A stretch of 64,000 nt of DNA from a bacterium. GTDB taxonomy: Bacteria; Armatimonadota; Fimbriimonadia; Fimbriimonadales; Fimbriimonadaceae. Every line of letters begins with the position of its first letter. Positions within the stretch are counted from its first letter, which is position 1. Shown in pieces: positions 1 to 64,000 of the stretch. The notes under the pieces are model-generated. The model made no database searches. It had not been told where the DNA came from and was given only the letters and a program-made list of their open reading frames with translations. A program made the position numbers and the translations under genes. The stretch spans positions 62,001 through 126,000 of the forward strand of contig JAIXQR010000001.1 of assembly GCA_027485645.1 (NCBI GenBank). Direction: 5' to 3'.

Positions 1-2636
1 TTTGAAACGTCCCGAAATCGGTACAGCGCTTGGAGGCCGATGTTGCGGAAGATTCGGTACTCGTAACCGACGGTTGCAATCTGCTCGAGCTGACCGTAGT
101 AGCCCGAGGATCGGGCGTTTGTGAGGGCAAAAATGAGTCGATTTCGGTCGTTCATGCGGTAGCCCATGCTCAACTCGTAGCTCAATGAGTCCTGACCAAA
201 TTGGCTCGTACCTCCGCTACTTAGCGCCCCGGCGAGGATGGCGGCAAAGTTCAGCCGTCCGGGAGGTGATCCGGAGAGACCGACAGTGTATGACGTGCCC
301 TTAACCGCATTGGTCAACCCGGTGCCGTAAGACGTGTCGGTCTGGTCGAGCGAGAGGCTGAAAAGGGTTTGCCGTCCAAGGTCCCATTCGACGCCGGCAC
401 CGTAGGCCCGAGTCTCACTGTTTGAACTCAGATCACCAAACGAGCCGGTTTGGTAAGCGCGGAGGCTGAGGTTGAATCGATCCGACGCGCGATGCGAAAT
501 CTGAGTTTGGAAACTTCGCAGCGTGGTGTTTCCAAGGTTGATGGAGTCTCCAAGCCCACCGCTGCTGAAGCCGTTCCCGCCATAACCGATTCCAGCGCCG
601 GAGTTCAGGTTGCCAAGGGTGGAAATCGAGCCGGAGTTGCTGTTGATGTAGGACGTCGAGACACTCCAGCGGTCGGTTGGCTGCCACTCGGCACCAATGC
701 TGACGTCCGTTCCGTCACTGTTTTCCCCATCGCGGTCGATTTTGGAGAGGCTCGCCCTGGAAGAGACGCGGAAGTTCTTCGACGCATCCCATTGAAGGCC
801 CGTTCGGAAGGACTGCAGCGCGACGCTTACGATTTCTGGGGTGCTCGAAGCGGAGGACGTGGGTCCGGTGGCGGACTGATTTTCCACCGCGAAGTTTGCG
901 GATACGCGTCCGAACTGCTTAGATGCGGTGATGCTGGTGGTGTCGAGGGCGGAATCAGACTGGAGCCGATTTCGGATTCGGGAGTGTTCCAGGCCCCACT
1001 GCATGCCGTCGACTTCTCGATATCGGGCCGAGCCGGTGGTGGTCGTGAATCGGTTAAGACGAGTTTCGGTCGCGCCGTTCACGGTCTGGCGCGTGGTGAC
1101 GAGAGAGTTTTGGGTTCGGACGCCATAGCCCCAGGCTCCCAGGTTGTATTCCAGCCCGAGTTCGGTTGCCTTTTCGTTTCGGTTGAATCCTCGGGACTCG
1201 ATGCTCACGAACTCCGCCGGGATGTCTCGTACGCCGCCGGTGAAATTGAACGGTCCCTTGCGATACTGCCAGTCGGCGCCTTGAGCAACTCCGCCGATGC
1301 CGTCGCTGGTCGCATCGCCCCGCGCTTGGCTGAGCTTGAAATAGCCAAGATCGGTCTTACGTCCGGACTTGGCGTCAGTTTTAACAAACGGGAGGAGCCA
1401 ATCGACCCCAGTTACGCGCCGGTCACCGGTTACGGTCTGAATCACCTTGGGGCGATAGGTTGCGGCGACCGTTTGGGACGGATCGATGTACCGCGTCATG
1501 TAAAAGCGCCGAGGGTAGGCGGCATCAAAATTGAAGTCAACGCCCTGGATTTGTATAATTGCGCCAACGCGAATTTGTACGGTTCCAGGAATCGGTTCGT
1601 AGTCGAGGTCGTAGCCGACGGTCGGGACGCCTTGTCCTTGGAACAGCTCAATCTTGCTACTGGCCGAGCTGGCGCCGCTTCCAACTTGCTCCATCAGGCT
1701 CGCGCCGATCGTGCCAAATTTGCCGAAGTTGTAGGCTATGCCGGCTCCCTGGATCGTGCCGGTTTGTTCGTTGAACGCGGCCGACTCGTAGGTCGCCACG
1801 ATGACCGACGTTGGCGAGATGATCCGATTGATGAAGGTGATCGCGCCGAGGTCCGAATCCAGCTCGTAATCAGTGCCTAGCCTTACGGTCTCTCCGTTAA
1901 CCTGTACTTCGATGGTGTCGGGTCGGATACGGCCGCTTTGCAGGTAGTACGGCCCGGAGGAGTTGTTGCCGGAGATGCTTACCGTGCGGGCCGCGCCGCG
2001 CGATTGGCTGCGGACGGCACGAGCCTGCAAGCGACCCATGTTGTAATCCACCATCGCCCCGTTCAGCAGCCGGTTAAAACGAGCAAACCGGTTTGTGTTC
2101 AGCAGGGAGCCGTTGATGTCTCCGTAGGTCAGTCGGTACGGATGCCCATCAAAGTTGAGGGTGACGCGGCGCTGATCGGGGTCTTGCAGGCGGTTGTCCG
2201 CAACCTGCATGTTGAAATCGACGAAACCGAAAACCTTTCGGCCCGAGATATTCATCTGGCCCTGGTCGGAAAATTGGTCTCCTCCCTGACCGTAATAGTT
2301 GAGCGTGTTAAATGCTTCGCGGTCCCCTTCTACGGTGTGCGCTCGGTAGGCCAAGGTTCGGCGGCCGGAAATGTCAATCCGGTTCGTGATGTACTCGTTG
2401 AAGAAACCCTGGAGGGTTTTCGGGGTTGGAGCCTTGGTGCGAAGACCGGGACGGCCGAGAACTTGCCCCGTCGGTGCGGCAGCCGGAGGCGGCACGTTGG
2501 TTGTGAGCGGCTTCTGAACTGCCGTCACTTTCGACCAAGTTTCTTTCGGGATTTGTGGGATGCCGTTCTGCGCCGAGCCAATGCTCACCGCAGCAAAGAT
2601 CACTCCCGTACCCAATTCACGCTTCCGCAAGTTCAA
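1..2636 (-). CDS. large beta-rich outer-membrane/surface protein, partial (C-terminus beyond left edge)
   Basis: An open frame of at least 878 codons runs without a stop from 2636 to the left edge. I chose the TTG at 2636 because it gives a signal peptide (LRKRELGTGVIFAAVSIGSA, then QN); the nearest upstream in-frame stop is about 12 codons away and there is no ATG. The body is rich in alternating polar and hydrophobic strands with many S/T/G/N/Y residues, as in outer-membrane barrels. Near residues 190-245 it contains a module of the form GPYYL..G.I.PDTIEVQVNG, then G.DYELD.DLGAITF, which recalls repeats in gliding/surface proteins such as SprA; that likeness is from memory. It is the last visible gene of the csaB run, 66 bases after csaB. 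Function is unknown; envelope surface structure is an inference. Confidence 0.75.
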   Translation of the reverse strand, partial: MNLRKRELGTGVIFAAVSIGSAQNGIPQIPKETWSKVTAVQKPLTTNVPPPAAAPTGQVLGRPGLRTKAPTPKTLQGFFNEYITNRIDISGRRTLAYRAHTVEGDREAFNTLNYYGQGGDQFSDQGQMNISGRKVFGFVDFNMQVADNRLQDPDQRRVTLNFDGHPYRLTYGDINGSLLNTNRFARFNRLLNGAMVDYNMGRLQARAVRSQSRGAARTVSISGNNSSGPYYLQSGRIRPDTIEVQVNGETVRLGTDYELDSDLGAITFINRIISPTSVIVATYESAAFNEQTGTIQGAGIAYNFGKFGTIGASLMEQVGSGASSASSKIELFQGQGVPTVGYDLDYEPIPGTVQIRVGAIIQIQGVDFNFDAAYPRRFYMTRYIDPSQTVAATYRPKVIQTVTGDRRVTGVDWLLPFVKTDAKSGRKTDLGYFKLSQARGDATSDGIGGVAQGADWQYRKGPFNFTGGVRDIPAEFVSIESRGFNRNEKATELGLEYNLGAWGYGVRTQNSLVTTRQTVNGATETRLNRFTTTTGSARYREVDGMQWGLEHSRIRNRLQSDSALDTTSITASKQFGRVSANFAVENQSATGPTSSASSTPEIVSVALQSFRTGLQWDASKNFRVSSRASLSKIDRDGENSDGTDVSIGAEWQPTDRWSVSTSYINSNSGSISTLGNLNSGAGIGYGGNGFSSGGLGDSINLGNTTLRSFQTQISHRASDRFNLSLRAYQTGSFGDLSSNSETRAYGAGVEWDLGRQTLFSLSLDQTDTSYGTGLTNAVKGTSYTVGLSGSPPGRLNFAAILAGALSSGGTSQFGQDSLSYELSMGYRMNDRNRLIFALTNARSSGYYGQLEQIATVGYEYRIFRNIGLQALYRFRDVS

Positions 2637-2702
2637 ATTTAGCTGATGAGCATACAGTGCTCAGAACCGTTAGACGTGCATCGTTGCCAGATGGTCCGTA
2701 AA

Positions 2703-3776
2703 TTACGCCCTGGCGCGGAATGCGCTGGCGACCAGTTCGACATTTTGGGCGGCGGCTTTGGCGAGTTCCTCGTTCTTTGCAGCGACGATCGATGCATTCC
2801 GATCGCGGTCCTTTTGGAACGTGGTGTACGCATCGAAGAGTCGGGCTCCCGTCAGTTTGTCCATGGAGACCGCCGGTCCGATATCGAGCTGGCGCGCAAA
2901 GGCGGTCACTTTGGGGTCGTACGCTAGCATCAGCGACGGAACGCCGACAGTGCTGGCGAGGATGCCGGCATGAAGCCGAATGGCGACGATAGTGTCCATC
3001 CGCGCGATGCGACTTTGGATGTCACCGGGGCTCTCAAGCTTGCGGAGGTCCGGAATCTTTCCGCCCGCCCGGTCCTCAATCTTTTGGATCAGGGGGACAT
3101 CCTCGTTACGGTCCATGGCAAGGAGAATCGGCATCGCGCCGCTTTGGAAAAGGAGCCGGCAGAAATCGCTGATGATTCCCACGACATCGTGCCCTTTGCC
3201 CAACGGGCGTGCGGCGATTCCTACGGTCTTCATTTCGCCGACCTGGAAGCCTAAAGCGTCATCTGCCCGAGGCGGCGCCGAGAGCAGGAATGCACAGTCT
3301 GCGGTGATGCGAGGCGAGTGTTTCACGCCGAGCTCTTTGAGCATGGTCGCGCTTGCGGAATCACGAACGGCAATAAGATCGGCGGATTGGAAAGCTTGTC
3401 GAGCAAAAGAGCGGCCAACGATGGTTTTGAGTGGGCCGACGCCTTGGCCGACCATGAAAACCTTCTTCCCGGCCTTCTTGGCCATCTTCACCAAGCGCGA
3501 GTAGTACAGCACGCTACGGAAACTCGTGACATCTTGAAAGATGCTTCCTCCAGGGAAAACCAGCGCGTCGCATTCGCCGATCGCTTCCTTGATTCTCTTG
3601 AAGTCACGCCGTGGCACTGCAGGAACGCCGTGTAATCGGTTGGTTTCCTCCGGCTTGCCGCTCAAGACCTGACATTCATGCCCGTAGCGACGAATCCCGT
3701 CCGAAAAGCCGAGCATGATGGCGTCGTCGCCAAGGTTGCCACAGCCGATATATCCGGCCAACAGAAGCGATGCCAA
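2703..3776 (-). CDS. csaB: polysaccharide pyruvyl transferase CsaB
   Basis: The 357-residue protein belongs to the polysaccharide pyruvyl transferase family, which moves a pyruvyl ketal from phosphoenolpyruvate to a cell-wall polymer; SLH domains bind the pyruvylated polymer. Visible hallmarks are the N-terminal GYIGCGNLGDDAI motif (residues 8-20), ALVFPGGSIFQD near 71-82, and the C-terminal IRLHAGILAST followed by GVPSLMLAYDPKV, where the conserved R.H and K lie. Length is normal for CsaB. It starts 4 bases after the DUF5693 gene stops, so the two are surely co-transcribed, an arrangement known from other bacteria with SLH proteins. The SLH porin at 30649 is the likely beneficiary. No signal peptide: cytoplasmic, as expected. 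Confidence 0.93.
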   Translation of the reverse strand: MASLLLAGYIGCGNLGDDAIMLGFSDGIRRYGHECQVLSGKPEETNRLHGVPAVPRRDFKRIKEAIGECDALVFPGGSIFQDVTSFRSVLYYSRLVKMAKKAGKKVFMVGQGVGPLKTIVGRSFARQAFQSADLIAVRDSASATMLKELGVKHSPRITADCAFLLSAPPRADDALGFQVGEMKTVGIAARPLGKGHDVVGIISDFCRLLFQSGAMPILLAMDRNEDVPLIQKIEDRAGGKIPDLRKLESPGDIQSRIARMDTIVAIRLHAGILASTVGVPSLMLAYDPKVTAFARQLDIGPAVSMDKLTGARLFDAYTTFQKDRDRNASIVAAKNEELAKAAAQNVELVASAFRARA

Positions 3777-3780
3777 TGCG

Positions 3781-5661
3781 TTATTCCTCCGAAGGCAGCC
3801 ATCTTTTCATGGCCACCCATCCCCCGACTCCGAGCATACTCCCGATGGCGAGTCCGAGGGTAAGGCGAACTAAGCTAAGTTGAATCGGAATATGTCCGTG
3901 ACAGAGGGTGTTGACGATGCCGGTCTGCCCAATCGCGGCAAGGGACATGGTGAGGGCGAGGACTAAATCGTTGCGAAGCGTCGCGGATTTTCGGGTGAGT
4001 AGCCAGCCGAAAGCGATTACCGCCACGGGATGCCCGATCAGGAACTCCTTCGTTCGCGGGCGGACGTAGAAGATGCGATCGAGATAGTTTCGGAACAGGA
4101 TTTCTATTCCGCTTGCTCCGAGACCATCGTTGCCGGTCCGAGCGAGAAGCACGCCAAGGACGCCCGCCAACGCGATGCCGAGGAATACCGCTCCGTAGGT
4201 GATGGGTGCAGCAAGGATGTCTTTAGGATTTCGGTTTCGGAAAACGCACCATAGCCCGACGATGACGATGGGCAGGAACACGGCGATCTTTACGCCGCTG
4301 AACTCGTCCGCCCGAATCATATAGGGGATCCCGGTCATGGAGGCGGCAACGTACAAGCCACCCACTAGGCTCACGACGGAGGTTCCGAAAACTCTAAGCA
4401 GGATTCCGGGCAAGCCGTCGTTTCCGGGCACGTTCGCGTTCCGATCAGCAAATAGCCAAAAACCAAGGACCGGCATCACGACCGAGACGAGCAAGGTGAC
4501 AATCGAAGCCCCAGACTTGGTGATTGAGAGCGCGAGGAGGGCGAGTCCACAGCCGATGAGCAACGTTCGATTCACCTTCGGAACGAAGACGCTGATGAGC
4601 ACCATCGACACCAGGGCACCGATGGCAGCGAGGAGCTTTGAGTACCAGCCGGGAAGCTCGGGGTCTACGAATGGATGCGGCGTCGAGATGACAAGCCCCT
4701 CCGCGCGAACGCCTTCGGCGACTTTCTGAATCAAGTTCGCAAAGTGGTCCAGCGGTTCGGCGGCGGCCGATGTTGGCGGGCGCAGCAGAAGGATGCGATG
4801 ACTTCGCTCTCGGGCTGCTTTTACGTACCGGTCGACGACGTCGGGATCGGGCAACTTGTCCAGCTCGGCCAGCTGAGCAGTGTGAAGCCGAATCACGTTA
4901 TCCGGGCTCAGCTCAAGCATGTTGGCATCGCCAGCAATTTTGGCGAACTCGGCGCTGGCGTAAGGAATCTTCTTCGCCTTCAGTGCTTCGGCGGTGGTCT
5001 TTAGGAGTTCGCGGCGACCAAGAACCTGGTCTCCGAGTGGGAGGAAAGCGATGACGCCGTTTTCGGCCATCCAGTCGATGGTTGCGGTGATCGTCTTTGC
5101 GTTCGCGGCAACCGGGTTCCCGGCTCGGGCGACGATGCGGAAGTTGTTTTCTTTGGCAAAGGCGACTTGCTCGGGATTTAGGCCGATTGAAGTGCTTCGC
5201 ACCATCGACGGCGGGATTTGGCCCAGGCTGAGGCGTCCATTGCGAGGCTGGGTGTTGCTCACGAGCGCGCCGAAGCGAATGTTGAGTCCGCGAATTACCC
5301 GCGGTAGCACGCTCGGGTCATTGATGATCAGCGAGGTGATCCGGATTTTTGAATCGCTCGGAAGCTCAGCAACCGAGGTGGTCACCAGATTCAAGTCGCC
5401 CCGAACCACAATGTCGGCAACGGATTCTTCGCCGAGAACCAGCGCGTCGATGCCAGCAGATCGAACCTTTTTAGCCGCTTCATCGGCCGGGATGTTCTGG
5501 CCGGCGGCCAGGGATTCGAGGGCTTCGTACTCCATCCCGAGCGACACCGCGAGGTTCTTACTCTCTGCCGAGTGGCGACGCCAGAGCGGATAGAGGGTCG
5601 CAAGGAAGAGGACGACAATAGCGACCACGGCGCGGGTTCGGGGGTTATTCATGAATCGCAT
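3781..5661 (-). CDS. DUF5693 family polytopic membrane protein
   Basis: The 626-residue protein has one N-terminal membrane segment (about residues 10-27), a soluble domain of roughly 300 residues (30-335) and then about nine hydrophobic helices to the C-terminus. This matches DUF5693 proteins, commonly encoded beside csaB; their biochemical role is not established. The soluble part reads like a repeated alpha/beta fold (for example GIDALVLGEESVADIV, and VIAFLPLGDQVLGRRELL). The start overlaps the end of the rhomboid gene by 17 bases and csaB follows after 4 bases, so it is in one operon. A role in making or moving the wall polymer that CsaB modifies is inferred from context only. A second in-frame ATG lies three codons downstream. 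Confidence 0.85.
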   Translation of the reverse strand: MRFMNNPRTRAVVAIVVLFLATLYPLWRRHSAESKNLAVSLGMEYEALESLAAGQNIPADEAAKKVRSAGIDALVLGEESVADIVVRGDLNLVTTSVAELPSDSKIRITSLIINDPSVLPRVIRGLNIRFGALVSNTQPRNGRLSLGQIPPSMVRSTSIGLNPEQVAFAKENNFRIVARAGNPVAANAKTITATIDWMAENGVIAFLPLGDQVLGRRELLKTTAEALKAKKIPYASAEFAKIAGDANMLELSPDNVIRLHTAQLAELDKLPDPDVVDRYVKAARERSHRILLLRPPTSAAAEPLDHFANLIQKVAEGVRAEGLVISTPHPFVDPELPGWYSKLLAAIGALVSMVLISVFVPKVNRTLLIGCGLALLALSITKSGASIVTLLVSVVMPVLGFWLFADRNANVPGNDGLPGILLRVFGTSVVSLVGGLYVAASMTGIPYMIRADEFSGVKIAVFLPIVIVGLWCVFRNRNPKDILAAPITYGAVFLGIALAGVLGVLLARTGNDGLGASGIEILFRNYLDRIFYVRPRTKEFLIGHPVAVIAFGWLLTRKSATLRNDLVLALTMSLAAIGQTGIVNTLCHGHIPIQLSLVRLTLGLAIGSMLGVGGWVAMKRWLPSEE

Positions 5662-6316
5662 CCGGGGTTTTGATAATTTTGTCTCGGCCGCCCATGGCTA
5701 GCACGGTGAGCATCCCGGCGAGGAAGCCACCGACATGCGCCCAATTGGCCACGCCTTCTTGCGGAACAAACACTTGGAAGAGAAACCAAAACCCAAGGAG
5801 CTTCCAGGCAACGATGGGAATCGGGCGGAAGACGAATGGGAAGATCAGTAACTCAATCACAGAGGTGGGGAACAGCAGGAAGTACGTTCCCAATACGCCG
5901 CCGATGGCTCCCGAAGCACCCAGGGTTGGGGTGTTTGAAATCGGATTCACAAAGATTTGCACTGCGGTCGCCACGATCCCCCATCCAAAGTAGTACAGGC
6001 TGAAACGCCAAGCTCCAATCGTTTGCTCGATTCCAGGCCCAAAAACGAGTAGAAAAATCAGGTTCCCGAGCAGGTGCACGGCGTTGCCGTGCATGAACAT
6101 CGACGTGAAAACGGTGACGAGTGCGAACTTATCGGGCGCGCCGCTGAGGCTTTCAATCACCCGATTGGGGCGCATCGTGAGATCGGCAAACACGATGTTC
6201 GCTGAGTTAAGTCGCCACTGGTGATCCCAAAAGAAGATGAGGATGTTCAGCGAAACGAGGACAAGCGTGATCACCGGAATATTCCGGCTAGATAGCTTGT
6301 CGCGCAACGGAATCAC
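5645..6316 (-). CDS. rhomboid family intramembrane serine protease
   Basis: The 223-residue protein has the rhomboid layout: six or so hydrophobic segments, the oxyanion-side residues H81 and N85 in HGNAVHLLGNL, the catalytic serine S135 in TLGASGAIGG and the catalytic histidine H194 in ANWAHVGGFLAG. All the key residues are intact, so it should be active, cutting transmembrane segments inside the inner membrane. The start is GTG. It sits between the reductase gene and the DUF5693/csaB pair and overlaps the latter by 17 bases. Its substrate cannot be read from the sequence; a link to processing of the envelope proteins encoded downstream is possible but unproven. Confidence 0.92.
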   Translation of the reverse strand: MIPLRDKLSSRNIPVITLVLVSLNILIFFWDHQWRLNSANIVFADLTMRPNRVIESLSGAPDKFALVTVFTSMFMHGNAVHLLGNLIFLLVFGPGIEQTIGAWRFSLYYFGWGIVATAVQIFVNPISNTPTLGASGAIGGVLGTYFLLFPTSVIELLIFPFVFRPIPIVAWKLLGFWFLFQVFVPQEGVANWAHVGGFLAGMLTVLAMGGRDKIIKTPDAIHE

Positions 6317-6340
6317 ATTCGGCAGGATACCGTTCTGAAA

Positions 6341-7432
6341 TTACTCCTCCGACTCTTCGACCTCGAACCACCCTGGAACTTGCTCGATCTTGGTGGCCAG
6401 ACCATTGGGCAACGTGAGAACTTCACGCATGTTTTTCGCGACGACCTTGGTTCGAATCGGCTCGCCGCTCTCGATCTTGAGCGGCCATTCGGGCTCCGAA
6501 ATCGCGACGCGTGCGACGGCAACCAAGTCCGCCCCAGTGCTCAGAACGGCTTCGGCATCCTCGCGCGATTTGACCGAACCCACGGCAATGAGAGGAAGGC
6601 GATGGTTAATGACCTCTAGGATCTTTTCAAGGGTCGAACCTTCGTAGCTCGAGTGCAAGCTTGGCTGCCGGAAATCGCGAAGCGAGATATCGAGGTTGTC
6701 AAGCGGCCGTTCGCAGAGGGCGTTCACAAGGGCGATGGTGTCGGAGATGCGAATACCGGGGGTTTCGGGTTCTTCCGGGGAGAATCGGTATCCCACCGAA
6801 TATCCGGGCACCGCGTTCAAGACGGCATCGGTGACGGCGAGAGGGAACTTGAGCCGGTCCTGGCCCCAACTGTCTTCCCGGCGGTTGCTGTGGGGACTGA
6901 CGAACTGTTGGAGCAAGTAGGTGTTTGCCCCGTGAATCTGGACTCCATCGTAGCCGGTCTGCTTGGCACGAATCGTGGCTTGGGCGAAGGCGTCGATGAT
7001 CTCGAGGATCTCATCCTCTTCTAGGGCACGAGGTACGGCCGAGTTTGGCCGGGCATTTGGGATCGCCGAGGCGGAAACAGGGGTGCCGTTCACGAGTTCA
7101 GGCGGACATTGGCGTCCACCGTGGTGAATCTGCAGGATCGCTTTGCTGCCGCCCGCATGGATCGCGTCGGCAACGGACGCCAGCGAATCTAGAAACTCGT
7201 CGGATGAACACTGCCACTGGCCGTGAAACGCCCAACCGGACGGGTGAACGCAGCAGGCGGACGTGATGAACGATCCATAGCCTGCTTCAGCTCTTCGACG
7301 GATGTATGGCAACTCATCGACCGCAATCACCCCATTCGGTTGACTGGAGTAGGTTGTCATTGGGGCGACCACCAACCGGTTCTTGAGTTCCAGTCCGGAG
7401 GCGAAGGTAATGGGTTGGAAGAGTGCGCTCAT
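6341..7432 (-). CDS. NADH:flavin oxidoreductase, old yellow enzyme family
   Basis: The 363-residue protein is an FMN-dependent ene-reductase-type TIM barrel. It has the N-terminal LKNRLVVAPM segment, the QIHHGGRQ strand near 101-108, the substrate-binding pair H167/N170 in QIHGANTYLLQQFVSPHSNR, and the C-terminal phosphate-binding GADLVAVARVAISEPEWP. The His/Asn pair is the OYE1 arrangement rather than the His/His of YqjM. It belongs to the NemA/NamA-like group; the physiological substrate is unknown. Its ATG overlaps the stop of the preceding hydrolase gene by four bases, so the two are translationally coupled. Confidence 0.92.
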   Translation of the reverse strand: MSALFQPITFASGLELKNRLVVAPMTTYSSQPNGVIAVDELPYIRRRAEAGYGSFITSACCVHPSGWAFHGQWQCSSDEFLDSLASVADAIHAGGSKAILQIHHGGRQCPPELVNGTPVSASAIPNARPNSAVPRALEEDEILEIIDAFAQATIRAKQTGYDGVQIHGANTYLLQQFVSPHSNRREDSWGQDRLKFPLAVTDAVLNAVPGYSVGYRFSPEEPETPGIRISDTIALVNALCERPLDNLDISLRDFRQPSLHSSYEGSTLEKILEVINHRLPLIAVGSVKSREDAEAVLSTGADLVAVARVAISEPEWPLKIESGEPIRTKVVAKNMREVLTLPNGLATKIEQVPGWFEVEESEE

Positions 7433-8334
7433 ACGAGTTCGGTGTGGGTCAGAGTTGGGCTACGCAGGAGGAACCAGCGGATTTCGCTGAGGGCAGTTTT
7501 GGCCGCTTCTTCAGGAACGAACCTTCCTACGTTAGGGAACTGTACCGTCTCGGAATACTTAAATTCCGACTCCCACATTGCTAAGTGGTCCATCGTGAAC
7601 ATCGGGTCTTTGAGGCCCCAAAGGAAGAGCGTTCGCTTGTGTTGAATGGCCTCTCGCCGATCCCAAAGGGTTTGGTACCAGGTGCCCGATTTTCGGAGGG
7701 CTTGGATCATTTGGTACAGCCCTTCGCGCTCATCGAAGCCACGGAACGGCTCGAGATACTGCATTTGGGTCGCCTTCGGAATCCGGTGCCGGTCAGCAAA
7801 GAGCGCGGGCATGATGAACCCGGGAGTTGCGTTGAGCATCCGGTAGTAAAGGCGATTGATTGGGTGACCAACCAGGGTGGCGAGGCGCATGGCGATGCGG
7901 TTATCGTGCTGCGGCCAGAGCCAGGAGTTGAACACCACAAGTTCGCGGACTCGGCCCGGGTAGTTGATGGCAAAGTTCAAGCCGATCGGGGCGCCTTGAT
8001 CGTGAACCACGAGAGTGATGTCGCGCAGGTTGAGGTGCAGCATCAACTTTTCGAACCGATCGGCCTGCTTTTCTGGCCGGTAGTCCATGTCAGGTCGCTT
8101 CTCGGACAGCCCGAAGCCGAGGTGATCTGGGGCGATGCAGCGATGCCAGGGGCACAAGCCGCGGATCAAGTGCCGGAACGCGTACGACCAAGTTGGGCTG
8201 CCGTGAACGAAGACAACAGGGCGTCCTTGACCGTGATCGACATAGCTCATCCAGCCGTCGCCCGTATCAAATTCACGGGTTGCGAAGGGGTATTGAACGA
8301 TGTTCAACCACGGAAAATCGGAATGAATTGGCAT
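7429..8334 (-). CDS. alpha/beta hydrolase, haloalkane dehalogenase-like, catalytic His replaced
   Basis: The 301-residue protein has the fold and order of haloalkane dehalogenases: HGSPTWSY (44-51, oxyanion loop), nucleophile D112 in VVHDQGAPIG, and an acid candidate D243 in LWGLKDPMF. However, the position of the general-base histidine, normally GHF before an EE pair, reads VGRFVPEE with R271 (codon AGG in the DNA). The halide-binding Trp that normally follows the nucleophile is Q113. Family knowledge therefore argues against dehalogenase or epoxide hydrolase activity. It shares a four-base overlap with the downstream reductase gene. It could be a binding protein or a hydrolase with different chemistry. 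Confidence 0.85.
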   Translation of the reverse strand: MPIHSDFPWLNIVQYPFATREFDTGDGWMSYVDHGQGRPVVFVHGSPTWSYAFRHLIRGLCPWHRCIAPDHLGFGLSEKRPDMDYRPEKQADRFEKLMLHLNLRDITLVVHDQGAPIGLNFAINYPGRVRELVVFNSWLWPQHDNRIAMRLATLVGHPINRLYYRMLNATPGFIMPALFADRHRIPKATQMQYLEPFRGFDEREGLYQMIQALRKSGTWYQTLWDRREAIQHKRTLFLWGLKDPMFTMDHLAMWESEFKYSETVQFPNVGRFVPEEAAKTALSEIRWFLLRSPTLTHTELV

Positions 8335-8366
8335 CGCCCTCCTAAAGAATAGCGGTCTTAGGTGGG

Positions 8367-8394
8367 CAAAGTTTCATCCTGCGCTGAAACTTTT
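8367..8394 (-). repeat. 9-bp inverted repeat between metB-like gene and hydrolase gene
   Basis: The arms AAAGTTTCA (8368-8376) and TGAAACTTT (8385-8393) pair perfectly across an eight-base loop. It lies just after the stop of the PLP enzyme gene on the minus strand. There is no clear T-run after the second arm on that strand, so it may be a processing or weak termination hairpin rather than a classical terminator. Confidence 0.5.
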
Positions 8395-8401
8395 GAGCAA
8401 A

Positions 8402-9535
8402 TTACACGAGAGCTTGCTCGAGGTCTTCGATCAGGTCCGCTGGATCTTCGATTCCCACGCTCAGTCGCAGCATGGTTGGCGGGATTCCGCGTTCCAGTCG
8501 CTGCTCTTCGGTCATCGTCGCGTGGCTCATGAGCGGCGGGTAGGCGATCAAGCTTTCGACACCGCCCAGCGACTCCGCCAAGATGAACACCTTGGTTGAT
8601 TCGGCTACTTTGCGAGCCGCTTCCATAGAGTGGAATTCAACGGCAAGCATGCCGCCGAAACTGGTCATTTGGCTCTTTGCAACCTGGTGGTCGGGGTGGG
8701 TTGGAAGTCCAGGATAGTGGACCTTGGCGACTCCGGGGTGCTTCTCGAGGAACTCGGCGACCGCAAGGGCGTTGCTGGAATGCTGTGCCATTCGAATGCC
8801 GAGAGTTTTGACGCCGCGAAGGCTGAGCCAACAGTCGAACGGGCTTGGGACACAGCCCCAGGCTTTCGCGTACTCGTACAGCCAAACGCCAAGTTCTTCG
8901 TCCTTGACAACCGTTGCTCCACCGATGATGTCGGAGTGACCGGCGATGTACTTTGTGGTGCTGTGAACGACGATATCCACCCCGAGGTCGAGCGGATTTT
9001 GGAGCGCCGGAGAAGCAAAGGTGTTATCAAAGACAACGATAAGCCCGTGCTTTTTGGCTTCGGCGGCAACGGCTCGGATATCGCAAACGCGCAGGTTCGG
9101 ATTCGCCGGGGTTTCGAAGATGAGCATCTTCGACTCTGGCCGAATGGCGTCGCGAATGGTCAACGGGTTGTGTGGACAGAAACTGCTAACGCTCACGCCC
9201 TGTCTGGGGAGCCATTTTTCGGCGATTCGGAACGTGCCGCCGTAGATTTCCGTGGCCATCAGCAAGTGGTCGCCTTTCTGCAACAGGCTAAATGCCGCGC
9301 CAATCGCGGACATGCCGCTGCTGTAAACGGTGGCTCGGGTTCCGTTTTCTAGGGAGGCGATGACCTGTTCAAGCGTTTCGCGGTTGGGGTTTTGACAACG
9401 CGTGTAATCGATGGCCGGAATGTGATCTAGGTCGGCCCATGCGAAGGTTGAGGATTGGTAAAGCGGTTGGATAACGGCCCGGTACTTAGGGTCCGGTTCC
9501 TGTCCAATTCTCAAAGCACGGGTCGCAAATCGCAT
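8402..9535 (-). CDS. PLP-dependent Cys/Met metabolism enzyme (cystathionine gamma-synthase/lyase-like)
   Basis: The 377-residue protein is a fold-type I transsulfuration enzyme. Visible features are the YTRCQNPNRETLE cofactor/substrate motif from the neighbouring subunit (44-56), YSSGMSAI near 71-78, the D170 in VVFDNTFASP that pairs with the pyridine nitrogen, and the Schiff-base lysine K195 in STTKYIAGHSD. The late SLGGVESLI motif is also typical. Sequence alone does not tell cystathionine gamma-synthase, cystathionine lyase and O-acylhomoserine sulfhydrylase apart. It appears to be its own transcription unit, since inverted repeats flank it on both sides. Confidence 0.92.
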   Translation of the reverse strand: MRFATRALRIGQEPDPKYRAVIQPLYQSSTFAWADLDHIPAIDYTRCQNPNRETLEQVIASLENGTRATVYSSGMSAIGAAFSLLQKGDHLLMATEIYGGTFRIAEKWLPRQGVSVSSFCPHNPLTIRDAIRPESKMLIFETPANPNLRVCDIRAVAAEAKKHGLIVVFDNTFASPALQNPLDLGVDIVVHSTTKYIAGHSDIIGGATVVKDEELGVWLYEYAKAWGCVPSPFDCWLSLRGVKTLGIRMAQHSSNALAVAEFLEKHPGVAKVHYPGLPTHPDHQVAKSQMTSFGGMLAVEFHSMEAARKVAESTKVFILAESLGGVESLIAYPPLMSHATMTEEQRLERGIPPTMLRLSVGIEDPADLIEDLEQALV

Positions 9536-9571
9536 CCGTCAAGAATACAGTTTTGGATCAAATCTCGCTGA

Positions 9572-9601
9572 GCGGCCAAATTTTATTAGGAATTTGGCCG
9601 C
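9572..9601. repeat. 11-bp perfect inverted repeat upstream of the metB-like gene
   Basis: The arms GCGGCCAAATT (9572-9582) and AATTTGGCCGC (9591-9601) match perfectly around an eight-base loop. The element sits between the HerA-like gene (stop 9618) and the PLP enzyme gene (start 9535), both on the minus strand. Neither strand has a T-run after the hairpin. It may be a terminator without a U-tract, an RNA hairpin in the leader of the PLP enzyme gene, or an operator. Confidence 0.55.
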
Positions 9602-9617
9602 ATATTCGTTCGATTCT

Positions 9618-11174
9618 TCAGCCTCGGAATAGTCCGCCCAGCAGTCCACGTACGAGCTGTCGACCGATCTGGCTGCTCGCGCTGCGAGTCACGCTCTTGA
9701 GCGCACCGGTCAGGATTTGGTTCATCGGGTCGTTGGCGGCGCGCTGCCTTGCCAGTCGTTCTTGCCGGTCGGCTTCCTTCTGCGCGGCGATTTGATCTCT
9801 CAAGCGTTGCCGCTCGAGCTTCTCATCCTCTTTAGCCTGCTTCAGAAGCTCTTTCTCAATCTCGGCCTGCTCGGCGGCTTCGGCGACCTTGGCCGCCTTA
9901 GCTTGCAGGATTTCGAACGCCGACTCGGGGTCGTGCGAATGATCGTATTTGCCTCGAACAGGGCTCGAACTCAGGATGTGAGAGCGCTCTTCCTCGGTAG
10001 CTGGTCCAAGGCGACAGAACGGCGGGCAGATCTTTGTGCGCTCGACGACGGTCGGCGCGCCCTTCTCATCCAGCACGCTCACCAAAGCCTCGCCCGTGAC
10101 AAGTTCCAGAATCGCCGTGTCGGTTTTGAAGTTCGGGTTCACGCGGAACGTATCGGCGGCGGCGCGGACCGCTTTTTGGTCGCGTGGAGTGAAGGCGCGG
10201 AGGGCATGCTGGACGCGGTTTCCGAGCTGGCCGAGAACGGTGTCTGGAATATCGATCGGGTTCTGGGTGACAAAGTAAACGCCGACGCCCTTTGAACGAA
10301 TCAGTCGAACGACCTGCTCCACCTTCTCAACCAGCGAATCGGGTGCGTTTGTGAAGAGCAAATGGGCCTCGTCGAAGAAGAAAACAAGCTTAGGCTTAGG
10401 CAAATCGCCGACTTCGGGAAGCTCTTCGAAGAGTTCACTCAGGAGCCAGAGAAGGAAGGTGGCATAGAGCCGAGGGCTCTGCATGAGTTCCTGGGCCGCC
10501 AGCACGTTCACGTAACCTTGGCCATCGGGGTCCACTTTGAGAAGATCGCTGAGCTCAAGGGCTGGCTCGCCGAAGAAGCCATCGCCGCCTTGCTGCTCCA
10601 GCACAAGCAACTGTCGCTGAATCGCGCCGACACTCGCGCCGCTAACGTTTCCGTACGTTCCTTGAATCTCTTTGGCGTTATCGAGGACAAACTGCAAAAT
10701 ACTTCTCAGGTCTTTCAGGTCGAGCAGTAAAAGCCCCTGATCGTCGGCAATTTTGAACGCGATGTTGAGTACGCCCTCTTGGGTTTCGTTCAAGTCGAGC
10801 ATCCGACTGAGCAGGAGCGGACCCATTTCGGAGACGGTCGCCCGAACTGGGTGGCCAAGTTTGCCGAAGACGTCCCAAAAGGTTGCGGGGCAGCCCACGA
10901 AGTTCTCCGCGATGCCAAATTCGCTCAGGCGCTCGGCGACGCGAGCGTTGTTGCCGCCCGGCACCGCGACGCCGCTCAGGTCACCTTTAACGTCGGCGAC
11001 AAATACCGGAACACCTGCCTGCGAGAAGCCTTGGGCAAGGGTCTGGAGGGTGACCGTCTTGCCGGTACCCGTGGCTCCAGCAATGAGTCCGTGCCGGTTT
11101 GCGTACTTCAGGCGAAGCAGAACGTCCTGGTCGCCTTTCCCGATGAATAGTGTCTCGGCAACTGCCATACCCAT
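9618..11174 (-). CDS. HerA-like ATPase, DUF853 family (YjgR-like)
   Basis: The 518-residue protein is a HerA/FtsK-superfamily ATPase. Walker A is GATGTGKT (33-40), Walker B is [12 protein letters not shown] near 266-277, and [18 protein letters not shown] carries the sensor-like QN region. Residues around 420-475 are a charged, Ala/Glu/Lys-rich coiled coil, and the tail is Gly/Arg-rich. This is the layout of the DUF853 family (E. coli YjgR); the family's cellular role is not settled. M3 is an alternative start. The gene is divergent from the isomerase-like gene at 11202 with 27 bases between the starts, so promoters must overlap the genes. Confidence 0.88.
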
Positions 11175-11201
11175 AGGTTATTCGATCACAATGCGATTGA
11201 G

Positions 11202-11552
11202 ATGCCGCACATTCACCTTGAGACCACCGCGGACCTACAAGAGAACGGTGACCTGCCGCAAATTTTGGAGCGATTGATTAACGCGCTCGCGACGGTGGAG
11301 TCGATTTCCACTTCCTCGATCAAGGCGTATCACACGCTACGGACGAACTGGGTCGTTGGAGAGGGCCACCCGGAAGGGTTTGCTCATTGCACGCTTGGCG
11401 TGCTTTCGGGGCGATCACCAGAGCTTCGCGCAAAGCTGGCGGATACCGTGTTTGAAGAGCTCAAACGGTGCTTTGAGTTTTCGGATCAAGAAGGCGGCGT
11501 TGCGGTCACGCTTGAAGTGCGAGACATGGACGCTCACACTTATCGCCGCTGA
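11202..11552 (+). CDS. 5-carboxymethyl-2-hydroxymuconate isomerase-like protein (tautomerase superfamily)
   Basis: The 116-residue protein begins MPHIHLETTADLQENGDLP, the pattern of the CHMI (HpcD) family, in which Pro2 becomes the N-terminal catalytic base after Met removal. The length and the late TLEVRDMDAHTYR strand also fit. No other homoprotocatechuate-pathway gene lies nearby, so the true substrate may differ. It stands alone on the plus strand, divergent from the HerA-like gene and convergent with the transglycosylase gene (stops 6 bases apart). Confidence 0.8.
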   Translation: MPHIHLETTADLQENGDLPQILERLINALATVESISTSSIKAYHTLRTNWVVGEGHPEGFAHCTLGVLSGRSPELRAKLADTVFEELKRCFEFSDQEGGVAVTLEVRDMDAHTYRR

Positions 11553-11557
11553 AGAGG

Positions 11558-12553
11558 CTAGTTGCCGGTGAGGGTCGCGTAGATGGACGTGATTTTCTTC
11601 ACGTAGTTGATCGTTTGTTTGTACGGTGGAATACCGCCGTACTTCTTCACTGCGCCAGGGCCGGCGTTATAGGCGGCGAGGGCAAGCTGCATGCCCCGAG
11701 CAGAATCACCGGTTTGACGGATGTAGGTTTCAAGGTGCTTTCGCACGAGCTTGACCATTCCGTAAACGTTTTCTTCGATGTTGAAACGGTTGCTGACGCC
11801 GAGGTCGGATGCGGTTCCGGGCATGAGTTGCCCGAGGCCCTTTGCTCCCGCGCTTGAAACAGCGAATGGATCAAAACCGCTTTCGACAAGCACGATGGCC
11901 ATGATCAACCGCGCGTCGACGCCGTGGCTGAGGCAGTGGCCGATGATGTTTTCCGCAATCCGCGTTGCTTCTCGCTCGCTCAGGCGGCGATTCTGGTTCC
12001 GGACGAACTGAACATAGTACGGAAGAACTTCGCTTCGAGGAAGAGTCCAGCTACGCGGCGGAGCGGAGCGGCTGAGGGGGGTGCTTGGAATCTTGCGGCC
12101 GGTTGAGCGTGATGGCGCTTTCGCGGTGGACTTGGCCCTAGGTGCGGGCGGAGTCGCTTTTTTGATCACCAGGTCTGGAACGAGTTCCGCGGGTGCGATG
12201 GCGATCAGGGTGCACCGTAAGCCGCCGTATTCCTCGGTTCGCTCGGCTCGGATGATTGCACGCGCGGGGAGCTCGCGCATGAAGACCCACTCCGGGATTT
12301 TCTCGATTTCTAGGGCGATCGTGTCGTCTTTTGTTCGCTCAATCAAGACGCCGGCGTGTTCGGGCGAAGAGAACGTGCCCTTAACCGCACCCTTGATTTC
12401 GAGGAACTTTGCCCCAACAAACTTATCTAAAACCTGGACTCCAACGGTCTCGGTAATGCCGTACCGCTTTCGCTGCGCCAAGTACTCAGCGGCCGAGGGC
12501 TGTGCCGCGGCAACCGAAGTCATTAGAGCAGTAAGCAGGAGAAGGGTTCGCAT
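11558..12553 (-). CDS. secreted lytic transglycosylase (SLT domain)
   Basis: The 331-residue protein has a signal peptide (residues 1-17, LLLLTALMTSVAAA then Q), a beta-rich N-terminal region (25-130), a Pro/Ser/Lys linker (133-170) and a C-terminal goose-lysozyme-like SLT domain (176-331). The catalytic glutamate is E224 in AIVLVESGFDP; the motifs AKGLGQLMPGTA and LALAAYNAGPGAVKKY are complete. It should cleave glycan strands of peptidoglycan in the periplasm. On the minus strand its upstream region contains TATACA about 35 bases before the ATG, a possible -10, without a convincing -35. Confidence 0.93.
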   Translation of the reverse strand: MRTLLLLTALMTSVAAAQPSAAEYLAQRKRYGITETVGVQVLDKFVGAKFLEIKGAVKGTFSSPEHAGVLIERTKDDTIALEIEKIPEWVFMRELPARAIIRAERTEEYGGLRCTLIAIAPAELVPDLVIKKATPPAPRAKSTAKAPSRSTGRKIPSTPLSRSAPPRSWTLPRSEVLPYYVQFVRNQNRRLSEREATRIAENIIGHCLSHGVDARLIMAIVLVESGFDPFAVSSAGAKGLGQLMPGTASDLGVSNRFNIEENVYGMVKLVRKHLETYIRQTGDSARGMQLALAAYNAGPGAVKKYGGIPPYKQTINYVKKITSIYATLTGN

Positions 12554-12653
12554 AATATGGGATCGCTAATAGGGACTCTACCTTTGTATAGTCGGCCGCT
12601 CGGGTCGTTTGGTTCAGCAGTATCGTAACTCGGGGAAATTGCCCGCTTCTGGA

Positions 12654-13133
12654 TCAGCGGAAGAAGCTGAGGAATCCGTCGTTAATTTTGCCGGTGCACC
12701 CGATGGTGACTTTGCTAATTCGCCAAGCATTTGCCTGTCGCTTTGCGTCGGTGTAGATCTTAAACTTGTTGTTTCCCACTCGGTATTCGCGGACGTATTG
12801 CGCTACCAAAGCGGCACCTTTCGAAGGACTGTTGTACGATTTGACGCCCCGCAGCGTGAGCTCATCGAGCGGTGTCACGGTGTCGGTTGGCTTTCCGCCG
12901 GTATGGCAAATGCCAACGAGGTCACCTTGGAAGTAGTTGTTCTTGATCTGCGCGGCCAGCTTTCGCAAGTCCTTTCTGGTGTGAATCTGGCCGAGGAAGC
13001 TCGAGACTTTAGGAACGGCCTTCTTGGCCATGTAGGTGGAATTGCGAGGGCTGAGAGCGCGCACGGCCGCACAGCTGCCCAAAAGGACAACCAAGAGCGA
13101 CACCGAGATGCTCGTCCAGTTCCAAAATCGCAT
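12654..13133 (-). CDS. secreted or membrane-anchored hypothetical protein
   Basis: I do not recognise this 159-residue protein. I chose the ATG at 13133 because it follows GAGAAGG closely and opens a signal-like segment (RFWNWTSISVSLLVVLLGSC). The frame itself is open up to 13190. That segment ends in LLGSCA, which resembles a lipobox, so it may be a lipoprotein. The rest is basic and has two more cysteines (GICHTGG and TIGCTGK) that could pair. It stands between the transglycosylase and the tRNA-Ser gene. No role can be assigned. Confidence 0.65.
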   Translation of the reverse strand: MRFWNWTSISVSLLVVLLGSCAAVRALSPRNSTYMAKKAVPKVSSFLGQIHTRKDLRKLAAQIKNNYFQGDLVGICHTGGKPTDTVTPLDELTLRGVKSYNSPSKGAALVAQYVREYRVGNNKFKIYTDAKRQANAWRISKVTIGCTGKINDGFLSFFR

Positions 13134-13255
13134 ACCTTCTCTCAGAAGAACACCCTGAGAATATCTGACGGCGATTCGTGCTAGATGCACCGGAAAAAAG
13201 GACCTCAGCCTGAAAATGCAGAAAAATTACCGGGTTTTATCGGAAATCAAGCTGG

Positions 13256-13343
13256 CGGAGAGATCGGGATTCGAACCCGAGAGAAGATATTATCCTCTAC
13301 CCACTTAGCAGGCGGGCGCTTTCGTCCACTCAGCCATCTCTCC
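13256..13343 (-). tRNA. tRNA-Ser (anticodon GCT)
   Basis: The minus strand folds into an 88-base class II tRNA. The acceptor stem is GGAGAGA paired with TCTCTCC, with G as discriminator; the anticodon stem CCCGC/GTGGG carries GCT (bases 13307-13309 read in reverse), and there is a long variable arm as in serine tRNAs. The T arm contains GGTTCGAATCC. CCA is not encoded. It reads AGC and AGT codons. Confidence 0.95.
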
Positions 13344-13355
13344 GCGTGAGAACAG

Positions 13356-13384
13356 ATTATAGCACGGGGTACCTTGCGCGTCAG
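13356..13384 (-). promoter_or_regulatory. promoter of tRNA-Ser
   Basis: On the minus strand a perfect -10 TATAAT (13356-13361) is preceded by a 17-base spacer and CTGACG (13379-13384), a 4/6 match to TTGACA. The -10 ends 12 bases before the first tRNA base. This suggests that the housekeeping sigma factor uses ordinary sigma-70 sequences. The -35 touches the GTG start of the divergent cruF gene. Confidence 0.75.
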
Positions 13385-14049
13385 TGAAAGCAAGTTCGCC
13401 GGTTCCTTGGGAAGTCCGTGCCTACATCGGCTTGATCGTGTTTTCGTTGTGCGGCACGCTCGCATCGCGGGCTCTCAAGTTGGATCCGGGCTTGATCGGG
13501 CCGGTGAGTTCGGTGCTGACCATCGCGATTGGGGTCATTGTTGCGTTTGGCACCGATGTCGACGCTCGGCTTTGGAAAGTGGGGATTGGCGTCGGCTTGG
13601 TCGGGGCGAGTACCGAGGTGCTCGGCTTGGCAACGGGCTTTCCCTTTGGCCGCTATGAGTACACCGATCAGTGGCTACCGGTGATTTCGCTCCGTGGCCT
13701 TGGCTTTTTCCCGTTATTGTTGCCGCTTGCTTGGCTGATGATCACCGCTGCGGCGGCACGGGTTGTTCAGAATCCGGTGCTAGCCGGGCTTTTGGCGGCG
13801 TCCATCGATTTGGTGATGGAGCCTGTCGCGGTGAACACTTTGCGGTACTGGACCTGGACCGATGGCGGACCATTGCCGGGCAACGTGCCGGTGGCCAACT
13901 TCTTTGCTTGGTGGGTCATTTCTGGCCTGGGGGCGTTTGCTTTGCAACGAGCAGGAATGCCCTCGGATCGTAGAGGCTGGATCGTTTTGGTGGGGCACTT
14001 GGGCTTGATGATCGGGCTCTTGCTGTTAGACATCGCCTTTAGGCTGTAG
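13384..14049 (+). CDS. cruF: carotenoid biosynthesis protein, CruF-type 1',2'-hydratase
   Basis: The 221-residue protein has about six to seven membrane segments and the landmarks of the CruF family (PF04240): GLATGFPFGRYEYTD, the histidine-free core SIDLVMEPVAVN, and the YWTW..GG....VP..NFFAWWV block. Members add water to the end of acyclic carotenoids. It opens a plus-strand run with crtI, an acyltransferase and crtB, which supports the assignment. The start is GTG. The frame also contains the -35 of the divergent tRNA promoter at its very first bases. Confidence 0.88.
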   Translation: MKASSPVPWEVRAYIGLIVFSLCGTLASRALKLDPGLIGPVSSVLTIAIGVIVAFGTDVDARLWKVGIGVGLVGASTEVLGLATGFPFGRYEYTDQWLPVISLRGLGFFPLLLPLAWLMITAAAARVVQNPVLAGLLAASIDLVMEPVAVNTLRYWTWTDGGPLPGNVPVANFFAWWVISGLGAFALQRAGMPSDRRGWIVLVGHLGLMIGLLLLDIAFRL

Positions 14050-14057
14050 ATTGAACC

Positions 14058-15506
14058 GTGCCAAAGCGTGAGTTTATTGTTGTCGGAGCGGGGTTGGGCG
14101 GGTTGGCAACCGCGCTACGACTCGCCCATCGCGGTCACAAGGTTACGGTGATCGAGCAAACCGACCAAGTTGGCGGTCGCGATCGCGAAGTACGAGTAAA
14201 CGACTGCGTCTTTGATGCCGGTCCGACCCTGCTCATGATGTTGGACCCGTTCGAGAAACTCTTTCGTGATGTTGGCGAGAAGTTTTCCGACCACCTTTCG
14301 ATTTCGCTGTGCGACCCGAACTACCGCGTGTTCTTTTCTGACGGCAACCGATTGAACTGCACCAGCAACATGGCGCTGATGCGGAGGAACATTCAGGAAC
14401 TTGCCGGCGACGCGGACGCGGCGAAGTATCCGGAGTTCATCGGTCGACTTGGCGGGCTGTATCAGGATTCGATCCCGAAGTTTGTGCGCCGAAACTATGA
14501 CTCAGTGCTCGATTTGGCTTCGCCCAAAGCCCTGCAACTCGCGCTGAAGCACAACATGCTGAGCAACCTGGCGAAGGAAGTGGAGCGGACGTTCGACGAT
14601 AAGCGGCTCCATCACTTGTTTTGCTTGCAGACGATGTATTTGGGCCTGAGCCCGTACGATGCGCCGTACGTCTATGCCGTGCTGGTCTACATGGAGTACG
14701 GCGAAGGGATTTGGTATCCGGACGGCGGCATGGTGCAGATTCCACGAACGGTGGCCCGGCTGGCGCAAGAGCGCGGTGCGGAAATTCGGCTGAATACGAA
14801 GGTCGTGAAGGTGGATGGAAAGTCCGTCACGCTCGAGTCCGGCGAACTGCTCACTGCCGACGCGGTGATTTGCAATGCAGACCTGCCTACAGCGGAGAAG
14901 AGCCTGATTCCGGTGAGCAAAGACGTGGAGCGACGATACTCGTGCTCAGCTTTAACGATCTATTGCGATTACGAAGGCGAGTTGCCCGAGCTGCTTCATC
15001 ACAACATAACGATTGGCGGCGACTTCTTCCAGAACTTGGACCAGATTTTTAACAAGCACGAAATTCCGACCGATCCTGCCTTTTACACGGCTATTTCTTG
15101 CAAGACCGACAAGTCGAAGGCTCCAGAAGGACACCAGAACCTGTATCTTCTGATTCCGTGCCCGAACCTGGATCATCCGTTTACGGACGCAGACGCGGAA
15201 ATTTTGCGGGACAAGGTGTTCACGCGGCTTGAGAAGGAAACGAGCTTCCGCCGGGAAAACGTGCGCGGAATGGCGAGCTTTACTCCGCATGACTGGAAGA
15301 ACAAGCTAGGGCTAGATAAAGGCGCGGCTTTTGGATTGAGCCACGACTTGTTCCAGAGCATCTGCTTCCGGCCGAACAACAAGGACAAGGCGAACCCGGG
15401 TCTCTACTACGTCGGGGCCAGCACGGTGCCGGGTAACGGGCTTCCGATGGTGCTGATTGGGGCGGAGCTTGTGGAAGATCGGCTACTGAAAGACGGGTAC
15501 TTGTAG
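14058..15506 (+). CDS. crtI: phytoene desaturase, CrtI-type
   Basis: The 482-residue protein is an FAD-dependent carotenoid desaturase. It begins with the dinucleotide-binding motif VVGAGLGGLATALRLA, then VIEQTDQVGGR, and ends with the CrtI signature GASTVPGNGLPMVLIGAELV. GTG start, 8 bases after cruF. It should introduce double bonds into phytoene to make lycopene or neurosporene at the membrane. The family also includes 3',4'-desaturases and related enzymes, so the exact step is inferred from its position between cruF and crtB. Confidence 0.9.
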   Translation: MPKREFIVVGAGLGGLATALRLAHRGHKVTVIEQTDQVGGRDREVRVNDCVFDAGPTLLMMLDPFEKLFRDVGEKFSDHLSISLCDPNYRVFFSDGNRLNCTSNMALMRRNIQELAGDADAAKYPEFIGRLGGLYQDSIPKFVRRNYDSVLDLASPKALQLALKHNMLSNLAKEVERTFDDKRLHHLFCLQTMYLGLSPYDAPYVYAVLVYMEYGEGIWYPDGGMVQIPRTVARLAQERGAEIRLNTKVVKVDGKSVTLESGELLTADAVICNADLPTAEKSLIPVSKDVERRYSCSALTIYCDYEGELPELLHHNITIGGDFFQNLDQIFNKHEIPTDPAFYTAISCKTDKSKAPEGHQNLYLLIPCPNLDHPFTDADAEILRDKVFTRLEKETSFRRENVRGMASFTPHDWKNKLGLDKGAAFGLSHDLFQSICFRPNNKDKANPGLYYVGASTVPGNGLPMVLIGAELVEDRLLKDGYL

Positions 15507-15530
15507 GTTCCGGTTAGTCAGACTGTACGC

Positions 15531-16223
15531 ATGAGTTCACCGGAGCAGGCACAGGGCTTTTTGGGCCGGCTGGTGGATGGCATGATTCGCCGGAGCATGC
15601 GGAAGGCATTTCACGGCGTGTATTGGATTCCTCCCGCGGAGCCGGTAGCCCAGCCGTGCATCATTACGCCAAACCATCATGGCTGGCATGACGGCTACGT
15701 GATGTATTTGGCCCTGACGAAGCTAGGCTGGCCGTTTTTGGACTGGATCACGGAGTTCGAATCGTTCCCGCTTTTTGGAAAGGTGGGCGGCATGCCTTTT
15801 CCCCGGGACGATGCTGCGGCGCGGGCAGCGACGATTCGGCAGACGGTTCGGCGATTGAAGTCGGGCGAGCGGAACTTGCTGCTCTTTGCGGAATCGGAGT
15901 TGCATCGACCACCCGAGTTACTGGCGTTTGGAGACGCTCTGTCATTCGTGGCCAAAAAGGGTGGGGTTCAATCGGTGGTGCCGGTTGCCATTCGGTACGA
16001 GATGAGCCTTCACGAGCGGCCCGAGTGTTTTGTGGTCTTCGGGAAGCCCATGCCGCCCTCGGAGACGATTCAGCGCGATGCTCGGCTGGCGGTCGCAAAG
16101 CTCCTGGATCACTCCGCCACGCTGATTCGGCATGACCGGAGTGCGTTCCAATTGTTGAGTGCGGGGACCGGGGACGTGAACGAAAGGCTGGATGTTCGCA
16201 AGTTTCAACCCTGGAAGCGGTGA
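15531..16223 (+). CDS. PlsC-family acyltransferase, possibly carotenoid acyltransferase (CruD-like)
   Basis: The 230-residue protein has the 1-acylglycerol-phosphate acyltransferase motif H-x4-D in ITPNHHGWHDGY (histidine and aspartate in place), the block II-like GGMPFPRDD and the ESELHRPPE region, followed by VVPVAIRYE. There is no clear membrane helix. Its position between crtI and crtB suggests that it acylates a carotenoid (or carotenoid sugar), as known for CruD, but no glycosyltransferase is in the cluster, and a general lipid role cannot be excluded. Confidence 0.8.
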   Translation: MSSPEQAQGFLGRLVDGMIRRSMRKAFHGVYWIPPAEPVAQPCIITPNHHGWHDGYVMYLALTKLGWPFLDWITEFESFPLFGKVGGMPFPRDDAAARAATIRQTVRRLKSGERNLLLFAESELHRPPELLAFGDALSFVAKKGGVQSVVPVAIRYEMSLHERPECFVVFGKPMPPSETIQRDARLAVAKLLDHSATLIRHDRSAFQLLSAGTGDVNERLDVRKFQPWKR

Positions 16224-16226
16224 CAA

Positions 16227-17123
16227 ATGGAATCTGGTCGCGTAGGCTATAGCCGGATGGGTCCGTACGCAACGAAGGAAGACTACGAAGCGTGTCGCGA
16301 GTTGCACGCGCATTTCGGTACGACCTATTACTTTGCGTCGCAGTGGTTCCCGGCAAAGATTCGCCGCCGGGTGAACGCGCTCTATGCCTTTGTCCGCGTG
16401 CCGGATGAGATGGTGGACAACCCGGGCACAAACTCCCTAGACCAGCAGCGGGCGCAACTGGCGAATTACCGCGCGGAGTTGCTTGCCGGAATTGACGGCG
16501 TGCGACCCGAGTCTCCCGTTTTGCGGGCATTTTGCGACACGGTGCAGGAATGCCAGATCCCGATGCAGGAGCCAATCGAGTTTCTGGACGCGATGGAGCA
16601 GGACTTGACGGTCGCGCGGTACGAGACCTTTGAGGACCTGTTGGGTTACACGAAGGGTAGCGCGGCCGCGGTTGGCGCGATGATGTGTTATGTCGTTGGG
16701 GCTGAGACTCAGGAAGCGACGATTTCGGCGGCGAAGTCGCTTGGCGACGCGATGCAAATGACCAACTTTTTGCGAGACGTGGGCGAGGATGCGGGCCGGG
16801 GACGAATCTATTTGCCGCTGGAAGATTTGCGGCAGTTCGGCGTTTCGGAAGATGACATCCTGGCCGGGAAAATGACGCCGCAGTTTGTGGACCTCATGCG
16901 GTTCGAGATTGATCGGACGCGACAACTGTATGCGCGGGCCGATTTGGGAATACCGGCTTTGCCGGCGAGGTCGAGGTTGCCAGTGCGGCTGGCTCGGGCG
17001 CTTTATTCGAAGATTCTCGAGAAGATTGAGGAGCGTGGGTACGACGTTTTCTCTGGCCGAGCCCGCACGACCAAGGCCGAGAAGCTGAAAATGGCCGCGC
17101 TGATTCTTGCCGGCGGACGCTAG
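16227..17123 (+). CDS. crtB: phytoene synthase
   Basis: The 298-residue protein is a squalene/phytoene synthase. The first Asp-rich motif is DEMVDN (60-65) and the second is in QMTNFLRDVGEDAGRGRIYLP's leading part, both with intact aspartates. The reaction joins two geranylgeranyl diphosphates. I kept the ATG at 16227 since GGTGA lies just upstream; M12 is an alternative without a ribosome site. It begins 3 bases after the acyltransferase gene, so it is co-transcribed. Squalene or dehydrosqualene synthase is less likely given the neighbours. Confidence 0.92.
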   Translation: MESGRVGYSRMGPYATKEDYEACRELHAHFGTTYYFASQWFPAKIRRRVNALYAFVRVPDEMVDNPGTNSLDQQRAQLANYRAELLAGIDGVRPESPVLRAFCDTVQECQIPMQEPIEFLDAMEQDLTVARYETFEDLLGYTKGSAAAVGAMMCYVVGAETQEATISAAKSLGDAMQMTNFLRDVGEDAGRGRIYLPLEDLRQFGVSEDDILAGKMTPQFVDLMRFEIDRTRQLYARADLGIPALPARSRLPVRLARALYSKILEKIEERGYDVFSGRARTTKAEKLKMAALILAGGR

Positions 17124-17149
17124 TCGTTCGGCGGGGCTAAACTCGCAAC

Positions 17150-18127
17150 ATGAACTTACGAGAAATTGGCAAGTCGGGTGTGATGGTTTCGGAAATCAGT
17201 CTGGGTTGCTGGACGATGGGCGGCCTCAACTGGGTGAACGGACACGCTAACGGCTGGGCAAATGTTGACGAAGACGAGATTGTCGCGGCGATTAAGGCTG
17301 GCATCGATGCGGGGGTGAACCACTTTGACAACGCCGACGTTTATGGCAACGGAAAGGCGGAGCAGATGCTGCGACGAGCGTTCATCAAACTCGGTTTGAA
17401 ATCCGAAGACTTCATTGTCGCCACGAAGATCGGTCACTTCCCCGGTACGGCGGCCCACGCTTACGAGCCAGCGCACATTCGGCACCAGTGCGAGCAGTCG
17501 TTGATCAACCTAGGTCGCGAGTACATCGACATTTACTACTTCCACCACGGCAGCTTCGGCGAGTCGGACATGTATCTGGACGATGCGGCGGCGACAATGG
17601 ACAAGTTGGTTGAGGAAGGCAAGGTCCGGGTGAAGGGGCAATCGGCTTACTCTTCGAACGACTTTTTGCGAGTAACGCCGAAGGTTCGACCGGCCGTATT
17701 CCAGAGCTGGGCGCACGCTTTGGATACTCAGTTCATCAATCCAGGGTCTCCCGTAAGCGAGCTTATGGCGAAGGAGAACATTACGTTCGTGGCCTTTAGC
17801 CCGCTGGCGCAGGGTCGCTTGTTGGATAAGTTCGATCCATCTAAGCCGCCAAGCTTTGAGCCCGGTGACCACCGGCAGAACTCGTCGGCCTTCTCGGCCG
17901 AAGCCATTGCCGCGCTGAAGCCGAAGCTGGAAAAGCTGAAGTCACGGTTTGGTGATTCGGTGACCGATTTGGCTTCTTTGGCGCTGAACTATGTTCTCTC
18001 GTTCCCCCACGTGGCTTGCGTAATTCCGGGCTTCCGAAATGAGAACCAGGTGCGAGTGAACGTTGCCGGAGCGGGACGCTACTTGTCCGAAGAAGACGTG
18101 GCGTTCGTTCGGGAAGCATTGGCTTAG
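17150..18127 (+). CDS. aldo/keto reductase
   Basis: The 325-residue protein is a (beta/alpha)8 aldo/keto reductase. It shows LGCWTMGG at the N-terminus, the D-x4-Y catalytic region NHFDNADVYGNGKAEQML, the catalytic lysine in VATKIGH, the YYFHHG strand and the C-terminal nucleotide-binding IPGFRNENQVRVN. The substrate is unknown. It follows crtB by 26 bases and its stop overlaps the start of the glycosylase gene, so all of these may be one transcript. Confidence 0.9.
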   Translation: MNLREIGKSGVMVSEISLGCWTMGGLNWVNGHANGWANVDEDEIVAAIKAGIDAGVNHFDNADVYGNGKAEQMLRRAFIKLGLKSEDFIVATKIGHFPGTAAHAYEPAHIRHQCEQSLINLGREYIDIYYFHHGSFGESDMYLDDAAATMDKLVEEGKVRVKGQSAYSSNDFLRVTPKVRPAVFQSWAHALDTQFINPGSPVSELMAKENITFVAFSPLAQGRLLDKFDPSKPPSFEPGDHRQNSSAFSAEAIAALKPKLEKLKSRFGDSVTDLASLALNYVLSFPHVACVIPGFRNENQVRVNVAGAGRYLSEEDVAFVREALA

Positions 18128-18735
18128 TGACCGAGCCTGAAGCGTTTATTGTTTCGGTGGAGCCTCGGTTTGCGCCCTTGATTGAGCGGCACGGGCCGTG
18201 CGTCTTGGTGACCACGGCTCCGCCCGACGACATGGTGGCCTGCCTGGCCGGGGCGATTTGTAGCCAACAGCTGAGCACGAAGGCGGCGGACACGATCTTC
18301 CGTCGGTTGGCTACGCAGTTCGGGGACGGGGTGCATGTTGATGTCCGCTTGGTGGATGAGGCTTCGCTGGAGTCTTTGCGGGCGGTCGGGCTGTCTTGGG
18401 CGAAGGCGGGGTACCTGAAGGATCTAGCGGCTCGCGCTTTGGCGGGGACAATTCCGTCGCTGTCCGAACTCGATTTGAGGTCAGAAGATGAAATTGTTGC
18501 CGAACTGACGGCGGTGAAAGGCATTGGCCGATGGACAGTGGAGATGCTTTTGATGTTCCGACTGGGACGGCTTGATGTTTGGCCCGTGGACGACCTGGGG
18601 ATTCGGGCCGGATGGACGAAGTTGATGGGGCTAGAGGAGCGTTTGACGCCGAAGGCGCTGACCCTGGAGGGCGAGCGGTTTAGGCCCTACCGCTCAGTCG
18701 CGGCTTGGTATTTGTGGCGGATTCTGGAGGACTAA
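18127..18735 (+). CDS. DNA-3-methyladenine glycosylase II, AlkA-type (HhH-GPD)
   Basis: The 202-residue protein has the helix-hairpin-helix plus Gly/Pro...Asp layout: AVKGIGRWTVEMLLMF followed by the catalytic aspartate in WPVDDLGIRAG. SQQLSTKAADTI near 43-54 is the usual helix of the AlkA group. It should remove alkylated bases from DNA. It lacks the N-terminal AlkA domain, like many short bacterial homologues. The GTG start shares one base with the stop of the aldo/keto reductase gene, indicating coupled translation. Confidence 0.9.
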   Translation: MTEPEAFIVSVEPRFAPLIERHGPCVLVTTAPPDDMVACLAGAICSQQLSTKAADTIFRRLATQFGDGVHVDVRLVDEASLESLRAVGLSWAKAGYLKDLAARALAGTIPSLSELDLRSEDEIVAELTAVKGIGRWTVEMLLMFRLGRLDVWPVDDLGIRAGWTKLMGLEERLTPKALTLEGERFRPYRSVAAWYLWRILED

Positions 18736-18763
18736 GGCGAGGCTTCACGCAATAACCGCCGTG

Positions 18764-19603
18764 CTAGTGCTGAGCCCCGATGCCTTCAAAAGACATGGCC
18801 ACGCAATTCCAGATCGCTTGGTGGGCGGCGGGGAAGTTGGGGTAGGTGCCGCCTACGGTGTAGCCATCGAAGCGTTCGACGTTCGAAAGCTTCGCCGACA
18901 TATCGGCTTCTTCGGCGCGGTTGAATTCGATGCTGAGTTGGAGCGGGGTTGAGAAGGCGAAGGGGGCAGCGGACTGTTCTTCAAGCGCTCGGGTGATCGT
19001 CTCTTCGATGAGAGGGCCGGTTTCGGAGGGGTGCTTGAGCTGGCCCATGTAGCGGCCGATGCCTTCTTTAGTGATCGCGGTTTTCAGGCCGGGGATGAGT
19101 TTGCTGGCTTCTTGGCAGCCGGCGAGGTCGCTCGTGACGGCGAGGAGAGGGACGCCATATTGTCCGGCGGCGGCGGCGCTTAGGCCGATTTCGCCGATCT
19201 CTTGTCCGTTGATGATGATGCGGTGGATGCCTCCGGTGATGGTGTGCTCCATGATTCCGCCGAGGGCCCCGGCCCGGGCGTGGTAGCCGACCAGCAGAGC
19301 AGCATCGAAGGTGGCGTTGATGCCCTGCATCATGCCGTCTCGGCCCGCGCCGTGGCCGCTGATGAGCTCAACTCCGGGCTCCAGGTCCTCGATCAGAAGG
19401 TTCTTTGAATTGCCGTGCGAGTCCTTGATCACGATCTCCGTCGCCCCGGCGCGGCGGGCGCCGCGGATTGCGGCGTTCAGGTCGTGCGACATCATTCGCC
19501 GGGCGAAGGCGTAGTCAAACGACTTGCCATCCGGCCGGCTGCACTGCGACCACGAGACGAGACCGGTGATGCCTTCGATGTCGACGGAGATGTAAACACG
19601 CAC
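18764..19603 (-). CDS. M55 family metallopeptidase (D-aminopeptidase DppA-like)
   Basis: The 279-residue protein carries the family signatures: SVDIEGITG at residues 6-14 (zinc ligands D8 and E10), VIKDSHGNSKN with D and H near 60, the HGAGRDGMM region and LLVGYHARAG with a further histidine, then EHTITGG. DppA is a zinc enzyme that releases D-amino acids from peptides, forming a ring decamer in the cytoplasm. All ligands appear present. It is convergent with the glycosylase gene and 13 bases downstream of the 257-residue paralogue gene. Confidence 0.92.
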   Translation of the reverse strand: MRVYISVDIEGITGLVSWSQCSRPDGKSFDYAFARRMMSHDLNAAIRGARRAGATEIVIKDSHGNSKNLLIEDLEPGVELISGHGAGRDGMMQGINATFDAALLVGYHARAGALGGIMEHTITGGIHRIIINGQEIGEIGLSAAAAGQYGVPLLAVTSDLAGCQEASKLIPGLKTAITKEGIGRYMGQLKHPSETGPLIEETITRALEEQSAAPFAFSTPLQLSIEFNRAEEADMSAKLSNVERFDGYTVGGTYPNFPAAHQAIWNCVAMSFEGIGAQH

Positions 19604-19616
19604 CCGGTCAGGTTAC

Positions 19617-20390
19617 TCAAATATAGGGTTCGCGGAAAGCGTATCGAAAGTTCGTCGTGTCGAAGTCTTGTGCGGTTAAGCCGTGGACGATCATTGACTT
19701 CTGAATCTCTGAATGAACCAGCTCGTAATGCCAGTCCCGCTCGGTGGCTGTTCGGACATCGGCCCATACTTTCGCGACGTTCGGCCCGAATGCTTTTACC
19801 AGGTCGACCTCTCTCAGATCAGTTGCGGATAGCGACTTGCAATCAGTCAGAACGTAGACGTTTTCCCCTTTGATCCAAAGATTCACGACCCACTGAATAC
19901 GATCATCTTGCTCTTCAAACCAGTCGAAAAGAAATGTTCCTTGTTCAAAGCTCTTAAACTCGGGGATTTCAATCCGATTAAACTTTAGCCGACCACTCGG
20001 GTCAAGATCGGCAGTTCGCTGATAATAGATGTCGTGACAGGAAAGAATTACCCGGAAGGGCCCGGCGAAATGCCAGTGTAAACCCTTTGGATGTAATCCG
20101 AGGATATTCCCTAAATTTTCAGCAAAGACGGTGGCAAAGATGCAGCTCACCGTAAGGTTGTATTCCCCACCTTTGCGCTCGGAGCCAACCAACCAGGAAT
20201 CATGCATACCCGAGCGGAAAAACGGTCGGTGTTCCTCGTTAACCGGGATCGGCTTTTTGAGCTTGGCTAACCAGCGTTCCCAGTAGACCGCTTCTCGCCT
20301 CTCTTCTTCCTCCCACGGAATATTTGACTTTAGGTGTCCTACCCCGCCGAGGTCATTCACGTGCTTCGCGTCTTTCAGCCAGCTTTTCAT
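19617..20390 (-). CDS. hypothetical protein, tandem paralogue 1 (257 aa)
   Basis: I do not recognise this family. The protein has exactly the same length as its neighbour at 20595-21368 and well over half of its residues match by eye. Conserved blocks include MHDSWLVGS, the FAENLG.ILGL region, GPFRV, FDWFEEQDDRIQW, VYVLTDC..(L/V)SATDLREVDLV, AFGPNV and QDFDTTNFRY near the end. There is no signal peptide or membrane helix, so it should be cytoplasmic. Conservation spread over the whole length suggests that both copies are expressed proteins. Confidence 0.75.
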   Translation of the reverse strand: MKSWLKDAKHVNDLGGVGHLKSNIPWEEEERREAVYWERWLAKLKKPIPVNEEHRPFFRSGMHDSWLVGSERKGGEYNLTVSCIFATVFAENLGNILGLHPKGLHWHFAGPFRVILSCHDIYYQRTADLDPSGRLKFNRIEIPEFKSFEQGTFLFDWFEEQDDRIQWVVNLWIKGENVYVLTDCKSLSATDLREVDLVKAFGPNVAKVWADVRTATERDWHYELVHSEIQKSMIVHGLTAQDFDTTNFRYAFREPYI

Positions 20391-20581
20391 CGGTAACCGG
20401 TTTGCGGATAAATATGCTCAAATTTGACATGAGCCGGATTAAAGTTCGGTATCGTCAGGTTTACCGAAGTGAATGCGTCTAGACAGTTTTTCTGGAAGAG
20501 ATTTAAGTCTGCTTGGCTGTGGTAAAAGCACGATAGAAGGTTCGCTGCTCGCTTGATGATGACGGAAAAACGGCTGATCAT
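20387..20581 (-). CDS. possible small ORF between the two paralogues
   Basis: A 64-codon frame starts 13 bases after the upstream paralogue gene stops, and its TGA overlaps the ATG of the next paralogue in an ATGA. That arrangement would allow coupled translation. There is no good ribosome site, and the peptide (beginning MISRFSVIIKRAANLL) has no recognisable motif. It may be a coincidence, or a remnant left by the tandem duplication. Confidence 0.25.
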   Translation of the reverse strand: MISRFSVIIKRAANLLSCFYHSQADLNLFQKNCLDAFTSVNLTIPNFNPAHVKFEHIYPQTGYR

Positions 20582-20594
20582 TGGGCTGGATTAC

Positions 20595-21368
20595 TCAAAA
20601 CTTTGGTTCGCGGAAGGAGTATCGAAAGTTCGTCGTGTCGAAGTCCTGTGGGGTTAAGCTATGAGCGGCCATAGACTTCTGAATTTCTTTGCGAACCAGG
20701 ACGTAATGCAAGTCCACAGTTTTACTGGCATTCAAAACGTCTTTCCACACCTCCGAAACGTTCGGGCCAAAAGCCGTCACAAGATCGACTTCTCGTAAGT
20801 CAGTAGCGGAAACTGAGCTACAGTCGGTCAAAACATAAACTGTGGGACCCAAGTTCAGCTCAACGATCCACTGGATCCTATCATCTTGCTGCTCGAACCA
20901 ATCGTAGAGAAACGCTCCGTCGTTGTAACTCTTATATTCATGCGGCGGAATGCGGAAATACTTCAACCATCCGCCGGTTTCTTCGCTCGCGGTTCTTTGA
21001 TAGGTGACGCCGTGACAGCAAAGATTGACCCGGAAAGGTCCCGTAAAATTCCAGTTGATCTGATCGGGTCGGAGGCCGAGAATGCTTCCGAGATTTTCCG
21101 CAAAGATCGAAGCGAAGAAGCAACTGAGGGTTAGCACATATTCCGAGCCGGCTCGCTTTGAGCCAACGAGCCAGGAATCATGCATTCTTGTCCCGAAGAA
21201 GGATCGATGCGGCTCGGCAACTGGGATGGGCTCTCGAAGTTTTCGGGTCCAGCGGTCCATGTTGACCGTTTCTTTCCTATCCCACTCTTCGTCGGGCAGC
21301 TTCGAGCTGATCGGGTGCGAACCGCCCAGGTCGTGAACCCGTTTCGCACCCTTGAGCCAACTAATCAT
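20595..21368 (-). CDS. hypothetical protein, tandem paralogue 2 (257 aa)
   Basis: This is the sister of the 19617-20390 protein, equal in length, with the same block order (MHDSWLVGS, GPFRV, FDWFE or YDWFE before QQDDRIQW, the SATDLREVDLV block, the QDFDTTNFRY tail). Variable stretches lie near residues 17-50 and 125-150. No domain is recognised. A head-to-tail tandem duplication explains the pair. The neighbours give no clear functional hint; an immunity-like or repair-like role would be speculation. Confidence 0.75.
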   Translation of the reverse strand: MISWLKGAKRVHDLGGSHPISSKLPDEEWDRKETVNMDRWTRKLREPIPVAEPHRSFFGTRMHDSWLVGSKRAGSEYVLTLSCFFASIFAENLGSILGLRPDQINWNFTGPFRVNLCCHGVTYQRTASEETGGWLKYFRIPPHEYKSYNDGAFLYDWFEQQDDRIQWIVELNLGPTVYVLTDCSSVSATDLREVDLVTAFGPNVSEVWKDVLNASKTVDLHYVLVRKEIQKSMAAHSLTPQDFDTTNFRYSFREPKF

Positions 21369-21384
21369 CGAGCAATGGGGACCC

Positions 21385-22188
21385 TTACTGTCCGCGGACG
21401 GCGCGGAGGTAGCCGATGCATTGCGCTACTTCGGCGAGGTTGGTGTCCCAGTTGTGCTCGTACTCGACGCTCACGCTACCTTGCATGTTGATCTTCTTGT
21501 ACTCGGCAAGAATTGAAGGTACGTCACTTACCCCGGTTCCGAACACGACATCATGGCCGCCGGGGTTGAATTCGTGGAGGTCCTTCAGGTGGCTACTGAC
21601 GATTCGGCCCTTGAGGGTTTTGATGGCGTCAATCGGCTTGATGCCGCTTCGGACCCAGTGGCCGGTGTCGGCGCAGGAGCCGATTCGCTTGTCGCGGTTC
21701 TTCACGAGTTCGTACACGTACGCGGGATCCCAAACCTTGTAGTTCGGATTGTTCGCCTGGCGCGGGTGGTTGTGGAAGCCGACTTTGACATCGTATTCCT
21801 TCACCATCTTCTCAATGGTGTCGATGGCGTCGGTGCTTTCGGTGTTTAGAATCTGGATGCCAAGCGCCTTTGCGAAGACGAACAGCGGCCTTGCACCGGC
21901 TTCGTCGCGGGAGATGCCGGTGACCCCGAAAGCGATGGCGCGCACGTTGTGCTTGGCCAGCTTGTCTTTCAACTTCTGCAGCGCATCCGCCGACATCTCT
22001 GGGCCGACCTTTGCATCGGAATCTGGCGCAAGCTTCTGACCCGGGAAGAGTTCAATGTTCTGGGATCCGGCCGCGGCGGTCTTTTCGATCGCCTCGAAAA
22101 CGGTGAACCGGTTGAAGGTCCAGGCTTGAACGCTCGGCTGATAAGGCGCAGGGGCAAAGGCGGCGAGGAGGAACAGGGAGCTAAGCAT
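21385..22188 (-). CDS. secreted sugar phosphate isomerase/epimerase-like TIM barrel
   Basis: The 267-residue protein has a short signal-like N-terminus (MLSSLFLLAAFAPAP) and a xylose-isomerase-like TIM barrel. Metal-site candidates are visible: E46 region in NIELFPGQ, FHNHPRQ, CADTGHWVRSG, SSHLKDLHEF and VEYEHNWDTN. Such proteins act on sugars or inositol derivatives; exported forms are common in bacteria that degrade polysaccharides. The substrate is unknown. It sits between the two paralogous groups on the same strand. Confidence 0.85.
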   Translation of the reverse strand: MLSSLFLLAAFAPAPYQPSVQAWTFNRFTVFEAIEKTAAAGSQNIELFPGQKLAPDSDAKVGPEMSADALQKLKDKLAKHNVRAIAFGVTGISRDEAGARPLFVFAKALGIQILNTESTDAIDTIEKMVKEYDVKVGFHNHPRQANNPNYKVWDPAYVYELVKNRDKRIGSCADTGHWVRSGIKPIDAIKTLKGRIVSSHLKDLHEFNPGGHDVVFGTGVSDVPSILAEYKKINMQGSVSVEYEHNWDTNLAEVAQCIGYLRAVRGQ

Positions 22189-22210
22189 CGTTGGTTGACC
22201 TGAGGATAGT

Positions 22211-24007
22211 TTATTCCGCCGCCGGGGCGCTAGATGTCTCCGGAAATGCGGCGCGGATGCGAGCGATTCGCTCGGAATAGGTTGGTTTGGGGTTGTGGCC
22301 GTAATTCACCAAGTCGATTCGAAGAAATTCGTCTTGCTTCTGAAGGGCGGAGATCGCAGCAGAACGATTTCCGGTTGCTTGGACGACGCGCAGATCTGTA
22401 TTGAATCGTTTCTTTCGGACCTTGATCACCTCCTTAACTAACCGACCGAGGTAGTAAAGGAAAGGACTAACCAATATTACAGCAATAGCGATGTAGAGTG
22501 GTCCTGGAACCCATCGTAATTGGGGCAGGGAAACAAGCCAGAGAATGAGGGCTGATGCGGACCCTAGGGTCGTTACAACTGGAGGCTCGGATATCCATAC
22601 TGTCCAATGCTTCTCTAAAACGCAGAACTCGAGCTCTTCCAGACTCAATCTGCGGAGTGCGGCTTCCGAAACCGTAAGCTTTCCATCCGACAAGGAGACA
22701 TTAATAGAAGCGCCAGTGTTCGCGGAAATCTCAAACTCCTTGATTAAGGAGGGTTCGATCAGTTCGACTTTGGCAATGAGCTCCTTAGCTTTATGGCTCA
22801 ATTCTTCTTGATCCTGAATAACTGTCGGCTCAGGCGGAATGTACTTTTTATCTGGGATAAAGCTTGACATCATGAAAATGAAAAGTGCGATCCGAATTTT
22901 GTAGTCATGGATTGCGTCTGCTTTCGTTGTTGGCACAAAAGCGATCGCAATGGCCGCTACCCAGATGATGGCTTTGACGGCGGTCAGAATCGTGTTTCGA
23001 ACAACAGTGGGTTTCGGATGCTCTATAAATTGAACTCCAGGTTCGCGGTCCGTAAGCTCATTAAGACAAGCCTGGAGCAATCTATTTCGTTCAGATTTCA
23101 AAACGAATGGAATCATTGATGCGAAAACAATGCTGAATCCTAGAAAGATCAGATAAGCCGGATAATCAAGTGAAAACCAAAGATCATTCAGTGAGGCGAA
23201 AGCCTGGGTCAGCAAGGCAGCGATCGCCAAAACGAACACGGCGACAATCGTCCAGGACTTTCCTGCTGCTTCAGTGCGGACAAACATCTCACGTCGCTTA
23301 CCAAGTGGCAAATGTGAGGATCGAGCGATGCTTCTCGCTCGAAAGTAAACGGCGCCTACACATACGAGGGGGAATAGTGCAAGCCCAGCAAACAGGGAAA
23401 GTGACCACCAATCCAGACGTACGACAATCTGCGCATCTCTCAGCTTCTTCAACTCGGATAGGTTCCAATAGCGGTATCCAAGCGGTTTTGTTCGGTCGGG
23501 TTGCGGGAAATCCTGGGGCAAACGCGCTCCACCTGTTACGATCATGCCAAAGCGAGTCGTGTCTTCCAACTGCAATTCCCGATAGAGTGACGCCAGCGGA
23601 ATGGTGTAGCTAAGCTCCGTCTTGCCCAGGCCCATTACCGACTGAGAGAAGTCAGCTGCTGCGCAGTCGTCTTCCTGCGAGTACTGAACGGTTCCTGACA
23701 GGCCATAACGGTCTCGCCACGCCACAAGTTTTTCGGCGTATTGTTTCGCATCCGAAGTTATAGGTCCGACCGCCAAAACCCTGTACGACCTCCCTGTAAC
23801 CTCAACGTACAGCACAGCCTGACCTTTTGGCAATTCGGGATCGGGCCAACCGAAGATCGCTCCAAACTCGTCAAGAGTCCTGTGCTCGGTCTTCTTAACC
23901 AGCCACTCCCTCGACTCCACAATCTGAGCGCTAGCAGACGCCGCCAACCCGGCGGCGAGGATCAAGCAGATCAGCAACCATAAGAACCGGGGCCGTACGA
24001 GGCTCAT
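22211..24007 (-). CDS. membrane protein with degenerate M48 peptidase domain, copy 1
   Basis: The 598-residue protein has a signal peptide (1-28), an extracytoplasmic domain (29-195), membrane helices near 203-222, 252-270, 280-303, 340-358 and 368-385, an M48-like domain and a last hydrophobic pair near 478-520. Where M48 enzymes have EL...HExxH, this reads ELEFCVLEKHWT (458-469): E465, K466 and T469 replace His, Glu and His. The later ExxxD ligand is R534 in RFNTD. ATGNRSAAISALQK and the PTYSERIARIRAAF tail keep the M48 pattern. I chose the ATG at 24007 (signal peptide) over upstream ATGs inside the next gene. It is probably catalytically dead. Confidence 0.8.
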   Translation of the reverse strand: MSLVRPRFLWLLICLILAAGLAASASAQIVESREWLVKKTEHRTLDEFGAIFGWPDPELPKGQAVLYVEVTGRSYRVLAVGPITSDAKQYAEKLVAWRDRYGLSGTVQYSQEDDCAAADFSQSVMGLGKTELSYTIPLASLYRELQLEDTTRFGMIVTGGARLPQDFPQPDRTKPLGYRYWNLSELKKLRDAQIVVRLDWWSLSLFAGLALFPLVCVGAVYFRARSIARSSHLPLGKRREMFVRTEAAGKSWTIVAVFVLAIAALLTQAFASLNDLWFSLDYPAYLIFLGFSIVFASMIPFVLKSERNRLLQACLNELTDREPGVQFIEHPKPTVVRNTILTAVKAIIWVAAIAIAFVPTTKADAIHDYKIRIALFIFMMSSFIPDKKYIPPEPTVIQDQEELSHKAKELIAKVELIEPSLIKEFEISANTGASINVSLSDGKLTVSEAALRRLSLEELEFCVLEKHWTVWISEPPVVTTLGSASALILWLVSLPQLRWVPGPLYIAIAVILVSPFLYYLGRLVKEVIKVRKKRFNTDLRVVQATGNRSAAISALQKQDEFLRIDLVNYGHNPKPTYSERIARIRAAFPETSSAPAAE

Positions 24008-24080
24008 CACGCGCAATGATACTGCAGGTTTGTGTTCCGAGCCCTGATTTTCTACGTTCGTAAACATTGGACAAGACCGG

Positions 24081-25862
24081 CTACGCCGAGAACCTCTCTC
24101 TGATGCGCTCAAGCCGCTCGCGGCAGGTCGGATCCGGCGGAAAGTCTCGGTACGCCTTTCTGACCAACTCAATCCGTTCCATTCGCTCAAGAGCGGAGAT
24201 GGCGGCACTCAGGTTCTGTGTTGCGTCAATTATCCGTGCATCGGTCGCAAACATGGCGGCTCTTCTATTGAGCCAATACATGCGCCAGTAGACGATACCA
24301 ACGATGACCGGAAGCAGCAGGCTCGCGTAACGCATGACATCGGTAGCAGTAGGAACTGAAGATATGGCTGTGAAAAGAACGTATGTAACTCCACCAGTGG
24401 CAACTACCAAGAAGGCAGTTCCTGCATCCCCTATTGGCCGCGGAACTTTGAACCAACATTTGTGAAGAATTGAGAACACTAACTCATCCACGGATGACCG
24501 TCGAATCCACCATTCAGGAATCAAAAGTTCGTGGTGTAGTTCATATATTTCGAACTCGGGAACCCTCGTTTTTCGGATTTGAGTTTCTTTGTCCGTATTA
24601 TCGACTAAAATCTTGACCTGCGAAAAAGCGTCTGCCAACTTTTGTTCTAGCGCAGGCAGGTCAATGGCCCGTGACGGTGCAGTTAACTGATTAGGACGGT
24701 AAGGGAAAACTATCGACGTTGCATAACTCAGCGTAGCCCATGCGTTCTGATGACTATGAAACCACTCAAATGGCAAAGACGGCATAAATGCCGCTGTGCA
24801 TAGCGTCACGATTGGAACGAGATGGGGAAGATGGGCTGCGATGTCGGACGCTTTAGGGCGCAACCGCATAGGCTCATCATCCATCGGCGGACCGGACGCT
24901 TCAGTGATTGCTTCGGCTTCAGCTTCCAGCTGATAGCTTTTCCGAAGGAGAAAGGAATATAGCAAACTCGGCAAGAGTGTCAAGACAGTGAGCAGAACGA
25001 CACCCGCGCCAATCTGGGCTGGTCCGAACCAAAGGGCCACTAAGGGATCCAACGATCTAGTCCAAATGACGGGGACAGAAAAGAGACAGTGGAGCACTAT
25101 CGTCGTACCAAGGACTGGTTGAACACTCTTGTAGAGCAGAACCTCTCGGTCGAGATCAGTTAGATCCGTTCGTTGTCGAATCGGCAGGGCGAGTTTGTAC
25201 GCTTTGAGCAAGCCGACAGATGGAATCAGGATCAGTATCGCAAGGATTGGGATGAGCCATCCAGATAAGGTTTCACCAATTCGGACATCACTCTTTACAG
25301 TTTCTGAAGATAGGTTCCAGTACTTCAATCCATCCTTGCCCACGAAAGTCGGAGCTGGCAACGCCGCTGGCGGGCCGGTTACGCGGAAGTACACAAGTGC
25401 ACAGTTCGTTACATCTTCTAGCTTGACTTCGCGCGGGAGAGACGCTATCGGAAGCTCAAGGCTATAGCCCGGCTTGCCAAAACCAGACGCGGAGTAGGCG
25501 TAGACGGCCACCGAGGCGGATTCCTGCCGAACGTACTGAATGCGCCCAGGAAGCCCCCTCTGCCTTTTCCAGGCATCGAGCTTCTCAGCGTAGGCTTTGG
25601 GATTGGTCGTTGGGGGCCCGACCGCGACCACTTTGTAACTCGGTCCCTCCGCAAGGATATAGAGCACAGACTGCCCTTTCCGAATCTCTGGAGACGGCCA
25701 TCCGAAGTTGTCTCGAAACTGCTCCAGAACTTTGAATTCAGGCTTCCCGATGAGCGGTTCTGGCGATTCAACAATTTGGGCCTGAGACGAGACCAGACCG
25801 CAAAGCCACAAAACCGCGCTGACTAGCAGGTTCAAGTTGCAACGAAACGTGAGTCTAGCCAT
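24081..25862 (-). CDS. membrane protein with degenerate M48 peptidase domain, copy 2
   Basis: The 593-residue protein has the same layout as copies 1 and 3: signal peptide (1-28), N-terminal domain with NFGWPSPEIRKGQSVLYI, membrane helices from about 202, and a C-terminal M48-like region. The metal-motif position reads ELVFSILHKCWF (460-471): the first His is kept (H467), Glu is K468 and the second His is F471. The third ligand position is M537 in MFATD. The family C-terminal stretch ATQNLSAAISALERM is recognisable. This copy is the most divergent of the three in its central part. A role other than proteolysis is inferred. Confidence 0.8.
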   Translation of the reverse strand: MARLTFRCNLNLLVSAVLWLCGLVSSQAQIVESPEPLIGKPEFKVLEQFRDNFGWPSPEIRKGQSVLYILAEGPSYKVVAVGPPTTNPKAYAEKLDAWKRQRGLPGRIQYVRQESASVAVYAYSASGFGKPGYSLELPIASLPREVKLEDVTNCALVYFRVTGPPAALPAPTFVGKDGLKYWNLSSETVKSDVRIGETLSGWLIPILAILILIPSVGLLKAYKLALPIRQRTDLTDLDREVLLYKSVQPVLGTTIVLHCLFSVPVIWTRSLDPLVALWFGPAQIGAGVVLLTVLTLLPSLLYSFLLRKSYQLEAEAEAITEASGPPMDDEPMRLRPKASDIAAHLPHLVPIVTLCTAAFMPSLPFEWFHSHQNAWATLSYATSIVFPYRPNQLTAPSRAIDLPALEQKLADAFSQVKILVDNTDKETQIRKTRVPEFEIYELHHELLIPEWWIRRSSVDELVFSILHKCWFKVPRPIGDAGTAFLVVATGGVTYVLFTAISSVPTATDVMRYASLLLPVIVGIVYWRMYWLNRRAAMFATDARIIDATQNLSAAISALERMERIELVRKAYRDFPPDPTCRERLERIRERFSA

Positions 25863-25891
25863 GCATTTCCTGGTTGGTCAAAAAGTTCTCT

Positions 25892-27688
25892 TCAGTGTGA
25901 GATCGTACGTTCATCAGCCGTGGATCCTGGGAATGCAGCGCGAATGCGTTCGATCCGTTCCGTATAAGAAGGCTTCGGCTTGTTTACTCCTGCGTCCAAG
26001 CCGACTTGGAGTGCCTTGTCCATCCTTTCCAATGCCGAAACGGCCGATTCAGGGTTTCCCGTTGCTTGGACGACGCGAAGATCGGTTGCGAAGGTTGCCT
26101 CAATACTTGTTCGTTTGAATTTTGCAGAAGATATGAAAATTCCAACGATCGGAATGAGAAACGCTAGATACACGTTTCGGGATGTCAGCAAAACTGAGGA
26201 TGGGAGCGCGAAGATGGCAAATGGCGCCGCAAATAGTAAGAAGAAAAAAGGGTTAGAGAGCGGATTCTTTGGTCTGAACCACGATTTATGCAAGAAATAA
26301 TAGAGCAATTGATCTTCGTTCCACAGTCGAAGTGTACCTTCTGCAATTTGTAACGCCTGACCTTTGATTGAGCAAGACTGGTCAAGAGCATTAGATTCAA
26401 GTATGGTTACGGTCTTTACAGGTTTTGTTAGATGATGATTCAAATTTGAAATTACAAACTCGGCTTTTGCCCGCAAATTCTCGATGTCATCGGCTTGAGA
26501 TTCAGCTAGTTTAGTTTGTTTTAGGTTTACACTAAAAGATGATAGGATAATGATTAACATGGATGCTGGCAGTTTCCATGCATCAAGTGGGTCCCGTTTA
26601 CCAGTTGGGAGATAGAGGATACAGACTCCCAATATGATTAAGCAAAACATTGGTAAAAATTGCTGCAGGACCTGTTGTGGATTCGGTTGGTTTACTTTAG
26701 TCTTGCTCAACGTTGAAAGTTGGACCAATCGTGATTCTGCTTCGGTGAGAGCAGAGAGTGAAGCTTCAGTCCTCTTCGTAAGCACCGCAAACAAGACTGG
26801 CACAATGAGTAATGCAAACCCAAAATATAGGCCGATGTTCAAGAACGGAGCATCAAACCAAAGGTAGGTAATCGGATCGAAACTGCGAAACGCGACTGCC
26901 GGAACGAATAGCAGGGAATGTAACACGGTTGGCCCAATAGTGCCTCCGAGGACTAGCTGACGATACACTCTGCGGCGCTGCTCCAGGGATCGGGATTCGT
27001 CCTGAGCAAATCTCACCGCAAAGGCATAACATGCTCCAGTTGCAACGAACGGAAACAGTAGTACGCTCACAAAGTAGATCAGCAGCCAAGGTTCGAGTTT
27101 TTGCTGTATGACCAAGTCCTTCGGCTGAGACCATTTCGACAGATCCCAGAAGCCGTAAATTCTCTTAGAAAGATAACCTGGCGGCGGCAACTCTGCAGGC
27201 CACTTGAGGTTGCCATTGATTACGAGACCCAGATTGGTCTTTGTTTCTAACTTTATTTCCGTGATGATCGATGCGAGGGGAAGCTTGAGGTTTGTGGAGG
27301 TCTTGCCAAAGCCTGTTTCAGAAACAGAAAAAAGAGCGGCGGCACAATCGTTCTCTTGGGAGTAAAGAACGGGCCCCGACAGCCCGTGTCTCTCCTTCCA
27401 CTCATTCAGAATGCGTGCGTAGGCTTTTGCATCAGACGTGACCGGTCCGACGGCAAGAAGCTTGTAAGAAGCGCCTTCAGCATAAACGTAGACCACGGCC
27501 TGCCCCTTTGGAATCTCGGGATCTGGCCAGCCAAAATTGTCATGAAACTGATCGAGAATCCGATGCTCGGTTCTCAGAACCAGCCACCTTGGAGAATCCT
27601 GAATCTGCGCGCAACAGTTAGCAGCAATACCGCACCACAAAAGGGCACAAAGCAGCCAACGTGAAATGCGACCGATCGCAAGGCTCAT
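25892..27688 (-). CDS. membrane protein with degenerate M48 peptidase domain, copy 3
   Basis: The 598-residue protein matches copy 1 closely in its N-terminal domain (TEHRILDQFHDNFGWPDPE, then PKGQAVVYVYAEG) and in the tail (ATGNPESAVSALERM, PSYTERIERIRAAFPG). The metal-motif position is QLLYYFLHKSWF (460-471), so Glu is K468 and the second His is F471, with H467 kept; the third ligand is T532 in TFATD. Middle residues 320-430 are unlike the other copies, and the gene is visibly more AT-rich than its surroundings. It is the first gene of the triplet to be transcribed; 29 bases separate it from copy 2. Confidence 0.8.
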   Translation of the reverse strand: MSLAIGRISRWLLCALLWCGIAANCCAQIQDSPRWLVLRTEHRILDQFHDNFGWPDPEIPKGQAVVYVYAEGASYKLLAVGPVTSDAKAYARILNEWKERHGLSGPVLYSQENDCAAALFSVSETGFGKTSTNLKLPLASIITEIKLETKTNLGLVINGNLKWPAELPPPGYLSKRIYGFWDLSKWSQPKDLVIQQKLEPWLLIYFVSVLLFPFVATGACYAFAVRFAQDESRSLEQRRRVYRQLVLGGTIGPTVLHSLLFVPAVAFRSFDPITYLWFDAPFLNIGLYFGFALLIVPVLFAVLTKRTEASLSALTEAESRLVQLSTLSKTKVNQPNPQQVLQQFLPMFCLIILGVCILYLPTGKRDPLDAWKLPASMLIIILSSFSVNLKQTKLAESQADDIENLRAKAEFVISNLNHHLTKPVKTVTILESNALDQSCSIKGQALQIAEGTLRLWNEDQLLYYFLHKSWFRPKNPLSNPFFFLLFAAPFAIFALPSSVLLTSRNVYLAFLIPIVGIFISSAKFKRTSIEATFATDLRVVQATGNPESAVSALERMDKALQVGLDAGVNKPKPSYTERIERIRAAFPGSTADERTISH

Positions 27689-27741
27689 CGAGCGACAGAA
27701 TACTGCGTCAAGCTAGCGGAATGCCGTAATTGTTATGTCCC

Positions 27742-29055
27742 TTAACTTTTCGCAGGAACCGAGAATGACATCACGTTGTAGGCCACCCGGAAACCGGCTC
27801 GCTCGGCGTTTCTTTGGCTGATGCTGCCAGGTTCGGTGCCGATAATGGCAAGTCTTGCGCCGTGTCGCATTGCCACTTGTACCCGTCGGTCTAACAGTGC
27901 GCCATGGAAGCCCTGACCACGAAATTCCTCTCGGGTTGCCGAGCCAGCAAGGTACGCGATGTCATCGCGAATGATTACGCCGGCAGCGGCGGCGGTGCTT
28001 CCTCGGGTCGATAGCAGGTAACGATGCATTCCGGGAAGCTCGGTCATGTAGCGATTTAAGTTTGCCAGCGCCGAATTCAAGCTCGGGTCCTCAAAGCCAG
28101 ACTGTAGGAGCTGCGCCCACTCGTGAACGCGGTCTTCGCCGACTTCCTCAATGCTGACTTCCGGTAACAATCGGGCTCCGGTGATGTTGAGGTGAGGTAG
28201 TGGCAGAAAGAGCACGGTCTCCCAACCGTTCAGCTGCGCGCCGATTTGTTGAAGCCGATCGACCGCGCCTGGCTCGGCAAACGGGGTCACGATTGCTTCC
28301 CACCCGGTGCTGCGCTCAGCAAAAAACGAGGAGATCTGGTCGATGTCCTCGGCAGTAAACCGCCCATGGGCCTGGGTGATCGGGCAACCCACGCCGGCAA
28401 ACACGGCATAACCGTGACCTAGGTCCAGAAAATGGTCGGGGCCAAAGAGGGCTGCGCCTTGGCGTCCGATCAGGGCCAGAAACCGTTCCAAACGAACAAA
28501 CAGGTCCTCATCCGCAAAGATAGTGTTCGCTCGCTTTTGGCTCTGGAGTAGCTGCGTGACTTGTGCGTCGGAGTTTCCTGCTCGGCCAATCTGGGTTCGG
28601 GTCGCCCGAATGACCTTCCACTCGTACGATTCGCCATTATCATCCAACTGCTCCGCCTCAATGAACGGCCATTCCACCTTTCGAACGGCGTATTGGTATT
28701 CCGTGCTGGGGTCTGGTTCTTCGTCCTCGCCGGTTTCGGCCTCGCTGGGAAAACTGATGGTGATTGCCCGATCGCCTTCCGCTGCCTGCTGGAGCTTTTC
28801 TTCCTGACTCTGAAGAAGGCTCGAAGTATCCAAGCCGCCTAGCAGGGGAGCGTTGACTAGGTGCTGCAAACGGACAAGGTACGGCGAGCGAAGGGTGACT
28901 TCATGAATGTCCGAAATGTCGTAGGTCTCATCCTCGACTTCGCTCTGCATCCCGTTCGCATCGATCTCCTTGATCGTCACTTCGTCTAGCCCGACGCTGG
29001 TGACGTATCCGCAAAGGATCGCGCCGTCGTCTGGCCACGGACGGTATTCGATCAA
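27742..29055 (-). CDS. two-domain protein with C-terminal GNAT acetyltransferase
   Basis: The 437-residue frame starts at TTG. The last 130 or so residues are a GNAT N-acetyltransferase: AAAAGVIIRDDIAYLAGSAT, then the acetyl-CoA loop EEFRGQGFHGALLDRRV and the AERAGFRVAYNV tail. The first 130 residues form a small beta domain (DDGAILCGYVTSVGLDEVTI) and a Glu-rich stretch; the middle 200 residues resemble a second, degenerate GNAT-like fold. The substrate is unknown. The frame is open further upstream to a CTG at 29103 that overlaps the serS stop as CTGA and would add 16 plausible residues. Confidence 0.82.
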   Translation of the reverse strand: MIEYRPWPDDGAILCGYVTSVGLDEVTIKEIDANGMQSEVEDETYDISDIHEVTLRSPYLVRLQHLVNAPLLGGLDTSSLLQSQEEKLQQAAEGDRAITISFPSEAETGEDEEPDPSTEYQYAVRKVEWPFIEAEQLDDNGESYEWKVIRATRTQIGRAGNSDAQVTQLLQSQKRANTIFADEDLFVRLERFLALIGRQGAALFGPDHFLDLGHGYAVFAGVGCPITQAHGRFTAEDIDQISSFFAERSTGWEAIVTPFAEPGAVDRLQQIGAQLNGWETVLFLPLPHLNITGARLLPEVSIEEVGEDRVHEWAQLLQSGFEDPSLNSALANLNRYMTELPGMHRYLLSTRGSTAAAAGVIIRDDIAYLAGSATREEFRGQGFHGALLDRRVQVAMRHGARLAIIGTEPGSISQRNAERAGFRVAYNVMSFSVPAKS

Positions 29056-29099
29056 GTCGCCCGAGTCACACGCCGCTTCTAGCGCGTAGCGAATCAGGT

Positions 29100-30392
29100 T
29101 CAGCTCGGATCTTGGGTCTTCGATATCAACTCCGTTCCCATATACGGAATGAGCACTTCTGGCACTCGTACCGATCCATCTTCTTGCTGATACGACTCCA
29201 GGATGGTCGCGTAGACGCGCGGCATGCCTAGGGCACTTCCGTTAAGGATGTGGACAAACTCCGGTTTTGCACCCGGCTCTGGTCGGTAGCGGATGTTCGC
29301 GCGGCGGCTTTGGTAGGCCTCAAAGTTGCTGCAAGACGAAACTTCCAGCCACTTCTCCATCACCGGCGACCAGGTTTCGAGGTCGTACTGCTTGCTGCCT
29401 TTCGGACCGATGTCGCCCGTGCAAATCTCGATCACGCGATAGGGAAGGCCAAGCGCCTTCAGAACGTCTTCCGCGTTCTGGGTCATGTTCTCCAACTCTT
29501 GGTAGCTCGTCTCCGGCGTGGTGAACTTGACCATCTCGATCTTATCGAACTGGTGGAGGCGCTGCAGACCACGGGTGTCCTTTCCGGCCGCGCCAGCTTC
29601 TCGGCGGAAACAAGCGGAGTATCCGGCGAGGTTGATCGGAAGCTCCTTCACGTCCAGAATCTCGTCCCGGTAAAGGTTGGTGATCGGGACTTCTGCGGTC
29701 GGAATCAAGTAGAGATCGTCTGTAGACTTGTACAAATCTTCTTCAAATTTCGGCAACTGCCCGGTCCCGATGAGGCTCGCTCGGTTGACCAAGTACGGTG
29801 GATAGATCTCCTGATAGCCGTTGTTTTCAGTTTGGAAGTTGATCAGGAAGCTGATGAGTGCGCGCTGGAGTCGAGCACCGAGGCCCACGTAGACCGGGAA
29901 ACCGGAGCCGCTGATCTTCGCGCCGCGCGGGAAGTCCACGATGCCGAGATTCTCAGCGAGCTCCCAGTGCGGCTTGGGCGCGAATGTAAAGGTAGGAATG
30001 TCGCCCCAAGTTCGTCGGGTGACGTTTTCGGTTTCGTTGGCACCGTCCGGCACGGAGTCGTGCGGGAGGTTTGGCATGTCGAGCTCGATCGCTCGCAGTT
30101 GCTCTTCTGCCTTTCGGGCTTCCGCCTCAAGTTGCGCAATCGCTTCCTTCAGCTCTTTCGTTTCCGCCTTGGCGATCTCGGCTTCATCCTTTTTGCCTTG
30201 GGCCATCAGCTGGCCGATGGACTTGCTGATCTGGTTTGCGGCGGCTTGCTTGGCTTCAAGCTCCAGTACGGTTTTGCGCCATTCCGCATCTGCCGATAGG
30301 AACGCGTCTACGATTGCGGCGTCAATTCCTTTGCGGAGGATGCCCTTTCGGACAAGGTCAGTCTGTTTTCGAATGAGGTCGCGATCCAACAT
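29100..30392 (-). CDS. serS: seryl-tRNA synthetase
   Basis: The 430-residue protein has the N-terminal tRNA-binding coiled coil (about 30-110, AKAETKELKEAIAQLEAEAR) and the class II core with motif 2 in ACFRREAGAAGKDTRGLQR and motif 3 near the C-terminus (NGSALGMPRVYATILES). TAEVPITNLYRDEIL is the serine-binding loop. Length and order are standard for the bacterial enzyme. It charges tRNA-Ser, including the GCT tRNA at 13256-13343. The downstream GNAT gene is likely co-transcribed. Confidence 0.97.
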   Translation of the reverse strand: MLDRDLIRKQTDLVRKGILRKGIDAAIVDAFLSADAEWRKTVLELEAKQAAANQISKSIGQLMAQGKKDEAEIAKAETKELKEAIAQLEAEARKAEEQLRAIELDMPNLPHDSVPDGANETENVTRRTWGDIPTFTFAPKPHWELAENLGIVDFPRGAKISGSGFPVYVGLGARLQRALISFLINFQTENNGYQEIYPPYLVNRASLIGTGQLPKFEEDLYKSTDDLYLIPTAEVPITNLYRDEILDVKELPINLAGYSACFRREAGAAGKDTRGLQRLHQFDKIEMVKFTTPETSYQELENMTQNAEDVLKALGLPYRVIEICTGDIGPKGSKQYDLETWSPVMEKWLEVSSCSNFEAYQSRRANIRYRPEPGAKPEFVHILNGSALGMPRVYATILESYQQEDGSVRVPEVLIPYMGTELISKTQDPS

Positions 30393-30415
30393 GGCGGCAG
30401 GACTATTGTAGACGG

Positions 30416-30435
30416 GACCTTTGGTCTAAAAGGTC
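30416..30435. repeat. 7-bp inverted repeat upstream of serS
   Basis: GACCTTT (30416-30422) and AAAGGTC (30429-30435) pair across a six-base loop. The element is 24 bases upstream of the serS start on the minus strand and could be a leader hairpin or an operator. There is no T-box-like sequence. Confidence 0.35.
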
Positions 30436-30490
30436 TTAGGCCCACGGAAAGCATTGCGCGATCTTGACCGATGTGCCATACTCCGTATTG

Positions 30491-30504
30491 GTGACACCTG
30501 TCAC
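30491..30504. promoter_or_regulatory. palindrome GTGACA-CC-TGTCAC between serS and the porin gene
   Basis: The 14-base element is a perfect six-base inverted repeat with a two-base centre, about 145 bases before the porin ATG and 100 bases before serS. Its size and symmetry fit a dimeric repressor or activator site. The regulator is unknown. Confidence 0.35.
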
Positions 30505-30588
30505 TGCTCGGCGACTTATCAGAAGTTGGCAAGCGTTTTCGGTTCGATCTGGACTTCGTAGGCAACATGGAAATTGCGAAGAAAGGGT

Positions 30589-30617
30589 TTGGCAGAAAAA
30601 GCGAACTGACAAATGAT
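30589..30617 (+). promoter_or_regulatory. possible porin promoter
   Basis: TTGGCA (30589-30594), 17 bases and AATGAT (30612-30617) precede the porin ATG by 31 bases. The -35 is a 5/6 match and the -10 a 4/6 match to the sigma-70 consensus. A start here would trim the leader hairpin described at 30620-30640, so only one of the two can be fully right. Confidence 0.35.
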
Positions 30618-30619
30618 CG

Positions 30620-30640
30620 GTCTCCAAGCGTTCCGGAGAC
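30620..30640 (+). promoter_or_regulatory. leader hairpin containing the porin ribosome-binding site
   Basis: GTCTCC (30620-30625) pairs perfectly with GGAGAC (30635-30640) across a nine-base loop. The second arm contains the Shine-Dalgarno GGAG, eight bases before the actual spacer and ATG at 30649. In the RNA the ribosome site could therefore be masked, which would allow translational control of an abundant envelope protein. The stem is short and its stability is uncertain. Confidence 0.4.
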
Positions 30641-30648
30641 AAAAAATC

Positions 30649-32589
30649 ATGAAGCGAACCCTTAAGTTGGCTCTCTCGGCCGTCCTCGGCGCAGCGCTGG
30701 TTACCCCAGCCCTCGCACAGGACAACTTCCCAGACGTTCCAGACAATCACTGGGCATACGAAGCCCTTCTTCGATTGAAGAGCAACGGCCTTTTGGTCGG
30801 TTACCCAGACGGCCTTTTCCGCGGCGCTCGACCAGCATCGCGATACGAAATGGCAGTTGCGATCCACGCAACCTACGTCAACCTCAAGAACATCACCGAC
30901 GGCCTGCAGAAGCAGATCGACGAGCTGAAAGGACAGGTTGGCGGAAACACCGGCAGCGGTGACACCCAGAACCTCAAGACTGCTCTCGAGAACCTCCAGA
31001 GTGAAGTCGGTGGCATGAAGAAGTGGGGCGATGATGTCGCTGCCCTTCGCCGCTTGACCGACACGTTCCAGAAGGAACTCCAGGACTTGAACGTCGACGT
31101 CGAAAAGATGAAGACGGACCTCAAGGACCTTCAGGACCGAGTCACGGTTCTCGAAAAGGTTAAGCCAGCTATCTCGATCAGCGGCGACGCTAACCTCTGG
31201 GTTGGCACCGGCGCAGGCATCGAAGGTAACGGCGGCCTGAACAAGGACGGCCGATACGTTGGTGCTCAGACCACCGGCGGCGTCGTTCGAGAAACCTCCT
31301 TCTTCCAGGATCTCGCTATCCTTCACGAAGGCGCGTTCAAGTTCAGCACCACCAACGAAATGGGACCTAAGTTCAACGCAACTTTGGTCGCAGGCAACAT
31401 GCTCGGCGGAAACGCTCAGCGAGGCGCCTTCTTCAACCAGGGTCTTCCAGCTCAGGGAACCTACTACTTCGAACAGGCTGGCCAGGATGTTTACTTCCAG
31501 GACTTCAGCGTCAAGTTCGATTCCGCAGTTGCAGGCCTCGGCTTCAACGCAGAAATCGGTCGAGTTGGCTACAAGATCAGCCCAATGATCCTTCAGCGAC
31601 CAGACTTCACGTCTTACTTCGCTAACGATCGATGGGACAACGGCAAGTACCTCTTCGACGGTGGTATCGCTACCCTCGGACTTGGTAAGGCCAAGGTTGA
31701 CATCTTCGGCGGTCGAAACAACCGACGATTCAGCACCAACGGTGTTGAAATCAACCCTTACCTCTTCGGTAGCACCCAGAACCCGCTCAACTTCTCGCCA
31801 GACCGATCGGCTGGTGTGAACGCTAGCCTCGCTCTCGGAAACGTCGGCAACATCAACGTTGCTTACCTCATCTTCGATGCGAACAACCCAGCGCCAATCA
31901 ACGCAACCAACTTCAACCGAGTTCAGGTTATCGGTGCAGACGCAACCTTCAAGGTTGGCCCAGTCAGCCTGGCTGGCGGCGCCGCTCAGACCGAGCTTAA
32001 GCGAAACGAGAAGTCTCGACTCAACGACGACAACGGCTCCTTCTACGTGAAGGGAAGCATTGGCGGAGACCGATACGGTGTTACCCTCGGTTACAAGCAG
32101 GTCGAGAACAACTACTTCGCTCCTGGAGACTGGGGACGACTTGGTATCGTTCGAAACCCGACCAACATCGAAGGATTCTTCGGTAACGGTCACCTCAACA
32201 TCAGCGATTCGCTCACCCTCCGCGGTGGTGCGATGATCCTCGAAGGCGCAAAGACCTTCGCAGGCGCTCCAGTTGGCTCCTTCGGAACCAACACCGACAT
32301 CACCCGATTCGACCTCGGACTGGACTACAAGCTCAGCTCGAACTTCTCGGTTATGCTCGGCTTCGAACAGACTGAGTTCGAGAACGTTGTCGGCGTCGCA
32401 GGCAAGCCAAAATACCGCTGGTACAACGTTGGCTTCGGCTACGGCCTCGGTGACAACGCGATGCTCAAGATCGGATACGAAATCTCCGACCACGTCAACG
32501 ACTATCAGACCCTTGGCTTTGGTTCCACCAGCCCAACCGGTCGATACCAGGGTGGATTCTTCACCACCCAGCTTTCGGTCAAGTTCTAA
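30649..32589 (+). CDS. SLH-domain outer-membrane porin
   Basis: The 646-residue protein has a signal peptide (KRTLKLALSAVLGAALVTPA, then LAQ), one SLH domain (about 25-80, FPDVPDNHWAYEALLRLK and SRYEMAVAIHATY), a coiled coil (about 85-170, LQKQIDELKGQVGG and following heptads) and a C-terminal beta barrel ending in SVKF with the terminal Phe usual for outer-membrane barrels. Such proteins tether the outer membrane to pyruvylated wall polymer, matching csaB at 2703. GGAGA precedes the ATG at 30649; the frame is open to 30613 but that start lacks a signal peptide. Arginine is CGA in about 23 of 28 cases, and a strong terminator follows: it is probably very highly expressed. Confidence 0.93.
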   Translation: MKRTLKLALSAVLGAALVTPALAQDNFPDVPDNHWAYEALLRLKSNGLLVGYPDGLFRGARPASRYEMAVAIHATYVNLKNITDGLQKQIDELKGQVGGNTGSGDTQNLKTALENLQSEVGGMKKWGDDVAALRRLTDTFQKELQDLNVDVEKMKTDLKDLQDRVTVLEKVKPAISISGDANLWVGTGAGIEGNGGLNKDGRYVGAQTTGGVVRETSFFQDLAILHEGAFKFSTTNEMGPKFNATLVAGNMLGGNAQRGAFFNQGLPAQGTYYFEQAGQDVYFQDFSVKFDSAVAGLGFNAEIGRVGYKISPMILQRPDFTSYFANDRWDNGKYLFDGGIATLGLGKAKVDIFGGRNNRRFSTNGVEINPYLFGSTQNPLNFSPDRSAGVNASLALGNVGNINVAYLIFDANNPAPINATNFNRVQVIGADATFKVGPVSLAGGAAQTELKRNEKSRLNDDNGSFYVKGSIGGDRYGVTLGYKQVENNYFAPGDWGRLGIVRNPTNIEGFFGNGHLNISDSLTLRGGAMILEGAKTFAGAPVGSFGTNTDITRFDLGLDYKLSSNFSVMLGFEQTEFENVVGVAGKPKYRWYNVGFGYGLGDNAMLKIGYEISDHVNDYQTLGFGSTSPTGRYQGGFFTTQLSVKF

Positions 32590-32606
32590 GAACTAACCTT
32601 AAGCGA

Positions 32607-32636
32607 GCCGCCCACCGAAAGGTGGGCGGCTTTTTT
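32607..32636 (+). terminator. rho-independent terminator of the porin gene
   Basis: GCCGCCCACC (32607-32616) and GGTGGGCGGC (32621-32630) pair perfectly around the tetraloop GAAA, followed by TTTTTT. It lies 18 bases after the porin stop, so the porin gene is monocistronic. Confidence 0.95.
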
Positions 32637-32676
32637 GTTTGTAACGGTCGGTACCTTGGGTACGTTCGAATCTGTA

Positions 32677-33099
32677 ATGAAGAGAATTCACATTGCCCTT
32701 TCTTCGGTTGCCGTTCTCGCTTCGGTTGCCACCGCCGCACCGCAGCTGAAAGCCGTACTAAAGGTCGTTGGCGTTGGCGCGGCGATCAAGCAGTTTGGGC
32801 CAGACATCAACAAGTCTCTCAACAAGCTCGTGAAGCACACTGACACCGAAAAGCAGTTCACCAAGGTGGTGCCGATCCTCAGCGGTGGCGTTTCCTCGCG
32901 ACAGGCGATTGGTGCCGCGCAGGTTATGGGACCGAAAGCCGCGGTTGAAAAGGTTGGCTCAGTCGTGCAGCTCGACCAAGATATTCTTGGCCGAGAAGTA
33001 AAGATCCGCGCCATGATCCCGATTGAGGGCACGGATGTTACGCGGCTCAATCGGGTCGAAGGCGTGGGCGTCAGCGGAACCGTTGACTTGAAACTCTAA
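32677..33099 (+). CDS. small secreted hypothetical protein
   Basis: The 140-residue protein has a signal peptide (KRIHIALSSVAVLASVATAA) when started at the ATG at 32677; the frame is open to 32635 but that would bury the signal. The mature part is basic at first, then has VVPILSGGVSSRQAIGAAQVMGP and a beta-like end (EVKIRAMIPIEGTDVTRLN). I do not recognise a domain. It follows the porin terminator, so it needs its own promoter, and is convergent with aroF (stops 4 bases apart). Confidence 0.7.
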   Translation: MKRIHIALSSVAVLASVATAAPQLKAVLKVVGVGAAIKQFGPDINKSLNKLVKHTDTEKQFTKVVPILSGGVSSRQAIGAAQVMGPKAAVEKVGSVVQLDQDILGREVKIRAMIPIEGTDVTRLNRVEGVGVSGTVDLKL

Positions 33100-33102
33100 G
33101 CG

Positions 33103-34125
33103 CTACGCGCTCATAAAATCTTTGAGCTTCATGACCTCGGCCACCAAGTTTTGGAACTGGGCCGGGGTCAGCGCCTGAGAACCGTCGCTCAGCGCCTCTT
33201 TCGGATTCGGGTGCATCTCAACCATCAAACCATCGCATCCGGTCACGACGGCCGCCTTGGCGAGCGGCAGGACGTAACGAGCGACACCTGTGCCGTGAGA
33301 CGGGTCGACAATCACCGGTAGGTGACTATGTTCTTTTAGAACTGGCACGGAGCCAAGGTCGAGCACGTTTCGCGTGTAGGACTTGTCCATCGCGACAATT
33401 CCGCGCTCGCAGAGGATCACGTTTGGATTGCCCTGACTGAGGACATATTCGGCCGCGAGAAGGAATTCGTCGATCGTCGCGCTCGGACCGCGCTTAAGGA
33501 AAACTGGCTTTCCGCTCTTTCCGGCTTCAATGAGCAGTGGGAAGTTCTGCATCGATCGTGCGCCGATTTGAAGGATGTCGACGTGCTCGGCAACGGCGCT
33601 GACCATGTCTCCGCTCATGACCTCCGTAATGGTCACCAAGCCGGTCTTGTCGCCGATTTCCTTGATAATCTTGAGCCCTTCGAGTTGCAGGCCCTGGAAT
33701 GCATAGGGGCTGGTTCGAGGCTTGAATGCGCCGCCTCGCAGAATCGTCGCTCCGGTTTCTTTCACTACGCGAGCCGCTTCTTCAAACTGCTCGTAGCTTT
33801 CGACCGAGCAAGGGCCACCCATGATGACAAAGCTTCCGCCGCCGATCGTGAGGTCTTTGACCTTTACAACGGTGTCTTCTCGATGGACTTCGCGCGAGGC
33901 GAGCTTGTAGGGGCGGCTGGTTTGCGTGACTTTACTCACCCCTTCCATTGCGCTGATTTGGACCTCAAGCAGGGTGCGCTGATCGGAATCGAGGGAGGCA
34001 GGGATGCCGATCGCAGTCCGTCCTTCACCGGGAAGAACGAGAGGATCGAAGCCTCGATCCTTAATGGCCTGTGCGACGGAGTGAATTTGTGCTTCCGTCG
34101 CACCGATTTGCATGACGATGATCAT
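33103..34125 (-). CDS. aroF: 3-deoxy-7-phosphoheptulonate synthase (DAHP synthase)
   Basis: The 340-residue protein is a type I-beta DAHP synthase: an N-terminal ferredoxin-like regulatory domain (1-70, as in the Thermotoga enzyme) followed by the KDO8P/DAHP TIM barrel. Visible motifs are GPCSVES, ILRGGAFKPRTSPYAFQG, QIGARSMQNFPLL, FLKRGPSATIDE, ILCERGI and VDPSHGTG, which hold the substrate and metal ligands. It condenses phosphoenolpyruvate with erythrose 4-phosphate, the first step to aromatic amino acids. The N-terminal domain suggests feedback control by an aromatic amino acid. Confidence 0.96.
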   Translation of the reverse strand: MIIVMQIGATEAQIHSVAQAIKDRGFDPLVLPGEGRTAIGIPASLDSDQRTLLEVQISAMEGVSKVTQTSRPYKLASREVHREDTVVKVKDLTIGGGSFVIMGGPCSVESYEQFEEAARVVKETGATILRGGAFKPRTSPYAFQGLQLEGLKIIKEIGDKTGLVTITEVMSGDMVSAVAEHVDILQIGARSMQNFPLLIEAGKSGKPVFLKRGPSATIDEFLLAAEYVLSQGNPNVILCERGIVAMDKSYTRNVLDLGSVPVLKEHSHLPVIVDPSHGTGVARYVLPLAKAAVVTGCDGLMVEMHPNPKEALSDGSQALTPAQFQNLVAEVMKLKDFMSA

Positions 34126-34151
34126 GCGAAGGTTTTACCGGAGACGGTGGC

Positions 34152-34367
34152 TTACTCGTCTTCCAGATCGATGTCGTCGTCTTCGGTTGCCGGCAGGGTG
34201 AGCGCGGTGGCGGCGCCGCCGGCGAGCTTCTTATCGATTTCCATGCTGACAACAGCGATGTTCTTAGTGTTTCGATTGGGGCAGTTGTTGCAGACGAACT
34301 CTGCTTTCACGCCTTGAAGCCAATTTGGGATCTTTTCGATCGATTTTCCGCAGGTGCACTGGACCAT
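34152..34367 (-). CDS. small zinc-ribbon-like hypothetical protein
   Basis: The 71-residue protein has CTCGK near the start and CNNCPNR near 27, giving a four-cysteine (CxC...CxxC) zinc-ribbon-like pattern, followed by a hydrophilic, very acidic tail (DDDIDLEDE). No partner is evident. It lies between a small membrane protein and aroF on the same strand, with short gaps, so it may be transcribed with aroF. Confidence 0.65.
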   Translation of the reverse strand: MVQCTCGKSIEKIPNWLQGVKAEFVCNNCPNRNTKNIAVVSMEIDKKLAGGAATALTLPATEDDDIDLEDE

Positions 34368-34375
34368 AGTTCTAA

Positions 34376-34645
34376 TTAATTGAGAAGTTGTTCTTCCTCG
34401 TACTGCTGAAGGGTCTGACGGTGACTCATGATGCCGTTGACGAACATCACAATGGCCGCGCCGAGGTAGAGAACGAAAAGGTTGCCCTCACGCTTTTGAC
34501 CCGGGTCACGGATGGCTAAGTCGCCACCAATCCCTGGCAAGCCGATGATTCCAACCACGAACAAAATGAGCGCAATCCAGAAGTATGTGTTTTTGTACCA
34601 AGCAGGCTTTGCGGACGGCTTGGATTTCGACTTCGTTTCGCTCAC
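34376..34645 (-). CDS. small membrane protein with two transmembrane helices
   Basis: The 89-residue protein has a Lys/Ser-rich start, two hydrophobic helices (about 21-40 and 56-74) and a Gln/Glu-rich end (TLQQYEEEQLLN). No domain is recognised. It starts 37 bases after the gene at 34683 stops and is followed after 8 bases by the zinc-ribbon gene, forming a small minus-strand group. Confidence 0.65.
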   Translation of the reverse strand: MSETKSKSKPSAKPAWYKNTYFWIALILFVVGIIGLPGIGGDLAIRDPGQKREGNLFVLYLGAAIVMFVNGIMSHRQTLQQYEEEQLLN

Positions 34646-34682
34646 AGGATAAGAAGTTTACCAGGGTACGCGTATGGTCCCA

Positions 34683-35261
34683 TCAAAATTCTGGTGGTGG
34701 GGCACCGGCCGGATCGCCGCCACCGCTAGCTGGATCACCAATGGCTCCCCCGCTGCCACCTTCATCCAAGACTTCCGGCTGTCGGACCGTTGGTTCTTTG
34801 GCGACGGGTGCCTTTTTAGGCTTGCGGCGCTTCTTCTTTTTGGGCGTGGATTGAGGTTCGGCGCTTGCGACGCTCGAGTTCGACGCAACTCGCCCACGCG
34901 GCTTGGACGTGGTCGAACTATCCATGACGGTGGCTTCGCGAACGCTAACCTCAACCTCCGGCCCGCGTGATTTTGTTTTTGCTTGTGTCGCCTTAGGCTC
35001 CGGAGCCGAATCAACCGGTACCGCTTCTGGTTCTGGAGCGGGTTCGTCTCGCGGTTCAGACTGCTCTGGCTGGTTCTTGGTTGCCGGCGTGAGGACTTTG
35101 CTCACGGAAGCCTTCACTTCCTTTGGAATCGGAAGGGTTTTGGAAGCCGTCGAAACGATTTTGCCTCCAAGCAGCGGTCCAACCACAAGGTAGCCGACCA
35201 CCAGCGTCGCTGTGGGTACGAGCAACCACTTAACCAATCCGCCGATGCCGCTCTTGGCCAT
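34683..35261 (-). CDS. hypothetical protein with one membrane anchor and disordered tail
   Basis: The 192-residue protein has a single hydrophobic segment (about 11-32, LVKWLLVPTATLVVGYLVVG) and then a low-complexity tail rich in Pro, Glu, Lys and Ser, with a basic cluster (TPKKKKRRKPKKAP) and a Gly/Pro-rich end. It looks like an inner-membrane anchored, intrinsically disordered protein. No family is recognised. It is divergent from the DUF5107 gene with 34 bases between. Confidence 0.6.
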   Translation of the reverse strand: MAKSGIGGLVKWLLVPTATLVVGYLVVGPLLGGKIVSTASKTLPIPKEVKASVSKVLTPATKNQPEQSEPRDEPAPEPEAVPVDSAPEPKATQAKTKSRGPEVEVSVREATVMDSSTTSKPRGRVASNSSVASAEPQSTPKKKKRRKPKKAPVAKEPTVRQPEVLDEGGSGGAIGDPASGGGDPAGAPPPEF

Positions 35262-35295
35262 ACCCTGATTATGTCGCAGGTACCCTCAAATCACC

Positions 35296-36951
35296 TTGGC
35301 TTCGGAATTATTTGAGGACATCTGGCCGACTTCTGCCCCCATTCTGGAACCTATTTTCCCGGATGAAGGGACCTATCCCGTCGCTGCCTATCCGTTGGTC
35401 GGGTTGTCTGCAACCGGCCGAAAGGATCAAAGGGAACTCCGAACTTTGATCTTAGAGAACACCTATTTGCGGATCACGGTTTGCCCTGATCTCGGTGGGC
35501 GCATCGTGGGATTGTTCGACCGACGCTCGCAAACCGAGTTCATCACCGGGGATCTCACCGCAACCGAAGGAGGCAGTCGAGGTGCTCACGTGCCCTTTGG
35601 GATCACCTTTGGGGCAACTCCAGAACTCGGCTTGGATTTGGGCCCTGTTCAAGTTCTATCGCACTTTGCCGCGAGCGAGGAGATGCCGGCCGGCGTCACC
35701 CTCGGTGGACTTTGGCCTGGAACATCCCTTCGGTTTTGGTACCGAATTGAGCTTCCGGCGGAAGAAGCAAGTTTCACCATTCAAATTTGCACATATAGCC
35801 TGGAGAATGGCGTGACTACCTGCCCGGGGCTTCGGTGGTATGGCGCAGATCGCGTCGATCTCTACTCCGTGGCCCAAGGGCAGAATCGGCTTGTTTTTCA
35901 GCATCCAACCTCTCCAATTGAAGTCGGCGAGGACGGCTGGGTATCCGCCGTGGATTCGTTTGAGTTGTCGCGTCGAACGCTGGAGAGCTGGCAGGCAACC
36001 GTGACGCCCACGACGGTTGCCCGTGGACGAATAGGTTACGGCGATGCGGGGGTGATTTCGCTCACGGATGACCGAATCCAGATTCAGGTCGTCCGTCCGC
36101 TGGAAAACGCCAAAGTTGTCTTGTTCACTCGAAGTGGCCAGAGCTTAGAATCTCGAATGAACCTTCACCCAGAATCGATCTGGGAAATTGCTTCCAGTGA
36201 TTTACCGGAGGCGATCGTTGAAGTCGCCTTGGTGGATGCATCGGGAGAAGTCTTGGCTCGGACAGACGCCCATCTTGCTGGCAAACTCAAGTGGAATCGA
36301 ACCTTGAGCCCGGCGGGTGCGCTTTCTGAAACCGACACGCGCGATCCGGCTTGGCGCCACCTGGCCTTCGCGGACCTCGCCGAAACTGCCCTCGCCGATG
36401 GCGACTTCGTTTCCGCGGCGAGTTACTTCGAGCGATCGCTCCGGTTCAACGCCGAGGACCCGTTGGCCTGGTGGGGCCAGGCGTTTGCCGAACGGTTGGC
36501 AAACGAAACGGACAACGATGCACCGCTTCCGAACGCGCATTATCTAAACCCGGTGGAGCCATTGCTCCGCGCGGAAGCGTTCCTGCGCTCCGATCAGGGA
36601 CAAGCCGCCGAAAAGAACCCGCTACTTTCACCCTTGGCGGAAACCCCTGAAGCGCTCATCGAGGTTGCCGCAACGTTGCTCAAGCTCAGTCGATTGGATC
36701 AGCTGGCAAGATTTGCCGATGAGGGATTGCGGCATCTGAATCTGCCAATGCTGCGATACCTGCTGGCCTATGCGCTTCTCGAAGACAGCCGAATGGGCGC
36801 GGAAGCGGCTCAGCATGTTCAACTCGCGGCGAAGGCCGGCTTTGCCCCGCCCTTCCCGCATCGCGAGATCGAATTCGTCGCCCTCCGGCGATTGGTCGAG
36901 CGGTTCCCAGACGATCCGCTTCTTCCGCGCTACGCTCGGTTAAGGGCGTAG
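35296..36951 (+). CDS. DUF5107 domain protein with TPR-like C-terminus
   Basis: The 551-residue protein begins with a DUF5107 domain (about 1-300): YPLVGLSATGRKDQRELRTL, ILENTYLRITVCPDLGGRI and GLFDRRSQTEF are typical. Related proteins resemble sugar-mutarotase/glycosidase-type beta sandwiches. The C-terminal third (about 350-551) consists of helical repeats (LAFADLAETALADGDFVSAA, YFERSLRFNAEDPLAWWGQA) like tetratricopeptides. The start is TTG. There is no signal peptide. A role in carbohydrate metabolism is likely by family, the substrate unknown. The 3' end overlaps that of rnhC by 12 bases. Confidence 0.8.
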   Translation: MASELFEDIWPTSAPILEPIFPDEGTYPVAAYPLVGLSATGRKDQRELRTLILENTYLRITVCPDLGGRIVGLFDRRSQTEFITGDLTATEGGSRGAHVPFGITFGATPELGLDLGPVQVLSHFAASEEMPAGVTLGGLWPGTSLRFWYRIELPAEEASFTIQICTYSLENGVTTCPGLRWYGADRVDLYSVAQGQNRLVFQHPTSPIEVGEDGWVSAVDSFELSRRTLESWQATVTPTTVARGRIGYGDAGVISLTDDRIQIQVVRPLENAKVVLFTRSGQSLESRMNLHPESIWEIASSDLPEAIVEVALVDASGEVLARTDAHLAGKLKWNRTLSPAGALSETDTRDPAWRHLAFADLAETALADGDFVSAASYFERSLRFNAEDPLAWWGQAFAERLANETDNDAPLPNAHYLNPVEPLLRAEAFLRSDQGQAAEKNPLLSPLAETPEALIEVAATLLKLSRLDQLARFADEGLRHLNLPMLRYLLAYALLEDSRMGAEAAQHVQLAAKAGFAPPFPHREIEFVALRRLVERFPDDPLLPRYARLRA

Positions 36952-37566
36952 TTGTTCCGTCGTTCGAAAGTGCAGCTTCGCAACTTGGACCAAGGCGTCG
37001 AAGCCATGCTTCTGAACGTATCGCTTGCCGGGCTCGATGACGTTGGTTGCCCCTTTCGGTAGGGGCATTCCGGCCTGCGTTCCGAGTTCTTCGAGAACGC
37101 GTAAAAACTCGGCACGGGCCAGAATCGATGCGGCCGCGACCGCGATGTCGGCTTCCGCTCGAACTCGCGATTCAAACTTCACCGCTTTCCCGAGTTCGAA
37201 AAGCCGATCCTTGACGACCTTGCCGCCCGCGGCAAATTGGTCGGAGATGACGCGATCCGCGGGCTGGATTTCGAGCACGTTTTCAATGGCTCGGGCATGG
37301 CCCCATGCCAACAAGTGATTCAAATTCTTCATCTTTGAGTACAGATCGTTGTACTTTTCGGGACGAAGGCAGATGACGCTGTGCGGACAATTCGCCCGAA
37401 TCACCCCGGCAAGTCGGCGGGCTTGGGGATCGGTGAGCTTTTTCGAGTCAACGACGCCGTCAAGTTGGGCCAAATGTTCTGGCCCAACGTAACACGCTGC
37501 AATCACTAAGGGACCGAAGTAGTCGCCTTTTCCGCTCTCGTCAACACCGATTCGTCCGTCGGACAT
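36940..37566 (-). CDS. rnhC: ribonuclease HIII, short form without N-terminal domain
   Basis: The 208-residue protein contains the RNase HIII signature GVDESGKGDYFGPLV right at its start, then DSKKLTD, and the later acidic residues in VRAEADIAVAAASILAR. It removes RNA from RNA/DNA hybrids. I chose the ATG at 37566 because the motif begins six residues later; the upstream part of the frame is an out-of-frame reading of the MFS gene. Standard RNase HIII has an extra N-terminal TBP-like domain of about 80 residues, which is missing here. The start lies 61 bases inside the end of the MFS gene, so translation is probably coupled. Confidence 0.88.
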   Translation of the reverse strand: MSDGRIGVDESGKGDYFGPLVIAACYVGPEHLAQLDGVVDSKKLTDPQARRLAGVIRANCPHSVICLRPEKYNDLYSKMKNLNHLLAWGHARAIENVLEIQPADRVISDQFAAGGKVVKDRLFELGKAVKFESRVRAEADIAVAAASILARAEFLRVLEELGTQAGMPLPKGATNVIEPGKRYVQKHGFDALVQVAKLHFRTTEQLRP

Positions 37567-38837
37567 GGATCGATGATGTCTGATTCGCCTCGCGGTTGGC
37601 TTGTCTCCGGCATTTGGATGCTTCGAAACACGGGATCGATCAGGCCGATGCTGCAAGCAAGAATCATGCCGATTCCCATGGTGAGGAACCCGGCTGCGAT
37701 GCCAAAGCGGGCAACGAAGACTCCGGCAACCGCCGCCCCGAGCGGCATCATTCCGTTCGCAATCATGGAAGTAACCGCATTCACGCGCCCCCGAAAGGCA
37801 TCGGGCACGCTGATCTGCAAGTACGTATTGATCGGGATGTCTGCGGGCGGAATCGCGAGTCCGGCGATCACGTTCCAAAGCACGAAGAGCCAGAAGTTGT
37901 GCGAAAACGCCATCGCCGCTACCGTGACCCCCACGGTCGCGAGTCCGTAGCTGAACCAGAGCCCTGGCCGCTTCACGGTCAATTTGCCCGCGAAGTAGCT
38001 GGCAATGATCATGCCGCTAAAGAAGCTGAATTCCCACCAAGAAATGTTCTGCGGTTTGCCATCAAACCACGCGTCATTCGCGGCAATGTAGACCACAAAG
38101 AACGGCGCAACCATCAGCCGGAAAACCGTCAGCAAGGCGATGAGCACGGTCAAGTCGCGACGCTTGGCCACAAAGCCCAGCCCTTCCTTGAAGTCCTTCA
38201 TCGGATCGCTCGCTTCGGCCTTGTCGCGATCTGGAATGATCTTGGGAAGCCGATAGATATAGGCCGCCGATCCTAGGAACGATGCGGCGTTAAGCATGAT
38301 CGTGATGAAATAGAACCACTTCGGCGAACCGGCGTAGAGAACCCCGAGCACGCTGGCCGAGACGCCGAGACCTATCAGCGGCATCATGTTCTGCGTCGTC
38401 ATGCTCAGCGAGTTCGCGACCAGCAGCTTGTCCTCAGGCACAAGAGCGGGAATTGCCGCGGACTTCGCTGGCATGAAGAAGCAGCGGAACGAGCTCAGCA
38501 AGAAGGCCATCGTCAGCAAAAGCCAAGCCGGTGGGGTCGCCTGAACCAGCAAGATCCCCGCAAACACGAGCAAGGCTCCGCCACTGACAAGATCGCTCCA
38601 GAGCATGATTCTGCGTCGGTCGATTCGGTCAGCCAGGACGCCGGTGTACGGACCAAGCAGTAGGTAGGGCAGAAACTCTAGGGCCGCCACGTAACCGACC
38701 ATCTCATCCGATCCGGTCACCTTTTTGACCATGAACATGAACACAACATAGTAAAAGGCGTCGCCTAGTTGTGAGATGGCTTGCCCGAGCCATAGGTCTC
38801 GAAACGCACGGATTTTGAGGATATCTGAGTAATTCAC
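37506..38837 (-). CDS. MFS transporter
   Basis: The 443-residue protein has about twelve hydrophobic segments and the MFS loop motif between helices 2 and 3 (GVLADRIDRRRIMLWSD). The opening FRDLWLGQAISQLGDAFYYV resembles the MFS_3 (enterobactin exporter-like) group. The tail is hydrophilic and overlaps rnhC. The substrate is unknown; an efflux role is usual for the group. The inverted repeat GTTCC-AGAT-GGAAC lies at 38849-38862, a few bases upstream of the start. Confidence 0.88.
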   Translation of the reverse strand: MNYSDILKIRAFRDLWLGQAISQLGDAFYYVVFMFMVKKVTGSDEMVGYVAALEFLPYLLLGPYTGVLADRIDRRRIMLWSDLVSGGALLVFAGILLVQATPPAWLLLTMAFLLSSFRCFFMPAKSAAIPALVPEDKLLVANSLSMTTQNMMPLIGLGVSASVLGVLYAGSPKWFYFITIMLNAASFLGSAAYIYRLPKIIPDRDKAEASDPMKDFKEGLGFVAKRRDLTVLIALLTVFRLMVAPFFVVYIAANDAWFDGKPQNISWWEFSFFSGMIIASYFAGKLTVKRPGLWFSYGLATVGVTVAAMAFSHNFWLFVLWNVIAGLAIPPADIPINTYLQISVPDAFRGRVNAVTSMIANGMMPLGAAVAGVFVARFGIAAGFLTMGIGMILACSIGLIDPVFRSIQMPETSQPRGESDIIDPCPTDESVLTRAEKATTSVP

Positions 38838-38848
38838 GAGTTACTTCC

Positions 38849-38862
38849 GTTCCAGATGGAAC
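38849..38862. repeat. inverted repeat GTTCC-N4-GGAAC upstream of the MFS gene
   Basis: The five-base arms are perfect and the element ends 12 bases before the MFS start codon on the minus strand. It could be an operator overlapping the promoter or ribosome-site region. The rest of the 207-base gap to fabD holds nothing I can name beyond a weak TTGCGG-16-TACGCT promoter candidate. Confidence 0.3.
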
Positions 38863-39044
38863 TTGTTTCTTCACATGGCGCACGGAGATCGGCAAGTGCG
38901 CGAAGGTAGCGAGTCAGCGTGTTTGCGGGCGCCGACGGGTCCGCTACGCTAGGTGAAAGGGAAGGCTCTTTTCATCAATCGATTCCGATTATGTCACGCG
39001 ATATGGCCCCAAGAATAGGACCTTCAGTCGGTAGTCTATGCGGA

Positions 39045-39911
39045 ATGAAAGCAATGATTTTCCCTGGACAAGGGTCGCAAAAGCCGGGAATGGGGCAAGC
39101 GTTGGCCACGTCAAATGCCGCCGCAGCAGGCGTGTTCGATCGTGCCTCGGCCGCAACAGGGAAGGATTTGCGCGCGATTTGCTGGGAGCTTTCGGAAGAA
39201 GATTTACGCCAAACCCAAAACGCTCAGCTGGCGCTCTTCGTGACATCGGTAGCGGCATTCATGGCACAGGGAGAAGAGTTCCAGTATGCCGCGGGTCACT
39301 CGGTTGGTGAGTACGCCGCGCTCGTTTGCGCCGGCGTGTTGACGGTGGAAGACGGCGCAATGCTCGTTCAACGTCGTGGTGAGCTGATGGCATCGGCTGG
39401 CCTGTTGGCCCCCGGAACCATGGCGGCGGTCCTCGGTCTGGACCGCGAGCCACTTGACGAAATTTGCAGTTCGGTCAGCGGGGTAGTCGTGATTGCCAAC
39501 GACAACTGCCCAGGTCAGCTTGTCATCAGTGGAGAAGTCGAAGCGGTGAAGCTTGCGGGTGAAAAAGCTACGGAGGCCGGTGCTAAGCGGGTTTTGCCCC
39601 TGAACGTGAGCGGGGCATTCCACAGCCCACTCATGGCCGGAGCCGCCGTCCGAATGCGGGAAGCGCTCGATGCCGTCACGTTCGCGGAAGGATCGGTTCC
39701 GGTTGTCGCAAACGTCACCGCCGCCGTCCAGAGCGGAAATTGGGCGCCAACCTTGGAGCAGCAGCTCGTAAGCCCGGTCCGATGGACGGAGTCGGTTCAA
39801 TTCATGATCGCCCAGGGCGTGACGGAGTTTGTCGAACTTGGGGTTGGCGAGGTTCTTGGCGGGTTGATCAAGCGAATCGATCGATCCGTTTCATCGCGCG
39901 CCTTTGGCTAG
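39045..39911 (+). CDS. fabD: malonyl-CoA:ACP transacylase
   Basis: The 288-residue protein starts MKAMIFPGQGSQKPGMGQAL and has the catalytic serine S86 in AAGHSVGEYAAL, the QNAQLALFVTS helix and VSGAFHSPLM with the catalytic histidine. The frame is open to 38919, but the family always begins near the FPGQGSQ motif, so I chose 39045. It loads malonate onto the acyl carrier protein encoded at 40705. It heads the run fabD-fabG-acpP-fabF; fabH and plsX are not in the window. Confidence 0.96.
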   Translation: MKAMIFPGQGSQKPGMGQALATSNAAAAGVFDRASAATGKDLRAICWELSEEDLRQTQNAQLALFVTSVAAFMAQGEEFQYAAGHSVGEYAALVCAGVLTVEDGAMLVQRRGELMASAGLLAPGTMAAVLGLDREPLDEICSSVSGVVVIANDNCPGQLVISGEVEAVKLAGEKATEAGAKRVLPLNVSGAFHSPLMAGAAVRMREALDAVTFAEGSVPVVANVTAAVQSGNWAPTLEQQLVSPVRWTESVQFMIAQGVTEFVELGVGEVLGGLIKRIDRSVSSRAFG

Positions 39912-39926
39912 GGGTTTACTACGGCG

Positions 39927-40652
39927 ATGCAGTTTCAGGATCAAGTCGTTGTGGTGACCGGGGCCAGCCGAGGCATTGGGCGCTCCATTGCCGAAGCTTT
40001 CGCCGCCGAAGGGGCAAAGGTCGCGTGCGTTGCCACCACGATTGAGGGTGCAAGCGCCACCGCCGAAGCGATCGGGGGCGTTGCGTTTGCGGCGGATGTC
40101 TCAAACCAAGAGTCAGTTGACGCGCTATTCGAGGCGGTAGCGACTCAGCTCGGCACGCCAAGCGTGCTGGTCAACAATGCGGGAATCACCCGAGACACCT
40201 TGTTGATCCGGATGAAAGAGGAGGATTGGGACCGCGTGATCGCCGTGAACCTAAAGGGTGCTTTTCTTTGCACCAAGGCGGTCGCCAAAACGATGATGAA
40301 GGCGCGCTATGGTCGAATCATCAACATCAGCAGCGTTGTCGGCCAAGGCGGAGCAGCTGGCCAGGCCAACTATGCCGCTGCGAAGGCGGGCCTGTTTGGG
40401 CTCACGAAGTCGGTTGCAAAAGAGCTCGGCTCGCGCGGAATCACCTGCAATGCGGTGGCTCCTGGCTTCATCGAAACCGACATGACCTCCGGACTTTCTG
40501 AAGATTTTAAGCAGATGGTCGAAAAAACCGCGCCCATCGCCCGACTAGGCACGCCAGCGGACATTTCACCGGCGGTGCTGTTCCTAGCGAGCCCAAATTC
40601 GGGATACATCACGGGACAAACGATCACGGTTGACGGCGGTTTGACCCTCTAA
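39927..40652 (+). CDS. fabG: 3-oxoacyl-ACP reductase
   Basis: The 241-residue protein is a short-chain dehydrogenase with the NADP motif VTGASRGIGRSIAEAF, NNAG at 85-95, and the catalytic Ser/Tyr/Lys in INISSVVGQGG and NYAAAKAGLFGLTKS. The C-terminal YITGQTITVDGGLTL is typical of FabG. It reduces 3-oxoacyl-ACP in the fatty-acid elongation cycle. It starts 15 bases after fabD. Confidence 0.96.
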   Translation: MQFQDQVVVVTGASRGIGRSIAEAFAAEGAKVACVATTIEGASATAEAIGGVAFAADVSNQESVDALFEAVATQLGTPSVLVNNAGITRDTLLIRMKEEDWDRVIAVNLKGAFLCTKAVAKTMMKARYGRIINISSVVGQGGAAGQANYAAAKAGLFGLTKSVAKELGSRGITCNAVAPGFIETDMTSGLSEDFKQMVEKTAPIARLGTPADISPAVLFLASPNSGYITGQTITVDGGLTL

Positions 40653-40704
40653 ACACCAAAATGCCTGCGCATAACATGGCAAGCCGGGGTATCTTCCGAA
40701 AGTT

Positions 40705-40947
40705 ATGTCCGAGGACATTCTAAGCAGAGTAAGAAAAGTAACGGTTGAGGAACTGAGCGTCAAGGAAGAAGAGGTTCTAGAAACTTCTTCGTTCCAGGAC
40801 GATCTTGGAGCCGATTCCCTTGACGTTGTCGAATTGGTAATGGCCCTGGAGGACGAGTTCGGCATCGAAATTCCAGATGACGAAGTTGGCGAGATCAAGA
40901 CCGTCGGCGCCGCGGTTGAGTACATCGAAAAAAAGCTGCCCAAATGA
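40705..40947 (+). CDS. acpP: acyl carrier protein
   Basis: The 80-residue acidic protein has the phosphopantetheine site [20 protein letters not shown] with the serine in DSL. It carries acyl chains during fatty-acid synthesis. Between fabG and fabF as in many bacteria; its TGA overlaps the fabF ATG (ATGA), which couples translation. Confidence 0.97.
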
Positions 40948-42197
40948 GGCGTGAGTCGGTCAATTCCGGCAGGGTGGTGATCACCGGACTTGGTGCCGTC
41001 ACCCCGCTGGGAATTGGCGTGGAAAAGTTCTGGCAGAATTGTCTTAACGGCGTAAGTGGAGTCCACCAGATTTCGCTGATCAATCCAGAACCTTTTCCCA
41101 CTAAGATTGCTGCAGAAGTTTTAGACTTCCAAGCCGAAGACTGGTTGGATCGAAAGGATGCACGGCGCGTCGACCGCGCCATTGCAATGACGGTTGCAGC
41201 GGCTCGTCTTGCCCTTGACGACTCAACCATCCAGCTCACTGACGAGCTGAAAGATGAGTTCGGCGTTTTCATTGGTTCGGGCATTGGCGGCCTAAACGTC
41301 ATGCACGAACAAACCCGCATCATGTACGAGCGGGGTCCAAGCAAGGTAAGCCCGTTTTGGGTTCCCTACATGATCGCCAACATGCCGGGAGGAATCGTTT
41401 CGATTCTGAACGACCTGCGCGGTCCGAATGTAGCGGCGGTCACCGCCTGCTCCACCGGCGCAAACTCCATTGGCGACGCCTACCACGTTATCAAACGCGG
41501 TGACGCCACGATGATGCTTGCGGGCGGAGTTGAAGCCCCCATCAACGACATCGGCGTGGCTGCATTCTGTGCCGCCCGTGCCATGTCCACGCGAAACGAC
41601 GAGCCCCAACGAGCAAGTCGACCCTTCGACCTGGACCGAGATGGATTTGTGATGGGAGAAGCGGCCGGAGTGATGGTTCTCGAATCATACGAGCACGCCA
41701 TTGCCCGAGGCGCAAAGATTTACGCGGAAATTGTTGGTTACGGAATGACGGCGGATGCTTATCACATCACCGGCGTCCACCCCGAAGGACGTGGCGCCAG
41801 AAACGCCATGCTCCGTGCACTTGACCGAGCCGGCGTTACGCCCGACAAGGTTGATTACATCAATGCTCACGGAACGAGTACGCCCATTGGCGACCCAGCA
41901 GAAACGCTGGCGATCAAAGGCGCATTCGGTGACCACGCGCATAAGGTTGCCATCAGCTCGACGAAGAGCATGACCGGACACACACTCGGAGCCGCGGGAG
42001 CCATTGAGTCGATGGTCTGTGCACTGGCCATTCGAGACCAAAAGGTGCCACCGACGATTAACTATGAAACGCCAGATCCCGCTTGCGATCTGGATTACGT
42101 TCCAAACGTGATGCGTGAACTTCCCATCCAGTACGCCCTGAACAATTCGTTCGGGTTTGGTGGTCACAACGTTTCGCTGTTACTTAAGCGGGTTTGA
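40944..42197 (+). CDS. fabF: 3-oxoacyl-ACP synthase II
   Basis: The 417-residue thiolase-fold protein has the nucleophilic cysteine in [13 protein letters not shown], the two histidines in [11 protein letters not shown] and [12 protein letters not shown], and [10 protein letters not shown] at the end. It condenses malonyl-ACP with the growing chain. Its start overlaps the acpP stop by four bases. It is the only condensing enzyme in this cluster. Confidence 0.97.
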
Positions 42198-42212
42198 GCC
42201 AACCATTGATTC

Positions 42213-43097
42213 GTGGTTTACACGAACGAGCTTCACGGGTTGATCCAGGGCTACTTGGATCAACTCACCGTTCGAAGATCCCCCCACACTGTTCGTTCGT
42301 ACGGGGCTGATCTAGCGCAACTTTCCAGCCGAGTGAGCAATGTCGCGGGCTTAACGCCAATCGCGTTACGCGGCTACCTTCGGGAATTCGGAAGTACTCC
42401 GGTCACGCGGGCGAGGAAGTTGAGCTCCCTTCGGAGCTTTGTGAAGCACCTCAAGATGATCGGCGCGATCGATAACGATCCTACTGAAGCCTTAGAAGCC
42501 CCGATCAAACGCCGAAATTTGCCCAAGGCCCTGAGCCAAGAACAGGCGGCCAACCTCCTTGATCAATTGCCAACCGGGGATTCCCCATTGCGAGACCGGG
42601 CGATTCTTGAGTTGATCTATTCTGCTGGCTTGCGCGTCTCCGAAGCCGTGTCGATTGATGACTCTGATCTCGACTTTGACCAATGCATGGTCCGGGTCCG
42701 CGGTAAAGGCAACAAGGATCGCATGACGTTGTTCGGCAAAACGTGCGCTGCCTCGTTACAACGGTACGCGCGGGAAGAGCGCATCACCCCTCGAGGCGCC
42801 GGAAACCAAGCGTTCTTTACGGGTCCGAGCGGAAAGCGACTGACCACCCGAACAGTGCAAAACGTGATCAAGCGCTGGGCAAAGGGCGCCGGGCTGCCAG
42901 ACACGATTTCCCCGCATACCTTGCGGCATAGCTTTGCGACGCATCTGTTGGATGGCGGAGCGGACCTCAAGGCGGTCCAGCAGCTCTTGGGTCACGAGAG
43001 CGTTTCGACGACGCAGATATACACCCACGTAAGCGTTGAGCGCCTGCGCGATGCGGTCGAGAAGGCGCACCCGCGATCTCACGCGCACGTTGGCTGA
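42213..43097 (+). CDS. tyrosine recombinase, XerC/XerD-type
   Basis: The 294-residue protein has an N-terminal SAM-like DNA-binding domain (residues 1-85, including VRSYGADLAQLSSR) and a C-terminal catalytic domain with all active-site residues: Arg in YSAGLRVSEA, Lys in RGKGNKDRM, HTLRHSFATHLL, and the Tyr in TTQIYTHVS. Length and layout fit chromosomal Xer proteins that resolve dimers at dif, rather than phage integrases. GTG start. It follows fabF by 15 bases. No dif-like site was identified. Confidence 0.9.
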   Translation: MVYTNELHGLIQGYLDQLTVRRSPHTVRSYGADLAQLSSRVSNVAGLTPIALRGYLREFGSTPVTRARKLSSLRSFVKHLKMIGAIDNDPTEALEAPIKRRNLPKALSQEQAANLLDQLPTGDSPLRDRAILELIYSAGLRVSEAVSIDDSDLDFDQCMVRVRGKGNKDRMTLFGKTCAASLQRYAREERITPRGAGNQAFFTGPSGKRLTTRTVQNVIKRWAKGAGLPDTISPHTLRHSFATHLLDGGADLKAVQQLLGHESVSTTQIYTHVSVERLRDAVEKAHPRSHAHVG

Positions 43098-43101
43098 AGC
43101 C

Positions 43102-43467
43102 TCAGACCCAGGTAGAAGCGCGGCGAAAGTGCTTAAAGGAGACCGGGCGCTGGATGTGTCCAAAGGCGAAGTCGGGCCAGCCCACCATGTAGTCGAGATC
43201 GTAGTTGGGCTCGGGGCCGATGATCACGAGTGGCACCTTGGTGCAGACGGGATCGGTCATTTTGGCGTTAGCGAAAATTTCGTAGCCGGCAATTCGGTTG
43301 GGCTCGACCAAGGTGGCGATAAGGTCAACAAAAAGCATGTCTGCGCTCGCGCACGCTTGCAGCGCCGGGCGCCAGTCTTCAAACACCTGACAAACGTCCG
43401 ACGGGTGAAAGCCTTCGCGAGCGGCCTTGACGACCTCAATGTCCTTGGATACGACTACGAAATTCAT
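43102..43467 (-). CDS. degenerate response-regulator receiver-like protein
   Basis: The 121-residue protein starts MNFVVVSKDIEVVKAAREGF, has a central strand ending in an aspartate (ADMLFVDLIATL) and a later strand VPLVIIGP, which together suggest a receiver-like (CheY) fold. The N-terminal acidic pair and the Lys at strand 5 are not in standard form, so phosphorylation is doubtful. It is convergent with the recombinase gene and divergent from the ECF sigma gene. The function is unknown. Confidence 0.6.
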   Translation of the reverse strand: MNFVVVSKDIEVVKAAREGFHPSDVCQVFEDWRPALQACASADMLFVDLIATLVEPNRIAGYEIFANAKMTDPVCTKVPLVIIGPEPNYDLDYMVGWPDFAFGHIQRPVSFKHFRRASTWV

Positions 43468-43544
43468 AAAACCGGTAGATGTTAGAACTCCTTTCCTGGC
43501 TCCATGTTCGCGTTGTTTTCGAAAATTGTGTTTTGTTGGGCCCC

Positions 43545-43573
43545 TTGCTTATTACTGATGAATGATGTATCAT
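43545..43573 (+). promoter_or_regulatory. promoter of the ECF sigma factor gene
   Basis: TTGCTT (43545-43550), a 17-base spacer and TATCAT (43568-43573) fit the sigma-70 consensus at 4/6 and 5/6. The small inverted repeat GATG-TAT-CATC lies over the -10. The distance to the ATG is 50 bases, with AGGAG 10 bases before the start. Confidence 0.55.
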
Positions 43574-43623
43574 CCTTCTGAGACGGCCCGAATTCAGGGA
43601 TTCTTGGTTCAGGAGCGCAATAA

Positions 43624-44211
43624 ATGGAAACGTTGATCGAAAACATATCAGCCGATGCGAGAACAGAGAGTGACTTACGTCAGTTTCAGCAGAAAGTATC
43701 AGAGACTCGCCGGCGCGCATACACGATGGCGCTTCAGCTGACGCGAAACCCGTCGGATGCAGAAGATCTGATGCAGGAAACGTTTGTTAAGGCCTGGAAA
43801 GGTTACGACAGCTATATCGCCGGTCGTCCATTCCTCAACTGGCTCCTTCGCATCATGCAGCGTGCGTACTTGGACTCGCTGCGACGAGAGAACCCAATCC
43901 GAAAGGCCGATTCACTTAACTCGATGATTTCGCCATCGGATGGCGAAGTGCAGGAACTGCCAATCGCCGACACCGCGCCGACTCCAGACCAGGAACTGCT
44001 TGCGGACGAATTTCGATCTGAATTGCACTCCTCGCTCGCCGAACTCCCAGAGGTCTACCGAACCGCGATTGTCATGTGCGACCTTGAAGGTCTTAGCTAC
44101 TCGGAAATCGCAGACGTTCAGCGCACGACCATCGGAACCGTCCGAAGCCGCATTCACCGCGGTCGCCGGTTGCTTCGCGACATCGTCATCAAGCGCGGCT
44201 TTCTAGCCTAA
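43624..44211 (+). CDS. ECF-family RNA polymerase sigma factor
   Basis: The 195-residue protein has sigma region 2 (about 30-95: LQLTRNPSDAEDLMQETFVK, FLNWLLRIMQRAYLDSLRR) and region 4 (about 137-190: LPEVYRTAIVMCDLEGLSYS, then TTIGTVRSRIHRGRRLL). There is no region 3, as in the ECF group. AGGAG lies upstream of the ATG. No anti-sigma factor gene is next to it, so its control is not visible here. Its 3' end overlaps the tatD gene by 23 bases, tail to tail. Confidence 0.93.
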   Translation: METLIENISADARTESDLRQFQQKVSETRRRAYTMALQLTRNPSDAEDLMQETFVKAWKGYDSYIAGRPFLNWLLRIMQRAYLDSLRRENPIRKADSLNSMISPSDGEVQELPIADTAPTPDQELLADEFRSELHSSLAELPEVYRTAIVMCDLEGLSYSEIADVQRTTIGTVRSRIHRGRRLLRDIVIKRGFLA

Positions 44212-44965
44212 AGAACCGCACGGCATTGTCCGTGAATTGCCTGGCCGCTTCTTCGATCGAAAGATCTAAGAGAGCGGCCATTTTCACGTTGATAAGCGGC
44301 AAGTTGGCGGGAGAGTTGGGCTTGCTTCGCACGGGCTCGGGAGACAAGTACGGACTGTCGGTTTCGAGAACCAGTCGATCAAGCGGAATACGCTTGAGCA
44401 ATTGCCGATAGTCCTCCGACTTCTTGTAAGTCACCGGTCCGTCGACCCCAAAGTAGCAGCCTAGGGCAGTCGCACGGTCTGCGTCCGCTTCGTCCCCCGC
44501 GAAACAGTGGAAGAGGTACGGGTGCGGCGGGCGTGTTTCTAGCACGTCCAGTAAAGCCGCAGTTGCCTTTCGCGCGTGAAAAACGACCGGTAGGTCGAGT
44601 TCTGCGGCGAGATCAAGTTGCGGAATCAGCGCCGCCATCTGCTGCTCGGGAGTGGTGTAGTCCCAATGAAAATCCAAACCGATTTCGCCAAGGGCGACAA
44701 CGTTCGGGTGGGCGAGGAAAACCCGCAGCTCAGCGAGCTGGTCAATTTCAAAATCAGACACGTGGGTGGGATGCCAGCCTAGCGCGACATAGACGCCGGT
44801 ATTACGATCGCTAAACTCGAGGGCCCGTTGCCAGTCGCTCGGGTCGGTCCCGATTGCAATAACCGTGTCGACCCCCGCTTCTCGGACTCGCAAAAGTTCC
44901 GCATCGGGGTCTGGAAAAAATTCGTGGGCGGAATGCAGGTGACAATGCGTGTCGATCAAGGTCAT
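44189..44965 (-). CDS. TatD family metal-dependent hydrolase
   Basis: The 258-residue TIM-barrel protein has the metal-binding IDTHCHLHS at its start, E92 in VALGEIGLDFHWD, VVFHARKA, YLFHCFAGD and VLETDSPYLSPEP. These match TatD-type DNases, 3'-5' exonucleases and deacylases. The role is housekeeping. It is convergent with the ECF sigma gene and divergent from the epimerase gene. Confidence 0.93.
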   Translation of the reverse strand: MTLIDTHCHLHSAHEFFPDPDAELLRVREAGVDTVIAIGTDPSDWQRALEFSDRNTGVYVALGWHPTHVSDFEIDQLAELRVFLAHPNVVALGEIGLDFHWDYTTPEQQMAALIPQLDLAAELDLPVVFHARKATAALLDVLETRPPHPYLFHCFAGDEADADRATALGCYFGVDGPVTYKKSEDYRQLLKRIPLDRLVLETDSPYLSPEPVRSKPNSPANLPLINVKMAALLDLSIEEAARQFTDNAVRFFRLESRA

Positions 44966-45003
44966 CAGCTTGCCGATAGCTTACGCCAGCGGTAACCTAA
45001 GTC

Positions 45004-45933
45004 GTGTCTTCACTTGTTCTAGTTACCGGCGGTGCGGGTTTTATTGGGTCTCATGTTGTCGAAACATTGCTTGCTTCCGGCCACTCGGTCCGGATCCTGG
45101 ACAATCTATCGTCCGGAAAACTGAGCAACCTGAGCCATCTATCAGGTCCGTTTGAGGTGGTGGAGGGGGACATCTGCGATCCAAAGGCGATTGCCAATGT
45201 CATGAGCGATGTCTCGGCCGTCGTTCACCTGGCGGCAGAACCATCGGTCGCTAAGTCGGTCGAGTTTCCGCTCGAAACCCACCAAGCAAACTACGTCGGC
45301 ACGCTCAATGTCCTCGAGGCGATGCGGGCAGCCAATGTGAAGCGCGTTGTTTACGCCAGCTCGGCTGCGACCTACACCGCAAACAATCCAGAGCCGCATC
45401 AGGAGACCGATATGCCAGATCCATCGTCGCCGTACGGGCTCGACAAGCTCTCGGGTGAGTTTCTGCTTCGGGCTTACGGTCGACTCTACGGGATTCGGGG
45501 GACCTCGCTCCGGTTCTTCAACATTTACGGCGAGCGTCAGGACCCGAACTCGGCTTACAGCGGAGTCATCAGCATCTTTGTCAATCGACTCAAGGCGGGG
45601 CAAGGCATCACGATCTTCGGCGACGGTTATCAGCTGCGTGACTTTGTTTATGTGCGGGATCTAGCTGCTTTTATCACCAGCCTGGTGCCCCAGTCCGAGG
45701 TGCCAGACCTCATGAACGTCGGGACTGGCGTATCGGTAACCCTGCGTGACCTCGTCGGAGAACTCGAATCGATTCTCGGTACAAGTGCGGCGGTGACCTT
45801 CGCCGATCCACGGGCGGGCGACATCATGATTTCCCGCGCGAATGTCTCGCGGATGCGGAGTCTTTGGGATTCGCCGATGACGCCGCTTTCAATTGGACTC
45901 ACTCGACTCGTGAGCTCGCTGGAGACAGTCTAG
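45004..45933 (+). CDS. NAD-dependent sugar epimerase/dehydratase (GalE-like)
   Basis: The 309-residue protein is an extended short-chain dehydrogenase: VTGGAGFIGSHVVETLLASG at the N-terminus, HLAAEPSVAKSV, the catalytic S/Y/K in YASSAATY and PYGLDKLSGE, and RFFNIYGERQDP. The likely reaction is 4-epimerisation of a UDP-hexose or HexNAc for the polysaccharide made by the genes that follow. GTG start. It precedes the chain-length gene by 51 bases that contain a promoter, so it may be a separate unit. Confidence 0.9.
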   Translation: MSSLVLVTGGAGFIGSHVVETLLASGHSVRILDNLSSGKLSNLSHLSGPFEVVEGDICDPKAIANVMSDVSAVVHLAAEPSVAKSVEFPLETHQANYVGTLNVLEAMRAANVKRVVYASSAATYTANNPEPHQETDMPDPSSPYGLDKLSGEFLLRAYGRLYGIRGTSLRFFNIYGERQDPNSAYSGVISIFVNRLKAGQGITIFGDGYQLRDFVYVRDLAAFITSLVPQSEVPDLMNVGTGVSVTLRDLVGELESILGTSAAVTFADPRAGDIMISRANVSRMRSLWDSPMTPLSIGLTRLVSSLETV

Positions 45934-45950
45934 GTTCACTCTGGTATGAT
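45922..45950 (+). promoter_or_regulatory. promoter of the exopolysaccharide operon
   Basis: GAGACA (45922-45927), 17 bases and TATGAT (45945-45950) match the sigma-70 consensus at 4/6 and 5/6. It lies 35 bases before the chain-length gene and partly within the end of the epimerase gene. Confidence 0.5.
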
Positions 45951-45984
45951 TTTTCGACTAGAGCGGTAGCAAGCCGGGGTTTGG

Positions 45985-47235
45985 ATGACGAACGACGAAA
46001 TTAACCTGCGGCCGTACTTAGAGTTCCTCGGAAAGAACATCATTCGGGTGATTCTGCTCGCCGTTCTGTTTACAGCGGTCGTACTTGGCGTTGCCTTCCT
46101 CATGCCCAGCCAATACCGGGCAACGGCCGTCATCGTGACGCCGGTCGTTCCGGGTGCCGACGCTCCTCCTACCTTCCAGGGGCAGGCATCTCCGCTCACC
46201 GTGCTTCAAGGCGTTGGCGAAAGCCTGCCCGTGATGCAGGCGGTCAGTAAGGGCAGCGGGATTTCGACCCAAGACCTTCGAGGACTGCTGGACTACCGAG
46301 AAGACGCCGAGTTCGGACAGCTCGTCATCATCGCAACGACGGGCAAGAAGGACCTCAGCAAAAAGGTCGTTGACCTAGCGCTCAACGAACTGCGAACCCT
46401 TTCCGGAAAGTTGAGCCTTTCGCTTGGCGACCAACAAACCGGCTTGCTTGAGGAGACCCTGAAGCGAGAAGAAGCCGAGTTGGCCAAGCTTGAAGAAGAG
46501 TTTAGAAAAGTACAAGAACAGTTTGAGACCGTTCCCGACACCGCCAGTCCGCTCGTCAACTTCAACTACGTTCGCCGTTTGAAGCAGATCGATATCGAGC
46601 TCGGAGCGGTTCGAAAGAAGATTGAGAGCGCGGAAGGCTACATCAAGCGCGTAACGTCGGCCGCGCCAAACATGCCAACCGGCGACCCAGCGCGAGAGAC
46701 CTACCGAAACCGCGTGGTTCAGCTGGAATATGACCTCCAGGTTGCGCTCACGAAGTATGGCGATAAAGCTCCGGAAGTCGAGACTCTGCGTCGTGAAATC
46801 AACACCGCGCGGACTCTGTTCATTGACGAGATGAAGCGACGGCAGGCCGCGGCAGATGCAAATCTTGACCCCGAGCTGGCAGCCCTTATGGCCGAAGCCG
46901 CGGCCCTCGAGTGGACCCGTGAAACGTTGGTCACTCTCTCGAAGAAGGCTCCGGAAGAGGCGCTCAAATTCTCCCGCATGCTTCGCGAGATCAAGGCTCA
47001 ACAGACCACGGCGGATACGGTTCGTGCGCAGTATGAGCAAGCGAAGTTGAAGAGTGAGTTCTACCGCCTCGTTTGGACCGTTCTGCAAGAGCCAACGGTA
47101 GAGTCGACGCCATCCAACAAGCGCTACAGCCTGATCGCCGTCCTTGCGTTTTCTATCGGGCTCATCTTGTCCGTTGTCATCCACTGCGGCTTCGCCAAAA
47201 AGTGGTCTAAGAAGCAACAGACGGTGACGGTGTGA
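45985..47235 (+). CDS. polysaccharide chain-length determinant (Wzz/PCP family), copy 1
   Basis: The 416-residue protein has two membrane helices (about 18-37 and 389-407) that bracket a periplasmic domain with long coiled coils (about 145-215 and 275-385). The first helix is followed by MPSQYRATAVIV, typical of Wzz-type proteins. There is no C-terminal kinase domain. It should set polymer length at the inner membrane, probably with the Wzy-like polymerase that follows at a four-base overlap (GTGA). A divergent paralogue is encoded at 52216. Confidence 0.88.
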   Translation: MTNDEINLRPYLEFLGKNIIRVILLAVLFTAVVLGVAFLMPSQYRATAVIVTPVVPGADAPPTFQGQASPLTVLQGVGESLPVMQAVSKGSGISTQDLRGLLDYREDAEFGQLVIIATTGKKDLSKKVVDLALNELRTLSGKLSLSLGDQQTGLLEETLKREEAELAKLEEEFRKVQEQFETVPDTASPLVNFNYVRRLKQIDIELGAVRKKIESAEGYIKRVTSAAPNMPTGDPARETYRNRVVQLEYDLQVALTKYGDKAPEVETLRREINTARTLFIDEMKRRQAAADANLDPELAALMAEAAALEWTRETLVTLSKKAPEEALKFSRMLREIKAQQTTADTVRAQYEQAKLKSEFYRLVWTVLQEPTVESTPSNKRYSLIAVLAFSIGLILSVVIHCGFAKKWSKKQQTVTV

Positions 47236-48374
47236 AGTCTCCGTTTGTTATCAAGGATGTCAATCTGCTGCTTTGGCAGATGTTCATCCTGACGTTCCCG
47301 TTCTATTTGCTTCCGAGTGGCTTGCCCCGAATCAGTGACTTTTTCTTGGTCGCGATTGCGATTCGGTTACTCGCCCGTGGGCACTTTAAGGTGCTGCCAG
47401 AGTCGCGGATTGCCATTAAGTTCTTGTGGCTGTTCGTCGGTTACGTGTTTCTGAACAACTCGTTCTATGCTCTGAAGCTCACGGACTCGTTGGCGGTTCA
47501 AACGTTTCTGTTTTACATCCACAATGGAATGTCGGTAGCCCTCGTGTTCGTGCTCTACAGCGAATACGGCAAGAAGTTCTTGACCAGTTCGTACTGGGCG
47601 ATTTCGGTTTGTGTCGTGATTCAATTCTGCCTCGGTATCCGAGATATTGGAAACCCCGCACGAGCCACGATTTTCTTCAACAATCCCAACCAGCTCGGCT
47701 ACTTCTCGCTGATTGCAGCGGCGATGGTGGCCTACTTGGCGCGGGTCGCGCAGCCTAAGACTTGGCAAGTGACGAGCCTGTTCTTCATCTGCCTGACGCT
47801 TTCGTTGATCTCGCTCTCCAAAGCCGCGATCATTGGCGTCTTGATCATGCTGGTTTTCTATGGTTTGAGGTCGCCTGGCGTCCTTGCCATCATCGTTGCG
47901 CTTGGATTTGCCCTCTTCGCCGCGTTTCCTGACGCCATTTCGGTTCTTGACCGCGCCGAAGCGCGACTCTCGGGAATCGGCACGCAGTCCGATGACAACG
48001 CCGAAGGTCGCGGCTATAACCGAATTTGGGAGAACGCCCAGTACCTAGCCTTTGGCGCGAGTGAAGCGGACCAAACGCGATGGACCCGCTCGGGTAGGCA
48101 AGAGTTGCACTCCGTCTTCGGCACCCTGATCTTTGCCTACGGGTTCATTGGGTGTGCGCTCATCGGCACGTTCTTCTACTTCTGCTTGCGCGGCCAGGGG
48201 TACGACGCTTATCCCTTCATATCCATAGCCTCGTATGGATTTACGCACCAAGGGCTGCGGTTTACACTTCTCTGGACCTTGTTGGCGGTCTCTTGGTGCG
48301 TTGCGGCAGAGCTGCGTAAACGCCCCCAGCCAGAGCCATCTGGCAGCCGAGATTTGGCGCTCGCTCCGGCCTAA
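47232..48374 (+). CDS. O-antigen/exopolysaccharide polymerase (Wzy-like)
   Basis: The 380-residue protein has about ten membrane segments and a periplasmic loop (about 225-290) with RLSGIGTQSDDNAEGRGYNR, in the place of the Wzy_C / O-antigen ligase loop. Sequence is weakly conserved in this family, so the call rests on topology and on neighbours: chain-length protein before, flippase after. GTG start, overlapping the upstream stop. It would join polymer repeat units on the outer face of the inner membrane. Confidence 0.8.
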   Translation: MKSPFVIKDVNLLLWQMFILTFPFYLLPSGLPRISDFFLVAIAIRLLARGHFKVLPESRIAIKFLWLFVGYVFLNNSFYALKLTDSLAVQTFLFYIHNGMSVALVFVLYSEYGKKFLTSSYWAISVCVVIQFCLGIRDIGNPARATIFFNNPNQLGYFSLIAAAMVAYLARVAQPKTWQVTSLFFICLTLSLISLSKAAIIGVLIMLVFYGLRSPGVLAIIVALGFALFAAFPDAISVLDRAEARLSGIGTQSDDNAEGRGYNRIWENAQYLAFGASEADQTRWTRSGRQELHSVFGTLIFAYGFIGCALIGTFFYFCLRGQGYDAYPFISIASYGFTHQGLRFTLLWTLLAVSWCVAAELRKRPQPEPSGSRDLALAPA

Positions 48375-48386
48375 GGATAATTTCGA

Positions 48387-49730
48387 ATGAGTGAAAAGAA
48401 GCAGAGCGTAGCCGGAAGTTCGATCCTCGTCTTTCTCGCGAAGCTCTTTACGCTTTCTGCCGGGCTGATCATTTCCCTGATCATCGCGCGGAGCCTTGGA
48501 CCCGATGGGCAGGGACTTTACACCGTCGCCTTTGCGACCATCAACATGGTCAACAGCATCACGGGCCTCGGCATGAACCGTTCGCTTACGATCATGTATG
48601 CGAACAAAAACTTTGACTTAAAGACTTTTTACGGCAATGCATTCGCGATGCTGCTCATCTCGGCGAGCGTTGCGATCATTCTCGTTTCGGCCACTTTTGC
48701 CACTGGCCCAGCGCAAACTTTCGGCTGGTCGCTACTCATTCCTGCGCTCGCTTCGATTCCGTTCATTCTGCTGATCGACTACGGAAACGGCATCTTCCTG
48801 GCGAAGCAGCAGATGAAGAGCTTCAACGCCTCGCAGATGCAGCGGTACGCCGGATACATGATCGGCCTGCTGGTGCTTCTGTTCGTGGTCAAAGCCGGAC
48901 TGATGAGCGTCACGATGGGCTTCCTTGTTGGCGCGATGGCTGGAGCAGCATCACCCATTCTTCGCCTCGGTAGCGAAGCAAAATTCTGGCCTCGGTTCGA
49001 TAAGCCGGTTGTTTCCGAGATGCTCAACCTCGGGCTGAAGTACGCCGTCGCGGCATTTGTGATCGCGTTGAACTATCGAATCAACGTGCTTGTGCTCGAG
49101 CGGAGCGTCAGCATTGGATTAGTCGGCGTCTACGGTTTGGGCGTTAGCCTCGTTGAGGTTCTTTGGCAAATCCCGACGGCCGTCGGAACGGTTCTGATCA
49201 GCAAGAGCGCAAATTCTGACTCGGTTCAGGACGCCGTTGATCGGTCGGTCAAGGCCCTCCGACTCACTTTGCCCATCACCATCCTGGCCGGTGCGGCGTT
49301 GTACTTTGCCGCTGGGCCGCTGATGATGCTGTTCTTCGGTCAAAAGCTCACGGATGCGGGACCGTCGGCGCTTGATCAGGCCACTGCCACCACGAGAACC
49401 ATGATTCCGGGCGTTTTGCTCGGCGTGATCTACAAAGTTCTGGGCGGCGACCTTGCGGGCCGCGGCGAGCCTTTGTTCGCCGCTCGCAGTTATGCAGTTG
49501 CGGTCATCGTGAACCTTGCGCTGTCGATCGTTCTGATTCGGCAGTTCAACATGGGCATCCAAGGCGGCGCGATTGCGAGCAGCGTTGGCTACTCGGTTGG
49601 TGCCCTACTCTTCTTGTTCGCTTACCTGAAGCGGTACAAGGTCAAGTGGTCCGATGCGTTGATCGCCAAGAAGGCCGACTTCGCACCGGTTCTCAAGAAA
49701 CTCAAGCGCGGAAAGAAGCCGGCAGCTTAG
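48387..49730 (+). CDS. polysaccharide flippase (Wzx-like, MATE/MVF superfamily)
   Basis: The 447-residue protein has 12 or more hydrophobic segments. The opening GSSILVFLAKLFTLSAGLII, followed by ARSLGPDGQGLYTVAFA, is the standard start of polysaccharide-biosynthesis flippases. It should move lipid-linked repeat units across the inner membrane. It begins 12 bases after the polymerase gene. The basic C-terminal tail (KKLKRGKKPAA) is cytoplasmic. Its stop overlaps that of the propeller gene on the other strand. Confidence 0.9.
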   Translation: MSEKKQSVAGSSILVFLAKLFTLSAGLIISLIIARSLGPDGQGLYTVAFATINMVNSITGLGMNRSLTIMYANKNFDLKTFYGNAFAMLLISASVAIILVSATFATGPAQTFGWSLLIPALASIPFILLIDYGNGIFLAKQQMKSFNASQMQRYAGYMIGLLVLLFVVKAGLMSVTMGFLVGAMAGAASPILRLGSEAKFWPRFDKPVVSEMLNLGLKYAVAAFVIALNYRINVLVLERSVSIGLVGVYGLGVSLVEVLWQIPTAVGTVLISKSANSDSVQDAVDRSVKALRLTLPITILAGAALYFAAGPLMMLFFGQKLTDAGPSALDQATATTRTMIPGVLLGVIYKVLGGDLAGRGEPLFAARSYAVAVIVNLALSIVLIRQFNMGIQGGAIASSVGYSVGALLFLFAYLKRYKVKWSDALIAKKADFAPVLKKLKRGKKPAA

Positions 49731-50923
49731 GACTGGATACAGCGGTAGTAGCCATCCCAGCTGCCGACGTAGATGCATCCTTCTGCGTCAATCACGGGAG
49801 TTGAGAGAGCCTTTCCGATCGGCGTCGACCACTTCAAATCCCCTCCGGCAGTCAGGCAGGCAAGGCTTCCCGTGGTGTTCGTTTCTTTCGTGGTCAACAG
49901 GATGTGGCCCTGAGGATCAATCGCGGCTGTCGTCCAGAGCGCACGGCTGTCCTTGGATAGTCTCACTTTTCGATCGATGGCTCCAGTCTTTCGGTTCAGC
50001 CAGATCACTTCACCGGCAAGTCCGCAAACGATGGCATGGTCTCCCGTGCCTACGGTGACCGATCCGCGAATGCCGCCCGGCACTTCCGCCTTCCATCGCA
50101 CTCCTCCGTTGAGGTCGAGAGCAAAGACGTAAGCCGACTCTTCTTTCTTGGAGACCGGGAAGTAGCCCTGCAACATTTCGGGATCGAAGCTTGGCGTACC
50201 CCAGTTCTTAAATCCTTTCGGGAGCGATGCCTTCCAATTCTGCTTCCCATTGGCATCGACGCTGTACGCCGCGCCTTCCAGGGCCGTGACAAGGATGTTG
50301 CCTTCGTGGTCCAAGCAAGTTCCGCTGAGCGAGTACTGCGGGGCGCCGAGGTCAAATTTCCAGCGGCCCGATCCATCTAGGTTCACCGCGTGAAGTCCTT
50401 TTCCGTAACCTGTCGCGATCAAGAATCCACCTGGATGCAGCGAAGGAGAGGCCCAGGACTTGGTTGTGACCAAGTACTTTCGCTTCCAATCGAGCGTTAC
50501 CGGAAGCTCCTTTAGAGTTGCGATGGCTCGCTTGACCGCGCCAGATGGACGATAGCCTTGACAGAGGTCGTAGTGCCAAAGAAGACTGCCATCGGTCGAG
50601 AAAGCGTAGAGATAGCCGTTTCCACCCGCAAAAACCACGATCTTATCGTCGATGAGCTGAGGGCTACTGTAAATCTTCTCGTCGGTCTTAAACATCCAGC
50701 GAACCTTGCCGCTATTGGATAGAGAATAGAAGCATCCGTCGTGGCTGCCGAAGTACAAATTTCTTTCCGAATCAAATGCTGCGCTACTCTCAGCGCCCTT
50801 GCTGGGGTGGCTCGGGAGCCAGGTCTTCCATCGTTCGGTTGGTGCCTCTGCCGTTCCAATTCCAAAGGGCGCGCGCCCGGTGCGGTGTTGATCGAATAGG
50901 AACGTTTCGGATGCCGTTGGCAT
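49727..50923 (-). CDS. PQQ-like beta-propeller repeat protein
   Basis: The 398-residue protein is made of repeated blades of the pyrrolo-quinoline-quinone type, each with a pattern like LYFGSHDGCFYSLSNSGKVRW, then YLYAFSTDGSLLWHYD and GLHAVNLDGSGRWKFD and so on up to IYVGSWDGYYRC. I count about seven blades. There is no signal peptide at the N-terminus, so the location is unclear. The cofactor-binding residues of true quinoprotein dehydrogenases are not evident. It interrupts the exopolysaccharide locus on the opposite strand; a scaffold or assembly role is possible. Confidence 0.8.
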   Translation of the reverse strand: MPTASETFLFDQHRTGRAPFGIGTAEAPTERWKTWLPSHPSKGAESSAAFDSERNLYFGSHDGCFYSLSNSGKVRWMFKTDEKIYSSPQLIDDKIVVFAGGNGYLYAFSTDGSLLWHYDLCQGYRPSGAVKRAIATLKELPVTLDWKRKYLVTTKSWASPSLHPGGFLIATGYGKGLHAVNLDGSGRWKFDLGAPQYSLSGTCLDHEGNILVTALEGAAYSVDANGKQNWKASLPKGFKNWGTPSFDPEMLQGYFPVSKKEESAYVFALDLNGGVRWKAEVPGGIRGSVTVGTGDHAIVCGLAGEVIWLNRKTGAIDRKVRLSKDSRALWTTAAIDPQGHILLTTKETNTTGSLACLTAGGDLKWSTPIGKALSTPVIDAEGCIYVGSWDGYYRCIQS

Positions 50924-50966
50924 GCCCTATGTAACCAGATTTTGGTCAAGCGGTACCCTAGGCGCG

Positions 50967-52241
50967 ATGAAAATCGTGATCGTGGTTCTCGATGCTGGCC
51001 TTGGCGGACACACTCGGACTTCCGTTTCTGTAGGCAAGGCGATGCGGTCACGCGGTCACGAAGTGCACTACTTGGTCGGTGTGGCATCACCAACTAAGGT
51101 CATTGAGGACGCCGGTTTTCAGTTCGACCGAATTTCACATGGCTGGTCATCTGGACTGATTTCTAAGCTACAAGAACTTAAGGCCGCCGGTCGGCTCGAT
51201 GTGGTGCATACGTTTAGTTCCCTTGGCCTGGTTGAGATCATGAAGTTTGCTTCGAAGTCGTTAACCCCTTGGGTTTACACGCGCTGTGGCGGCCCGGCGG
51301 TTAAGGAACCTCTAGAGGTTCGCATCATGAGCTCGCTAAAGTTAAGGTTTGCCACTTGTCTTAGCGAAGAGAACAAGGTGGAGATTCTTGAAACCGCGGT
51401 TGCTAAGCCAGAAGACGTGATTGTCGTGCCCGCGCGAATTGACGTTGACGAAATTCAGGAACTGCAATCGGCCGAAAAGGCGACGGAATTCCGCACGAAG
51501 TACAAAATCCCGGCCGATGCTCCGATCTTCTTGCGCATTGCGAGAATAGGGCCCGCATACCGCGATTCCATTCTCGATGGCGTTGCCGTAACCGAAGCCA
51601 TGAACAAAGCGGGAACACCGATCTGCTTCGTACATATCGGTTATGCGGACGTGCCTTCGATTGCCGAAGAGATTTATGCCGAAGTTGCGCGGCTGAATGC
51701 CGAAGCCGGAAAGGTCATTGCCGTCAGTGCGGTTGATGAGAGCACCTCGGCGCAGAAGTACCTTGGAATGGCTAGCGTGATTTGCGGAATGGGACGGTCC
51801 GTTTTTGAGGGCCTCGCCGCAGGAAAGCCAACGTTCGTGGTTGGAAAAGTCGGTTTCGCGGGGGTGGTTTCTGCGGAAACGGTGGATGCGCTTGCCGAAT
51901 TCAACTTCAGCGGTCGAAATGTGGGTGATGGGCAAGCGCGTGCCGAAACTCGAAAGCTGTTGCAAGCTGCTTTGACGGAAACGGTCCAAAGTGAGGCACG
52001 GCAAGCCGAGCTGGGCGAGTTTGCTCTGAACTACGCGAAGACCAAGCTCGACGTGCAAGTTTCCGCGCCGGTCTACGAGGCGCTGTACAAGACCTACCGA
52101 CCGGAATGGATGAGCTCTAGCAGCGACTTGTCGAAAGCGGGCCTCTTCTCCTTCATCAAGCGAGGGCTGCGATCGATGCTAAGCAAGAGCGCAAGAGCGC
52201 AAATCTCGGCGAAGTTCAATCTTCGGCAGGGCGCGAAGTAG
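50967..52241 (+). CDS. glycosyltransferase, GT4-like
   Basis: The 424-residue protein begins MKIVIVVLDAGLGGHTRTSV, the usual N-terminal Rossmann domain of GT-B enzymes, and has the C-terminal donor-binding ICGMGRSVFEGLAAGKPTFV with the E of the EX7E region. I chose the ATG at 50967, since the open frame from 50922 adds a sequence that breaks the domain start. It should add a sugar to the lipid-linked repeat unit. It is divergent from the propeller gene and its end overlaps that of the second chain-length gene by 26 bases. Confidence 0.88.
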   Translation: MKIVIVVLDAGLGGHTRTSVSVGKAMRSRGHEVHYLVGVASPTKVIEDAGFQFDRISHGWSSGLISKLQELKAAGRLDVVHTFSSLGLVEIMKFASKSLTPWVYTRCGGPAVKEPLEVRIMSSLKLRFATCLSEENKVEILETAVAKPEDVIVVPARIDVDEIQELQSAEKATEFRTKYKIPADAPIFLRIARIGPAYRDSILDGVAVTEAMNKAGTPICFVHIGYADVPSIAEEIYAEVARLNAEAGKVIAVSAVDESTSAQKYLGMASVICGMGRSVFEGLAAGKPTFVVGKVGFAGVVSAETVDALAEFNFSGRNVGDGQARAETRKLLQAALTETVQSEARQAELGEFALNYAKTKLDVQVSAPVYEALYKTYRPEWMSSSSDLSKAGLFSFIKRGLRSMLSKSARAQISAKFNLRQGAK

Positions 52242-53490
52242 CCTTATCTCGTCGCCACAAGCCGGCGAAGATGATGCAGTAAGCCGAGGTCAGCAGGCCG
52301 CCAACCAGCGAGAACAACGTCGGCTTTGCGGCATCTTTGTTAACCGGCTCTGGCTCAACGTAGGTTGGCTGGAGGGTGGTGTACTGGATTCGGTAAACCT
52401 CACTGTCCAACTTCGCGAGCTCATATTGGCGCTGAAGATCAGCAACGATCTTTGCCTGCGCTTCGATTTCTCGCACTCGGCGCTGGAACTCAAGGCTCTC
52501 TTGCGGCGCGAGTTTCGACTGCTCGGTCAAATATTCGCGTTGGATCTCAAGAACCTGTCGCTGGGATTCTAGAGCGGCAAACTTTCCGTCAAGCCCTTCC
52601 TGTACCGACGCGATGTACTTCTGAATCTCTTTCTGAAGTTGAAGTCGGGTTACGTTCAACTTTCGTCGAAGAGCTTCAACTTCCGGCGCATCTTGACCGA
52701 AACGAGTTTCGGCAACGCGCAGTTCGAATTCGGCGGTCGCTAACTTTTCGCGCCAAGTTGGGTTGGCGGGGCCGGAAGTTCGTTCGAGTTCCGGTTCACC
52801 TCGTCGGATCGCCGCATTGCGTTCGACTTCAATCTGCTTGTCCACCTTAGCAAGGTCAAGCTCGACTTCTTTTAGCCTTGAGAAATAGGCGCCAGAGGCA
52901 AAAGGATTCGCGGCATCCGGCGCGGTCTGAAGTTCTTTTTGGAAGGTGAGAAGTCCTTCCTCAAGTTGAGCAAGCTTTCCAGCACGATCTTTGAGAACCG
53001 CGTTGATTTCGTCTGCCTGCGAACTACCGAGGCCAGCGCTGACCGCCACCGAAGTTCGGTTAAGAATCCCCAGCGCGATGTTCACAACGTTCACCGCCTT
53101 CTCCTTCTTAGGGTCAACGTAAGAAAGCGTGAGCTGGTTTGTCGTGGCGTTTTCTTCCCAATGAAGCCGGTTTCGAAGCTCTTCGGTTGAGATTTTGGTC
53201 GCTTGCGACAGCTCAAGGAAGGTGCGTGAGCTCTTTCCGATACCGGTCAAGACCGAAAGTGGTGATGCCTCTTTGCTCAAGAATGGGAGGGCGGCCGTTA
53301 AGGATGAGACTGCCGAAGCGGGCAGGATCAAGCTACTGGTGGCTCGATACTCGGCTGGTCGCACGGCGATGATTCCGTACGCAACCGCTGCCGACAATAG
53401 GCCGCTTCCAATGATCAATCCGGCACCCTTCTTCAGCTCGGGGAGGTGAGGTTTGATCTTCGCAACAAATCCAGATCCACCGTTATCCAT
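52216..53490 (-). CDS. polysaccharide chain-length determinant (Wzz/PCP family), copy 2
   Basis: The 424-residue protein has the same plan as the 45985 product: cytoplasmic start, first helix (about 23-44), then RPAEYRATSSLILP, long coiled coils (about 160-215 and 270-375) and a last helix near 390-412. No kinase domain. AGAGGAA precedes the ATG. It is transcribed away from the export-protein gene, from a shared 88-base region that contains the palindrome GACTATAGTC. Two different PCP proteins may serve two polymers or two length classes. Confidence 0.87.
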   Translation of the reverse strand: MDNGGSGFVAKIKPHLPELKKGAGLIIGSGLLSAAVAYGIIAVRPAEYRATSSLILPASAVSSLTAALPFLSKEASPLSVLTGIGKSSRTFLELSQATKISTEELRNRLHWEENATTNQLTLSYVDPKKEKAVNVVNIALGILNRTSVAVSAGLGSSQADEINAVLKDRAGKLAQLEEGLLTFQKELQTAPDAANPFASGAYFSRLKEVELDLAKVDKQIEVERNAAIRRGEPELERTSGPANPTWREKLATAEFELRVAETRFGQDAPEVEALRRKLNVTRLQLQKEIQKYIASVQEGLDGKFAALESQRQVLEIQREYLTEQSKLAPQESLEFQRRVREIEAQAKIVADLQRQYELAKLDSEVYRIQYTTLQPTYVEPEPVNKDAAKPTLFSLVGGLLTSAYCIIFAGLWRRDKATSRPAED

Positions 53491-53549
53491 TCAATTCCTC
53501 TCCAGTGCTGATCGGCACCCTCGCGACGCTGAGTATATCCAGCCTCTGT

Positions 53550-53559
53550 GACTATAGTC
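53550..53559. promoter_or_regulatory. palindrome GACTATAGTC in the divergent promoter region
   Basis: The 10-base self-complementary element contains TATAGT on both strands, each a 5/6 match to the -10 consensus. It lies 60 bases before the chain-length gene and 20 bases before the export-protein start. It could serve as overlapping -10 elements of a bidirectional promoter; -35 matches are weak on both sides. Confidence 0.35.
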
Positions 53560-53578
53560 TAATAGGCCATCCGGTGGT

Positions 53579-56500
53579 ATGATTCGCTTCCGAGGAACGC
53601 GTGTCTGGACGCGTTTTTGGTTGCTCATGCGAAATTCGCAATATTCTCCGGTTTTGGTTTCTTGGCTGCGTCGCATTGGCCCTACTCTGGCCTGCGGTGC
53701 GCTCATTCTTGGAAGCGCGATAACAATCGCCGACCAGAATCAAACCACTGGCGGCACGGCTGGCACGACGGGGACCACGGGTTCAACCGCTACCACAGGA
53801 GCAACCGCCACTACGGCTTCTACCGCTACTACAGGCAGCGTGACGACCGGAACAACGGCAACCACTGGAACTGCAACTACCGGTACTGCGACCACCGGCA
53901 CCGCTACAACGGGTGCTCCAGCTACGACGGGCACGGCAACCGCGGGAACCGCGACTGCCGGAAGTGCTCAGAGTGCACCTCCAGCCCAGGGCGCTCCTCC
54001 CATCGTTGCACCGATCGCACCTGGGGCGAGCCCACAACTGCCAGTCGTAAAAAGTCTTCCGGTCTTCGGCTTTGAGTACTTCAAAGAAGCGCGACTCCTG
54101 ATCGATCAGCGACGAGCTGGCGGAGCCGCGGGCGGTGGAAACTCCCTCCAGACTGCAGTCGGTCCTGACCAGATGCTCAAGGGCGGAGCAAACCTGCCAG
54201 TTCCCGAGCGATATCAGATCGGACCTGGTGACCTCCTTAGCATTCGGATTGCGAGCCCCGTTCAGGCTCCGACGACCCAGCAAGTTCGAGTCGACGCAAC
54301 CGGCGGCATCACCGTTCCCGGAACAGGCGAGCGAGTAGTTGTTCGAGGTCAAACCGTTGGACAAGCGAACCTCACGATTACGCGAATTTCTAACCGCTAT
54401 CTCCGAGACGCTCAGGTCGAAACCCAGCTAGCCGAGCTCCGAACGATTTCCATTCGAATCTTGGGCGATGCCTACGCTCCAGGAACCTACGAGGTCCCGA
54501 GCATCATCACGCTCTTCAACGCGCTGTATGCCGCCGGTGGTCCAAACGACACGGGTAGCTTCCGCAACATCGAGCTTCGACGGTTCAACACTCCGCTCAA
54601 GCGAATTGACCTGTACCGACTTCTGCTCCAGGGTGATGGCAGCCTCGATGTGCCGCTGCAGCCTGGCGACACGATTTTCATTCCACCAGCAGACTCCCGA
54701 ATTACCGTCCAAGGCGAAGTTCGACGCCCGGCGATCTACGAGATTCGCTCTGGCGAAAAGCTTAAAGATGTGCTGGCCTACGCTGGCGGCGCCAAGCCGA
54801 CCGGTATCACCCAGCAGGTCTCCGTCGAGTCGGTTCGACCTGGAGTCTCCCGAGTTCTGATCGATGCTAACCTTTTGGGACGAAGCACGTCGGACAACCC
54901 AGTTCTGTACGATGGCGACTCGGTTGACATTTTCAGCATCCGACCTATCGTTCAAAACGCAGTTCGCATTGAAGGTGCAGTTGATCAGCCACGATCCTTT
55001 GGCTATTCGAAAGGAATGCGGGTTTCCGATCTCCTTCTGCTCGCCCGCGGAACCATTGAGGACACCTACCTCGACCGAGCGGACCTCTACCGCCAGAATC
55101 CAGACGGTTCGACGACGCTGATTCCGGTTCGACTGCGCGACGCGATTGCAAAGATTCCTGCCGCTAACATCGAACTTCAGCCAAGCGACCGAATTAGGGT
55201 TTATAGCATCAAGGAAACGCAATTCCTTAGCCCTCGCCGAGTGACCATTTCGGGAGCGGTTCAGCGACCAGGACTATACGTTCGCTCGAACGGCCAAACG
55301 TTGCGCGACCTTTTGATTCAGGCTGGCGGCTTGCTGCCAACGGCAAACGACCGAGTTGGACTTCTTCAGCGGGCGCTTCCTGATGGCCGCCCCGGTCCGC
55401 TTGTACGCGTTAACCTCGCCAAGGCCGCCGTCGGCGATCCTGCCGAAAATATTGTTCTTCAAGACGACGACGTTCTCACCGTCAACACCTTCGCTACGGC
55501 CGACTTCTATCCCGAGCAGATCGTTGAGATCACGGGAGCTGTTCAGCGCCCTGGAACCTTCACCAAGTCTGCTGGCATGCGCCTAAAAGACCTGATTGAG
55601 GTTGCCGGTGGTTTGCTGCCAACGGCTGAAAAGAGCAAGGCATACTTGCAGCGCGTGAACCCGAACGGGACGCAGGGCCCATTGGAGATCATTGACCTCA
55701 GTGCAGTGCTGAAGGGCGATCCTTCCGCAAACGTAGAGATCAATATTAAGGATCGACTTTCCGTCTTCACTGAGGCAGAAGCCAAGTTCACCGTTACGGA
55801 AACGGTCCGAATCTCGGGCGCCGTTCAGCGACCGGGGAACTATCCAACTTCGAGCAACCTCAAACTAGCCGACCTCGTCACCCTCGCTGGTGGCGTGTTG
55901 CCAAACGCTTCTTCCGTCATCGAGCTTTCGCGAGCCTGGCAGCCAGCTGGCACACCGGTCGAGCGAATCTCCGTCATGGACGTTATCAATGGTGCACCAG
56001 CAGCAAGCACGGTGATCAAGCCTGGCGACCAAGTCACCCTTCCGGCGCGAAGTGACATTCAAGAGCGAGCGCGTCTCGTTTATATCAACGGAAAGGTTCG
56101 ATTCCCTGGTCCGTACATGCTCACAGGTACGAACGACCGCCTGAGCAACCTGATCCAGCGCGCCGGTGGCCTCGTTTCCGGTGCCTTCCCAGAAGGAACG
56201 GAATTCAACCGAGATCCGGCCTACTTGACGACACCAAAGCAGTTGGCACTTCAGCCTCGAATCGCCGGCACGCTATTGCTGGTTGCAGATGCGGAGTACC
56301 GACGAGCAACGGCACTCGCTGACCTTGACCGACTCCGAATCGTCTTCTCGCAAGGAGCAACTATCTCGTCTTCGGCCAGCATCTTGCCGATTCAGACCGG
56401 AGGCGCGAACGATCAGGGACTTCAGCCTGGAGCAAGCCTTGACCAAGCCTTGGCCGCCGCCCTTCGAAGCGAAGCCGCTACCAATGCTCGAAAGCTCGGA

Positions 56501-56944
56501 GAGAACGAACTCGTTCCTTCTGGCAACCTCGATATCGATCTTCGCGGTGCTCTGCGAAAGCCGAACAGTACGCTGGACCCGATCCTTAAGGACGGCGACG
56601 TGATCAACGTACCGGAGACGCCGACCACCGTCACCGTGACCGGTGCAGTTGTGCTTCCTTCCGCGATCCTTTACAAGCCAGGCGCTGGACTTGACTACTA
56701 CCTGCCACGAGCCGGTGGACTCACGAACGACGCATCGATTCAGGAGATTCTGATCATTCGAGCCACTGGTGGCATCGTTCGATACCAGAAGGGAGTCCGA
56801 ATTGAACTTGGCGACAACATCCTGATTCCAACGAAGGTCCAGGCTGTTAGATTGAAGGACAACGTCAACGCGCTCCAAACGATCACCCAGACGATCACTT
56901 CGGCGGGAATCTCGCTCGCGCTGATCCGCTCGCTGACCCGATAA
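53579..56944 (+). CDS. polysaccharide export protein with eight SLBB repeats
   Basis: The 1121-residue protein has an N-terminal hydrophobic export segment (about 34-51), a Thr/Gly/Ala linker (56-129), a Pro-rich stretch, a Poly_export domain (about 210-290, RYQIGPGDLLSIRI) and eight SLBB repeats starting near 291, 374, 461, 554, 648, 742, 832 and 1035; several carry the repeat core SGAVQRPG. The last 60 residues are hydrophobic/amphipathic. Wza-type proteins usually have one or two SLBB domains. It should form or extend the periplasmic export channel. M17 (53627) is an alternative start. Arginine codons are mostly CGA. A strong terminator follows. Confidence 0.93.
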   Translation: MIRFRGTRVWTRFWLLMRNSQYSPVLVSWLRRIGPTLACGALILGSAITIADQNQTTGGTAGTTGTTGSTATTGATATTASTATTGSVTTGTTATTGTATTGTATTGTATTGAPATTGTATAGTATAGSAQSAPPAQGAPPIVAPIAPGASPQLPVVKSLPVFGFEYFKEARLLIDQRRAGGAAGGGNSLQTAVGPDQMLKGGANLPVPERYQIGPGDLLSIRIASPVQAPTTQQVRVDATGGITVPGTGERVVVRGQTVGQANLTITRISNRYLRDAQVETQLAELRTISIRILGDAYAPGTYEVPSIITLFNALYAAGGPNDTGSFRNIELRRFNTPLKRIDLYRLLLQGDGSLDVPLQPGDTIFIPPADSRITVQGEVRRPAIYEIRSGEKLKDVLAYAGGAKPTGITQQVSVESVRPGVSRVLIDANLLGRSTSDNPVLYDGDSVDIFSIRPIVQNAVRIEGAVDQPRSFGYSKGMRVSDLLLLARGTIEDTYLDRADLYRQNPDGSTTLIPVRLRDAIAKIPAANIELQPSDRIRVYSIKETQFLSPRRVTISGAVQRPGLYVRSNGQTLRDLLIQAGGLLPTANDRVGLLQRALPDGRPGPLVRVNLAKAAVGDPAENIVLQDDDVLTVNTFATADFYPEQIVEITGAVQRPGTFTKSAGMRLKDLIEVAGGLLPTAEKSKAYLQRVNPNGTQGPLEIIDLSAVLKGDPSANVEINIKDRLSVFTEAEAKFTVTETVRISGAVQRPGNYPTSSNLKLADLVTLAGGVLPNASSVIELSRAWQPAGTPVERISVMDVINGAPAASTVIKPGDQVTLPARSDIQERARLVYINGKVRFPGPYMLTGTNDRLSNLIQRAGGLVSGAFPEGTEFNRDPAYLTTPKQLALQPRIAGTLLLVADAEYRRATALADLDRLRIVFSQGATISSSASILPIQTGGANDQGLQPGASLDQALAAALRSEAATNARKLGENELVPSGNLDIDLRGALRKPNSTLDPILKDGDVINVPETPTTVTVTGAVVLPSAILYKPGAGLDYYLPRAGGLTNDASIQEILIIRATGGIVRYQKGVRIELGDNILIPTKVQAVRLKDNVNALQTITQTITSAGISLALIRSLTR
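53744..53965 (+). repeat. degenerate short tandem repeats encoding a Thr/Gly/Ala linker
   Basis: About 74 codons encode variants of TGTAT/TTGAT units such as TATTGTATTGTATTG. The DNA repeats with 9-15-base periods (ACNACNGGNACNGCN) and many synonymous changes. It is inside the export-protein gene, just after the export signal. Such repeats can change length by slippage. Confidence 0.8.
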
Positions 56945-56953
56945 TCGAAGCTA

Positions 56954-56990
56954 ACGGACCAACCCTCTCATCGAGGGTTGGTCCGTTTTT
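56954..56990 (+). terminator. rho-independent terminator of the export-protein gene
   Basis: ACGGACCAACCCTC (56954-56967) and GAGGGTTGGTCCGT (56973-56986) pair perfectly around the five-base loop TCATC, followed by a T-run. It lies 10 bases after the stop. Confidence 0.95.
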
Positions 56991-57118
56991 GCTTTACAAC
57001 GGTCAAAAAGTTCGGTGATTTAACAAAACTTAGGCGCATACTGAAGATGCACAACGCAGACGCTGAGGTCTCATTGGAACTTCGCGAGAGATGAATAAGC
57101 AATTTTGCTAGGGGGCAA

Positions 57119-58588
57119 ATGGTTCGGTTAGACGAGAGAGCTAAACCGGGAAAGAATGGTTCACCGCAGGGGGCGAATTCGCTAGAAGTCGCTGCGGGCA
57201 GACGTAGCCTTCTCACCCACAAAGAAGGGCGCTGGCTGTTGGGCTTCGGGGACACCGTAGCGCTGCTGGCACCCATGGTTTTCGCGACCTTACTGCGCCA
57301 TTCAGAGCGCCCGGTCGCCTTTACCAATCAAGAAATCGCCGCCTTGCTCATGGGGAGCCTGGTGTGGATTGTTCTCGCGATCAGTGGCAATCTGTACAGC
57401 CTTTCTCGTGCCAGCAGTTGGAGCCGCACCCACCGCGCAACGCTCGGGGCGATCCTGGCGATTGGCGTTGCCCGCCTGATGTACCAAGTTCCGGCTCCGG
57501 ACGGCGACCATTTGACGGCTTACCGTTACGCTGGCGTGGCCTTTGCTAGCCTTGCCCTGTGGCGAGTCGCCTTCTACGTCCTTGCCAAGTTCATCCCGTT
57601 CACCATGCGCGTACTCATCGTCGGCGCGGGCGTGAGCGGCAGCATCCTTGCGGAAGAGCTGCACGGGAAAGCCGTTCGGGGAGATCAGGACTACCAGCTC
57701 GTCGGGTTCATCGATGACGATCCAGAAAAGGTCGGCTCCATCAAGGGCGGTTACCCAGTCCTGAGCTCGTCAGCAAGTGCCCTCTCCGTGATTGAGAGCC
57801 ATCAGGTGGATACTCTTGCGCTTGCGGTCAATAAGGTCCAGATCGGCGCGGACGTCTTCAGCCTGCTCATCAACGCCAAAGAGCGCGGCATTCGCGTTTG
57901 CAGCATGCCCGCGTTGTACGAGTCGCTCACCGAAAAGATCGTCGTTGAGCACGTTGGTGACAACTGGGGGATCATGTTCCCGATGGAGCAGGCGCCCCAT
58001 CCATTTGTCCACGATTTGCTTGTTCGGTCGGTGGATATTGTTGTCTCGATCCTCGGGATGGCCGTAACGGCGCTTGCCGCGCCCGTAATCTGGGTTCTCA
58101 ACCTAGCGACGAACAACAAAGGGCCCCTGTTTACGACCGATCCCCGAATTGGAAAGGGCGGAGCCGAGTTCCAGATGCTCCGATTCCGCATCGAGGACTT
58201 ATCCGAGTCCGAGACCGCTCCAGCTTGGCGCGACGATGCACCCGTGCTCTCGAAAGTCGGCCGGTTCCTTCGAAATACCGGGCTAGAAAATTTGCCGACG
58301 AGTTGGAATCTCTTGCGAGGCGAAATGAGCTTGATCGGTCCCCAACCGGAGCGGCCTGAGTTCACCCTGCTCTTGAGCGAAACGATTCCGTTCTTCCGGG
58401 CCCGACATTCAGTGAAGCCGGGCGTCACTGGCTGGGCGCAAGTTATGTACCACTACGGCGTCTCAGAGGAAGATAGCCTGGTGAAGCTGCAGTACGACCT
58501 GTACTACATCAAGCACCGTTCTCCGGCCATGGACCTGCGAATTTTGGCAAAGGCCACCAAGCTCTTCTTCTCACGCCGATCTCGCTGA
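57119..58588 (+). CDS. polyprenyl-phosphate sugar phosphotransferase (WbaP/WcaJ-like), altered catalytic dyad
   Basis: The 489-residue protein has four N-terminal membrane helices (about 38-160), a Rossmann-like domain (VLIVGAGVSGSIL, 165-177), another helix (about 300-330) and the bacterial sugar transferase domain (335-489) with IGPQPERPEF, KPGVTGWAQVMYHYG and KLQYDLYYIKHRSP intact. At the catalytic site, where the family has the dyad Asp-Glu in LDELPQ, this reads LENLPT with E390 and N391 (codons GAA, AAT at 58286-58291). GGGGG precedes the ATG. It would attach the first sugar phosphate to undecaprenyl phosphate, if active. Confidence 0.87.
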   Translation: MVRLDERAKPGKNGSPQGANSLEVAAGRRSLLTHKEGRWLLGFGDTVALLAPMVFATLLRHSERPVAFTNQEIAALLMGSLVWIVLAISGNLYSLSRASSWSRTHRATLGAILAIGVARLMYQVPAPDGDHLTAYRYAGVAFASLALWRVAFYVLAKFIPFTMRVLIVGAGVSGSILAEELHGKAVRGDQDYQLVGFIDDDPEKVGSIKGGYPVLSSSASALSVIESHQVDTLALAVNKVQIGADVFSLLINAKERGIRVCSMPALYESLTEKIVVEHVGDNWGIMFPMEQAPHPFVHDLLVRSVDIVVSILGMAVTALAAPVIWVLNLATNNKGPLFTTDPRIGKGGAEFQMLRFRIEDLSESETAPAWRDDAPVLSKVGRFLRNTGLENLPTSWNLLRGEMSLIGPQPERPEFTLLLSETIPFFRARHSVKPGVTGWAQVMYHYGVSEEDSLVKLQYDLYYIKHRSPAMDLRILAKATKLFFSRRSR

Positions 58589-58590
58589 AT

Positions 58591-59421
58591 CTACTTTCGG
58601 AAGAAGGTGAGCAGGATTTCTCCGAATCGACTCGCCCAGGCTCGCTCGTTGTGTTCGGCATCTCGGTCGACGTAGACAAAGAGGTCCTTGCCAAGTCTCC
58701 AACCCTTCGTGGTGTAAGCGTCGGCTAAGTCGTGGGTGTCCCGCACGGCAAGACTCCCCTCGGCCGTGCCGATGTCGATCCAAATCTTTTGCTGGGGCTT
58801 CTTCGGCATCGAAGAAACCATCTTCAGAAGGACTCGGTTATCCCACCAGACCGACGGCGAGAGGATAGCGAGCTTGCCAAAGACATCGGGGTACTGCATG
58901 CCGACGCAAGCGGTCACGACTCCGCCAAAAGACGAGCCAGCGATGGCCGTGTTGCTTGGCCCGAGCTTGGTTCGATAGGTCTTGTTGATAAACGGCACAA
59001 CCTCTTCGACCATAAATCGTCCGTAGTCCTTCGCTCTCCCACCCATATCTCGGCTTCGGGTCGGCAAAAACTCGTTCGCTCGGTCTGCCTGGGCATTGTC
59101 GATCGCTACGATGATCACGGGTTCAATCGCGTTTGATTCGATGAGGGCCTGAGCCGCTTCGTCCGCCCGCCACTCGGCGTTCGGAATGTACGAAGTCATG
59201 CCGTCGAAGACGTTCTGTCCGTCGTGCATGTAAAGAACGGAGTAGCGTCGCTTCGGCTCACCACCGTAGTTGGGTGGCAAATAGACCGAAACATTCCGTT
59301 TGTTGCGAAAAATCTCGGAGGGAAACTCTCGATGGATCCGAATTTCTCCGGTCAAAGAGGTCTTTCGAACCGGCGGGTTTTGCGACGATTGGAGCGTCAT
59401 CGCTACAAGAATCGGGACCAT
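58591..59421 (-). CDS. alpha/beta hydrolase, esterase D / enterochelin esterase-like
   Basis: The 276-residue protein has YSVLYMHDGQNVFDGMTSYI, the nucleophile serine in AIAGSSFGGVVTACVG, LSPSVWWDN, and an acid/His pair near DLFVYVDRDAEHNERAWASR. This is the putative esterase family (enterochelin-esterase-like, PF00756), which hydrolyses esters of sugars, siderophores or similar. The N-terminus may hold a short signal (MVPILVAMTLQ). It is convergent with the sugar-transferase gene and divergent from the lipoprotein gene at 59465. Confidence 0.87.
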   Translation of the reverse strand: MVPILVAMTLQSSQNPPVRKTSLTGEIRIHREFPSEIFRNKRNVSVYLPPNYGGEPKRRYSVLYMHDGQNVFDGMTSYIPNAEWRADEAAQALIESNAIEPVIIVAIDNAQADRANEFLPTRSRDMGGRAKDYGRFMVEEVVPFINKTYRTKLGPSNTAIAGSSFGGVVTACVGMQYPDVFGKLAILSPSVWWDNRVLLKMVSSMPKKPQQKIWIDIGTAEGSLAVRDTHDLADAYTTKGWRLGKDLFVYVDRDAEHNERAWASRFGEILLTFFRK

Positions 59422-59464
59422 ATGCGACTGTCATACCACTCTTCCGGGTAAATCAGTGGGACCG

Positions 59465-61168
59465 GTGCGAAACCCCAGAAGATTAATTGCGCTTCAGATA
59501 GCGATGTTTGGAATTCCTTTGGCATCTTGTCAGATGTTCTCGGGTCATGGTGGTCCGCCGCAAATTGAGGCCCCAACCGAGCTCAAAGCGCCAGCACCGA
59601 CTCCGCCGCCACCGGCCTATACGGAAATCTCCCTCAAATCACAGAATCGCCGTATTCCGGTTCTGATGTATCACGACGTGATTCCGGAGCGAACGCGAAC
59701 ATCGCAGTGGTTCGACTGCAGCGTCAAGGAGTTCACCGAGCAAATGGAAATGTTGCAGGCCCAAGGCGCGGTGCCCATTTCTATCCAAGACCTTCACGAT
59801 CACCTCACCAGCGGTAAGGAGGTTCCAGAGACGGCGGTCGTTCTGACGTTTGACGACAACTACCAGGGCTTCTACGACAATGCCTGGCCCATCTTGAAGC
59901 AGTACGGATTCCCCGCCGCTGTCTTCGTCCACACCGGCTTCGTGGGCAAGCAAGACGGCGAACACCCTAAGATGACTTATGAAACGTTGAGGGAGTTGGT
60001 CAAAGACCCGCTCTTCACCGTCGGCTCCCACACGATAACGCACCCCGACGACCTTTCGAAGCTGGATCCTTTTGAGCAAGAAAAGGAACTACGAGATTCC
60101 AAAGAAGAGTTAGAGCGCGAACTGGGAGTGAAGGTCGATTTCCTCGCTTATCCGAACGGCAAGAACGACCAGACCACGCAAGAGCTGACGAAATCGGTCG
60201 GCTACAAGATGGCGTTCAGCATTGAAAATGGCCTCGCTGAGGAATCGCCGAGCCTATTCTGCGTCAATCGCTACGTTCACACGCGGATCGAGAAAGCGCT
60301 CGAAGATCGAACAAAGTCGCTCGCGGGTGGTGCTCTCGGAATCTTCCAGGCACCCATGTCTACGGCCCCAATCACGCTCCGCATTGAGGAGGTCGAGGAC
60401 GTAAAGCTCGTGCTGATGACCGGTGGAACTCCCGAAACGGTAACGTCGGAAACCCGAGAAGGCGTGCTGGAATTTATTCAACGCACTGGCGCCCAGGCGG
60501 GCATCAATGGCACCTTCTTTGCGATGGCGGCGATAAAGTCCACCGACAATCGCCTCGTCGGCCCGTGCAAAACCCACGATCAGCCCGAAGTCATTGGCGA
60601 CGAGGAGAAGCTCCGTTGGGAAAAATTGCGGAATCGGCCGGTCATGATGTGGGGCCCCAGCGGTTTGGCGATTTTGCCTTTCCAGGCCGAAACAATGCGG
60701 ACCGACGCGGCCTTCCGAGACTTTATGCCAGACGTCACCGACGTTTTCATGGGCGGCGTGTGGCTGGTTCACGCAGGCGTAGCCCGCGAGCGGGACGACA
60801 TGAACGTTTACGGCGCGTCGGACATCCAGGATGCTCGCCGCCGGGCAGCCATCGGCGTTGACGCAAGCGGAAACATGGTTTACGCCGCCTCTAAGGGCTC
60901 GGTCAGCAGCGCGAAGTTTGCGAAGGCACTGGCCGCTGCCGGCGTCCTAGAAGCCATTCTGCTCGACAGTGGCTTTTCGACCTCGCTGGTCTTCGACACC
61001 TCGATCTTGGCGTCCGGACACAGCACGGCAAGCACGCCTTCAAGACCCGTACCACACGCGATTGTGATTCGAGGGACGCTGGACCCAGTCTCGCAAGATC
61101 TCGCGAAAGCGAACGAGCTAAAGCAGGTTGCGGAGTCTGCGCCGAAGAAACGGCGCAGACGTCGGTAA
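59465..61168 (+). CDS. lipoprotein fusion: polysaccharide deacetylase + phosphodiester glycosidase (NAGPA) domain
   Basis: The 567-residue protein starts at GTG with a lipoprotein signal ending in LASC (cysteine 20). Residues about 45-265 are a polysaccharide deacetylase: VLMYHDVIPERT, the metal motif LTFDDNYQGFYDNAWPIL, SHTITHPDD and FLAYPNGKND. Residues about 300-540 are a NAGPA-type domain: GINGTFFAM, GGVWLVHAG, RRAAIGVDASGN and AILLDSGFSTSLVF, where the usual DGG is DSG. The end is basic (KKRRRRR). It probably acts on wall or exopolysaccharide. The frame is open upstream to 59300 but that part overlaps the divergent esterase gene. Confidence 0.88.
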   Translation: MRNPRRLIALQIAMFGIPLASCQMFSGHGGPPQIEAPTELKAPAPTPPPPAYTEISLKSQNRRIPVLMYHDVIPERTRTSQWFDCSVKEFTEQMEMLQAQGAVPISIQDLHDHLTSGKEVPETAVVLTFDDNYQGFYDNAWPILKQYGFPAAVFVHTGFVGKQDGEHPKMTYETLRELVKDPLFTVGSHTITHPDDLSKLDPFEQEKELRDSKEELERELGVKVDFLAYPNGKNDQTTQELTKSVGYKMAFSIENGLAEESPSLFCVNRYVHTRIEKALEDRTKSLAGGALGIFQAPMSTAPITLRIEEVEDVKLVLMTGGTPETVTSETREGVLEFIQRTGAQAGINGTFFAMAAIKSTDNRLVGPCKTHDQPEVIGDEEKLRWEKLRNRPVMMWGPSGLAILPFQAETMRTDAAFRDFMPDVTDVFMGGVWLVHAGVARERDDMNVYGASDIQDARRRAAIGVDASGNMVYAASKGSVSSAKFAKALAAAGVLEAILLDSGFSTSLVFDTSILASGHSTASTPSRPVPHAIVIRGTLDPVSQDLAKANELKQVAESAPKKRRRRR

Positions 61169-61171
61169 GGA

Positions 61172-63709
61172 TCAGAGCAAGATTGCGTTCAGCAGGAGCT
61201 TGTGCAGACCGGGCCACATTGCCCGATCGGTTGGCTCCCAGGTGAATAGGTAGGCGTGCCCGCGGCCGAAAGGTGCATCCTGGAGGAACACCGTATTTGA
61301 GATTGCTTTCTCAGATTCGTCGGGCCAAGACCATCCGCTCAAGAGTTTCGAGGTCTTCTCGTCCGGCAGGGTAACGACCGAACCGCCTTCCTTTCGAACG
61401 CTAAAGAATGAGGATCCGGCAATTGGAACGCCGATCTCAACTTTTCCTTCGGCACTTCTTGGATAGCCGTAGCTCAGCGTGCTTCGGGCATCAACATTCG
61501 CGCGGAACAGGGTTCCGGGGAGCGGCTGCGTTTCGGCCTTCGCGCGGTCGAGGCTGACAAAGCCAGATGGTCCAAGCGCCCAGCCCAAATCCTCCAGGAC
61601 AATCAGTCGTCCGCCGCTGCGAACCCAATCCTTTAACCGGTCGCTCGTCGAAGCATTTGCTCCTGGCGGGACGATGATTGCGGTGTATTCACTCAGATTC
61701 CCGCTGAGGGCGGAAGTCGAGAGCGCATCAAATGGCAGCTTGAAGACACGATCGAAAGCGAACCAGGTGCCGCTGACGCTTGCCAAGTTGCTGCCGGATC
61801 CAAAGACAACTCCGATCTTCGGCTTCTGCAAAAGCTGGACCGTGCCAGAGCCGGGGCCATAGCGGTCCTCGGACGGATAGCTCGTGAGCAGGCCCTCAAC
61901 GGAGACGCCTCTTGCCTTTGCCTTTTCAAAGATGACCGCTTCGTAGCCGTCTTCGTTGCGGTCGGCAAGGAACAGGAACGTTCCAGCGCCGTAAGTTTGG
62001 CTACCAAGCTTCATAGGCTTGTTGGTGATGGAGCCCTTCACCCCAGCCGCGAGAATGTCGTGAACGGCCAGGATGTCATCCTGGTCCTGATAGGCGATTG
62101 CGTATCCAATGGTGGACTTGGAGGCTTCCTTCGACGTTAAAGGCTCAAGCGCATCCGATGTTCGAACGGTCGCTCGCGACTCGCACCAGCTAGCTTGCAG
62201 GCTGTGAGCGAACGGAAGTGACCAGCCCGTGATGTCGTAGAACTCGGATTCATCTGGGCCTGGGTAGGTTTCGCCGTCCGGAGCAGACTTCTTCTTCGCG
62301 ACCTGCTGCTCGATGAACTCCTTCTCAAAGCTCTGTCCGGGTTCGAGCAGGGCCTTGGCCAGCGCGCCCTGAGGCTGATTCATGTCGATGATGAGCGAGC
62401 CAGCGGGGAATTCGGCTTTGCCGCGCTTGCCTGTCCAGTAATTGTTTGCATCCTCTTGAGTGAACGCTTCCTGAGCCCACTTGGACTTGATGCCACCGCG
62501 TCCGAGCTGGTCCGCAAGTCGCTTGAGCGGCCGAGGGTCAGCGCTAGACACGACTACCCGCTGGAACTTACCAGCTGCCTCTCCTGAAACGACCTTCTTC
62601 TTGAAGCTAGCTGCACTCTGCAAGAGGGCAAGTCGGTTCTGAGCCGCCGCGTCGGCAACGGCGAGAGCGGAGGTGAAATGCTTTTCGATTCCGCGTCGAA
62701 GGGTGAGGATGGAGCCGTCGCCGCGTCGAGCCGCTACGTACTTGCCGCCGTCCGTCTCGTGCGTCATGCCGATCGCGCCAGATAGTGTGGTGGAAGAGTC
62801 AAGATAACCGGGGTAGTAAAGGTCAAAGGCGTCCTTTACGTAGTACTGGAAGCCTTTCTTATCGAACTCTCGGCCGATGTTTTGGCCGATAATATCGGTC
62901 CACTTGTTGTTCCGATCCCGGTCGACGTTTTGGTTGATTGACATCGGTTCGGGCGGGAAGAAGTAGGTTCCGACCTGCCCGTGCTGGTCGACGTAGATTT
63001 GCGGCGACCACTTTAGGAATTCAGCAAATTCCTGCCGTGTTTCGTCCTGAGAAAAAGCCACGCGGTCTCGGTTCATGTCGAATCGGTACTGATTCGTTCG
63101 TCCGTGGATCAGGCTGGGTTCTTGTTGCTCAAAAATGCTCGGCGCGCTTCCGCCCCGGGCAATGCTGTTGTAGTAAACGCCGAACCGCTCGTGGCCATCA
63201 GGGTTGTAGACGGGATTTACGAGCACTACCGATTCGTCGAGAATCTTCGTGATCCGGGCGTTTCGGCTCGCGGCGAGGTTGTAGATCAACATCATCGCGC
63301 TTTCGAAGCTGGCCGGCTCGTTGCCGTGGATGCTCTGATTGATCCAAACCAGAGTCGGTAGCTTGCTCAGGTCAACGTCTTCGCCGCGAGCAATTTTCTG
63401 GTGCGCCTCGCGGATGGTGTTGAGGTTCTGGATGTTTTTCGGGCTCGAAATTGCGATGACTCGCAAAGGGCGGCCCTGAACGCTCTTGCCAAATTCGGTA
63501 ACCCGGACCCGCGATCCGGCCTTGTTTGCGATCCCGAGAACCACTCGTTCCTGGTCGTAATAGGTGGTGATTCGGCTCCCGAGCGAGTACCCAAGGGTCG
63601 TTTCCACTTTCGGTACCGCAGAGTCGTACGGACCAAATTCGTGGAAGTCAAAAGTGGGTGCCCAAAAACCCAGAAGAGCGGCAAGAACCGGCATCGGCAT
63701 GGGCACCAT
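61172..63709 (-). CDS. secreted M14-family zinc carboxypeptidase-like protein
   Basis: The 845-residue protein has a signal peptide (VPMPMPVLAALLGFWAP) when started at the ATG at 63709. The M14 domain (about 30-330) shows the first zinc ligands in INQSIHGNEPASFE, VVLVNPVYNPDGHERF, the third ligand in YVDQHGQVGTYFFPPEP and the base region GMTHETDGG. The rest (about 350-845) resembles the long C-terminal extensions of secreted M14 proteins, with a glutamine-amidotransferase-like segment (IIVPPGANASTSDRLKDWVR). It should remove C-terminal residues outside the cytoplasm. Confidence 0.9.
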   Translation of the reverse strand: MVPMPMPVLAALLGFWAPTFDFHEFGPYDSAVPKVETTLGYSLGSRITTYYDQERVVLGIANKAGSRVRVTEFGKSVQGRPLRVIAISSPKNIQNLNTIREAHQKIARGEDVDLSKLPTLVWINQSIHGNEPASFESAMMLIYNLAASRNARITKILDESVVLVNPVYNPDGHERFGVYYNSIARGGSAPSIFEQQEPSLIHGRTNQYRFDMNRDRVAFSQDETRQEFAEFLKWSPQIYVDQHGQVGTYFFPPEPMSINQNVDRDRNNKWTDIIGQNIGREFDKKGFQYYVKDAFDLYYPGYLDSSTTLSGAIGMTHETDGGKYVAARRGDGSILTLRRGIEKHFTSALAVADAAAQNRLALLQSAASFKKKVVSGEAAGKFQRVVVSSADPRPLKRLADQLGRGGIKSKWAQEAFTQEDANNYWTGKRGKAEFPAGSLIIDMNQPQGALAKALLEPGQSFEKEFIEQQVAKKKSAPDGETYPGPDESEFYDITGWSLPFAHSLQASWCESRATVRTSDALEPLTSKEASKSTIGYAIAYQDQDDILAVHDILAAGVKGSITNKPMKLGSQTYGAGTFLFLADRNEDGYEAVIFEKAKARGVSVEGLLTSYPSEDRYGPGSGTVQLLQKPKIGVVFGSGSNLASVSGTWFAFDRVFKLPFDALSTSALSGNLSEYTAIIVPPGANASTSDRLKDWVRSGGRLIVLEDLGWALGPSGFVSLDRAKAETQPLPGTLFRANVDARSTLSYGYPRSAEGKVEIGVPIAGSSFFSVRKEGGSVVTLPDEKTSKLLSGWSWPDESEKAISNTVFLQDAPFGRGHAYLFTWEPTDRAMWPGLHKLLLNAILL

Positions 63710-63720
63710 TTTAGCCGACG

Positions 63721-64000
63721 TTAGTCGAGTTTGATCGTGCGAGATATCGCGTCCCAACTGATCTGTAGGTCCAATGCCTTGGCCAGGTCGATCAGTTGGA
63801 CGTACCCCGTTCCGCCATCGTTGATAAAGTCCAAAACATGCGCTTCCGCGCCGATCTGGACCGTCGCGGTTTTGGCGGTGAGTTTAACGAGCTTCCAGCC
63901 AAATTTAGTGGTCATGGCCTTCAGCGCACCCCAACTGGATCCGTCCTCTAGAATCGCGGGGAAGAACTCGTTTCGGATCAAGACCCGTGCTTCAGGGGAG
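63721..64000 (-). CDS. C-terminal part of a stalk-domain (copper amine oxidase N-domain-like) protein, partial
   Basis: The frame is open from the right edge to the stop at 63721, so the 5' end is missing. The visible 92 or so residues include VLIRNEFFPAILEDGSSWGA, then GYVQLIDLAKALDLQISWD and SRTIKLD, the pattern of the stalk domain found in many surface and cell-wall proteins. An internal TTG at 63981 exists but the matching sequence continues upstream of it. The gene is followed after 11 bases by the M14 peptidase gene on the same strand, so they are likely co-transcribed. Confidence 0.7.
   Translation of the reverse strand, partial: SPEARVLIRNEFFPAILEDGSSWGALKAMTTKFGWKLVKLTAKTATVQIGAEAHVLDFINDGGTGYVQLIDLAKALDLQISWDAISRTIKLD

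Follow-up and report, generated by a model that had tools for sequence, protein, structure and literature searches.

A tandem triplet of M48-like membrane proteins devoid of the zinc site, from a family in which that site appears to have been lost repeatedly

In BlaR1/MecR1 (M56), an extracytoplasmic sensing domain is coupled via a membrane bundle to a cytoplasmic gluzincin, and MEROPS lists non-peptidase homologues in many peptidase families. Among polytopic proteases, iRhoms, Derlins and FtsHi have lost catalysis and been retained for binding or transport (PMC11266112, PMC9965338), in which they resemble the proteins described here; they belong, however, to other peptidase families (S54, M41) and are mainly eukaryotic. 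M48 is not mentioned in a 2024 review of inactive metallopeptidases (PMC11266112), a paper on the piroplasmid degradome grouped multitopic M48 proteins with proteinases or non-proteinase homologues, and our literature search found no paper on dead bacterial M48 proteins. The three proteins reported below have in common with HtpX, Ste24/ZMPSTE24 and BepA, all of M48, the core fold and the order in which beta hairpin, motif helix, membrane hairpin, ExxxD helix and AISALxK tail follow one another. Unlike them, they lack HExxH, the third-ligand Glu, [ST]HP and any Pfam match, and carry an additional, predicted extracytoplasmic N-terminal domain. They also recall BlaR1/MecR1 in having a putative sensor outside and a gluzincin inside, and BlaR1 is among the fold matches of one of them (w3; Z 7.1), but the sensor domain is of a different type and occupies the opposite end of the protein, BlaR1 retains HExxH and relies on cleavage for signalling, and the M56 fold matches are weaker than the M48 ones.

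The window, a stretch of 64,000 nucleotides from a bacterium of the Fimbriimonadaceae (Armatimonadota), has on its minus strand three open, stop-free genes lying head to tail behind serS and a GNAT gene. ORF calls give products of 598, 593 and 598 aa, which are about 30-36% identical in pairwise comparisons, so that the preliminary description of this DNA as encoding a triplet of paralogues is borne out. Their parts are located as follows (positions in the window).

25895-27688, minus strand: w3, degenerate M48 membrane protein of 598 aa, whose gene is read first in the triplet (ORF, alignments, AlphaFold2 model with Ste24p at Z 12.4 and BepA at Z 10.6; orthologue L008, dN/dS 0.25)
27095-27604, minus strand: w3 predicted N-terminal extracytoplasmic domain, aa 29-198, where constraint is strongest (pLDDT mostly 70-90)
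26519-27094, minus strand: w3 predicted transmembrane region, aa 199-390, four clear helices and a weak fifth (hydropathy, model)
25919-26518, minus strand: w3 degenerate M48 core, aa 391-590
26276-26290, minus strand: w3 HKSWF at the HExxH position
26081-26095, minus strand: w3 TFATD, third-ligand block, Glu replaced by Thr
24084-25862, minus strand: w2, second gene, 593 aa, separated from w3 by about 30 bp (orthologue L016, dN/dS 0.22)
25269-25778, minus strand: w2 counterpart of the N-terminal domain
24693-25268, minus strand: w2 counterpart of the transmembrane region
24093-24692, minus strand: w2 counterpart of the M48 core
24450-24464, minus strand: w2 HKCWF at the HExxH position
24240-24254, minus strand: w2 MFATD, third-ligand block, Glu replaced by Met
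22214-24007, minus strand: w1, third gene, 598 aa when read from the ATG at 24007, separated from w2 by about 70 bp (ORF and alignments; orthologue L015, dN/dS 0.22); longer versions of this frame start upstream of that ATG
23414-23923, minus strand: w1 counterpart of the N-terminal domain
22838-23413, minus strand: w1 counterpart of the transmembrane region
22238-22837, minus strand: w1 counterpart of the M48 core
22601-22615, minus strand: w1 EKHWT at the HExxH position
22394-22408, minus strand: w1 RFNTD, third-ligand block, Glu replaced by Arg

Besides serS and the GNAT protein, the neighbours of the triplet are a TIM-barrel protein and two 257-aa proteins without a Pfam match. No hints of signalling were seen in this neighbourhood (serS, GNAT, TIM barrel), and no BlaI-type repressor was found among the adjoining genes. 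The 257-aa proteins are tandem paralogues (19617-20390 and 20595-21368) encoded just downstream of the triplet both here and in the second species that carries it (G014, discussed below). They were considered as partners and rejected, their family occurring in a dozen genomes of the taxonomic family that mostly have no triplet. The TIM-barrel gene was likewise discarded as a difference between the two triplet loci, G014 having one too. The SLH-domain porin gene at 30613-32589 shows a dS of 0.12 between the two triplet-bearing species, its flanking genes being at about 0.4-1.2, which suggests recent exchange or very strong codon constraint.

The M48 ancestry of these proteins is invisible to standard domain searches. 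None of w1, w2 and w3 has a Pfam match even at E up to 10; M48 (PF01435) does not reach its gathering score in the triplet, and M56 (PF05569) was not found there and is sub-threshold in the intact relatives discussed next. A search of related genomes uncovered, in the same genus, relatives (L009, L010 and L011) that are alike in length and full architecture but occur as one copy per genome and have a complete zinc site, with HELAH, the Glu of ExxxD and [ST]HP all intact. Intact full-length homologues match Pfam M48 at E 2e-24 to 9e-18 (65-87 bits), and the relatives in the genus are roughly 20-28% identical to the triplet over the whole length. When the six triplet proteins of the two species were compared with L009/L010/L011 using hhalign, the profiles aligned end to end over 565 columns with an E of 8e-62, and the triplet profile also matched ordinary M48 proteins of the genus over the M48 core (E 4e-4). 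The triplet profile used alone against the PDB matched the M48-like selecase at no better than E 0.6. A Pfam search with single sequences would have wrongly spoken against the finding, because Pfam is blind to the triplet. Homologues with an intact HExxH, whose presence in the family had been named in advance as a sign that the alignment might be shifted, do exist but serve to anchor it (HELAH...NE[FY]..D). Both closest intact relatives, in G002 and G010, have a sulfatase-like gene next to them on the same strand, which lies downstream in one case and upstream in the other (L050:8197-11477 and L051:2688-5242).

Structure prediction points the same way. The AlphaFold2 model of w3 is of middling confidence (mean pLDDT 67, pTM 0.46), and since one of the seven rows in its alignment is an intact relative, it is not wholly independent of that relative. 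Searched with Foldseek, it has human ZMPSTE24 as its top match (E 8.7e-4), the only one below 0.001. The core, from about aa 391, superposes in VIA-align on Ste24p (Z 12.4, rmsd 4.8, 178 residues), ZMPSTE24 (11.6) and BepA (Z 10.6, rmsd 3.3, 135 residues), and the model of an intact relative (L059) gives a similar list of fold matches. The w3 model, within its middling confidence, thus has the M48 gluzincin fold in its core, and together with the end-to-end profile match this upholds the earlier proposal that the M48 scaffold has been kept. We consider it very probable that w1-w3 are degenerate M48 proteins. Hydropathy outlines a signal peptide, then some 170 aa forming an outside domain, and four to five membrane helices that lead into the M48 core; the core is followed by a membrane hairpin and a tail in the cytoplasm. 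In the intact relatives, five clear helices before the core and the positively charged loops would place the core in the cytoplasm; in w1-w3 the fifth helix falls below threshold, which makes the topology of the dead copies less sure. Fold matches of the N-terminal domain are weak, the match to a PA4063/ZrgA-like zinc-binding domain (Z 6.6, rmsd 3.4, 107 residues, with the intact model) being within the range of common arrangements, and no relevant sequence match was found for this domain. The membrane bundle (aa 200-320) also resembled cys-loop-receptor-like proteins at Z about 7, but these matches were set aside as reflecting a common four-helix arrangement.

The zinc site itself is gone from all three proteins. 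The motifs read at the HExxH position in the preliminary description (EKHWT, HKCWF and HKSWF), with Arg, Met and Thr as third ligand, are those given by the alignment. Neither HExxH nor the third-ligand Glu of ExxxD, which characterize active M48 peptidases, is present. The third-ligand block, E[FY]..D in intact relatives, has retained the Asp of ExxxD, and a fourth active-site feature that had been overlooked, the His of [ST]HP, is also lost (NPKP, PPDP and KPKP). A His at the first ligand position persists in w2 and w3, and the F.TD...AT...AISAL...RI.RI blocks are retained in the triplet proteins. It had been argued that the site was lost in parallel in every copy with Lys-x-Trp conserved, and that this points to selection for a new function. 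Conservation of Lys-x-Trp fails in G014, where the counterparts of w3 and w1 read YQSWY and EKHFW, and the argument from a selected motif is not supported. Nor are parallel losses needed: with all six triplet proteins in a single clade, one loss that preceded triplication is the simplest source of the shared Lys.

The same three genes are found in the same order at the same locus in G014, a metagenome-assembled genome from Armatimonadota (L058). Orthologous products are 66-74% identical, against 83-99% for the proteins encoded by nearby genes (serS, GNAT, SLH porin, DAHP synthase and M55). Pooled over the three orthologue pairs, dN/dS is 0.15 in the N-terminal domain (CI 0.11-0.20), 0.20 in the membrane region and 0.28 in the dead core (CI 0.23-0.36). 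The triplet genes are therefore not pseudogenes: another species has kept them in place, dN/dS is far below 1 in all domains, and the dead core is, judging from these substitution rates, under weaker but real purifying selection. The ratio of core identity to N-terminal identity is about 0.5-0.65 between the dead paralogues of the triplet and near 1 (0.76-1.29) in intact pairs, which argues that constraint has shifted to the N-terminal domain without leaving the core.

How often the site was lost can be gauged from the wider family. Members were collected with a profile of the N-terminal domain (A9, A10), which is blind to the zinc motif, and Armatimonadota was the one phylum searched whole by genome profile, the family being found here only there. 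A separate profile made from a subset of the 11 members then known recovered only the G014 and G010 records. The HExxH position could be tabulated, as had been proposed, across 24 full-length members. Half have an intact site (G002, G010, G008, G018, G004-C16, G075, G098, G028, G112, G211, G243 and G025) and 12 do not, namely the two triplets, G004-C29, G013, G064 (REILG), G106 (RELCQ), G116 (REAVA) and G131 (HQVAL); because of the way members were gathered, this ratio is no artefact of finding. In the tree, the triplet clade is supported at 100/100 and joins the intact G002/G010 proteins at 99/98, and the fewest changes of state are five, whether or not the M48 core is in the alignment (leaving the core out guarded against convergence among the dead sites). 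A single clade of all dead rows is rejected (AU p 1.6e-7, for the part without the core), as is a clade of the triplet with G004/G013 (p 0.0055). The weakly placed dead rows G064, G106, G116 and G131 could pair up (AU p 0.12-0.37), so that only about three losses are firm. The tree by itself has no direction, and the changes are read as losses because regain of a complete zinc site is very unlikely. The sequences thus suggest that the site was lost about five separate times, with a cautious minimum of three (the triplet stem, G004/G013 and the G116/G131 group). Pseudopeptidases are already known, and recurrent loss is the most unusual feature here. Dead copies occur in eight genomes, of which seven lack any intact family member; the exception is G004, whose intact member is distant.

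Dead sites of the family differ in appearance. On different branches, three dead members (L070, L072 and L078) have exchanged the His of the motif helix for Arg and kept the catalytic Glu (REILG, RELCQ and REAVA), the Arg perhaps standing in for zinc or being an easy first mutation. Decay of the core is more advanced in G004/G013, where it has suffered deletions. The gene for the degenerate member of G004 shares an ATGA overlap with another degenerate M48-like gene, which encodes 282 aa and lacks the N-terminal domain, the pair (L048:1191-3775) making up a second tandem of pseudo-M48 genes. The 282-aa product was rejected as a true M48 partner, as it has neither HExxH nor a Pfam M48 match.

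What these proteins do is best explained, with a probability of about one in two, by three pseudopeptidases of an unnamed M48 branch acting as non-proteolytic membrane receptors. Open frames in two species, dN/dS below 1 in every domain and the intact homologues that serve as reference all support the earlier view of pseudo-M48 proteins with a retained non-proteolytic function. That the resemblance to M48 is due to chance or to a shifted alignment could be argued from the silence of Pfam and the poor selecase hit, but is scarcely credible in view of the 8e-62 match to intact relatives, the 4e-4 match to ordinary M48 and the Ste24 fold match. Continued peptidase activity, through a different chemistry or a metal site that has moved, could be claimed from the His surviving in w2 and w3; it is very improbable, since in the family register the other ligands are missing, what stands in their place varies from copy to copy and between orthologues, and none of the replacing residues is conserved.

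Two other explanations deserve more weight. The N-terminal domain might do all the work, the pseudo-M48 half being a membrane anchor that is drifting towards loss. The core is indeed the least constrained part, by dN/dS as well as by its identity between triplet paralogues (about 0.5-0.65 of that of the N-terminal domain), and the deletions in G004/G013 fit a drifting anchor. We nevertheless find it rather unlikely, because a dN/dS of 0.28 is still purifying selection, the blocks from F.TD to RI.RI persist in the triplet proteins and the species with the triplet showed no copy cut short behind the N-terminal domain. Substrate capture for a true M48 enzyme, or its inhibition or escort, the function favoured in the preliminary description, is distinctly less plausible. 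The genome does contain six intact M48 genes elsewhere and several pseudopeptidases are known to regulate active relatives (PMC11266112), yet all six are located away from the triplet and none encodes the N-terminal domain, and the pocket residues are not conserved between orthologues (EKHWT/EKHFW and HKSWF/YQSWY). A partner from the same family is disfavoured in particular, as an intact member is missing from the source genome and from six of the seven others that carry a dead copy, which suggests that the dead protein replaces the enzyme rather than accompanies it; an unrelated M48 of the HtpX type is a possible partner.

For the preferred reading, non-proteolytic receptors, a receptor or scaffold mechanism can be outlined tentatively. 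The zinc site would have been lost once in a single-copy ancestor and the dead protein then triplicated, which is the simplest course given that the triplet proteins group in one clade with intact relatives as its sister. The N-terminal domains would recognize a ligand or protein outside the cytoplasm, and the resulting state would be held or relayed by the membrane bundle together with the cytoplasmic pseudo-M48 core, through protein contact instead of cleavage, in a layout resembling that of BlaR1 with its scissors removed. The copies, being divergent, may differ in their ligands or may assemble into a hetero-oligomer. A wider possibility, which we regard as unlikely but worth stating, is that this is an M48 receptor family in which proteolysis is dispensable, the receptor half having been kept through each of about five independent zinc-site losses, the core being mainly a conformational signal domain and the triplet lineage having evolved a three-receptor operon. 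Pseudopeptidases have been well studied in animals and little in bacteria, and active and dead members of one small family, found within one genus and accompanied by repeated losses, would offer a natural series on the non-cutting roles of an M48 membrane protease.
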